This document shows positions 1 through 64,000 of a stretch of 64,000 bases of DNA, one piece after another. The stretch's first letter is position 1; each line of letters starts with the position of its first letter. Source of the stretch: Populus alba (taxonomy: Eukaryota > Streptophyta > Magnoliopsida > Malpighiales > Salicaceae). The notes beneath the pieces were generated by a model. The model ran no database searches. It saw only the letters and a list, made by a program, of their open reading frames with translations, and had not been told where the DNA came from. The translations under genes were made by a program, and so were the position numbers. The DNA is taken from NCBI RefSeq assembly GCF_005239225.2, contig NC_133293.1:3720001-3784000 (forward strand), written 5' to 3'.

Positions 1-498
1 CCACCGACAGATTTGCATGTCCCAAACAGTACATAGAGGTCTAGTTTAGCAGATTTGACAATATTTATCTATTACTTTTGACCCTCTAAAATAATATGTT
101 TCTGAATTTTATTTGACCTGAAAATTTATTAAACTGTATTTTTATATATCTAGTATCTTCCTATAAATTTTTAGTTTATTTCAATAGACAGTTTAAAAGA
201 TATATCCAATCTTAGAAAACTAATCAATAAATATTTTAAAGTTAAATTCAAATCTCATTTGGTTCATATCACACAACAAGATTTGGTTCTTTCTATTTCA
301 TTTTATACAAAATCTATTTCTTGTTGTTGAATCTTCTCTTCTTCTTTGACTAGCGGTGAGGCAACCAAAGGCTTGTGGAAAGAGATTTGAACCTAAATAC
401 CTTTGGTCTCTCTCTCCCTTTTTTTGTTCAGTTCCATCATTCCTACTATTAGCATTTGTTGTTCTGGCTAGGTAATATGCTCAAGGTCGTGTGACTAT
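1..498. other. AT-rich sequence, no gene seen
   Basis: No open frame or RNA gene is recognisable here. The stretch is AT-rich and ends in the left target-site copy (GTGACTAT, 491-498) of the hAT element that follows. Confidence 0.5.
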
Positions 499-1419
499 CA
501 ATGGCGGAGCCACATGGGGACAAAAGGGGGCAATTGCCCCCTTAACTTTTTTTTTTTTTTAATATTAATATATTAGTATAGGGAATTTACTGCAGGGAAG
601 GAAAAAGAAAACCTGTCATTGTTTATAATTATAGACTTATAATATAATATAATATATATATATATAAACAACTCTTTGCACAATTTTTTTTCTTTTTTCC
701 TTTTGTTTCCATATTAAATTGATGGTATTGGGCCTACCGGCTTTAAAATATAAAATCCCTAGCTATCAAAGAGTATTTTTTGTTCCTTGCTTTTGCCGCT
801 TTGTTCTTTTCATAAGTTGCTCTGCCGCTTTGTTCTTTTCATGAGCTGTTGATCTTTACCTCTCTTGTGTGCAAATTTCTCATCAAGTGTAGGTAAGTAA
901 TTAATCTTTTTTGCCTTTTGCTTTATATTTTAGGTAAATTTTCTTTATTTATTTCATTGTTTAATTTTAATTTTATCCTTTTATAATTAGTTATTAAAAA
1001 TATTAGGGTTTATGATAATTTATGGGTTTTGATATAAATATGTTCAAAATAAATATTTAAATCTACTAATTTAATCAATTATATAGTGGAGAGAGTTTTT
1101 TCTGCTATGCATATTGTCAAGAGTAGATTGCGGAATAGGATGGAAGATAAGTGGATGAATGATAGTTTGGTTGTATATATTGAGAAAAATATCTTTAATA
1201 AGATTGATAATGAATCTATTACGAAGCGATTTTAAAATATGAAAACTCGAAGAGAACAATTATAATGTAAGTTTTTTCATTTTAAAAGTATTTTTAAATT
1301 AATTTTATTTGATATGAATTAGTATATATATTTTGAATTGATTTCTAATGCATATCTATATAATTTAATATTTGTTAATAATTTTCCCCCTCATTAAAAA
1401 TTCTCTAGCTCCGCCACTG
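499..1419 (+). mobile_element. Truncated hAT-superfamily DNA transposon
   Basis: The element is bounded by 14-bp imperfect terminal inverted repeats: CAATGGCGGAGCCA on the left (499-512) and the reverse complement of CAGTGGCGGAGCTA on the right (1406-1419). It is flanked by a perfect 8-bp target-site duplication GTGACTAT (491-498 and 1420-1427). An 8-bp TSD with CARTGGCGGAGC ends is diagnostic of hAT elements. The only coding remnant is the C-terminal dimerisation piece at 1086-1265, so this is an internally deleted, non-autonomous copy. The perfect TSD suggests the insertion is not very old. Confidence 0.9.
1086..1265 (+). pseudogene. hAT transposase C-terminal dimerisation fragment
   Basis: Translation from 1086 reads VERVFSAMHIVKSRLRNRM and continues through a stretch with W-M-N-D and Y-I-E-K before an in-frame stop at 1233-1235. 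The same frame then continues for about nine codons to a second stop. This matches the hAT-family dimerisation domain at the C-terminus of plant hAT transposases (the 'TTF-type zinc finger protein with hAT dimerisation domain' group). The zinc finger and the catalytic RNase-H-like core are absent. It is a non-functional exon tail carried by the 499-1419 element. Confidence 0.85.
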
Positions 1420-1427
1420 GTGACTAT

Positions 1428-2340
1428 CATGGAAGGATACTGAGCTGTTATTGAGGCTATTGTGATGGAAACTAACAGTGGTTGGTGGCGTTACTGGAAC
1501 ACGATGGAGATGGAAAGAGAGGGAGACCGTGAAAGGGTTGCTGGCGTTAATGAAGGGATGCTGGTTGCGTGGGTGGTGGTGACAGTGATGGGTTAAGGGT
1601 TTTGGTCTTGGTATAGATTGTGGAAGCTGGTTTGTTGTTGGTTTGAGAGTCGGAGGCTGATTTAGAGAGGGTTAGCTATTAAGGGGTGTGTCTGGGCCTC
1701 TTTTGAAAAAATTAATCTAGTGGTCGTGAGTTGCTGGTAAATGGAGAGGCATGGAGAGGCTGCTTGTCAATGAAAGATAAAAAGGCATGGAGAGAGAGTT
1801 GGCGTTGATGGTGGCAAGTGATGAGTCAGTCGGTTATGGGAGAATGTTCAATGGTGCTACTGAAGAAGATAAAAGCAACTGGGTTTGGTCCTTTTACAGT
1901 GAAAAAATAAAGGAAGGCCTGCTTAATGTTGAGCTTACGGCGGTGTATGTTGGTTTTAGTTTTGGAGGAGATGGGAGGTTAGCGGGAGATTTGGTTGACT
2001 AAGAGAGTTTGTAAGCTTGGCTTGTTAAAGATGAAGAAGAAACCAAATGGAAAGTGTGTGGCTTGGGCTTTGGGTGGAAGAGAGAGGGATTGCGAGGTGT
2101 GATGCTAATGACCACGGTCGGAATCAAATGAGAGGGGGAGCTTGGTCTCTGGTTTTGCTTTCTCTCTGTGTAGTCAGCGGCTGGGAGAAGGAAATGAAGT
2201 GTTTGGAACAGGAAATGATGGTGGGGCATTTGGTATGGTATGGCTGTTTTAGGGAAAAAGATGAAGGTTCCTTTCTCTTCTTTTTTTTATTCTCTTTTTT
2301 TTTTTTTTTAATGTATCTCACTTGGGTGTTTATACTTAGG
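1428..2340. other. Unassigned sequence with short open frames
   Basis: This stretch is richer in G than its surroundings on the plus strand. It contains a 71-codon frame (1787-2002, +) and a 105-codon frame (2047-2364, +). Neither resembles a known family, neither has a convincing start context, and their translations look like low-complexity shadows. I see no supported gene. Confidence 0.3.
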
Positions 2341-2860
2341 ACATGTTTGTTTCTCATAAAGTAGTTTTCGGAAAACTATTTTCCAAACTTTACTGTATTT
2401 ATTTGTCATTAGAAAAGTTGGTTAACGGAAAATATTTCAGTCAAAAAAAAATTTGACTTGGTTTTCAAGAAAGTGTTTTCCCTTAGTTGTGTTTGTTTTC
2501 CGGAAAGCGGTTTCCTGAAAATCACTTTCCAAACTTTCTTGTGTTTGTTTGTCTTTAGGAAAGTTAGTCAACAGAAAACACTTTCTAGTAAAAAAAAAAT
2601 TTTGCTTGGTTTTCAGGAAAGTGTTTTCCTAGAAAATTTGGGTGGAAAACACTTTCCAGAAGTTTTAAAAAATTTAGAAATGTCATTATTTGCTGATTAT
2701 ATCAAATTTAATTTTCAAACTTTTTATTTCTATATATATATTTTGTTTTAAATATTTATTTTTTTAATTTTATTTCTTAAAATTTTATTTTATGTTAACT
2801 TTAATTTTTATTTTTATAATTACTATATACTTTTTAAGATTACAGGAGAGTGTGAGTTGG
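2341..2860 (+). repeat. GTTTGTTT...GGAAA repeat family, copy A (partial, internally duplicated)
   Basis: Copy A has the same head as copies at 7700-8495 and 18478-19265: a TGTTTGTTT start, GGAAA/TTTTCC hairpin-like segments, then TTTGTCATTAGAAAAGTTGGT and a GAAAGTGTTTTCC block. Here the head occurs twice (from about 2345 and again from about 2488). It is followed by the AT-rich body with 'aatttagaaatgtcat'. The family looks like a non-autonomous DNA element. No transposase is present and I could not define a target-site duplication. Confidence 0.6.
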
Positions 2861-3920
2861 TAGGCTTTGCAGGGGAGAGAGGTTCCTTTCTTTCTCTCTC
2901 TCTTGGGTATTTCACTTGGTTTTTATACTTGGTGGGTCCGGTAAAATGAATATTGAAAGGAAAAATCAGGTTTTGGCTTTTTTATGTCCTGGGAAAGTGT
3001 GTGATTTGATAAGTAGGAGAGTGTTCTAGTGCGTGGGTGTCATTTCTAACTAATTTTCTGCTAAATTTCTCTTCTTTTTTTTCTTCTTTTTTTTGTACCA
3101 TTTATACATAAGTAAAACAAACTTTTTTTTTCCTCTTAATTATTTGATTCCCAAGTAATTAAAAAAAAATTATCCTTTATTTTTTTCCACTTTTGATCCC
3201 ATTGTCTAAATATTTTTGTTTTTTAATTTTTTATACTTTTTTTTTATTTTGATATCTTTGAAAAAAAAAAACAACATCTACGTTGACTCAATAAAATTAA
3301 TCAACAATTTTAAAATTAGCATGCTAAAAATGAAATGCATCTAAAATAATTTTTTGAATTTTTAATTCTTTTAAAAAGACATTAAAAATGTCAAAAACAA
3401 TGCAAACACATCAAAAATATATTTTTTGGGTTTTCTATTATTGTTTTTCTATTTTGTGATATTTTTTGGACATTTAAAAAAAAAAAAAAAAATAGAGGTA
3501 AAAAATAAGGTTATGATATTTTCCCTCCTTTTTACAATACTGATGGTATAAAATCCTGTAAGGGATTTTAGAAAGTATGGCTGTAAAAAAAAAAAAAAAA
3601 GTGAAAGTTTTCTCAAGTTAGGAGAAAAATCAAGAGATGGTTATCCTTATACTTGTTTCAAAACTCATGTATTTTCTTGAAAATCAAAGGTTTTTATTTT
3701 ATTAAGAAAATTATTTAAGAGAGAGATCAACTTAAAGAAAAATTACAATTTTAACCTTTTATAAAGCGATCATCTCAAATATTTACTCATTTTAAAGAGT
3801 GATGACTTGAAGATAGAATAGTCTGTGTTTAGGTGACCTGCCTATAATGTAAAAAATATATAGGATTTTTCATAAATGGTTTTTGTTCAGGCGACCTTCC
3901 TCTATTTCATGATTGGGTAA
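2861..3920. other. AT-rich intergenic DNA, no gene seen
   Basis: This is homopolymer-rich sequence with many A and T runs. No open frame of note, RNA gene or bounded repeat was recognised. Confidence 0.4.
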
Positions 3921-5250
3921 TGACATGATTAAATTATTGATATCTTCTCTTGAATGCAAGAGTGTCAAAATAATGAATAACTAAGCAAGACTAGGGTCAA
4001 TTCATAGAGAGGCTAATTATACAAAACCACAAATAATAAAATAAACAGAGTTGAAGACAACTTTGAGATATAATACTAATGTAAAGATTAAACAAAGATA
4101 AAACAATTTTCAAGGTTAGAGGATTTAATAATGGTATTTCAAATAAATATACTACAAACTCTTTTTATTACTTAATTGGAAAACACAAACAAAAGAGGTT
4201 CCAATTGGATGATGTATCATTAATATCTCATTTTAAGTTATTAACATGATTATATTAATTATTTTATTTGAGTAATGTCAATTATTGTAAATGTTGTCAA
4301 GGATTCATTGTGCTAACTTATATCAATCAAAAATCAAGATTCTTTCATAGCATAGGTTAGGGGTGATCATTTTGGGTTCGGTTCAGTTCGGTTTTTATTA
4401 ACAAAATAACCAAGTTGAATTTATTTTTTTTCAAAAAAAACCGAAACCAAACCGGTTTGGTTTTTTTAGGACAAAAACCGGTTCAAACCAGTTTGGCTTG
4501 ATTTTTTTTGTATGGCTTGGTTTTTTTGGTTTTGACTCGGGTTTTTTTCGGTTTGGCTCGGTTTTTGGTTTTGCCTCGGTTTTTTTTCCAATTTGACTCG
4601 ATTTTTTCCGTTTGGGTTTGGTTTAGTTTTTTTGGTTTTAGGCTTATAAAACCAAACCGAACCGGTTGGTTTTTTCAAAATTTTAATCAGTTTAATTATT
4701 ATTTTTACCGTTCGGTTTTTTCAGTTTTTTTTTTTTGTTTTCTCGGTTTAATCGATTTTTTTATTTTTTTGCTCACCCTTAGCATAGGTTTTGATTATCC
4801 ATACAATAGGCTATGAAAGAATCAAGTATTTATTATGCTAATGGTTGTACACCATGAATTTAAACTCACCACTTAGCAAGTACGGTATTAAGATTGGGTA
4901 AGTTAACAATTATAAAACATTTTAACAATTATAAACATTAAAATCAATGTTGAGTTTGTACTATATTTATTCTTACACCATTAGTGTAACATTTTCACCT
5001 TGATAAAATTAAACTTAACTAAACATATAAAAGAAAAAAAAACATAAATAAAAAAGATAAGAACATGACTATGATATAGATTAACTAAGTATAGTTAAGG
5101 AAATGATAAGTATAAACAAGAGATTAATAAAAATATAACATGAAATAAAACTTGAATATTACAAAAATAAAAATAAACAAAGCAAGAGCATGATCTTAAT
5201 ATGAAAATCAAGATGTTTAAATGTATGACAAATATCTCAAGTCAAAAGAC
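3921..5250 (-). repeat. Old, diverged solo LTR of the Athila family seen at 20.7 and 41.0 kb
   Basis: Sequence from 3921 (TGACATGATTAAATTATTGA, then 'tcttctcttgaatgcaagagtgtc') follows the LTR seen intact at 41031-43068 block by block. Shared blocks include the 'caaggttagagga' segment, 'ggtatttcaaa', 'ttccaattggatgat', 'cattaatatctcat', the 'aaacttaactaaacat' segment and the 'aaatgtatgacaaat' segment near 5225. It is much more diverged than the other copies and its right end is unclear (5250-5400). A hAT MITE has split it at 4358-4781. Orientation is given as the element's transcriptional sense (minus). Confidence 0.7.
4358..4781. mobile_element. hAT-type MITE rich in CGGTTT/AAACCG
   Basis: The 424-bp insertion has ends TAGGGGTGATCA (4358-4369) and the inverted TAAGGGTGAGCA (4770-4781). 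It is flanked by a perfect 8-bp target-site duplication GCATAGGT (4350-4357 and 4782-4789). TAGGGGTG ends with an 8-bp duplication are typical of a widespread plant hAT MITE group. The interior is a degenerate array of GGTTTNGG/CGGTTT-like motifs on one side and AAACCG on the other, so it can fold on itself. There is no coding capacity. Confidence 0.88.
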
Positions 5251-5429
5251 AACAAATAACGGAATCCATATTGCATCTACTAACTTGTATTGCAAGACAT
5301 TTCCAAACTTCAATTGGCCTAAAATTATAACCCAGTATAAACAATATGTTTGGAAAATCCTAATAAAATTTTAGCACAAACCAACAATCAAAAGGAGAGT
5401 TATTTGAACAATAGGCATAATTATGCCAG

Positions 5430-7695
5430 AATTTGAATTTTTTTATTCAACCTTTTTTTAGATCATATCAATACCTAAATAATTATGTTCATAAACAAAC
5501 TTGCTTCATTTGTTTCATAAACTACATTACCAAAGAATTAGAAAATACAAATGGAAACACCACCAAAAAAATTATCTTGGTATATTGCAATGACTTTTAC
5601 CAACAGAATTTTTCATCCATGTATCTATTGATAAACATCGATAAAAACTTTTTGTTGGTATATACCAAGAGAATCATGGAGGTTATTACAGTGGGATTTA
5701 AAAAGGCAAGTCGTATGGTGACGTGACATTTTTAACAATAGAATGACTGTCAGAGTTACTAACGGAATAATTATGTCAGTAATGCTGTCAGTGAAATTTA
5801 ATTTATGACCTGGCAATCAACCCTCCTCTCCCCCTCTCTCATTTCTCCTTCTTCCTTATGCATTTTTTTTATGTAACAAACAACCACCCCCTCCCCTTTA
5901 ATTTTAACACAATTCAACATTCCACAACAAATCCAGCCATTATAATACTCTGCTTGTCATCATTCATGTTTTGATTCAAATTTTATTGAGGATTCTCATA
6001 CAAATTACCACTTCTGTATTTGGACTTAATTTTAATCGGTATTTGGACTTAATTTTAAAATGTTGATTTTTTGCATATTTTTTATAGTGTATATGTATTT
6101 TGTTTAGGTGATTACTTGTTTTATAGTTTTTTCTCATACAAATTTGTTGTATAAATTTATGATTTGTATATGTTAGGGTTTGTTTTAGATTTTATAAAAT
6201 TGTATTTATTTGTAAATTGATGAAACTTATGCTGAATTTCTGACTTAGGTGTTTGGTGATAAAATAAATAATGACTTATTTAATAAGTTCGTTTTATATT
6301 TGGTTAATTTTATTACCGAGTTGAAATTTTCGGTAAATGTGTAGAAATTTGAATTTATATAGATAATTGATAATGAATTAAGATTACTATTGAAATAGAT
6401 TGAATAAGTTTGAGTTAAACCAATATTGTTTTCAAATTATTTAGTTAATGTATTTTATGAATACATGTTGTCATAATTATAGGTTTGATATAAGTAATGG
6501 ATGATCGTTTATGGATGTCTAGAGATTCATCCAAATAGTTACGGATGATGGATTATTGTAATGAGGTTCAAGGTTTTATTAATTAAGCACTAACTAATCC
6601 GATAAATATTAGAGGAGGTGGTATTAGATGTCTATACAAGAGGTGTAAAAATAAAAAATATCTCTATCCAAATGTTGTAACGATGCATCTTCTATAAAAG
6701 AAATTAATGGAGAAATACTTTTATTGTTATGCACACAAAGAACCATATTTTCCTCACAATACCATGATAGAAAGAATGGTTGGGTCTACTTCTAGTTCTA
6801 GCAACATGCATGAAGTTGTAAATGAAAATAATGATCCTTATAAGAATATGATTATGGATGTGATGAGAATGAATCAAGATCATTTCAATTAATGTCCAAT
6901 CATAGATGAAGAATGTAATACAAACACGATTAGGTTATTTGATCTTTTAAAAGATTTTAACGAACCACTATGAGATTATTGCATAAATCACAGTAAATTA
7001 TTGGTTGTTGCACATGTGTTCAACATTAAGTTGGATCATGGGTTGAGTAAGGTTGGTTATGATAAAATTGTTGATTGGACAAGAAGCATTCTACCTAAAG
7101 GGAATCGATTGAAAAAGAACTTCTATACTATTAAGTCCATGATAAAACTCTTTTATCTAGAATATTAGAAAATTGACATGTGTCCAAACTTTTGCACGTT
7201 GTACTACCTTAAAAATTCAGAGTTGATCGAGTTCAGAACATGTGGGCATTCTTGTTATAAACTTATGACTGGCAGGGGAAGGTCTTTTATTACACATAGA
7301 AAACTTAGATACTTTCCAAACTTACCTAAACTGCAAAGGTTATTTATGTCACCAAAGACTGTTGAGCACATGACTTGACATCAATCACATGATGTGGTGG
7401 ATAGAGTGATGGTACACCCTTTTGATGGTGAAGCCTGGACACATTTTAACAGCGTGTATCCTCAACTTTCAGTGGAGATAAAGAACGTGCGTTTTAGGTT
7501 ATATACAAATGGATTTAATCCAATCAGGTCATTTGTTTCTTCATATTCTTGTTGACCGGTAATACTCACAGTTTACAACTTGCCACCAAAGATGTGTATA
7601 AAGTTGGAGTTCATGTTTTTATCTATGGTCATGCCTAGTCCTAATAGTCTAGGACAAAATATAAATGACATCCGGGGTTTTGACTTATGATGTAT
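5430..7695 (+). mobile_element. CACTA (En/Spm) transposon remnant
   Basis: The coding relic at 6497-7690 is a TNP2-type transposase. The sequence before it (about 5560-5830) contains repeated, partly inverted 'acggaataattatgtcagtaa'-like motifs typical of the subterminal repeats of plant CACTA elements. Neither terminal CACTA inverted repeat could be fixed. The right side is cut off where another repeat family begins (about 7700). This is a 5' half of an element, not an active copy. Confidence 0.6.
6497..7690 (+). pseudogene. TNP2-like CACTA transposase relic
   Basis: One continuous frame from ATG 6497 gives MDDRLWMSRDSSK, stop, then YCNEVQGFIN. It continues with GGGIRCLYKRCKNKKY, MEKYFYCYAH, MVGSTSSSSNMHEVV, FDLLKDFNEPL, NHSKLLVVAHVFNIK, IDMCPNFCTLYYLKNSELIE, CRTCGH-like FRTCGHSCYK, KLRYFPNLPKLQRLFM, HSHD-like HQSHDVVDRVMVHP and ILTVYNLPPKMC. 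This is the transposase-associated N-terminal domain followed by the TNP2 region of plant CACTA elements. At least eight in-frame stops interrupt it (for example at 6536, 6584, 6890 and 7376) but no frameshift was seen over 1.2 kb. The C-terminal two thirds of the transposase is missing. Confidence 0.85.
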
Positions 7696-7699
7696 TCAT

Positions 7700-8495
7700 A
7701 AGACCTCGATTGTTTCATGGAAAATGGTTTTCTAGAAACCATTTTCTAAACTTTACTGTGTTTGTTTGTCATTAAAAAAGTTGGTCAACGAAAAACACTT
7801 TCCAGTCAAAGAAAAATTTGGTTTGGTTTTCAGAAAAGTGTTTTCCTTTTATTTTTGATGAAAAACACTTTTCAAAAGTTGTAAAAAATTTAGAAATGTC
7901 ATGTTATTTATTGATTATATCAAATTTGAACCTCAAACTTTTGATTGCTATATAATTTGTTTTGAATCTTTTTTTTTCAATTTCATCCCTTATCATTTGA
8001 TTTAATTTTTTTATATCAACTTTGGTTCTTATTTTTTTATTATTATTTACTTGTCTCTTATTCTTTTTTTAATTGAAATTTATCTATCATATTTGATCAT
8101 CATTCTTTTTATTGCTATTTATTTTATTTGAAATAATTTATAAAATTATAATTATTTTTTAATTTCATAATCTTTCAACTTTTTTTATTTGTCAGATTTG
8201 TTGGTCTCTATTATTTTAATTTTTTTTATTTTATTTGAGATAATTTATGAAATTATTTTTTTTCAATTTTATTCTCAGTTAACTTTTTAATTTATAAGAT
8301 TCGTTTTTTTATTCTTTAAATAAACTTGAAAAAAATATATTCTAAGTTATTTTTCAATTTATTTTTTATGACATAGCCGAACACTAAAAAGTATTTTTAA
8401 ATTTATTTTTTATAAAATTATCAAATATTAAAAAATAATTTACTTTTTAAAAATTTACTTTCCAACAAACAAACAAACGAGCTATCAAGTTTGAC
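7700..8495 (+). repeat. GTTTGTTT...GGAAA repeat family, copy B (most complete)
   Basis: Copy B runs from about 7700 ('acctcgattgtttcatggaaa') to about 8495 ('tttccaacaaacaaacaaacgag'). The two ends are inverted relatives (CTCGATTGTTT against CTCGTTTGTTT), which suggests a non-autonomous terminal-inverted-repeat element of about 0.8 kb. The interior is AT-rich with no reading frame. Related copies lie at 2341-2860 and, inverted, at 18478-19265. Confidence 0.6.
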
Positions 8496-8789
8496 AATAT
8501 GTCCAGCGAATCCCTTACCAATCCTAGCTTTCAATTGATTTATATATCCGTGATGAAATTGAATAAATATTTCTTATAGCTTCCAATTGATTTATATATC
8601 CTTTTAATCCTTGTACCGTAGACAGACATGTGTGGTTGGTTTTTTTTTTAGAATGCAGATAATAGCCTTTAAAAGAATAGTGGTGTAACGATGCATTTTA
8701 TTTAAATCTTAACGTGTTTTAACTTTTAAGATATTGACATAAATGACAACATTGCAATTGAATCTTAGAATTCTTATTTATTAGTATAG

Positions 8790-8965
8790 TTATGGTTATT
8801 TTTTAAAGTATTTTTCATTTAGAAATATATTAAAATAAATTTTTATTTTATTTTTTTAAAATTATTTTTGATATTAGCACATTAAAATATCTAAAAACAC
8901 CAAAAAATATTAATTTAAAATTAAAAAAAATTAAAAATAAAAATTCAATTTTTTTCTACTCTACA
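8790..8965. repeat. AT-rich MITE family, copy 1
   Basis: This stretch shares an ordered set of blocks with 9140-9355: 'atggttattttttaaa', 'tttttcat', 'aaataaatttttat', 'attatttttgatattagcacat', 'aaaacacc', 'ttaatttaaa' and 'aaaaatt'. It is a short non-coding element of a kind that is very common in Salicaceae genomes. Its ends are not sharply defined. Confidence 0.5.
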
Positions 8966-9139
8966 AATGATAATATACAAGATGAATAAAGAAGTTGTGA
9001 TACTGGCCCCTGACTCGAAAATGAAAGACATAAAAAAATACATCAATCCTAATCTCATCACTAATTATGAATAAATGGTTTAAATTTGAACGGCCATTCT
9101 TGCCGGTATTTTTCTTTCTTTTTTTAACCATACGATAGG

Positions 9140-9355
9140 AGAGTTTATTTGGCAGTATGGTTATAATTATTTTTTAAATAACTTTTCATATCAAAATAAA
9201 TGTTTATGATATTTTTTTATTTTTAAAAATATATTTTTAACATCATCACATCAAAATAATTTGAAAACATTAAAAACATATTAATTTAAAGTTAATAAAA
9301 AAAAATTTAAATTTTTTTAAAATCACTTTTAAAACACAGAAACAAATAAACTACC
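9140..9355. repeat. AT-rich MITE family, copy 2
   Basis: Copy 2 begins with 'gtttatttggcagtatggttataatt' and ends with 'cacttttaaaacacagaaacaaataaac'. The ends are inverted relatives (GTTTATTTG against GTTTATTTGTTT on the opposite strand). It shares its interior blocks with copies 1 and 3. It lies just downstream of the PPR gene stop codon and may contribute to that gene's 3' flank. Confidence 0.55.
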
Positions 9356-9443
9356 GCTAGAGTTCAACACGGGTCTTATTTTCAAAGAGGTGAAATGACT
9401 TGGTTCATCCATGAAATTGCTAGAGGTTAACACGAGTATTTCT

Positions 9444-11315
9444 TCAATTTTCACAATCAATGAAGCATGGATGTCTCATTTCTAATTCCAGGAAATGTAA
9501 TGTTGTGTACAACTCTTCCATACATGGTTGTGACTGTCCTGCTACAAATGCTGTCACCTTGTTTCCCACTTCAATCCAGCTACAACCAGGAATTTTCTTC
9601 AACCCTTCATCTACCATTTCCTTTCTAACCATCTCTGCTTCCTTCCATCGCCCGCTAGCGCAATACAAATTCGACCGCAACACATAATAGCTTGTCTCTT
9701 TATGAGGTTCTAAATCCTTTAACGTTTTCCCCACATTAGTCCCAGTTTCAACTTCACCATGTGTAGAACATGCTCCCAGCAGAGGTTCACAAGAGCTGGT
9801 CTTAACATCACCTGTTTTTGAATGCTTGATAGCCAACTCTTTTGCTTCTGCTAAGTAGCCACCTCGGCCAAGCATATCCACCATGCATGCCACATGATCC
9901 ATGTTGAAGGATAGCCCGTGAACTAACCTCATTGACTCGAAAAACTCGAGACCTTTATATATTAGCCCTGAGTGGCTACAAGTCAGAAACAAGCCAATGA
10001 AAGTCACTTTATCTGGTTTTATCCCAGATGCTACCATATCTTCATACAGCTGTAGAGCTTGAGTACCCTTTCCATGCAACCCAAACGCAAACAACATGGA
10101 ATTGAAGGAGACCAAATCCTTCTCGTAAATATCATTGAATGCTAGATTTGACCCTTCTAAATCTCCACACTTAGCATACATGTTAACTAAACCATTGCCA
10201 ATATAAACACGGGCATGAAAACCATGGCGAATTACACATCCATGGACCATTCTCCCATGCCCAAGTATTGCCAAACTTGAGCATGCATGAAGGACAGCTC
10301 CAAATGTAAAATCATCAGGAAGCGAGCAATTCCTCATCATTCCAACAAAAAAGTCAAGTGCTTCTTCTCCATACCCGTTTCTTGCATACCCTGTAATCAT
10401 AGATGTCCACGAAACAACATTCTTATCAGGCATGCGCTGAAATGAGAGAAATGCTTCACTGGTATCTCCTGCTTTCATAAGAACATCAATAATGGCATTC
10501 CAAGACACCTGTGTCAGAGTTCCCATGGATTCAAACACCTTCACGGCATCATTCAAGGAGCCAAGTTTAGCATAAAAGCTTAGAATTGAATTATTTGCCT
10601 CCATTGCTGAGCTCCAACCACTCTTAATAACAACAGCATGCATCATACATCCGTATACCAATTCTAATGACTCGGTGCAAGCACTTATGAGGGCACTATA
10701 AGTCCATTGGTCAGGCTCACAGAAACTCTCCCTCATCTCTTTGAACATTTCCAAACATAACTCAATTTCACCATACTGACCAAGACCAGAAATCATTATA
10801 TTCCAAGCAACATCAACCTTTTTAGGCATGGATTTAAAAACGGAAGCAGCTGCGTCAAACAGACCAGAATTCGTATACGCAAACAAAAGTGAACCCCAGG
10901 AAACTTCATTGGAATCGATCATTTCTTGAAACACTTTATTGGCACTAAACGGACACAAACACTTCCCATACATGTCAATAAGCGAGTTCTTAACCGGAAT
11001 CGAAGATTGACATCCCAAAACAATAACTAAAGCGTGAATTTTGGTTCCATTTCGAAGCGAACTTGAAGCCCCACATGCATTTAAAGTTGTAGTCAATGTG
11101 AAGTGATCAGGCTTGGTGTTGCTGGTTCTCATTTGGTGGAAGAGAGACAAGGCTTCTTGGTGAAGACCCAGATGAGAATAACCAGTAAGCATTGAATTCC
11201 AAGCAACTGCATCTCTCTTTGTCATTTCATCGAACAGTTTGCGGGCATGCGTAATGTAACCTGATCTTGCAAGGGAAGTGATCTTGGAGGTGATTTGGAA
11301 TAGAATAGAATGCAT
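9444..11315 (-). CDS. Pentatricopeptide-repeat protein, E/E+ subclass (At2g36980-like)
   Basis: This is a single-exon gene of 623 codons. PPR proteins bind organellar RNA in a sequence-specific way and act in RNA editing, cleavage, splicing or stability in mitochondria or plastids. The protein is built of PLS-type repeats almost from end to end, e.g. ARKLFDEMTKRDAVAWNSML (25-44), then VSWGSLLFAY, VAWNIMISGL, VSWNAIID, VSWTSMITGY, VYIGNGLVNMYAKCG and KPDKVTFIGLFLTCSHSGL. After the repeats come E and E+ motifs with GCSWIEVGNKVTAFVAGQ. It stops soon after, with no DYW deaminase domain, so it belongs to the E/E+ class whose members need a separate DYW protein for editing. The family assignment to mitochondrial At2g36980-type proteins is from recognition, not a search. 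An out-of-frame ATG lies 5 nt upstream (11318-11320). The short N-terminus before the first repeat makes targeting uncertain. Confidence 0.92.
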   Translation of the reverse strand: MHSILFQITSKITSLARSGYITHARKLFDEMTKRDAVAWNSMLTGYSHLGLHQEALSLFHQMRTSNTKPDHFTLTTTLNACGASSSLRNGTKIHALVIVLGCQSSIPVKNSLIDMYGKCLCPFSANKVFQEMIDSNEVSWGSLLFAYTNSGLFDAAASVFKSMPKKVDVAWNIMISGLGQYGEIELCLEMFKEMRESFCEPDQWTYSALISACTESLELVYGCMMHAVVIKSGWSSAMEANNSILSFYAKLGSLNDAVKVFESMGTLTQVSWNAIIDVLMKAGDTSEAFLSFQRMPDKNVVSWTSMITGYARNGYGEEALDFFVGMMRNCSLPDDFTFGAVLHACSSLAILGHGRMVHGCVIRHGFHARVYIGNGLVNMYAKCGDLEGSNLAFNDIYEKDLVSFNSMLFAFGLHGKGTQALQLYEDMVASGIKPDKVTFIGLFLTCSHSGLIYKGLEFFESMRLVHGLSFNMDHVACMVDMLGRGGYLAEAKELAIKHSKTGDVKTSSCEPLLGACSTHGEVETGTNVGKTLKDLEPHKETSYYVLRSNLYCASGRWKEAEMVRKEMVDEGLKKIPGCSWIEVGNKVTAFVAGQSQPCMEELYTTLHFLELEMRHPCFIDCEN

Positions 11316-11464
11316 AACATTTCTTCTTCTGAGGTTGCAACGAAAAAGAGTTCAATAAATGGATGTTAGTCAAGGATTTGATGTTTCTCAGGCTTCGCTG
11401 TATTTTTTTTTCCCTGCTGTCCGAGAACGAAACAGAAGATATCCAGTGGCCATTTATTTGTTTT

Positions 11465-11640
11465 TGTGTATAAAATTTTTTTTTAAAAAAATTAATTTTG
11501 TTTTATTTAAATTAATATATTTTTAATATTTTTCGATGATTTTAATATATTGATATTAAAAATAATATTTTAAAAATAAAAAAATTATTTTAATATATTG
11601 TTAAATAAAAAATCTTTAAAAATAACTATAACACGTTCAA
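11465..11640. repeat. AT-rich MITE family, copy 3 (inverted)
   Basis: Read on the minus strand this carries the same order of blocks as the copies at 8790 and 9140: 'gttatagttattttta', 'aaataattttt', 'attttt(a)atatc', 'catcgaaaa' and 'ttaatttaaat'. It lies 150 bp upstream of the PPR start codon and so may overlap that gene's promoter. Confidence 0.5.
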
Positions 11641-12172
11641 TTTAATCCCTAACTATATATTAATTTTTAATTGCATGCCAAACTTATAGATCTTCACAAT
11701 TAGGTTCCAAACATTTCGGATCTTTTTTCAATTTATTTTTTATTATTATTTTTGATAAGTTTCAGTTTAAAATTAATGTTTTTTTTAAGAAAACTTGACA
11801 GGAAATTAATTAATGAACATTGATTAAAAGACATGATAATCAGGTCCTGATTAGTAATTGTTTGAAAGATTTGGGATCAAATTGATAGCATTTATAGGTT
11901 TGGGCCTAATTGAGATTGGTTTACCCCTTCCTTCCTTTTTTTTTTTTTTTTCCCAGCTATCACATTATCAATTATGAATATCTCTAGTGTGATTATTTTT
12001 CCTTTATAAACTGAGTTGTTTAATAAAAAAAATTTAAAAAATATCATTAAACTTATAATAATAATAATATGAAGATTATGTTTTCAAAGTTTCTCCAAGA
12101 AATTGAGAATGATTCAATCTTTTTAACAAAAATTAAAGAAAATCAATCATGAAACAAAATAAAGCAAAATTG

Positions 12173-12214
<42 letters not shown>
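12173..12214. repeat. (AT)n(GT)n compound microsatellite
   Basis: A run of AT dinucleotides passes directly into a run of GT dinucleotides. It is a likely polymorphic simple repeat. Confidence 0.9.
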
Positions 12215-12437
12215 TTATTCATTCATTCCATGCTTTGCATCTTAATATTATTTTAAAAAAAAATATTAATAGTATAAAAAATAGGAAACTCAAGAATTGT
12301 GAGACTAACATCTATATCAAACCCAAATCTATTATATTTGAAGATCATAAAAGACCCAATAAACTTGGATATGATAATTAGACCACCAAACTCAAGTAAA
12401 CTTGGATCAGGAAAGGTTGTCAAACTCAAATTTACTT

Positions 12438-12632
12438 GAATAATAATAATAATAATAATATAGTAATGGTTAATTTTAATTATGATATCAATAATAATAA
12501 TAATTTTAATTGTGATTATGATACTAATAATAATCTGACTAATAATAATAATAATAACCACACTAATAATACTAAAAATAATAACAACAATAATAATCAT
12601 ACTAATAATAATAATAATAATATTAATAATAG
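12438..12632. repeat. Imperfect AAT/AAC trinucleotide array
   Basis: About 195 bp of interrupted AAT, AAC and ATT triplets. Open frames across it, rich in Asn or Ile, are artefacts of the triplet periodicity. Confidence 0.85.
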
Positions 12633-13454
12633 CAAATATATTTGACCCAAGTAGCTTGGATCTTACAGTATACTAAACCCAAATGACTTAGATCTGACAA
12701 TCATATTTGATTTAACAAATAAAAAAACAATTATGCATTTTAGTTGTCGAAAGAAAAAAAAAAAAAAAACATTAACAGCTACAAATACATCTCAAGAAAA
12801 AATAAAATAAAAAATTAAAAGTAAAACTACTATAATTCACAACAAAAAATTTATTAATCTACAGTAATTTCATCACACCATATCACTTAATTAGCATGTT
12901 GAGAAAAGATGCAAATTGAACAGATTCAAAGATCGATCACAGACATTGACTGAACAAGTTACCAAATTAAAAAACATGAGAATAAAAACGAATATTTGAC
13001 AAACATTAAGATAAATTTAGGATTTTGCCATAAAAGATAAGAAGAAATTACTAAAGACCACCAGTGTTTTACACCCTTTTCACGTGAACATGAGATCCAC
13101 TATAAATTATATTCACCAATCCCTCCTTCCTATTAGAAAGCAAGAAAAAACTTGGTGCACTGAATAATTTTTTGGCAAGAAGAATCCCTACATGCAGCTG
13201 TGAACACGGGTTTGGAAGGGATCAAAAGAATGGTCAGACACAGCAATTGACCAAATGAACTTTCATCACTTCGCAATACATAAGGTTTCCACCAGAGATC
13301 ACATAAATCCTAATCTATTTCATCAGTGAAAAATGAGTTACAGGTTGTGGGAATTAACAGTGATAAATCAACCAGAGATCATTTAATACTTTAAATTGAT
13401 CCACAATGGAAAAAGAAACCAGCTGCAATATAATATTGGCGTTGCACCACCACT

Positions 13455-16400
13455 CTAGTACTTTGACATGATCTTCTGAAAGAGTTCTTTGGGTGCTGCA
13501 AAGAGAAAATGACAGATATATAGATCTGAATGAACCAAGAGAGTAATAGGGAGCCATAATTATACAAGCTATAACTACTAAGCTTACCAGGTAATTCAGT
13601 AAACCTCTCAAACTGTTCGTATGCTTGCCCAATGAACATCTCTAACCCTGTGACAATCTTGGCTCCAGATTCTTCTGCTTCTCTCAAGAGTCTGGTTATT
13701 TTGGGGGTGTAAACAGCATCAAAAACCAGGGAGTAAGATCTCAAAGCGTTCTGCAAACACATCAAGCCTCTCAATACCATTTACCTCTGAAGGTGCTAAC
13801 AGAGTAACCATATGTAATAAAAGAGTCTTTTATTTAAACAGGAAGTCACTAAAAACCTTCTATAAACTTCTAAGATGCCAAATACCATTGCAAAGTGTCT
13901 AGCACGCAATCCCCCTTTTGGTCCATGTTTCCCTTAGCTCAGTGCTCTGTACTATTTCATAAGCTATCATCATGCTCTCACATCTAAGACACTTCTAGAC
14001 CATCGTGGCTCAAACTCACAACATATTTTTCTGTCATTGGTTCATACAGGCCATAGCACATGAGGAAACAACTATATGTAGCTTTCTTTGATCTCAATCA
14101 CCATACCCTCACAACTCACATGCCAAATTTAATGTTCCCTTCAAATAATGAACAATGATTTATCGATGTAGGAATAGTTGGGATGTACAGAACAATTGCA
14201 GTTCAAGCAAAAGTTTAACCAATAGGATGGGCACATATCCATACCTATTTTCTTAAGACTTCATAAATCTATACAGAAATGAAAGTGCTGGCAAAAAAAT
14301 TATATGGATGATCCAAAAGAAAACAAAAGTACATTTTTCATTTAAGGAGATGCATGATAATTGACAAAGAAAAAAACAGCCTGATGGTAGGAAACCTTGG
14401 AAACAGGTGTTTCATCGACTTTTGGTTGCATTCCAATAGATGTTGTGTTTGCAAGAATCATGCCATCCTCTGGATGGAAATTCTCCAGATCAGCAAGAGT
14501 TATAGCATCTCCTCCAATTATGTCAGCAAGTACTTTTGCGCGCTCTAAAAGGAAAACATATAAAATTAAAAAACTAAATCAAAATAACAGGAAAAACACG
14601 GTTTGGGTTGGTAACACAGTATCCCAAGCAGAGCAAGGAGACAAATAATCCAACCACCAAAAATGTACTGTGGAATTAAATCCTGTATAAAATTCACATG
14701 CACGTGTATCGGAGGAGGGGGGGCATATAATATGATTTTCTTTTATCAGCATGAGCATATAATATGATGGATTAAGAAAAACAAAGTCACCCTTCACCAA
14801 TCAGTGCCTTGAGTTTTCACAAATTTCAAGGACAAGGGAGTTTAAAAGAAACCAGTGAAGAGCTTTGGTTGCAGAAAAGAAACAGTGAAGAGAAGTTGAA
14901 AGAAGAGAAAGAAAAACAGTTTCCCCATTGCAAGACAGGCTGAGAACAGGGAGTATCAAACATAAATTTAAAAAGGCAACAGCCAAGATGTTTTCTAGAC
15001 TATTGAATAAATTTCTTCAAAAACCCATGATATTTCCTCTACCAAGTATTGCTGAAACACAGATATCATGAATTAGGAAATGGCATGAGCAGGTAAAAAA
15101 TTTTTTTTTTTTTTTTGAATTCGAGGAAACCCCACCCTTTGGAAAGCGCACTTTGTGGGCCCAGATAAGCAAGTAAAACCCCGGCTGTCCCAGGCTCTTA
15201 CAAGAAGTGCACGCCCTGACTCGAACTCAAGACCTGCTGTGCAGATCTCAAGCTCTTTGCCACCACGCTACACCCCTTGGGGACAGGTAAAAAATATTGC
15301 ACAAAGTGAATGTACAGGAACCTCACCATAAGTACGATTGGCAATGACAACTCTTGCCCCCTTTTCTTTTGCACCATAAGCAAGTGCCTTGCCGGCACCA
15401 CCAGCACCAATGACCACAAACAACTTCCCAGCTAAGGGTGAACCAACTGTATTGCTAACATTTTGTGATGCTGCAAGAAAATGAATGGAACCAAAACAGC
15501 TTAGTGTCTTAAAGTAAGATTCTATCAAGAGAAAAAATGTGTGTTCTCTTAAGAACTAAATACCTCGCAGTCCTTCCTCAATAGCAGAAATGGCACCAAC
15601 ATAATCTGTATTGTAGCCAAATAGCTTCCCATCATTTTGTCTTCTTATAATGCAATTAACAGCTCCTATTGACTGTGAGAGAAGATCAAGAGTAGATAAA
15701 TCATTCATGTACGAAAGAAAATGTTTCAATACCCCAAGGTGGTCATAAACTTTAAAGTTAATCAAAGAGAGATAACACATTACCTTTGCAACTGGATGAA
15801 CCTCATCACAGCACTTCAAAGCATCTTCTTTGTGAGGAATAGTGCAACTGAGTTTTAAACATCACACCATCAACACAACTACCACACATTGCACTTGCAT
15901 AAACAGCACAAGTTCCTTTTCACTTTGGCCAAGGACTCATTAGAAGACTACTTACCAAAGGTAACGAGATCACACAAAATGGTTTTTGATAAAACTAAAG
16001 CAGGCAGGATATTATTAATATGAAAGCATTGTATTTAACAGCCAGTGATGCATATAGAAATATAACCTGAATCCTGCGAAATCTGTGGATGAGTAAGTCT
16101 GGAGAAAACGTGCAATGTCATCCACTAATAAATGCACATAGACCCCATTGATACCAACTGACTTGAATGCTTCATTGAATAGAACAGGTGATTTGCTGTG
16201 GCCAACAGGCTTCCCAATAATTCCAAATACTTTAGTATCAGGTCCAATTTGTCTGAAGTTGTATAGATCTAACAAATCTTTGATCGTTGGTTGACCAGGG
16301 GCTGAAACAACCCCTGACTCAAGGGTGCCAAAGGTGAGATAACCACCGAATTTAGCGCAAAGTATCCGTGAAATCAATCCCCTCTCACCCATGACAAGTC

Positions 16401-17494
16401 CAATTATTGGAACCTAGCAATTATAATTCATGTTACTAAAGTAAATTTAGTTAAAGTTCCAGAAAATCATAAAATTTTAGAGTTACTATTCACAACTAAT
16501 AATAAATTTAGTTAAACCACCAATCTTTTAAGTAAGTTTTTGATTCATCCTCTAAGCAAAAACATATTGTTAACAAAATAATACAGCCTCCACCTTGCTC
16601 TCTAATCCATAACAAAAGCATACTACGTACGCTTCTTACTTGAGAATGAACAGTTATTTGAAAAATGCGCGCAACATCAGAAATATCCAAAGCAGTCGTG
16701 GCAATCTTAACAATATCAGCACCGGCAGCCTGTATTCTTGCCACAAGATTACCAAGTTCCTCAACAGATGGAGTATTCTCATAGTTGTGAGAAGAAACAA
16801 TGAGCTTGCATTTCCCAGGCTTGTTTCCTCTTAGCAACTCATTGAATTCATGAGCAACCTTCACCAACACAAATCAAACCGCTAATTAATTTTTTTTTTT
16901 TTAAAGAAAAAATCTAGCTTCTAGTTTCAAAAAAACAAGAAGCAACCTTGAGCTCAACATCAATATAATCAGCTCCGAGCTCCATGGCTAATCGAAGCGC
17001 ATCCAATCGCGGTTTTTCATCACCGTTATACTGACCACCTTCCCACATTGGCCTACACCAATAATTAAAAAAATAAAAAGAAAAATCGAAAAAAGAAAAG
17101 GAAACGAAAAGGCGGGGAGGTAGGTAAGGCACCTGTAAGTGAAAAGAGTGGGTAAAGGAGAGTGAAGAATTAGGGTTTTGATGTCGGAATTATGATTGAA
17201 ATCCTTTAAACTATCCAAACGAATTTCAACCAAATCAGCACCCACAGATTTAGCTTCAGCCATGAGAATCGCCATCTTATCAACAGAATCAGCCATGATC
17301 GGCGTACATATTAATGTTGGATTCCTCCTTACTCCCCCGCTCCCCATTCCCACCACGGCAGCAGCAGAAGGTGATGAAGCCAACTGTTAATAGTTCCAAT
17401 TCAAACACTACTTAAATCAAGCAAACAAAAGAGCAGCTATAATAAAAGGAAAATAAATAATGTTAGTTACCAGGACGTTGCTTGCAGAATCCAT
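13455..17494 (-). CDS. DQD/SDH: Bifunctional 3-dehydroquinate dehydratase / shikimate dehydrogenase
   Basis: This enzyme catalyses the third and fourth steps of the shikimate pathway: 3-dehydroquinate to 3-dehydroshikimate, then NADPH-dependent reduction to shikimate. Eleven exons give 538 aa in one consistent frame: 17494-17471, 17383-17133, 17052-16947, 16858-16640, 16413-16067, 15847-15784, 15672-15564, 15470-15327, 14544-14396, 13750-13588, 13495-13455, all with GT-AG borders. The N-terminal type I dehydratase domain (about 20-240) has the active-site His151 (VSSHN) and Schiff-base Lys178 (DIVKIA). The dehydrogenase domain has HSKSP (Ser273, Ser275), SCTIPHK (Thr318, Lys322), GYNTD (Asp360), the GAGGAG Rossmann loop (395-400) and the NADP-type NRT (418-420). 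Ser275 and Thr318 are the residues I recall as changed to Gly in poplar quinate dehydrogenases, so this copy looks shikimate-specific. The start MDSASNVL gives no obvious plastid transit peptide. It ends KELFQKIMSKY. A SINE sits in the intron between exons 8 and 9. Confidence 0.95.
15101..15283 (-). mobile_element. tRNA-derived SINE in a DQD/SDH intron
   Basis: Read on the minus strand, the element starts TCCCCAAGGGGTGTAGCGTG. It contains an A-box-like GTGTAGCGTGGTGGC and a B-box-like GGTCTTGAGTTCGAGTC, then a tRNA-unrelated body, and ends in a poly(A) tail (T run at 15101-15116 on the plus strand). It is flanked by a direct repeat CAGGTAAAAAAT (15090-15101 and 15284-15295), the expected target-site duplication of LINE-mediated insertion. 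The element lies wholly inside the intron between exons 8 and 9, in the same orientation as the gene. The pol III boxes are an internal promoter, not evidence of a functional tRNA gene. Confidence 0.85.
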
Positions 17495-18477
17495 CTTTTC
17501 TTTCTTTCTTTTTGCTCTGAAAGTGTCTGTGCTGTTGTAGAAATGTTGACCGAGAGCTGGCGGGGGAGGGATAGAAAAGAAAAGAGAGAGAGGAAAAGGA
17601 TAATTTGGTGTTTGGTGGAGTGCTGCTATTGTTGTTGTTTGGTACAATAAGATGGGGGACTAAATTATAAATTAGTAACTTTAGTTTTTCAAAGGATTCA
17701 TCAATCCCTGTATTCTAAAATCTATTTGGAACTTTTTTTTTTTCTTCTTCTTTTTATCATTATTGTCAAAAGTAATCTCAAGACCGACACGAAAAAAAAC
17801 TTGCTATTCGGGTTAATAACATCCTTTTGTTTTTTATAAAACAAATCTTTTTTGTAATGTTAACCTGATTAAATTTTAACAAGTCAATTATATTTTATAA
17901 TTTTATTCAATTTAAAAACTAGTTCAGGTCAGGTTTTGGGGTTACTAATTTTCCCCAACTTGTCAAGTAAGGTCGGGTTTTAAGAATTTTTTAATTTATT
18001 TTATATTTTTTAATTTATTTTGTTTTATTTTAATAAAGGATGGAAAAAAAAAAAGATACATTGAAAGATTGATGGGAGAAGAATACATTTTTTGAAATAA
18101 ATTAGTATTAAATTAAGCATGGTAAACACTGATTAAGGATTAATTAATTAGTTTTTAAAATTAAAAAAGGACTATTTAAATTTTTTTGTAAAATTTAAAG
18201 GACTAATTTATAATTTAATTCAATAAGATGATGTGCTCGGTGTGTTTGGTGTGTTTGGGGTTTGGTGTAGTATGTGGTAGCGTTCAAATTCAGGAGTTTG
18301 GTAGAGGCACTTTTCAAGCCTCTCTCTTCTTCCCTTTTGTTCTTTTACGAAAGAAACAAGTCTATGTTTGGTCGGGAAGTGGTTCTTCCAAACGGAGTCG
18401 TTTCGAGATCTTTCTCTTTTCTTGGCAACGGCAGGTTGGTGGCTTGTGAGTTGGGATAGGCATTATTAATTAATAAA
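17495..18477. other. DQD/SDH upstream region and AT-rich spacer
   Basis: The 5' leader of the DQD/SDH gene is purine-rich on the minus strand (GAAAGAAAGAAAAG just above the start codon). It should lie in about 17495-17650, but no TATA box stands out. Beyond that is AT-rich sequence with a T- and CT-rich tract near 17729-17760. Frames at 18228-18459 (+) have no recognised homology. No gene is supported. Confidence 0.4.
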
Positions 18478-19265
18478 GTTTTTATTTACCGGAAAGTACT
18501 TGGTAAATTCTTAAAAAATAAATTATTTTTTATATTTGATAATGTTATGAAAAATAAGTTTTAAAAAATTAAAGTATTTGATTATGTTATAAAAAAATAA
18601 TCTGAACAATAATTTATTAATGTTTTTAATTTATTTTCTTAAATTTATTGAAAGAATGAAGATTCTACTTAATAGATTAAAAAAGGTGAAGGATGATGGA
18701 ATTTAAAAAAAAATCTAATTTTATAAATTATTTTAAATAAAATAAATAGCAATAAAAAAAATAAAGACTAAATTTGATAGATAAAAAAGTTGAAAGATGA
18801 TGAAATTGAAAAAAAAAAATCAATTTCATAAATTGTTTTAAATAAAAAAAATAGTAATCAAAAGAATAAGGACAAAATCTGATAGATAATAAAAAATTCA
18901 ACTAAAAAAATAATAAGAAAACAAAAATAAATATCAATTAAAAGAATGAGGTCCAAGGTTGATATAAAAAAAATCAAATTTTAAAAGATGAAATTGAAAA
19001 TAAAATTAAAAAAAAAGATTCAAAATAAAATATATAGTAATCAAAATATTGATAACCAAATTTGATATAATCAACAAATAACAAGATATTTTTAATTTTT
19101 CTTTACAATTTCTATAAAGTGTATTACATCTAAAATAAAAGAAAAATACTTTTATGAAAATCAAGCTAAATTGTTTTTGACTAAAATGAGTTTTTTATTG
19201 ACTAATTTTTCTAATGATAAATAAGTATGGAAAAGTTTGTTCCATGAAACAAATAGGACCTTAAT
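18478..19265 (-). repeat. GTTTGTTT...GGAAA repeat family, copy C (inverted)
   Basis: On the minus strand it begins 'aaggtcctatttgtttcatgg' (right end, about 19240-19262). It continues through 'tttatcattagaaaaattagtca' and 'gattttcataaaagtatt', and ends with 'aagtactttccggtaaataaa' at the left. This is the same order as copy B (7700-8495). No coding capacity; no clear target-site duplication. Confidence 0.6.
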
Positions 19266-19779
19266 CGAGAAAACTTTTTAAAATATCATTGATAATAGTT
19301 AAGCTCGATCAATTTTGATCAATTGATCTACAAAACTCTTGATGTAAAAAATTGATTCAAAATAGAATTTAAGTTAGATTGGAAGAAATATTGATACGGG
19401 AAAGTTTTTAGTGACTTGGCCAAACCTAACTGATACAACATCAATGAGTTTTTTTTCTTTAATAAAAATAATTGATCTGATTAATTTGATAATTTATAAA
19501 TTAATTCTAAATTATCATTCTAAATTCTAATTTAGAACAATAAATTATAAGAAATTCTAAATTTCATTTTTAATAAATTCTAAATAAATATAATTTTGAA
19601 TTCAAATAAATGAATAAAAAATTTAATGTATAATTTTGAATTCTATTCAAATAAAATGAATAAAAAAATATATGTACTATATAAATTAAATGTATTACAT
19701 AAATCTAAATGTTGTAAGCCTTTCAAAAGGATATGGATTTTATAAAAAATTTATGGAAACCTTTTAAATATTTAAGTTA
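19266..19779. other. AT-rich DNA, possibly the tail of the copia relic
   Basis: Short direct repeats of 'aattctaaat' and 'gaattcaaataaatgaataaa' occur at about 19490-19650. No frame is recognisable. The sequence may belong to the decayed 3' part of the copia relic to its right. Confidence 0.3.
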
Positions 19780-20677
19780 ATGATTTAAAAGCATCTTTCC
19801 AAAAAAACTTAGGTAGGTTGGAATGCACTAGTAAAGCTAGTTCTATTTCAACTTCCAGGCATTGAGGTCGTTCAACAACGCCCATTTGTTCATGCATACA
19901 AAGATATGCTAAGTGATGTTGAATGTCACAAGTTTTATAATAATTGTATTCTCGTCTGTATTCACTATCTTAATCAGTTTGGATAACTTTATTTTTTTTT
20001 TTTTTGTCAAAATGGAGTTCAAAATATATTTGGAATTGTATAAAAATGGTTCGACCTCAAATTTATTTGTTTAAAGGGAAAAGCCAAATAGATTTTGTAT
20101 GATCATCCAAAAAAAAATATGATATATATATATATATATAACAAGAAATAGTTGAATTGGCACCAGCCATCATAATAAATTAGCTTTAAAAGTTAACTTT
20201 GATGATTAACAGAGGTTGAAAAAGGTAAATTATGGCTTTGTCTAACTCACTTTCAGGAAAAACTAAGTATCTATTATTAAAACAGGCATGAAGGTTATTG
20301 GATTTTTAAAATGTTGATAAGATGAAAATAGGCATGCCTTAAATGATGATGTCAATTGCAAAAAGAAATGTAGACGCCAAAGAAAGCATAAGATAGCTTG
20401 CTAAAGAGGCTTAGATAAGCAATAAAGTCCATATTTACTATGGATTTTATCCAGGATGTTCCTCAAGTATTCCTTAATTAGAGAAAAAAAAAGTGTTATG
20501 AAACTCAAAATAAACATAATTATCCTGAGTAAATTTTGGGTAGTTATAAAATTTTTGGTAATCTCAAGAACAAAAACAATTTGATCTAAAACAAAATACT
20601 TAGAACGTGAAGGCAAGAAAGTAATGCTAGTGTGAGTTATATACAAACTTGAACCATCATCTACTTGAATTTAATCA
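19780..20677 (-). pseudogene. Ty1/copia pol relic: pre-integrase and integrase part
   Basis: On the minus strand, the 81-codon frame at 20401-20646 reads as the segment between protease and integrase of a copia polyprotein (…SITFLPSRSKYFVLDQI, then EITKNFITTQNLL). Further on, about 20115-19800, the decayed integrase core is visible: DDHTKSIWLFPLKQINLRSN, then VIQTD and SEYRREYNYY-like residues, HEQMGVVER, and a LALLVHSNLPKFF-like end. Stops and frameshifts are frequent. This is the middle part of an old minus-strand copia element whose protease part is at 22273-22574 and gag part at 43074-43804, the pieces being separated by later insertions. Confidence 0.75.
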
Positions 20678-20682
20678 GTACC

Positions 20683-22267
20683 TGACACGACTAAAAGATT
20701 GATGTCTTCTCCCAAGTGCAGAAGTGTCGAAGTAATAAATAACCTGGCAAGACCGGGGTCGAACCATAGGAAAGTTAATTGTATAAATTATAGATAACAA
20801 TAATACAACAACAACAATAACAACATTAGTAGTAATAGTAGTAGTAGTAAAGAAGTTGATGAGAACTTTAAGATGGAAAATTAATATAAAGATTAAACAA
20901 TAATAAAAACAAATGTCAAGGTTAGAGGATCCACTAATGGTATTTTAAACAAGTATAGTATAAACTCTTATTATTCAATTGGAAACCACCACAAAGAAGG
21001 TTCTAATCGGATGATTTATCATTAATAGCTTATTATAAATTATTAGCATGATCATATTAATTATCTTATTTAAGTAACACCAAACTTTTAAATATTGTTA
21101 GGAATTCATGATGTTAACTTATGTTAACAACAAATCAAGTTCTTTTCATAGCACATCCATACGGTTAGACTATGAGAGTGTCAAGCATTTGTTGTATCAA
21201 GTATTATTCAACACAAATCTAGATTAATCATTTAACAAGCAAGGTATTAAGAATTAGTAAGATAAAAAGATAAGACATGTTAATATTAAACATTAAGGTC
21301 CATGTTGAGTTTACACCATACTTATTCTTACACCATTAATGTAACCTTTTCACCTTGACATAATAAACTTAGCTAAACATAATGAAGAAGAGAAACATAA
21401 ATAAACAAAATAAGAACATAAATAAGATACAAGTTAACTAAGTAAAGTAAAGGAAATGAAAAGCATAAATAAAATATTAATGAAAGCAAAACTTAAGAAT
21501 TACAAAAAAAATATAAAGAGAGAGAACAAGAGCAAGTTCTTGATCTGAACAACCAAGCCCCTAAATACATGGCAAATGCCTCCTTTTATAGGCCAAAATT
21601 TAAAACTATTGATTTGATGACTAATTGTTGAGTAGGTGACCAACTCTTGACTTGGTAAAAATCCTTATCTTCTTGTCTAAATAAAACATCATTGCTAGCA
21701 TCACAATTGAAACCACCTATACTTATGAAAGTTATAGGAAATTGTCTTATCTTTTTAGGAAAAAAAAATTAAGGTCATTTGGACTTCTATAAATCGAGAT
21801 ATGAGCTAAACACTGAACAGTGTCTGGACTGCAGGACAGATTCGGACTTCTCCATTATTGCTATAATTTAAACTTGAAAACGACCTTTTTAAATCTTGGA
21901 CTCTACATGAAAGTTGTAGGCCTATGTCTTACCAAATTTTTCCAAAACTTTGAGGTTATTTGAACATCTAGAACTCGAGATATGACTCAATTACCGAATA
22001 GTATTTCAATTTGAACTGCACCAACATCTCTTTTCTAAGTTTGGCCCTTTCTTTATCCTTTCAATTTCAATACTTAAACTCATCAATAAATCCTTTCATT
22101 TATGTGATAGGCCTGCATTTAAGATGAACATTTACCATAAATTAAAGGTATCTTATATTATTAGGTATGTTATTATAAAACATGCTTTAATTAAGGAGTT
22201 ATTAATATTTTAAATGCAAAATGATGATATAAAACCTTGATAAAAATGCAATTTTAATTACTAATCA
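20683..22267 (-). mobile_element. Solo LTR of the Athila-type family (TSD GTACC)
   Basis: A single LTR of 1,585 bp with TGACACGACT at the left and ACTAATCA at the right, the same ends as the complete element at 22580-43068. It is flanked by a perfect 5-bp duplication GTACC (20678-20682 and 22268-22272). It shares most internal blocks with the intact LTR, including 'cctccttttatagg' near 21580-21592 (a TATAAAAGG promoter on the minus strand), but has many substitutions and lacks part of the microsatellite. It is thus an older insertion that lost its interior by LTR-LTR recombination. It interrupts the copia relic. Confidence 0.9.
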
Positions 22268-22272
22268 GTACC

Positions 22273-22574
22273 CACATACTTTGTGCCATGAACATTGAGA
22301 TTGTTAAAATTATTGATCTAGTTATGAGTTGCTTCAGTATTAGCATGCCACTCCTAATCACTAAACATTTGTTTTTGAGTAGTTGAGAGATTGGCATAGG
22401 CATTCTTGCAAGGTAATGGTGTTAAAATGTTCAGATCAATCCGCTTGAAGCATCTCGAGGGGTATATTCAGGCTTCTTATATATTTAGAACCAAAGATTG
22501 TTAGGATTGTGAAAAAAAGAATTTCATGAGCAAATCCTTAAAAAGGAATAGTGTCATACACCCCTGCCTTGTGG
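22273..22574 (-). pseudogene. Ty1/copia protease-region relic
   Basis: On the minus strand the codons read EWHANTEATHN, then INNFNNLNVHGTKYVG. This corresponds to the copia aspartic-protease region, where a W-x-x-D-T/S-G-A-T-x-H motif is followed by N-L-N-L-H-x-x-Y-x-G. The catalytic Asp and Gly have been lost by mutation (Asn and Glu here). The piece connects in order with the integrase relic to the left and the gag relic to the right of the nested insertions. Confidence 0.65.
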
Positions 22575-22702
22575 ATTGTTAACACGACCAAAAGATTGAT
22601 GTCTTCTCCAAGTGTAGGAGTGTCGAAGTAATAAATAACCTGGCAAGATCGGGGTCGAACCACAGAGAGGTTAATTGTATAAATTATAAATAACAAGACG
22701 AC

Positions 22703-22746
22703 AACAACAATAATAATAATAATAATAATATTAATAGTAGTAATAC

Positions 22747-22780
<34 letters not shown>

Positions 22781-22992
22781 CAATACGTGGCGTTGTTTAT
22801 ACCTGAGAATGATCTAAAAGATCGGGTCACAGGTTTCCAGCCTATATACTGAGTTTATGAAAAGATCAAAGAGATATATTATATAATATAAACAGATTTC
22901 TGATGCGAATGAACAAGGCAAGATCAACAATATCAGGATCCTTGATCAAACACAGAGCATACTTAACGTACATAAAATATAACAAGAATGTA

Positions 22993-23026
<34 letters not shown>

Positions 23027-23155
23027 TTAGTAATAATAATAATGATAATAATAACAATAAAAAGACGAGGAGGAGGAAGAGACAATAATAACAACAACAA
23101 TAATAATAATAATAACAACAATAATAACAATAACAACAATAATAATAACAATAAT
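22703..23155. repeat. AAT/AAC trinucleotide arrays inside the Athila LTR
   Basis: Two clusters of AAT/AAC triplets (22703-22784 and 22990-23155) are separated by unique LTR sequence. The same arrays occur in the other LTR at 41158-41250 and 41465-41635 with small length differences. Poly-Leu or poly-Asn open frames here are artefacts. Confidence 0.85.
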
Positions 23156-23714
23156 AAGAAAAGCAGGAAGAAATTAATGAGAACTTTGAGATGGAAGATT
23201 AATGTAAGGATTAAACAATAATAAAGACAAATGTCAAGGTTAGAGGATCCACCAATGGTATTTCAAACAAGTATAATATAAACTCTTATTACTCAATTTG
23301 GAAACCCACACACGAAGGAGGTTCCAGTCGGATGATTTGTCATTAATAGCTCATTATAAATTATTAACATAATCATATTAATTATCTTATGTACATAACA
23401 CCAAACTTTTAAATATTGTCAGGAATTCATGATGTTAACTGATGTTAACAACAAATCAAGTACCTTTCATAGCCCCAGGTGTAGGTAATACCATACGGTT
23501 GGGTTATGAGAGTGCCAAGCATTTGTTGTACCAAGTATTATACAACACAAATTTAGATTAACCATTTAACAAGCAAGGTATTAAGAATTAGTAAGATAAA
23601 AAGATAAGACATGTTAATATTAAACATTAAGGTCCATATTGAGTTTACACCATACTTGTTCTTACACCATTAGTGTAACCTTTTCACCTTGACATAATAA
23701 ACTTAGCTAAACAT

Positions 23715-25667
23715 TGTTGCTACCCAATTTTTGATTCATGTTTTTGATATATTTTCAAAAAATCCAAAAATAGAGAAAAACAATGAAAATCCAAAAAAAT
23801 ATGTTTTTTTTATATATTCTCGTCATTTTAGCATTTTCAACGTCGTCTAAAAAAGAATTTAAATTGTTAAAAGATTTTTCAAAACGCGTTCGACTTTTCA
23901 CGCGTTATTTTTTAAATCATTGATTTTTCCGCATTTTGAGTCGACGTTGATATTGCTCGTTTTCAAAAAATACAAAAAAATAAAAAAAATCAAAATTTAC
24001 AAAAAGAAAGAAGTTGAGGGACCAAGTTGAAAAACCTAGCAAAAGTTTTCCTATAAATACCATGCTAAACTGATTTTTGAGGGGGGGGCAATTTGGACAC
24101 ATTGCAGAAAAAAAACAAAAACCCTAAAAACCACTTTTTCTCCCCACTCACAAAGAACCAGCCGGCGGCGCCTCCCCTACTGGTTTTTGATTTTTTGTTC
24201 CCCGGGGTCCTTGGATTTCTCTCTCCAGAACCAGAGTCCAAGGACCCCCTACCATTTCTGATCCCACATTTTTACCCCGCCGTTTCCCCTTTCCTAAAAG
24301 AAGGCTAAGGCTGCTGCACCCCCCTGGATTTTTGATCTTCTTCCTCTTGAATCCGTTTCCCACAGCCCTCTCTCGGCTGCTCACTCCCTCTCCTTCAAAA
24401 AAAAAAAAAACAGAGACTGGCCCTCATTTCATTCAACAGCCGGCTTTTTTTTTCTATTTTTTCTTCACTTTTCCCCGCTGCACCACCATCTCCATCAACG
24501 CCGGCCTCCACCTTGACAGCAGCAGATCCAGCCGAAGCCCCCTTTCTCAGCAGCGTTTTCTTCTCCTCTCAATAGCAAGCGCCTCCACCCAGATCAACCC
24601 GCAGCTCCGGCGCTCCCCAGGTCTTCTCCCCTCAGCCGGAGCTTCCCTTTTTCTGTTGAAGACGACCGTTGCTTCCCCAGTTTGGACCCGTGGGTTTCTT
24701 CTCCTCTCAGCCATCGCCTCCTAGTTTCAGCAGCCAACAGAGACCCACTGCCATCCGAAGAAGGAAACAACAGCGACCCGGGAAGAAAGAAAAAGGAAAC
24801 AGATCTGAAAGAAGAAGAAGAAGGAGCAGATCGGAGAAGGAAGAAAGAACAAAAAATCAGATCCGAAAACAAAGAAATAAAAGCTTAAAATCGACTGTTT
24901 GTGCGTTTGTTTTTGTTGTAGATGATGTGGTTTCTTACCGTCTGCGGGGAGAGAAAAGGAAGAAGAAGCAGAATCCGGCCAACCCTTTTTTTCCGGCGTT
25001 CCACGCGCCGCCGCTGTCCAGCACTGTTCACGCGCCTAGCAGCCTTCCCGAGCACTGTTCCTGCGGTTCTGAATGGGTTCCCAGCACTGTTATGGATTGT
25101 TTAGGGACTGCTTTGTAATTTTAATGGGTTAATGTAATTTGTTTAGTTTTTTTTTTTATTTTTTTGTAATTGATATTTTGTAAATATGGATGTAAAAGAA
25201 AAGAAAAGAAAAGAAAAAGAAAAGAAAAAAACGAAAATAAAATAGTGAAAGTATATGTGTGTGCTTGTATTTTGTTTTATTTATCTGTATATATTTAAAA
25301 TGATAAAATTGCAAATTTATTAAAGAAGAATTTAATATTTGATCGGATCACGGTTAAGAATTATTAACTTATACGTAAGTGATATTTCTAATTTCCGACG
25401 AAAAGACAATTATTAAAACTTCTTTAACACCTTAAATTCGCGAAGCAGCTTACCTCAGGTAGGGTGTGTTAGGGGTGCTAATACCTTCCCTAACCACAAC
25501 CAGTTTCCTTACCCGCGAATCTTTGACAAGACCAGTCCATCCGGTTTCCTAGTAGCCTTCAATAAATTACTAGGTGGCGACTCCAACGAACCAAATTCAA
25601 GCAAATGCAACAACGAGAATTAAATCGCCAGCCGATGCCGCGCGCTGATTTTTTTTGGGGTGCGACA
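23715..25667 (+). repeat. 5' LTR of the nested LARD
   Basis: Begins TGTTGC and ends GCGACA. A TATA box CTATAAATAC lies at 24051-24060, just before a C-rich leader, and should drive transcription. The region after it (about 24150-25120) is GC-rich and gives long overlapping open frames on both strands (for example 24669-25118 plus), but these have no homology and differ between the two LTR copies because of indels. They are not genes. Confidence 0.9.
24051..24060 (+). promoter_or_regulatory. TATA box of the LARD 5' LTR
   Basis: CTATAAATAC in the U3 part of the LTR. In the 3' LTR the same site reads CTATAATAC (about 30124-30132), one A shorter, so only the upstream copy keeps a perfect box. 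Confidence 0.65.
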
Positions 25668-25670
25668 GAA

Positions 25671-25688
25671 TGGCGACTCCACTGGGGA
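25671..25688 (+). promoter_or_regulatory. Primer binding site of the LARD
   Basis: TGGCGACTCCACTGGGGA starts three bases after the 5' LTR. It begins with TGG (complement of CCA) and fits the acceptor stem of a plant tRNA-Arg ending GGAGTCG-CCA. The tRNA identity is from memory of the family. Confidence 0.75.
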
Positions 25689-26647
25689 AGGTACTGTTTC
25701 TAACATTATTGGACTAAGCTTTGTGTATTTGATGTGTTTAAGTTTTTGCATTTTTTATCTTTTTGTTAATATTTATTTCCATGTATTTTATAGAATTGTC
25801 TCATGCATCACCTGTATTTATTTTTAAACGCACACACAAGCTTCTAGGTTAGGTGGGGAACTAGCGATCTGCCCTAAGACTATTGGTCAGGGTTCAGATG
25901 CGTGAAACACCCAACTCATATCTGAGTGCCTGCTTGGTAATGGTGGGTATACGTGCCTTAACCATTCCTTGCAACGCCCCCATACTGTCTTTACGAAGAA
26001 CGTCACTGGGCAGATATGAGACCCTTTTGAGACCAGATAGAAAACCTACCCCTGTTCACATAATGAATAGAACCTGTCCTTAGGTTGTATGTGCTATTGT
26101 TATTTGCATAAGGGCAAACCCTTCTTGAAGCATCTTGAACTCAAGACTTATGGGTGACACATTGGCCGTTGCTCCGAAAATTTTCATTGTAGAGTTTGGG
26201 CAAAAATCACGATTCTTGTCCATCATACAAGAGTTACGACCATATTGTCACCTCTCGAAGGGTGAGTTCGTCATATAGATTACATGTTCATACATTTATC
26301 ATGCATGCGCCAGAATGAAAAGTAGGTCCCCTACGAGTCTACAACACCCGACTTTGAATGAAGAAAAACACGGAAGATGAACAATATGCTCGTCATAATT
26401 TTTGGAGACGTGTGTGACTCGCTTCTAGCTTACTCGAGCAGATATTGAAAAATAACTCTAGGAAAGTTCCTTCCAACCGACCTATCATCTTTGTTCAAAA
26501 CCCAATAATGACTCTGCCCGAAGAAATTGGGGGCAAAATTTGTCAAGAGCCTCGTTGTAATCATGTATTTTTCGCAAAAGCTTTGGTGGGAAGGCTGACC
26601 AAAGGGAATTGCATCACCGCTGCATATTGGAGCCTATTCTTGTTCTA

Positions 26648-26683
<36 letters not shown>

Positions 26684-28497
26684 AGTTTGATCATGCCTGC
26701 AAAATTTTCTTGATTTTTATTTCAACCTATTCCAGTTTTTGTTGGTAACTTGGCTCAAAATTCCGCAATATTTTCCTTGTCAAATGAGCCTTCTTGTTAA
26801 TAAGATCATGTGTTTTCTTGTGTTCATAACATACTTTCATTTTTGTTGTTGTTTCATGCACATAACATATTGAGCATAACCGTTAAGCATGAAAACCATC
26901 ACACCAAGAATCTTTGGGTGTGTTTCCTTTCTTTCAAAACTATGCATGATCGCACATGTTCACAAGGATTTTTGGGAATTCAAAGTTTAGTACAAAAACT
27001 GAAATCATGTTGATGTTTGTCCAAAGCAAACGAGTTCTGGAAATTCAGGTGATTCCTTAGAAAGGTAACCATACACCTAGAAAAACCCAAAAAAAAAAGA
27101 AAGCAAAAAAAAACAAACAAACAAACACCATGAAGTGACTCTAAAGCTGAGTTTTGATTGCATGAATAATGAGAAATCACTTTGCATACTCGCATGAAAG
27201 CAAGACTTACCGATCCTAAATGCATGCATTTGAGATGAAGAAAGGCCATCTTTGATAATCTTTTCACGAGGCTAAAATATATCATTTGCAGTCCCCTTTT
27301 GAGCCTAATAAATATTTCTTGAAAAATAACCTTGGCTAGGATCACACCCCACTGGGGGCAAGTGCGTTGACATTGAAAAAACTTCAATGATTGAAAGTGC
27401 CCAAGCAATACTAGGGGGCATAAAAGAAAATTCTCAATCATTAAAGGTGCCCAAACAAAGCTAGGGGGCACGAAGAAAAATCCAAAGGATCAAGAGTTTT
27501 GAGCATAAAAATAATAATAAAAAAAAACAATATTATGATGCTCAAAACCATATGAAGAAAACAAAAACAAAGAGAGTAAGCCCAAACCCAATACAAGGGG
27601 GCACGATAGACAATTTTTGAAAGACAGTCAAATGACAAAAGGTCAAGAAACAAGCACAAGTGATCCTTAGTCTTCAAATCCCTTAAACACCTTTTGAGCC
27701 TACAAATATCATTTTCTTCATAACCAAGAGCCCAAGCCTACATTACGTGCCTAATCAAGCCCTTTCTGATCAAAGGCAAGCAATCTGGATCGGTAGGCAA
27801 TGCTCTCTCATGTGAACCAAATCATTATTCATGGAAATAAAATATATGCTTTGAACCTCGGTTCTCAATAACCCTCAAATTGAAATTTAAACCTTTTCTG
27901 ACAAACCAGAGGTCACTTCATATTTTTTACCAAAACCCAAAACAAGAAGTTTTCATCACTTCTGATAACCTCTCCATAGAAATCACTTGAATGTTTTAGA
28001 ATGAGTTTGCTTTGAATCGATGTCAAAATAATTTTTGTGTTTGGAATAACTTTGGAATTTCAAAAATTCTGCATGAAAACAACTCCTTGTCAAACCTTCC
28101 TTCATATAGCCTCGTCCACAAAACCCGAATTGAACACTTGGGGGCATGATCAAGCTAAGGAGCAATAAAGAAACATATGATAGGGCAGGCTCCATGATTC
28201 CCATTCTAAGAAAATGTCGAGCAAAGTTGGCAAACCCTTGAGATAAAGGGGCGGAGGACAAAGAAGTACGATGATATCAAGTCTTTTCTAGAGGTAAAAA
28301 TCACAAGAGATGACTCGAGTAAGCAAGAGCGAAGAAGCCATCGAAGTTCACTGCCAACACTCCAACTTTTGAGAAAAGAAGAGACATCATGAAGAAAGGG
28401 GGACCTATTTTTTCTCAGGTAAGTATACATGCATATTGATCATAATGCATTGCTTTTAACATTGTCAGGTCGGTGTTTCATCATCATCTTTTGGGTA
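25689..28497 (+). other. LARD interior, non-coding leader
   Basis: No gag or pol motif is visible in any frame. A long A run sits at about 26649-26678. Three segments at 27340-27610 repeat the theme 'CAATACTAGGGGGCA', 'CAAAGCTAGGGGGCA' and 'CAATACAAGGGGGCA', polypurine-like tracts of the type found near the 3' end of Tat/Ogre elements. The interior therefore looks like leader and trailer joined after loss of the coding region. Confidence 0.6.
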
Positions 28498-29700
28498 GTG
28501 GTTTTCTAACCCTACCTCATTTTGAGTGCGCCTTTGAGCTCTCACCTCTTTCTGTGTGCGCCTTTGAGCTATCATCTCGGGTAGTGCGTTTTTTTCTAAC
28601 CCTACCTCATTTCGAGTGCGCCGTTGAGCCCTCACTTCTCAGGTAGCGCGTTTTCTAACCCTACCTCATTTCGAGTGCGCCTTTGAGCCCTCGCCAACAT
28701 TTTTTTGGGTAGGTCACCCATTACAATGAGACCGCACTTCATATTCTTTCTATTTGGGTAGGTCGCCCATCACAACGAGACCGTTCATCATATTTTTTCC
28801 ATCTGGGTAGGTCACCCATTACAATGAGACCCCACTTCATATTTTTTCCATTTTCGGGTAGGTCACCCATGACAATGAGACCGCACTTCATCATATTTTT
28901 TCCATCTGGGTAGGTCACCCATTACAATGAGACCACACTTCATCATATTTTTTCCATTTGGGTAGGTCACCCATTATAATGAGACCGCACATCACATTCG
29001 TTCTATTTGGGTAGGTCGCCCATCACAACGAGAACACCTTTTCATATTCTTTCCACGTGGGTAGGTCACCCATTACAATGAGACCACACTTCTTCACATT
29101 TTTTCCATTTTTGGGTCGGTCACCCATACAATGAGACCAGCATTTTTCCAGGGTTAGTCACCCGTACAATGAGACCAGCATTTTTCTAGGGTTCGTCACC
29201 CGTACAATGAGACCACCATAGGGTTCGTCACCCGTACAATGAGACCAATATAGGGTTCGTCACCCGTACAATGAGACCAACATAGGGTTCGTCACCCGTA
29301 CAATGAGACCAGCTTTTTTCTAGGGTTCGTCACCCGTACAATGAGACCAGCACTAGGGTTCGTCACCCGTACAATGAGACCAGCAGCACCAGGGTTCGTC
29401 ACCCGTACAATGAGACCAGAATGAGGTCGCCAGATGGGATCTCATGTAGCTTTGGTTAAAGGGAATCGCCAGATGGGATTTCAGGTTAACCGAGTTACGC
29501 ATATTTCGTTCCAGTTGAATGAGGTCGCCAGATGGGATCTCAGGTAAACCCAATGTGTGGGCAGGTCGCCCGTGAAAATAGACTATTGGGAGAGTGTGGG
29601 TCGGTCGCCCGTGAAAATAGACTAGGGTGAGTATGTGTGGGTCGGTCGCCCGTGAAAATAGACTAGGGTGAGTATGTGTGGGCAGGTCGCCCAAGATAAT
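28498..29700 (+). repeat. Cascade of related tandem arrays in the LARD
   Basis: At least five successive arrays of short imperfect repeats are present. About 28498-28700: units with 'CTAACCCTACCTCATTTCGA' and 'GTGCGCC'. About 28705-29125: roughly 50-bp units with GGGTAGGTCACCCATTACAA and 'TGAGACC'. About 29125-29420: 35-55-bp units with AGGGTTCGTCACCCGTACAA and 'TGAGACC'. About 29421-29545: units with GAGGTCGCCAGATGGGAT. About 29555-29700: units with GGTCGGTCGCCCGTGAAAAT. A GGTC(A/G)CCC-like core runs through arrays two, three and five. There are no unique spacers, so this is not a CRISPR-like array. Confidence 0.9.
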
Positions 29701-29776
29701 GAAATCATTTTCCTTTTGTTTTCTTTACAAAGCTTACTATGCAAAATTTTGAGGAGTTTTGCTTCGTAAGCATTGT

Positions 29777-29788
29777 AAAGAGGGGGCA
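29777..29788 (+). other. Polypurine tract of the LARD
   Basis: AAAGAGGGGGCA ends two bases before the 3' LTR and should prime plus-strand DNA synthesis. Confidence 0.75.
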
Positions 29789-29790
29789 TC

Positions 29791-31735
29791 TGTTGCTACC
29801 CAATTTTTGATTCATGTTTTTGATATATTTTCAAAAAATCCAAAAATAGAGAAAAACAATGAAAATCCAAAAAAATATGTTTTTTTTATATATTCTCGTC
29901 ATTTTAGCATTTTCAACGTCGTCTAAAAAAGAATTTAAATTGTTAAAAGATTTTTCAAACGCGTTCGACTTTTCACGCGTTATTTTTAAATCATTGATTT
30001 TCCGCATTTTGAGTCGACGTTGATATTGCTCGTTTTCAAAAAATACAAAAAAATAAAAAAAATCAAAATTTACAAAAAGAAAGAAGTTGAGGGACCAAGT
30101 TGAAAAACCTAGCAAAAGTTTTCCTATAATACCATGCTAAACTGATTTTTGAGGGGGGGGCAATTTGGACACATTGCAGAAAAAAAACAAAAACCCTAAA
30201 AACCACTTTTTCTCCCCACTCACAAAGAACCAGCCGGCGGCGCCTCCCCTACTGGTTTTGATTTTTTGTTCCCCGGGGTCCTTGGATTTCTCTCTCCAGA
30301 ACCAGAGTCCAAGGACCCCCTACCATTTCTGATCCCACATTTTACCCCGCCGTTTCCCCTTTCCTAAAAGAAGGCTAAGGCTGCTGCACCCCCCTGGATT
30401 TTTGATCTTCTTCCTCTTGAATCCGTTTCCCACAGCCCCTCTCTCGGCTGCTCACTCCCTCTCCTTCAAAAAAAAAAAAACAGAGACTGGCCCTCATTTC
30501 ATTCAACAGCCGGCTTTTTTTTTCTATTTTTTCTTCACTTTTCCCCGCTGCACCACCATCTCCATCAACGCCGGCCTCTACCTTGACAGCAGCAGATCCA
30601 GCCGAAGCCCCCTTTCTCAGCAGCGTTTTCTTCTCCTCTCAATAGCAGCGCCTCCACCCAGATCAACCCGCAGCTCCGGCGCTCCCCAGGTCTTCTCCCC
30701 TCAGCCGGAGCTTCCCTTTTTCTGTTGAAGACGACCGTTGCTTCCCCAGTTTGGACCCGTGGGTTTCTTCTCCTCTCAGCCATCGCCTCCTAGTTTCAGC
30801 AGCCAACAGACCCACTGCCATCCGAAGAAGGAAACAACAGCGACCCGGGAAGAAAGAAAAAGGAAACAGATCTGAAAGAAGAAGAAGAAGGAGCAGATCG
30901 GAGAAGGAAGAAAGAACAAAAAATCAGATCCGAAAACAAAGAAATAAAAGCTTAAAATCGACTGTTTGTGCGTTTGTTTTTGTTGTAGATGATGTGGTTT
31001 CTTACCGTCTGCGGGGAGAGAAAAGGAAGAAGAAGCAGAATCCGGCCAACCCTTTTTTTCCGGCGTTCCACGCGCCGCCGCTGTCCAGCACTGTTCACGC
31101 GCCTAGCAGCCTTCCCGAGCACTGTTCCTGCGGTTCTGAATGGGTTCCCAGCACTGTTATGGATTGTTTAGGGACTGCTTTGTAATTTTAATGGGTTAAT
31201 GTAATTTGTTTAGTTTTTTTTTTATTTTTTTTGTAATTGATATTTTGTAAATATGGATGTAAAAGAAAAGAAAAGAAAAGAAAAAGAAAAGAAAAAAACG
31301 AAAATAAAATAGTGAAAGTATATGTGTGTGCTTGTATTTTGTTTTATTTATCTGTATATATTTAAAATGATAAAATTGCAAATTTATTAAAGAAGAATTT
31401 AATATTTTGATCGGATCACGGTTAAGAATTATTAACTTATACGTAAGTGATATTTCTAATTTCCGACGAAAAGACAATTATTAAAACTTCTTTAACACCT
31501 TAAATTCGCGAAGCAGCTTACCTCAGGTAGGGTGTGTTAGGGGTGCTAATACCTTCCCTAACCACAACCAGTTTCCTTACCCGCGAATCTTTGACAAGAC
31601 CAGTCCATCCGGTTTCCTAGTAGCCTTCAATAAATTACTAGGTGGCGACTCCAACGAACCAAATTCAAGCAAATGCAACAACGAGAATTAAATCGCCAGC
31701 CGATGCCGCGCGCTGATTTTTTTTGGGGTGCGACA
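29791..31735 (+). repeat. 3' LTR of the nested LARD
   Basis: Same ends as the 5' copy. Differences from it are mostly single-base gains or losses in short homopolymers (e.g. 'aaacgcg' against 'aaaacgcg', 'tataatacc' against 'tataaatacc', 'aatattttgatc' against 'aatatttgatc') with very few substitutions. Confidence 0.9.
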
Positions 31736-32625
31736 AACATAATGAAGAAGAAAAACATAAATAAATAAAACAAGAACATAAAAAAAATACAAGTTAACTA
31801 AGGAAAGGAAAGGAAATGAAAAGCATAAACAAGAAATTAATAAAAGCAAAGCTTAAGAATTACAAAAAATATAAAGAGAGAAATAAAGAGCATGAACTTG
31901 ATCTGAACAACCAAGCCCCTAAATACATGGCAAATGCCTCCTTTTATAGGCTAAAATTCGGAATTATTGCTTTGATGACTCATTGTTGAGTGGGTGGCCA
32001 ACTTTTGACTTAGTGAAAATCCTTATCATCTTGTCTAAATAAAACAAAAATGCTAGCATCAGAACTGGGTCCAGATGTCCAAATGAAAGTTCTGCGAAAT
32101 TCTCTTAGCTTTCCAGCAAAAAAAAAAGATGAGGTCATTTGGACTTCTAGAACTCAAGATATGGGCTGAACACTGAATAGTGTTTGGGCTGCAGGACAGC
32201 TTCGGACTTCTCCGTTGTTGCTATTATTTGGACTTGAAAACGGCCTTCTTAGATCTTGATGTCCAAATGAAAGTTGTAGGCCTATGTCTTATCAAATCTC
32301 TGTAAAAATTTCAGATCATTTGGATATCTAGAACTCGAGATATGACCCAATTACCGAACAGTGTTCCAGTTTGGACTGCACCAACATCTCTTTTCTAAGC
32401 TTCACCCTTCTTTATCTTCAAAATTTCAGTAGTTGAATTCATCAATCAATCCTTTGATTTATGTGATATGCCTGCATTTAAGATGAACATTTACCATATA
32501 TTAGGGTAATTTATAATATTAGACTTGTTATTATAAAACATGCTTTAGTTAAGGAGTTATTGATACTTTAAGTGCAAAATGATGATATAAACCCTTGATA
32601 AACATGCACTTTTAAGTACTAATCA

Positions 32626-32637
32626 CACCCCCCAACC
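32626..32637 (-). other. Polypurine tract of the Athila element
   Basis: GGTTGGGGGGTG on the minus strand, directly next to the 5' end of the 3' LTR (TGATTAGTACTT). It follows a typical 'CTAGGGACTAGTAATAAGC' segment. Confidence 0.8.
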
Positions 32638-33833
32638 AGCTTATTACTAGTCCCTAGTAATCAAAGCGTTAAAATAGAAAAACAATTTGCAAGTTCCACA
32701 AAGCAAGGCATTCATCATTCAACTTCCATTAATCTATCCAGATAAACAAACTCTCATTTCTACTTCATATTTCTTAAACAAGATATTAATAAATCTTCTT
32801 TTTATGTGCTCAATGTATGAAAACATATATGATGGGGCTATTGTTGAAAGAAAACAATATGATGTTCTAATGTTTAAGGTTAACTTCCTTGGGTTGGGAT
32901 TATTTTTCTTCTTTTTTTTTTTTTTTTTCTTTTTTTCTATTTACACATACAACTTAAAACACAATGCATCTTTAACCCATGTAACGAGCTTTAGGCTAAT
33001 GACTCCCAGACCAGTTGGTCTTAGGGCATTAGGTGTTGAGACACCTCTACGAGCTTAGCAACTCGGGTTGCAGATACTGATACGTAGATAGTGCAATGTT
33101 TGATTCCCTTAAGCTTTTCTCCTTAACCCATGTAACAAGCTTTGGGCCAATAACTCCCAAGTCAATTGACTTTAGGGTATTAAGTGTTAAAACACCCCTT
33201 CGGGCTTAATTGCTTAGGTTAGGGAGGCTACGAAACCAAACTTATCTACGTTTTTATTCATCATTATTATCATAATTTTTTTTTTGTTTTTTTTTTGTTT
33301 TTTTTTTATTCAAATTATGTACTATCCCTTTCCCTTAGTTGTTACCTTTAACAAAAGAACATACATAATATACTAATCCAATGTGCAACCCACAATCATA
33401 TGTTAAAGCGTGTGTGTGTGAAAATGAAGATTTAAGAATACTTGTTAAATGAGCATATGAGCAGAATCAAGTGTTAACAATATGAGAGTTTGTAAACTTA
33501 GATATTTCAAGAAGTATTCTGATAGACCTTGTTAAGAATGTTTACTAAGATGCGTCTCAAGAGTCACTTTAACAAAAGAACTCCTTTTACTCTGCCATCC
33601 TAGCAACAACAGTTTTGCAAATAGTTTATGAAATAGAAAACACATTTTTTTTTTTTTTTACTACTACCCTTTCCCCCCAACCAAAATGAGACATTGTCCT
33701 CAATGTTTTAAGGTAGAAAGATAGAGTATAGAAGACATCACCTGAAATAACGAACACTGACAAACCTGAAACACACTTAAACAAATAGAAGAAACAACAA
33801 AACACAATAATAAAACCAAAAGACACAAAGTTT
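32638..33833 (-). other. Athila 3' untranslated region
   Basis: No reading frame of note. The minus strand carries ATTGAGGACAATGTCTCATT followed by TTGGTTGGGGGGAAAGGG (33663-33705), a segment seen after pol in many Athila/Tat elements and resembling a second polypurine tract. T-rich tracts lie near 32910-32930 and 33640-33660. The tandem duplication at 32972-33230 is listed separately. Confidence 0.6.
32972..33230 (-). repeat. Two-copy imperfect tandem repeat in the Athila 3' region
   Basis: Two units of roughly 110-150 bp. Each starts with 'aacccatgtaac(g/a)agcttt(a/g)gg', passes through 'gactcccag' or 'aactcccaag' and 'gg(c/t)attaggtgtt', and ends in a 'cgggcttaa(t)tgc' or 'acgagcttagc' block. 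The units differ at many positions and so are old within the family. Confidence 0.7.
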
Positions 33834-34487
33834 TTACAAACAAAGGCTCAAATCCAATTTAAGCTTTTTACGGCTTTCCTGAGTTGACCAATTTATGCGA
33901 CTCATGGAAGGATTAATTACAGGGATGAAAGATTGTAGTTGGTCAATCAATTGTTCAGCAGTAGCAGCAGAGATTATGATTTGTCGTGCTGAAGATGTTA
34001 GAAACTCCTGTTCCACAGCATGATCAAGAAAAGACAACAACTGATCATAAAAACCATTAACATTTAACAAACCTATGGGTTTATGGTGAATGTGCAGTTG
34101 GGCCCAAGAGGAAATATGAAAGATCTCTTCCAATGTGCCCAAACCTCCTGGTAAGGCAATGAAGGCATCAGCATGGTTAAACATGGCATTCAGTCGATCA
34201 GACATTGTGGGGACTTGTAATTCCTCTCCAATTGTTTTTCCAATGATGTCCCCTTGTGCTAAAGCTTTGGGAACTACCCCCAAAACTTGACTACCTCCTA
34301 AAAATGCAGCTATTGACACTCCCCCCATTAACCCAAGGCTACCTCCTCCATACACTAAATGAATCTTTCGCTCAGCTAGTACCTGACCAAGATGATTTGC
34401 TGATTCTAAAAACTCTTTTTCTTTCCCGGGATTGGATCCACCAAAAACACAAATTTTGTTTATGTGATTACTTGAGGAACCTGCCAT
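33834..34487 (-). CDS. LOG-family cytokinin riboside 5'-monophosphate phosphoribohydrolase carried by a retrotransposon
   Basis: LOG enzymes release active free-base cytokinin from cytokinin nucleotides in one step. This 217-aa ORF is intact and intronless. It has the N-terminal Rossmann start (KICVFGGSNPG, 11-21), LVYGGGSLGLMGG (44-56), a conserved Arg98 in MSDRLNAMF, the family signature PGGLGTLEE (113-121, with Glu121), WAQLHIHHKPIGLLN and NGFYDQLLSFLDHAVEQEF. Length matches plant LOG proteins (about 215-230 aa). It departs from canonical LOG1-8 at several places (SDRLNAM where HxRKAxM is usual; LGTLEEIF for YGTLEELL). Plant chromosomal LOG genes normally have several introns, so this looks like a processed copy. 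It sits between the cysteine-rich ORF and the 3' LTR of the Athila element, in the same orientation. A TATA-like box lies 65-72 bp upstream. Catalytic activity is inferred, not shown. Confidence 0.93.
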   Translation of the reverse strand: MAGSSSNHINKICVFGGSNPGKEKEFLESANHLGQVLAERKIHLVYGGGSLGLMGGVSIAAFLGGSQVLGVVPKALAQGDIIGKTIGEELQVPTMSDRLNAMFNHADAFIALPGGLGTLEEIFHISSWAQLHIHHKPIGLLNVNGFYDQLLSFLDHAVEQEFLTSSARQIIISAATAEQLIDQLQSFIPVINPSMSRINWSTQESRKKLKLDLSLCL

Positions 34488-34551
34488 TTCTACACACGTA
34501 TGTATTTAATGAATGTATGGGTGGAGTAGAAATGAAGGGAAGGAAGAGAAG

Positions 34552-34559
34552 AATTTATA
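34552..34559 (-). promoter_or_regulatory. Possible private TATA box for the LOG ORF
   Basis: TATAAATT on the minus strand, followed by a pyrimidine-rich stretch (TCTTCTCTTCCTTCCC) and then the LOG start codon at 34487. A start site about 30 bp downstream would give a leader of roughly 35-40 nt. A CA/CT dinucleotide tract (GAGA/GTGT on the minus strand) lies further upstream at about 34616-34643. Position and context are seen; promoter function is inferred. Confidence 0.4.
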
Positions 34560-34615
34560 GATGAGAAATTGAAAATGCAATCATATCACCTATATGTAGG
34601 CCAGCTGTAGTCTTA

Positions 34616-34643
34616 CACACACACACACTCTCTCTCTCTCTCT
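34616..34643. repeat. (CA)n(CT)n compound microsatellite
   Basis: Alternating CA then CT dinucleotides between the cysteine-rich ORF and the LOG ORF. On the coding strand this is a GA-repeat, a sequence bound by plant GAGA-type factors; whether it matters here is unknown. Confidence 0.8.
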
Positions 34644-34746
34644 TTATTAATTATTTATTTTGAAAAAGCATATGTATGTACAGGTAGTTGTGATTATGGC
34701 TCACATCTTCCCTTGGTTTTACGTCCAAGAACGGCTTAAACGCCCT

Positions 34747-35355
34747 CTATGGGTCGGGGATAGGCTTCCCATCCAGTTTTCTTAAAAACTGGCAAACAGG
34801 GTCTTTTTTAGTCAGATTCCCAAGACTAAGTCGAGCATGTTCTTTATGGAATTGGGGCCATAAATCATAAATTGCACGATGCACATCTCCACTAGGGTGC
34901 GTCTCAAGAGTCAATAGAAAATTATATAAAGACCCCTTACTCAGGCCATCCTTAATGAATTGTATTTTATCTTCACGGTTTACAGATACCATTCCTAAAG
35001 AACGACATGTCGCATTACAAGTCCATCTAGCACATCGGTGACAGACTTTCAGTCGTTTTACACGACGTTTCTTCGCAAAAGTGCTCTTACCTGTTCCAGG
35101 CATGTATGAAATGAAAGAATTGGAGGACTCACCTGATAATCGGACCTTTGCTTCAATCAGCCAACGAATATCTTCAGGAATTCCATGGTTCATTAACAAC
35201 CTCAATCTTGCACATCTAGCACGGTAAATTTTTGTAATCGCATTCTGAGGCAGAGCGGGAAAATACTTTTTCAATTTTTCAAGAGTTGTGTCCATTTTCA
35301 ACTGAGAATTGGGGGAGAGATTCAAAGAAAGAAGAAAGAGCAGAGAATTGCACAA
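34747..35355 (-). CDS. Cysteine-rich basic protein resembling Betaflexiviridae nucleic-acid-binding proteins
   Basis: This is an intact 202-aa ORF between integrase and the LOG ORF of the Athila element. The centre has a basic run KKRRVKRLK (95-103) followed at once by a Cys cluster C105-x2-C108-x4-C113-x3-C117, preceded by GKSTFA and followed by VNREDKIQFIKDGLS. This combination is characteristic of the small cysteine-rich nucleic-acid-binding proteins near the 3' end of carlavirus- and vitivirus-like genomes (Betaflexiviridae), which bind RNA or DNA, enter the nucleus and often suppress silencing. The assignment is by pattern recognition. Residues 1-80 and 120-202 extend beyond the usual viral protein and are unrecognised. 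A second in-frame Met (M21, 35295) may be the true start, since residues 1-20 are hydrophobic and unlike the rest. The basic run could serve as a nuclear-localisation signal. It is not a gag zinc knuckle (C-x2-C-x4-H-x4-C), and the gag region has its own Cys motif. Confidence 0.65.
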   Translation of the reverse strand: MCNSLLFLLSLNLSPNSQLKMDTTLEKLKKYFPALPQNAITKIYRARCARLRLLMNHGIPEDIRWLIEAKVRLSGESSNSFISYMPGTGKSTFAKKRRVKRLKVCHRCARWTCNATCRSLGMVSVNREDKIQFIKDGLSKGSLYNFLLTLETHPSGDVHRAIYDLWPQFHKEHARLSLGNLTKKDPVCQFLRKLDGKPIPDP

Positions 35356-35505
35356 TTATATACACAGATATCAGTTATCATGGGAAACTGAAAGAACCGA
35401 CTTAAAAGTCACGGAGTACCGTTATCCGCCATTTGACCGGGTGAGAGAAACTAGCAAAAACAAAAGATATACCAAAACAAACACAAAACAATGTGAGAAA
35501 AAGAA

Positions 35506-38500
35506 TCAATCTTTATATACAGGATCACTCAATTCAATAGAGTCATTTTCAACTGAAAAAATTATCAAAATAAACTTTCAACCGATGCCCATTTACCTTG
35601 AAAACATTGCCATTCTTTGGATTTTCGATATCACAGGCCCCAAATGGATACACATATTTCACAATAAAAGGACCACTCCATCTTGATCTTAGTTTTTCCA
35701 GGAAATAAATGGAGTCGAGAATTATAAAGCAAGACTTTTTTGACCAACATTGAATGTTTTTCGCAGAATTTTCTTGTCATGAAACTCTTTGATTCTTGCT
35801 TTATGAATTCTTGAATTGTCATATGCATCATTTCTTATTTCCTCAAGCTCATTTATTTTGCAATTTTCGCAGCTGACTAGCATCATCAATGTTTGAATTG
35901 AAAGCTTTTGATAGCCCAATAAGCTTTATGTTCAATTTCCACAGGCAAGTGACAAGGTTTTCCATAGACTAGTCTATAAGGTGACATACCTAATGATGTT
36001 TTATATGCAGTTCGATAAGCCCAAAGTGCATCATTAAGTCTTAAAGACCAGTCTTTCCGATTAGGATTCACCGTTTTCTCCAAGATTTTTTGATCTCCCT
36101 ATTAGCAAGTTTCTACCTGTCCACTCGTCTGAGGGTGATAAGGGGTGGCAACTTTGTGTGTGATTCCATATTTCTTCATTAAAGATTCAAATGGCTTGTT
36201 GCAGAAATGTGTTCCACCATCACTTATCATGGCTCGAGGGATTCCGAATCGACTTAAAATGTTTTTCTTTCAAAAATTTTATCACTGTTTTGTGATCATT
36301 GGTTCTACTTGGAATTGCCTCTATCCATTTTGAAACATAATCTACTGCGACCAATATATACAAGAAACCAAATGATGGAGGAAATGGACCCATAAAATCT
36401 ACACCCCAACAATCAAAGATCTCAATGACAAGAATAGGATTTAAAGGCATCATGTGACGTTTTGAAATAGATCCCAACTTTTGACAATTTTCACAAGTCT
36501 TGCAGAATGCATGTGAGTCTTTAAACATGGTGGGCCAGTAAAATCCGCTTTGTAAGATTTTTGCACTTGTCTTTCTTGATGAGAAATGACCCCCACATGC
36601 CTCAGAATGACAAAATTTAATGACATTACTTACCTCATTGTCAGGAATGCATCTTCGAAATATTTGATCAGGACAATATTTGAATAAATAAGGGTCATCC
36701 CAATAAAAGTTCTTCACTTCGTTCAAGAACTTTCTTTTGTCTTGGGTACTCCAATGAGCTGGCAATTTTCCTGAAACAAGAAAATTAACAATATTAGCAA
36801 ACCAAGGCATCGTAGAGACAGAAAATAAAGATTCATCAGGAAAGTAGTCATCGATTGGTGTGATGTCAGATCTCGAATCGGTTGTCAATCTTGACAAATG
36901 ATCCGCGACAACATTTTCGGTGCCTTTCTTGTCTTTGATTGTGATATCAAATTCTTGAAGTAACAAAATCCACCGCACCAATCTAGCCTTAGAATCTTTC
37001 TTAGAGAGAAGATATTTCAATGCTGCATGATCACTGAAAACAACAACAGGTGAGCCAACAAGATAAGATCTGAACTTGTCACATGCAAATACTACTGCAA
37101 GTAATTCTTTTTCAGTGGTAGTGTAATTCATTTGAGCACTATTTAAAGTTTTACTTGCATAGTAAATCACATAAGGTTTCTTATCTTTTCTTTGTCCCAA
37201 GACAGCACCCACGGCATAATCACTAGCGTCACACATTATTTCAAAAGGTAATGACCAATCAGGAGGTTGAATGACAGGAGCAGAAGTAAGCAAGCTTTTA
37301 AGTTTAACAAAGGCTTTTTCACATTGTTCAGTCCATTCAAAAACATTTTCCTTTGATAGAAGGTTACACAATGGTTTAGATATTGCACTAAAATCTTTGA
37401 TGAACCTTCTGTAAAAACCAGCATGTCCTAAGAATGATCTAACATCTTTAACAGATTTTGGTGTTGGTAAGTTGGCAATTAACTCGATTTTAGATTTGTC
37501 AACCTCAATTCCTGTCGATGAAACAATGTGACCAAGTACAATGCCGTTTGTTACCATAAAGTGACATTTTTCCCAATTCAGTACAAGATTCTTCTCTTCA
37601 CACCTGTTCAAAACCTTTTCCAAGTTAGTTAAGCAATCATCAAATGAATCACCAAAAACAGAAAAATCATCCATAAAAATCTCAAGAAAACATTCAACCA
37701 TATCACTGAATATGCTAAGCATGCATCTTTGAAACGTGGCTGGTGCATTACATAACCCAAAAGGCATTCTTCGATATGCAAAAGTACCAAATGGACAAGT
37801 GAAAGTAGTCTTCTCTTGGTCTTCCAATGCAATTTCAATTTGATTGTAACCTGAATAGCCATCTAGGAAACAATAAAATTCATGACCTGCAACTCTTTCT
37901 AGGATTTGATCCATGAAAGGTAAAGGAAAATGATCTTTTCTAGTCATTAAATTAAGTTTCCTATAGTCAATGCACATGCGCCAACCAGTAATAGTCCGAG
38001 TTGGAATTAACTCATTTTTCTCATTTGTTATCACAGTGACTCCAGACTTTTTGGGTACAACTTGGGTAGGACTTACCCATTTGCTGTCAGAAATAGGATA
38101 AATGATTCCATTATCTAGAAGTTTAATGACTTCATTTTTCACTACTTCTTTCATATTAGGATTAAGTCTTCGTTGCATTTCTCTAGATGGTTTAACATTT
38201 TCCTCCAAATAAATCCTGTGTGTGCAAATCAAAGGACTAATTCCTTTTATGTCAGCTATGGTCCATCCTAATGCATTTTTGTGCATTTTCAGAGTCTGTA
38301 GTAACTTACCTTCCTGATGTGCGTTAAGTTTGGAAGAGATTAATTACCGGAAAAGTTTCATTTTCTCCCAAAAATGAGTATTTAAGATTGACTGGTAACG
38401 GCTTCAAATCAAGTTTTGGTGGTTGAACACTTGAAGGTATAGACTCAATTGATCGTGATGGCAATTCTTCAATTTGTGGTCTCCAATTACATGCCTTTGC

Positions 38501-39043
38501 TTCTTCCTGAAAATAAACCATTTGCAACTCGTCAGGTTCATCAATCTTAGTTTCACTAGAAGTGGTTTGAAAATTGATCATGAACTAATTTTTCAATAAA
38601 GTCCACTTCCTGTAAATCATTATCATCTCCAGGTTGCTTGCAAATGTTAAAAATATTCATCTCCAATGTCATGTTTCCAAATGATAGTTTCATCAGTCCA
38701 TTCCTACAATTAATCAATGCATTAGAAGTTGCAAGAAATGGACGTCCTAAAATAACAGGAATTGAATTACATGCTTCAACAGGTTGTGTATCCAAGACAA
38801 TAAAATCTACAGGGTAAATGAATTTATCAACTTGTACTAACACATCCTCAACTATTCCTCTAGGCACTTTTACAGATCTATCAGCAAGTAAAAGAGTTAC
38901 AGAAGTTGGTTTTATTTCACCTAGATTGAGACTTTGAAAAAACCGAATATGGAAGTAAATTCACACTAGCTCCAAGATCAAGTAAAGCTCTTTCAATTTT
39001 ATGTTCTCCAATAAAGCAAGAAATTGTAGGACAACCAGGGTCT
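35506..39043 (-). pseudogene. Athila pol: protease, reverse transcriptase, RNase H, integrase (frameshifted)
   Basis: Protease is at about 39040-38560 with the active-site DLGASVNLLP (about 38979-38951) and VILGRPFLATSNALI. RT is in the long frame 38286-36220 with [39 protein letters not shown] and the catalytic FMDDFSVFG. RNase H has [14 protein letters not shown] and [11 protein letters not shown]. Integrase has an HHCC finger ([20 protein letters not shown]), then [12 protein letters not shown], then, past a frameshift near 36262, [17 protein letters not shown] sequence and the TSGQVE region. It ends with [20 protein letters not shown] and [19 protein letters not shown], to a stop at 35506. 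One-base frameshifts occur near 39049, 38580, 38300, 36262, 36100 and 35900, mostly in A or T runs. FMDDFSV is typical of the Athila clade. Confidence 0.92.
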
Positions 39044-40794
39044 TTATATTTTCAAAGCATTATTGTTCTGAAGAATAGCACTTACTTGTTCGGCTAAAAA
39101 GGCTTTCTTTTTCACATTCAGTTTTCTCTTCACAGTGCATAGATCTTTCAAAAATTTAGCATAGGAAGGTACCTGTTTAATAGCATCCAACAAAGGTATA
39201 TTGATCCTTACCTGTTTAAAAATTTCAAGGATTTCAGAATTGTGATTGACTTTCCTTTGTTTGGTCATGGCATGAGGAAATGGAAGTGCTGGCGGAGAAT
39301 CAGTCTTTTCTTCACAACGTTCAAATTCAACCCCTTCCTTACCCTCAGAGATTGACTCATCATCTTTCTCACAAGGTTCAAGAGTGGGTTTTTCAATAAC
39401 CTTACCGCTGCGAAGAGTGATGACTGATTTGACTTGATCCATGTGTTGGCTTTCAGAACTACTTGCATTTGCATTGTATTGCCCCTTTGGATTTTGTTGT
39501 GGTTGAGATGGAAACTTACCTTTCTCTTGAAAACTGAGAGCAGATGTGAATTTTGCAAGAGCATCTTTAAAATTTGTCATGCTTTGAGTAAGTTGAGTGT
39601 TGATTGTCTCTTGCTTTTCAATGAATGCATGCAATGTTTCCTCAAGATTTCTTCTAGGAGGTGGAGCATAAGGAGGTGCATATCCATGAGAATTTTGGAA
39701 ATTATGGTGTGCTTGAAACGGTGGCTGTGAAGTTTGTGCATTATTGTTATCACTCTTCCAACTGAAATTTGGGTGATTTCTCCAACCAGGATTGTATGTT
39801 TGCGAGTATGGGTTATGATTGGGCCTTTGGAAACTGTTTAAGGCATGGGCTTGTTCATGGAGACATTCCTTGAAAGAAGGCAAAGTTGGACAGTTATTGG
39901 TTGCATGTTTATTTGTTTCACAGATTTGACACACAATGTCTTGAACAGATTTTAATTGACCACTCTTTTTCAATTCTAGTGCCTCGACTTTTCTAGCTAA
40001 AGATGTAAACTTGGCTTGGAGGTCATGATCTTCCCTAAGGTTATACATACCTCCACTAGATGTATGAGGTTGGGTTTTACTTGGTGCCTCATAAGTGCCC
40101 TTAGTGTCCCAATTTTGCGCATTTTCAGCTAGCAAGTCTAAGTACTCCATTGCTTCATTAGGGTCTTTATCCTCAAAAGTTCCATTGCACATCAATTCAA
40201 CCATTTGCCTATCTTTAGGTGTTAATCCTTCATAAAATTGTGAAACCAATCTCCATGTTTCAAAACCATGATGAGGGCAAGTATTAAGCAAGTCTCGATA
40301 CCTATCCCAACATTGGTAAAATGTTTCTCCTGGTTTTTGAGTGAAAGTGGTGATTTGTCTTTTGAAAGAGTTGGTTCTATGAGATGGAAAAAAACTTCTT
40401 TAAAAACTGTTGTTGCATTTCATCCCAAGCACGAATGGATCCTGACCTAAGATTTTTGTAGCCATGTTTTAGCTTTATCTTTTAATGAAAAAGGAAAAAA
40501 GCTTTAATCAAATGGTGTTCATGCTACAATTTAAGTCATTATAGGTGTTTACAAACTTCTTCAAATTCTCTCAAATGCAAGTATGGATTTTCTAGATCTA
40601 AGCCATGAAAAGAAGGTAAAAGTTGAATAATGCCTGGCTTAAAATTAAAATGGGATGCATCAGGAGGGAAAACTATGCATGAGGGTGCACTTGTTTCTTG
40701 TAGGATTCATGTGGTCTCTAAGTGTCCTAACACGGTTATTCTCATTATTCTCATTATTCTCATTATGAAGTGATTGGTTATCTTCTTCGGCCAT
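39044..40794 (-). pseudogene. Athila gag (frameshifted)
   Basis: The likely start is the Met at 40794 (MAEEDNQSLHNENNENN, with a possible further upstream start at 40860). The first part, to about 40660, is followed by the capsid region in shifted frames, then a long frame 40291-39044 with CWDRYRDLLNTCPHHGFETW, FYEGLTPKDRQMVELMCNG, a Cys motif CQICETNKHATNNCP and a Pro/Gln-rich part. It ends in EQVSAILQNNNALK before one extra A breaks the continuous gag-pol frame. At least three one-base indels interrupt the gag part. The domain order and capsid motifs are those of Athila-lineage retrotransposons. Confidence 0.88.
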
Positions 40795-41006
40795 ATTTTC
40801 TGAAAATGATGAGGATACCCTAGAAAGTCTACCACTTAATGTACGTGACCAAACACTCATGCACGTGTAGAAAGAAAATAAAAGGAAAAGAAAACAAAAA
40901 AAAAAGAAACAAAAAAAGAAAAGAAAAAAAAAAGAAACAAAGTTAGATACAAGAAAAGAGAAAAGAGAAAACAAAATAAATACTATGATTTGTACAAGAA
41001 ATTACC

Positions 41007-41024
41007 TCCCCGGCAACGGCGCCA
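41007..41024 (-). promoter_or_regulatory. Primer binding site complementary to tRNA-Asp
   Basis: On the minus strand TGGCGCCGTTGCCGGGGA lies six bases inside the 5' LTR end. It is the exact complement of the 3' end of plant tRNA-Asp(GTC) with CCA added, the primer used by Athila elements. Confidence 0.92.
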
Positions 41025-41030
41025 AAAACT

Positions 41031-41466
41031 TGACACGACCAAAAGATTGATGTCTTCTCCCAAGTGTAGGAGTGTCGAAGTAATAAATAACCTGGCAAGA
41101 TCGGGGTCGAACCACAGAGAGGTTAATTGTATAAATTATAAATAACAAGACAACAACAACAATAATAATAATAATAATAATATTAATAGTAGTAATACTA
41201 ATAATAATAATAATAATAATATAATAATAATAATAATAATAATAATACTCAATACGTGGCGTTGTTTATACCTGAGAATGATCTAAAAAGATCGGGTCAC
41301 AGGTTTCCAGCCTATATACTGAGTTTATGAAAAGATCAAAGAGATATATTATATAATATAAACAGATTTCTGATGCGAATGAACAAGGCAAGATCAACAA
41401 TATCAGGATCCTTGATCAAACACAGAGCATACTTAACGTACATAAAATATAACAAGAATGTAAATA

Positions 41467-41497
<31 letters not shown>

Positions 41498-43068
41498 TTA
41501 GTAATAATAATAATGATAATAATAACAATAAAAAGACGAGGAGGAGGAAGAGACAATAATAACAACAACAATAATAATAATAATAACAACAATAATAACA
41601 ATAACAACAATAATAATAACAATAATAAGAAAAGCAGGAAGAAATTAATGAGAACTTTGAGATGGAAGATTAATGTAAGGATTAAACAATAATAAAGACA
41701 AATGTCAAGGTTAGAGGATCCACCAATGGTATTTCAAACAAGTATAATATAAACTCTTATTACTCAATTTGGAAACCACACACGAAGGAGGTTCCAGTCG
41801 GATGATTTGTCATTAATAGCTCATTATAAATTATTAACATAATCATATTAATTATCTTATGTACATAACACCAAACTTTTAAATATTGTCAGGAATTCAT
41901 GATGTTAACTGATGTTAACAACAAATCAAGTACCTTTCATAGCCCCAGGTGTAGGTAATACCATACGGTTGGGTTATGAGAGTGCCAAGCATTTGTTGTA
42001 CCAAGTATTATACAACACAAATTTAGATTAACCATTTAACAAGCAAGGTATTAAGAATTAGTAAGATAAAAAGATAAGACATGTTAATATTAAACATTAA
42101 GGTCCATATTGAGTTTACACCATACTTGTTCTTACACCATTAGTGTAACCTTTTCACCTTGACATAATAAACTTAGCTAAACATAATGAAGAAGAAAAAC
42201 ATAAATAAATAAAACAAGAACATAAAAAAAATACAAGTTAACTAAGGAAAGGAAAGGAAATGAAAAGCATAAACAAGAAATTAATAAAAGCAAAGCTTAA
42301 GAATTACAAAAAATATAAAGAGAGAAATAAAGAGCATGAACTTGATCTGAACAACCAAGCCCCTAAATACATGGCAAATGCCTCCTTTTATAGGCTAAAA
42401 TTCGGAATTATTGCTTTGATGACTCATTGTTGAGTGGGTGGCCAACTTTTGACTTAGTGAAAATCCTTATCATCTTGTCTAAATAAAACAAAAATGCTAG
42501 CATCAGAACTGGGTCCAGATGTCCAAATGAAAGTTCTGCGAAATTCTCTTAGCTTTCCAGCAAAAAAAAAGATGAGGTCATTTGGACTTCTAGAACTCAA
42601 GATATGGGCTGAACACTGAATAGTGTTTGGGCTGCAGGACAGCTTCGGACTTCTCCGTTGTTGCTATTATTTGGACTTGAAAACGGCCTTCTTAGATCTT
42701 GATGTCCAAATGAAAGTTGTAGGCCTATGTCTTATCAAATCTCTGTAAAAATTTCAGATCATTTGGATATCTAGAACTCGAGATATGACCCAATTACCGA
42801 ACAGTGTTCCAGTTTGGACTGCACCAACATCTCTTTTCTAAGCTTCACCCTTCTTTATCTTCAAAATTTCAGTAGTTGAATTCATCAATCAATCCTTTGA
42901 TTTATGTGATATGCCTGCATTTAAGATGAACATTTACCATATATTAGGGTAATTTATAATATTAGACTTGTTATTATAAAACATGCTTTAGTTAAGGAGT
43001 TATTGATACTTTAAGTGCAAAATGATGATATAAACCCTTGATAAACATGCACTTTTAAGTACTAATCA
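41031..43068 (-). repeat. 5' LTR of the Athila element
   Basis: This 2,038-bp LTR starts (minus sense) TGATTAGTACTT at 43068 and ends GTCGTGTCA at 41031. A strong TATA box CCTATAAAAGG lies at 42394-42384 on the minus strand, giving the probable transcription start about 30 bp further on. AAT/AAC arrays sit at 41158-41250 and 41465-41635. The sequence is almost identical to the two halves of the other LTR. Confidence 0.95.
42384..42394 (-). promoter_or_regulatory. TATA box of the Athila 5' LTR
   Basis: CCTATAAAAGG on the minus strand, conserved in the other LTR (about 31940-31950) and in the older solo LTR (about 21580-21592). Conservation across LTRs of different age supports a real promoter element. 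Confidence 0.75.
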
Positions 43069-43073
43069 ATTGT

Positions 43074-43804
43074 CATGTCCATAATGACTAGAAAAATCTT
43101 GTTTCTTTGTGGTAACATTAGCCAAAGGAGAAGAGTTGGCCGAAAGTGATGATGAATTTAGACTTTACATGCAAGTAACATAAAAAAGACCTCCTCGAGA
43201 GTTAGGGAAGCATTATAAGCACCAATAGTGGTGACCAAGGAATAATAATCGAGTCCCAACCCCACAAGAAGGTACATGATGATATCATCACATTTCGAGG
43301 GCTAACCAATAAAAGGTCATTAATAAGCTTATCAATGTGCAAAAACAAAAAAACATTTTGTAGTTGTTTGAGTTGTCTTGCGTGCAGAGGATAGTTAAGA
43401 TCGCAGATGGATTGCTTGAGCCTAAGACTGGGAAGAAAAAATTGGTATGAGATCCATCTAAAGTATATTGGAGGTGGTATGATAGGTGACTTGCCCCAAA
43501 ACTTCGTTAATGAGTAAGGAAGTGAAACATTTGAGAATTAAATTATCCTGAGTTTTTTAAGTGTTAAACAAGGGGTGTCGTTAGAAACAATGAGTTGTTT
43601 GAGTGAAGGTCTAAGGGTTCCATCAACATAGCACTCTTTTGCTCTTCAGATATGGAAGCATAGTCATTTTCCATATGAGAAAATTTTGTTGACTAAGCTT
43701 GGAAATATTAAGAGAGGAGAAGGGATGGAAAAGAAAGAGTTAGGTGGTTTGCAAGTAAATGGTAGACATTGTGAAAGAAGAGTGTGAGTAATATTGGTTG
43801 ACCA
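43074..43804 (-). pseudogene. Ty1/copia gag relic
   Basis: On the minus strand, about 43250-43130 reads DDIIMYLLVGLGLDYYSLVT followed by TIGAYNASLTLEEVFFMLLA. This is the conserved copia gag (UBN2-type) segment. Nearer the start (about 43700-43660) LSQQNFLIWKMTMLPYL matches the N-terminal 'LNGxNYLxWK' motif. Several stops and frame changes show decay. The Athila element inserted just after this segment; the next part of the same copia element (protease) is found beyond it at 22273-22574. Confidence 0.82.
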
Positions 43805-44027
43805 GCTTTAAAACCATGTAAAATTAAACAATAAATAGGATGGAAAGCTCTTTTCATTCATTATTTGATGTGTACATCTTAACCTCTAAATAATACAACT
43901 TGTATAACAAACATTTGAAACTAGTATAACAAACCACACAGGTTTTGTGAAATTTTAAAAATACAAATATTTGAAACTTCTCCAAGATCATGTTGCTCCT
44001 TTTCTGTTGTATGATACTCAACTAACA
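43805..44027 (-). repeat. Copia 5' LTR and primer site (decayed)
   Basis: The minus strand from 44027 starts TGTTAGTTGAGTATCATACA and ends AATTTTACA at 43817, a TG...CA unit of about 211 bp. It is followed directly by TGGTTTTAAAGC (43816-43805), a mutated form of the copia initiator-tRNA-Met primer site TGGTATCAGAGC. It lies at the right distance before the gag relic. The ends are inferred from pattern alone because the partner LTR was not found. Confidence 0.6.
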
Positions 44028-44420
44028 ACTTGATCTTCGATTCCATTATATGTGGAAGGTCCAAATGCTCTAAAAACCTTAAGCCTAAATTGCTAAAAAA
44101 ATGGTAGTGTTTTTTTTTTTATTTATTTAACTCATATTTTATTCTAACATGATGAGAATTATTGATTGCTTGTAAAAAATTATATTATTTGTTGTTCACA
44201 CATAGAACTATGATATATAGAAACCACATTGCTCTAGATCTTTACAATATTATATGATTTTTCAATTTCATTTGTTTGTAGAAGAAACTTTTTTAAATTT
44301 ATTAGAGTTTGATACCTTTAAGTGAGAAATATTATGATTATATTGGTCTAAATCCACTATATAATTGGCTTTTTAAGAGATATTGTATCATGAGCATATA
44401 ATCTTGTAATAGATTTTATC

Positions 44421-44622
44421 TGTAAGATCCCACATCGAAAGCGAGCGTTCAAAGCCAGGGTTTTAAAAGTGCATGCTCACCTTGACTAGTAAGACGCGTC
44501 TTGGGATCATTAGTGGCTACCAAGAACAAAACCGTTAGGGGGACCTAGGTGGAAGCCCTGGATTTAGGTGGATTGGGAGGCCCAAAGCGAATAATATCTT
44601 ACTAGTAAGGTGGGGTGTTACA
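44421..44622. mobile_element. TRIM-like solo LTR (TSD TTATC)
   Basis: A 202-bp unit beginning TGTAAGATCCCACATCGAAA and ending GGTGGGGTGTTACA, flanked by a perfect 5-bp duplication TTATC (44416-44420 and 44623-44627). The 'GATCCCACATCG ... GGGTGTTACA' pattern is typical of the terminal repeats of short TRIM retrotransposons that are widespread in flowering plants. Only one LTR is present, so the interior has been lost by recombination. Confidence 0.85.
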
Positions 44623-45296
44623 TTATCCTTAAAAGACATCTCTTGAGGAGAGAGGTGGTATCTCAAGTTTATAAGTTGTTTAGTCCCTCAACTTCTAGCC
44701 AAAATGAGATATTGGTATCATTATAGCTCTTTTAGTCGAGGGGTTTATGAGAGCATATTGATCTCTTTGATGGACAGAAACAATAGCAACCCACTCCACA
44801 ATGCAAAAATAAAAGCCTTATGGGGCATTGTATGGGCTTGGGCCTAAAAACTAGATTATTGGGAACAAAGGTTTGATCATTTAGAGCAAACCATAACATA
44901 TATATTTTGGCTAATAGGTAACGCAAACATGCATCGTGAAGAGGAAATGAATTTTCATGATGAGTTACCTTGAGATAAGCCTAACTCAAGACCTATTCCT
45001 GAATTTGATGAGATTTCATTCTATAGTGTTAAATTTTTGAAGAAAAGATTTATGAATTGGTTGATAGAATGAGAGACTTATTTTTATTTTAACAAAGTTC
45101 TTTATCATGAAAAGTAGAACCTATTGTACACAAACTTTCTTATGGTGATAGAAAATGATGATTTGAATTTCTACTTTAAAACTCATATTGACATGCATTT
45201 AATTTCATATTAGCAAGATTTATGACAATCATTAATTTTAAAGTTTATACAAAATAATCATGAAGATGTTTTATATTGGATATATAAGTAAATAGA

Positions 45297-45327
<31 letters not shown>

Positions 45328-45711
45328 GTTCAACCTTCTTTTAAGGATTAAAAACATAGAAGAGTTTGATGAAAACAAAATTTTAAAGTTATCTAATCAT
45401 GTTAAAGATAATGTAATTAAAAAGGGTATTAAAAAGTTATAGTTTGAGTCTTTTGACCTAAAGTTAGAGAAGTTAGAGGCAAACTATAATCTTTCAATCA
45501 TGGATGAAAATCTTACAAATAAGGACATTGAGGATATGATAATTTCTAATAATTTTTTCTAAAGATATTATGGAAGATTATCTTGGTGTTCATTTACATA
45601 TAATGATTTAAAGTATTTGAGGTCATAAATGATGATGAACTCTAATTTGAAGTAAAAAAAAAATATTTGAAGGAACTATAAGTAAACTTTTTTCTTTTTT
45701 TTTAAAAAAAA

Positions 45712-45748
<37 letters not shown>

Positions 45749-46500
45749 CATTAGATATTTTTTTTTCCTGTATGCACACATCATAAATTACAATTAAAAG
45801 TTTACATGTAAAAAATATGTAACTTTGTGAATAAAATAACTACAATGTTATGTTTGAAATATCTTTACCTTCAAAGTGATCGATTTTAATTTTTAATAGG
45901 TAACTTAAAAGCATTTTTTAGAAATAGAGGAGACTAATATGAAGATATTTCTTCCATATACTTTAATAAATCAAGCATAATTTTTAACCCAACTATTAAA
46001 TTAAAATGAAATTTTAAACAAACTTTTAAAGGCTTTATTTCATATTGAATTAAAATTTCATGATGATTAAATATCAAGATATTCAAATAAACTTAGAAGT
46101 TACTGTGTAGGATTATTGTTTTTATTTCCCTTGTGTTTGAATTCTTTTTCCTATTTAAATTAAGATTTTTAATTTAATTTATATTTTACTATTTAAAAAT
46201 CTTAATAACAAATGAATTCTATTATTAGATAAGTTTCAATTAGAAATTATTTCCTATAAAAAAATTTAAAATTAATATAAATATAATATTTAGTTAATTT
46301 TGATATTAAAACTATTATTCAATTTTACAAACATAAGTTTTCTCTGAATTTATCTACACTTTAAGAATAAAAACCCTAATATACACGGTACTCTACAACC
46401 AAACCATAAATTACATCACTTAAAAACACTTACACGGGGCAATATAAAACCTGATTAAACTTGGGTGATGTCAGTCAAGACTGTCAACCCAAATTCAGTG
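44623..46500. other. AT-rich spacer with a possible old gag fragment
   Basis: No host gene is seen. Around 44990-45200 (+) decayed codons read PRPIPEFDEISFYSVKFLKK then FMNWLIE and ETYFYFNKV, which resembles the start of a Ty3/gypsy gag domain, but stops are frequent and the match is weak. Microsatellites (ATT)n at about 45300-45327 and (AT)n at about 45719-45747. The right part is the 3' flank of the SYD gene. Confidence 0.4.
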
Positions 46501-46771
46501 AGCTTGAATAGAGGCTATATTTCAGGAAATTACAGTACAGCTGTACAGCAAAATTCTTGGTTCATAAATACCTGAAACAGAAACTGCCACGGATCTTTGT
46601 GATTCCTCCAGTGCCACTGACCTCCCCAACTGGGTCCATTTCAAATTGGCCCTCAAATCTTCCCACTGATGCTCAAAAATGAACCCAAGCTCGATGGTGC
46701 TGTCTTGGCACAATTCAAGCTGAAGACAGCTTATCACTCTACAACTTCAGATAATTTTGGATCCACCAATA
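46501..46771 (-). other. Probable 3' untranslated region of the SYD gene
   Basis: This stretch directly follows the stop codon of the SYD reading frame at 46772. A 71-codon minus-strand frame (46522-46737) lies here but has no recognised homology. No polyadenylation signal was pinned down. Confidence 0.4.

Positions 46772-64000
<17,229 letters not shown>

What the first reader, a model, noticed from the sequence alone, without database searches (positions are those of the whole stretch)
33834..35355. A full-length Athila retrotransposon carries a cytokinin-activating enzyme and a virus-like nucleic-acid-binding protein in the env position
Between integrase and the polypurine tract of an element with intact LTRs, tRNA-Asp primer site and 5-bp TSD sit two open, same-sense ORFs that are not retrotransposon genes: a 202-aa Cys-rich basic protein and a 217-aa LOG-family enzyme. 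LOG enzymes release active cytokinin; the viral family that the first ORF resembles binds nucleic acid in the nucleus, commonly suppresses silencing, and in one carlavirus has been reported to act as a transcription factor that promotes cell enlargement and division. Together they suggest a module that keeps cells dividing or reprograms host tissue, which would help an element that must enter the germ line from meristems, or help a virus-like stage. This functional reading is inference. The arrangement itself is directly visible.
Basis: partly seen in the sequence, partly recalled or inferred. Interest (0 to 1): 0.95.

Follow-up and report, generated by a model that had tools for sequence, protein, structure and literature searches.

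The report
Jumping gene carrying plant-hormone enzyme
A family of virus-like jumping genes in white poplar carries, in many copies, a gene that looks able to switch on a plant growth hormone and another that resembles a plant-virus protein, and both show signs of having been kept by natural selection, which hints that the element manipulates its host.

Summary
The arrangement is real and recurrent. On the minus strand of a Populus alba contig lies a young Athila-type LTR element (TSD ATTGT; LTR pair 2 substitutions in 2019 aligned bases) with NABP (182 aa, not 202) and LOG (217 aa) between integrase and polypurine tract. NABP lies just upstream in 39 of 40 fetched LOG copies (36 full-length, 3 partial). 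Six of six tested insertions have distinct 5-bp TSDs. dN/dS between subfamilies is 0.23 for LOG, 0.24 for NABP, and 0.29 for LOG copies found through NABP. Seven copies without RT still carry an open LOG, five of them a full-length NABP. Populus and Xanthoceras LOGs of this type form one clade outside the sampled seed-plant LOGs (support 96), so the capture looks old. TATA-like boxes stand 65-72 bases before both ORFs in most copies. LOG in such elements is in print for Citrus and P. trichocarpa; I found no report of the NABP partner, the selection or the RT-less carriers. Function (raise cytokinin, counter silencing) remains inference. The window copy's own pol is broken.

The parts
41031..43068 (-). 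5' LTR of the Athila element (element reads on the minus strand)
   Evidence: pairs with the 3' LTR, 2 substitutions in 2019 aligned bases
41007..41024 (-). primer binding site (tRNA-Asp type; tRNA identity recalled)
   Evidence: sequence read
39044..40291 (-). gag reading frame (table-11 ORF)
   Evidence: about 94-95% protein match in RT-less copies, one of which was shown to carry PF03732
36220..38286 (-). pol piece: RT, RNase H, integrase zinc-binding domain; stops inside the integrase core
35296..35370 (-). upstream region of NABP with a TATA-like box 67-69 bases before the ATG and a pyrimidine-rich leader
   Evidence: TATA-like box in 23 of 23 copies examined
34747..35295 (-). NABP-like Cys-rich protein, 182 aa, basic stretch plus C-X2-C-X4-C-X3-C
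34488..34565 (-). upstream region of LOG with a TATA-like box 72 bases before the ATG and a pyrimidine-rich leader
   Evidence: TATA-like box 65-72 bases upstream in 36 of 38 copies examined; block conserved between subfamilies
33834..34487 (-). LOG-family protein (cytokinin riboside 5'-monophosphate phosphoribohydrolase family), 217 aa, one uninterrupted ORF
32626..32637 (-). polypurine tract
   Evidence: sequence read
31741..32625 (-). 3' LTR, first piece (LOG side)
22580..23714 (-). 3' LTR, second piece, beyond the nested insertion
22575..22579 (.). target site duplication ATTGT
43069..43073 (.). target site duplication ATTGT

Best explanation
An apparently old lineage of Athila LTR retrotransposons in rosid plants carries a two-gene accessory module in the env position. 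LOG is most likely an active cytokinin-releasing enzyme, and NABP a nuclear, zinc-finger, nucleic-acid-binding protein of the kind found in carla- and allexiviruses. Both probably act in trans on the host cell: LOG raises free cytokinin locally and so favours dividing, meristem-like cells in which new insertions can be inherited, while NABP blunts silencing or alters host transcription. They may be made from their own small internal promoters rather than from the LTR transcript. Shown here: the arrangement, its recurrence at independent insertions, purifying selection between subfamilies, and retention of LOG in copies without RT. Suggested by a tree: an old capture. Inferred: catalysis, expression, internal promoters, and the benefit to the element.
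For: LOG lies 1.15-1.32 kb before an LTR in 20 of 20 long stretches. Of 40 fetched LOG copies NABP is open in 26, full-length with a stop or frameshift in 10, partial in 3 and outside the stretch in 1, L021; one search lists an NABP just beyond that stretch without stops. NABP-first sample of 11: LOG full-length in 9, partial in 1, absent in 1. Independent insertions: 6 of 6 tested have distinct 5-bp TSDs. Selection: LOG A-B 0.23, NABP A-B 0.24; LOG in NABP-first copies 0.29; yardsticks RT A-B 0.19, gag 0.17. RT-less copies. Catalytic motif intact in 39 of 41 copies, the window included. NABP relatives at 68-72% identity in Acer and Xanthoceras; 34 of 35 members match Viral_NABP. Xanthoceras gene model LOG - Athila gag piece - LOG. 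TATA-like boxes. Functions of viral relatives: passages of PMC12172455.
Against: No expression or activity data. LOG copies were ranked by similarity to the window protein, which biases LOG intactness and within-group dN/dS downwards; in the NABP-first sample most LOGs are broken, and within its B copies dN/dS is 0.47. NABP variation within groups is mostly near neutral (A: 20 nonsynonymous + 1 stop against 11 synonymous, P 0.24; B with RT: P 0.68), with dN/dS 0.51 within A and 0.68 within the four B copies with RT. Among 120 database LOG relatives 80 keep the motif I searched, and among 120 NABP relatives 84 keep the four-Cys spacing, so many copies are decayed. A TATA-like box within 80 bases of AT-rich DNA is not rare by chance (not computed), and the NABP TATA block itself changes by 10% between subfamilies. 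Whether RT-less copies kept LOG by selection or by recombination with RT-bearing ones is not separated (LOG dS between B with RT and RT-less only 0.06). NABP's viral kinship rests on modest scores.
Confidence: 0.5

Rival explanations
1. LOG serves nucleotide metabolism or signalling other than cytokinin: it hydrolyses other nucleoside monophosphates, or clears nucleotide-derived immune signals, inside the cell or the particle.
For: LOG belongs to the wider SLOG/TIGR00730 Rossmann-fold superfamily; the element clade is far from the host enzymes (45-48% identity) and lies outside the sampled plant LOG3-type and LOG8-type sequences; the NCBIfam cytokinin-specific model scores below its cutoff.
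Against: The residues shared with Arabidopsis LOG3 and LOG8 include the arginine and PGGxGTxxE; the best solved match is an Arabidopsis LOG.
Confidence: 0.2
2. NABP is a replication or packaging protein of the element (an extra nucleocapsid or chaperone) rather than a host-directed suppressor; LOG is the only host-directed gene.
For: RT-less copies keep gag, and 5 of 7 a full-length NABP, 4 of them open; NABP has a basic stretch and a four-Cys finger.
Against: Three of 40 copies carry only the C-terminal part of NABP and one of these, L028, has its two LTRs identical over the 1093 bases compared, so full NABP from the same copy is not needed for its movement.
Confidence: 0.2
3. Passenger module: captured sequence carried along without benefit, kept similar only because copies are young.
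For: Young insertions; NABP within-group variation mostly near neutral; LOG reported before as a presumed transduced cell gene (Steinbauerova 2011, recalled, not seen).
Against: A-B dN/dS 0.23-0.29 for LOG and 0.24 for NABP, close to RT and gag; relatives in Xanthoceras at 58-59% (LOG) and 72% (NABP) identity; between A and B the LTR differs by about 18% and the LOG-to-LTR stretch by 10-18%, LOG by 7-8%.
Confidence: 0.1

Closest known systems
Athila clade of plant Ty3/gypsy (OTA) retrotransposons with extra ORFs 3' of pol (Athila4, Calypso; Wright and Voytas 2002, recalled; Neumann 2019, PMC6317226, passages; Vicient 2020, PMC7264820, passages)
   Same: RT, RNase H, integrase order, no additional RNase H found, 2-kb LTRs, 5-bp TSD, extra ORFs 3' of pol in sense
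   Different: The extra ORFs are a LOG-family protein and a viral-type NABP
YgdH/LOG domain in LTR-element consensuses of Citrus sinensis, C. clementina and (filter off) Populus trichocarpa (PMC9289625, passages; Steinbauerova et al. 2011, Genetica, not held; its LOGL4-like Athila ORFs recalled)
   Same: LOG-family domain in Gypsy elements, same genus
   Different: The passages I saw mention no NABP partner, selection test, RT-less carriers, internal promoters or placement of this LOG in a tree
Plant LONELY GUY enzymes, Arabidopsis At2g37210 (LOG3, 2a33) and At5g11950 (LOG8, 1ydh); the LOG3 and LOG8 names are recalled
   Same: Family domain, catalytic arginine and PGGxGTxxE
   Different: 45-48% identity; element LOGs of Populus and Xanthoceras form a separate clade
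Cysteine-rich/nucleic-acid-binding proteins of carla- and allexiviruses (PF05515, PF01623)
   Same: Pfam scores above both cutoffs; basic stretch followed by Cys finger
   Different: Match covers residues 36-120 of 182 only; a conserved C-terminal part lies beyond it; direction of transfer unknown; no residue-level comparison with viral members was made
Gypsy elements with captured cell domains, e.g. the m6A demethylase domain in orchid elements (PMC9289625, title, abstract start and passages)
   Same: Captured cellular enzyme domain in a plant Gypsy element
   Different: Different enzyme; here paired with a viral-type gene

Membership tests
Athila clade | RT-RNase H-integrase order with no additional RNase H (aRH marks Tat) | tested here: met
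   RT, RNase H, then integrase zinc-binding domain; no second RNase H match; criterion from PMC6317226 passages
Athila clade | RT phylogenetic placement within Athila | not tested
   no tree of RT with reference elements was made
Athila clade | PBS complementary to tRNA-Asp | tested here: inconclusive
   18-base site read; tRNA match and its link to Athila recalled, not computed
Athila clade | Athila ORF-1 domain (PF03078) | tested here: not met
   no match; PMC6317226 reports it in only 16% of Athila elements, so it does not define the clade
LOG family | PF03641 domain with catalytic Arg and PGGxGTxxE | tested here: met
   (39 of 41 copies); motif as family mark recalled
LOG family | cytokinin riboside monophosphate phosphoribohydrolase activity | not testable with these tools
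   NCBIfam equivalog model matched at 115.8 bits, below its cutoff of 300, so that rule does not assign the name
Viral NABP / cysteine-rich protein family | PF05515 score above curated cutoff | tested here: met
   window protein 27.5 against 23 bits; 34 of 35 aligned members match at E up to 0.01
Viral NABP / cysteine-rich protein family | same fold as viral members | not tested
   no structure job was accepted (19 attempts, queue full)
Viral NABP / cysteine-rich protein family | nuclear localisation, nucleic-acid binding, silencing suppression | not testable with these tools
   bench work

The most novel reading that the evidence does not exclude
An LTR retrotransposon lineage has, since before the poplar and soapberry lineages diverged (or through transfer between them), kept a host-manipulation cassette of a hormone-activating enzyme plus a viral-type nuclear zinc-finger protein, each with its own promoter, working in trans; even derivatives that dropped reverse transcriptase keep gag and LOG and mostly NABP, like satellites that still contribute to the shared manipulation of the host.
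Probability: 0.35. Interest if true: 0.92.

Novelty: new variant of a known kind. Interest (0 to 1): 0.76.

Why it matters
If the module works as inferred, a genomic parasite of plants controls a growth hormone of its host, as gall-forming microbes do, but from within the genome. It makes an open question (what are the extra 3' ORFs of Athila-type elements for?) directly testable with an enzyme that has a simple assay. It also warns that element-type LOGs are named as host genes in databases (P. trichocarpa and P. nigra 'LOGL10').

Tried and rejected
Considered and set aside: (1) single-copy capture or misassembly: excluded by recurrence, with separate TSDs at the six sites tested. (2) Recent capture of a Populus LOG messenger: the Populus element LOGs do not group with Salix or other plant LOGs but with the Xanthoceras ones (14 plant sequences picked by me out of 120 listed; long branches are a caution; no P. 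alba host LOG was in the tree). (3) Viral records: no relative of NABP or LOG was confirmed among viral contigs by the tool's close search. (4) Solved structures: none for NABP up to E 1.

Led nowhere: the host's own LOG genes could not be fetched, because the genome search did not complete. The codon-model run printed no omega, so only Nei-Gojobori values are used. Codons nearly fixed between A and B were too few to test. The statement that I found no report of the NABP partner, selection or RT-less carriers rests. Papers: PMC9289625, PMC6317226, PMC7264820, PMC3136472, PMC3866579 and PMC12172455 were seen as passages (and listings); the others only as search listings; Steinbauerova 2011 and Wright and Voytas 2002 were not seen (recalled). 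Mutation rates were not used, so no ages in years are given.

Rows dropped before counts: L041 was in neither subfamily (18 A and 22 B for LOG, 18 and 19 for NABP); L021 has no NABP in its fetched stretch; copies with 20 or more gapped bases were left out, of the NABP motif count and; one search left out copies with under 100 bases upstream and L041. In one search partial NABPs were kept, and the RT-less NABP value there is 0.67.

Full report
WHAT IS THERE. The window lies in Populus alba: it is on contig C10 of a 416-Mb assembly, whose contig C1 has the same length, 54,846,348, as a contig whose proteins NCBI names Populus alba. On the minus strand sits an LTR element: 5' LTR 41031-43068; 3' LTR in two pieces, 31741-32625 and 22580-23714, parted by a nested LTR element; TSD ATTGT on both sides. 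Inside are gag, a pol piece (RT, RNase H, integrase zinc-binding domain), then NABP 34747-35295 and LOG 33834-34487, then about 1.2 kb and the polypurine tract. Pol is broken here; three of the 20 long copies have a pol ORF of 1058-1059 aa.

HOW COMMON. The true copy number is not known. Twenty LOG sites were fetched with 9.9 kb each: in 20 of 20 LOG lies 1.15-1.32 kb before an LTR related to the window's. With 20 shorter stretches, NABP lies just upstream of LOG in 39 of 40: 26 open, 10 with a stop or frameshift, 3 only as a C-terminal part; in the one left (L021) the stretch began too late, and one search lists an NABP there. All 40 LOGs lack stops and frameshifts in the aligned part (one has a 3-base deletion), but LOG was the bait and the list is ranked by similarity. 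Sampled the other way round, 11 NABP sites without a LOG in the top list had a full-length LOG next to NABP in 9, a partial one in 1 and none in 1; most of these LOGs are broken, as expected from that choice.

TWO SUBFAMILIES AND AN RT-LESS FORM. By LOG and LTR similarity copies fall into A (like the window; LTR first 1400 bases 95-99.6%) and B (81-83%). Of 12 B copies with long stretches, 4 have RT, 7 have no match to RT or to most of RNase H in the element's sense, and 1 (L021) cannot be judged. One RT-less copy, L026, was examined with Pfam: a single 1016-aa ORF with Retrotrans_gag, an aspartyl protease match (22.3 bits, below its 24.3 cutoff) and the integrase zinc-binding domain, but no RT, RNase H or integrase core; the other six were not scanned. 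All 7 keep an open LOG; NABP is open in 4, full-length with one stop in 1 (L023) and partial in 2 (L020, L028). Six of these 7 were tested for TSDs: CCAGT, AGCCA, TATAA, GTGAT, CCATT, GCCTC, all different, each on both sides (L020 with one changed LTR end base). Their LTR pairs, compared over the part in hand, differ by 0 in 346 (L017), 0 in 308 (L025), 0 in 1093 (L028), 0 in 242 (L026), 3 in 237 (L023) and 27 in 1256 bases (L020); the window's pair by 2 in 2019. So several carriers of the module, with and without RT, inserted recently, and L020 earlier.

SELECTION. Nei-Gojobori means (LOG 18 A and 22 B copies, NABP 18 and 19): LOG dN/dS 0.29 within A, 0.22 within B, 0.23 between A and B; NABP 0.51, 0.23 and 0.24. 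In the NABP-first sample, LOG gives 0.29 between subfamilies, 0.32 within A and 0.47 within B. Yardsticks on the long copies plus the window: RT region 0.19 between A and B, 0.30 within A; gag 0.17 (window against RT-less). In that smaller set NABP is 0.31 between A and B with RT, 0.47 within A, 0.68 within B with RT and 0.67 within RT-less copies, where partial NABPs are included. Nucleotide comparison: between A and B the LTR differs by about 18%, the LOG-to-LTR stretch by 10-18%, LOG by 7-8%, and full-length NABP by 4-8%. Against the reading: counts of single-change variants within groups show fewer non-synonymous changes than expected for LOG in all five groupings (for example 10 of 23 in RT-less copies, P 0.003), but for NABP only in the pooled B group (P 0.008), and the LOG counts carry the ascertainment bias. 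Codons nearly fixed between A and B are too few to test (LOG 10 synonymous, 5 not; NABP 2 and 3).

WHAT THE PROTEINS ARE. LOG: 48% and 45% identical to Arabidopsis LOG3 and LOG8, with the arginine and PGGxGTxxE kept; motif intact in 39 of 41 P. alba copies, the window included; among 120 database relatives 80 keep it by my search pattern, the rest showing varied changes, the commonest Pro to Leu in 10. In a tree of 30 sequences the Populus element LOGs and two LOG domains from Xanthoceras sorbifolium gene models form one clade (support 96), apart from the 14 seed-plant LOGs sampled (100) and from two bacterial ones. The Xanthoceras model P0241 holds a piece of Athila gag between two LOG domains (52% identity to the window's gag, E 5e-15), so LOG sits with Athila there too. 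NABP: 34 of 35 aligned members match Viral_NABP; basic stretch and C-X2-C-X4-C-X3-C, the four Cys intact in 34 of 37 P. alba copies and the spacing in 84 of 120 database relatives; relatives in Xanthoceras and Acer are 72% and 68% identical. Whether NABP and LOG lie together in Xanthoceras could not be seen. A fold comparison could not be run.

EXPRESSION HINT. A TATA-like box stands 65-72 bases before the LOG ATG in 36 of 38 copies and 67-69 bases before the NABP ATG in 23 of 23, followed by a pyrimidine-rich leader. Between A and B the LOG block from -75 to -46 changes by 1-2% and the block -105 to -91 by 1%; before NABP, blocks from -150 to -91 change by 0-2% except one at 9%, while the NABP TATA block changes by 10%. 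This suggests internal promoters, but a box of this kind is not rare in AT-rich DNA and no transcript was seen.

MECHANISM. Best supported: a host-directed accessory module. LOG enzymes turn cytokinin nucleotides into active bases and matter for meristem activity (PMC3866579 passages); viral proteins of the cysteine-rich kind are reported as silencing suppressors, and that of chrysanthemum virus B as a transcription factor causing hyperplasia (PMC12172455 passages). An element that must reach the next generation from shoot meristems would gain from both. This last step is inference.

PRIOR WORK. PMC9289625 reports the YgdH (LOG) domain in LTR-element consensuses from two Citrus species and, with its filter off, P. 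trichocarpa, in line with Steinbauerova et al. 2011, which as I recall noted LOGL4-like ORFs in two Athila-like elements. A survey of Populus cytokinin genes counts 13 LOG genes and has no word beginning with transpos in its main text. I found nothing on the NABP partner, selection or RT-less carriers.

VERDICT. A real, recurrent module under constraint in a young element family; the LOG half was known, the pair and its retention look new; function untested.

Noticed in passing
23715-31735: Nested LTR element inside the Athila 3' LTR: LTRs of about 1.95 kb (3 substitutions in 1943 aligned bases), TSD AACAT, interior with short tandem repeats at 28702-29418; no ORF longer than 163 aa listed there, so probably non-autonomous.
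   Followed up: partly
46887-48361: Tandem array of a 255-base unit, about 5.8 copies, with an inner 108/147-base substructure.
   Followed up: no
20680-22267: Diverged Athila LTR pieces (about 86-88% to the element's LTR) directly beside the element's left end.
   Followed up: no
4032-5212 and 12439-12635: Fragments about 70-79% similar to the same LTR.
   Followed up: no
P0200, P0226 (proteins): Database proteins called LOGL10 in Populus trichocarpa and P. nigra are 82-84% identical to the window LOG and group with element LOGs; the P. nigra one has Lys just before the motif's last glutamate, the motif itself being kept.
   Followed up: partly
L020:4208-4438, L028:4046-4276, L041: Some copies carry a diverged NABP of which only the C-terminal part aligns (58% protein identity in L020 and L028), perhaps another NABP lineage swapped in.
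   Followed up: no
35386-35445: A conserved block about 91-150 bases upstream of NABP, nearly unchanged between subfamilies except for one 15-base stretch at 9%; function unknown.
   Followed up: no
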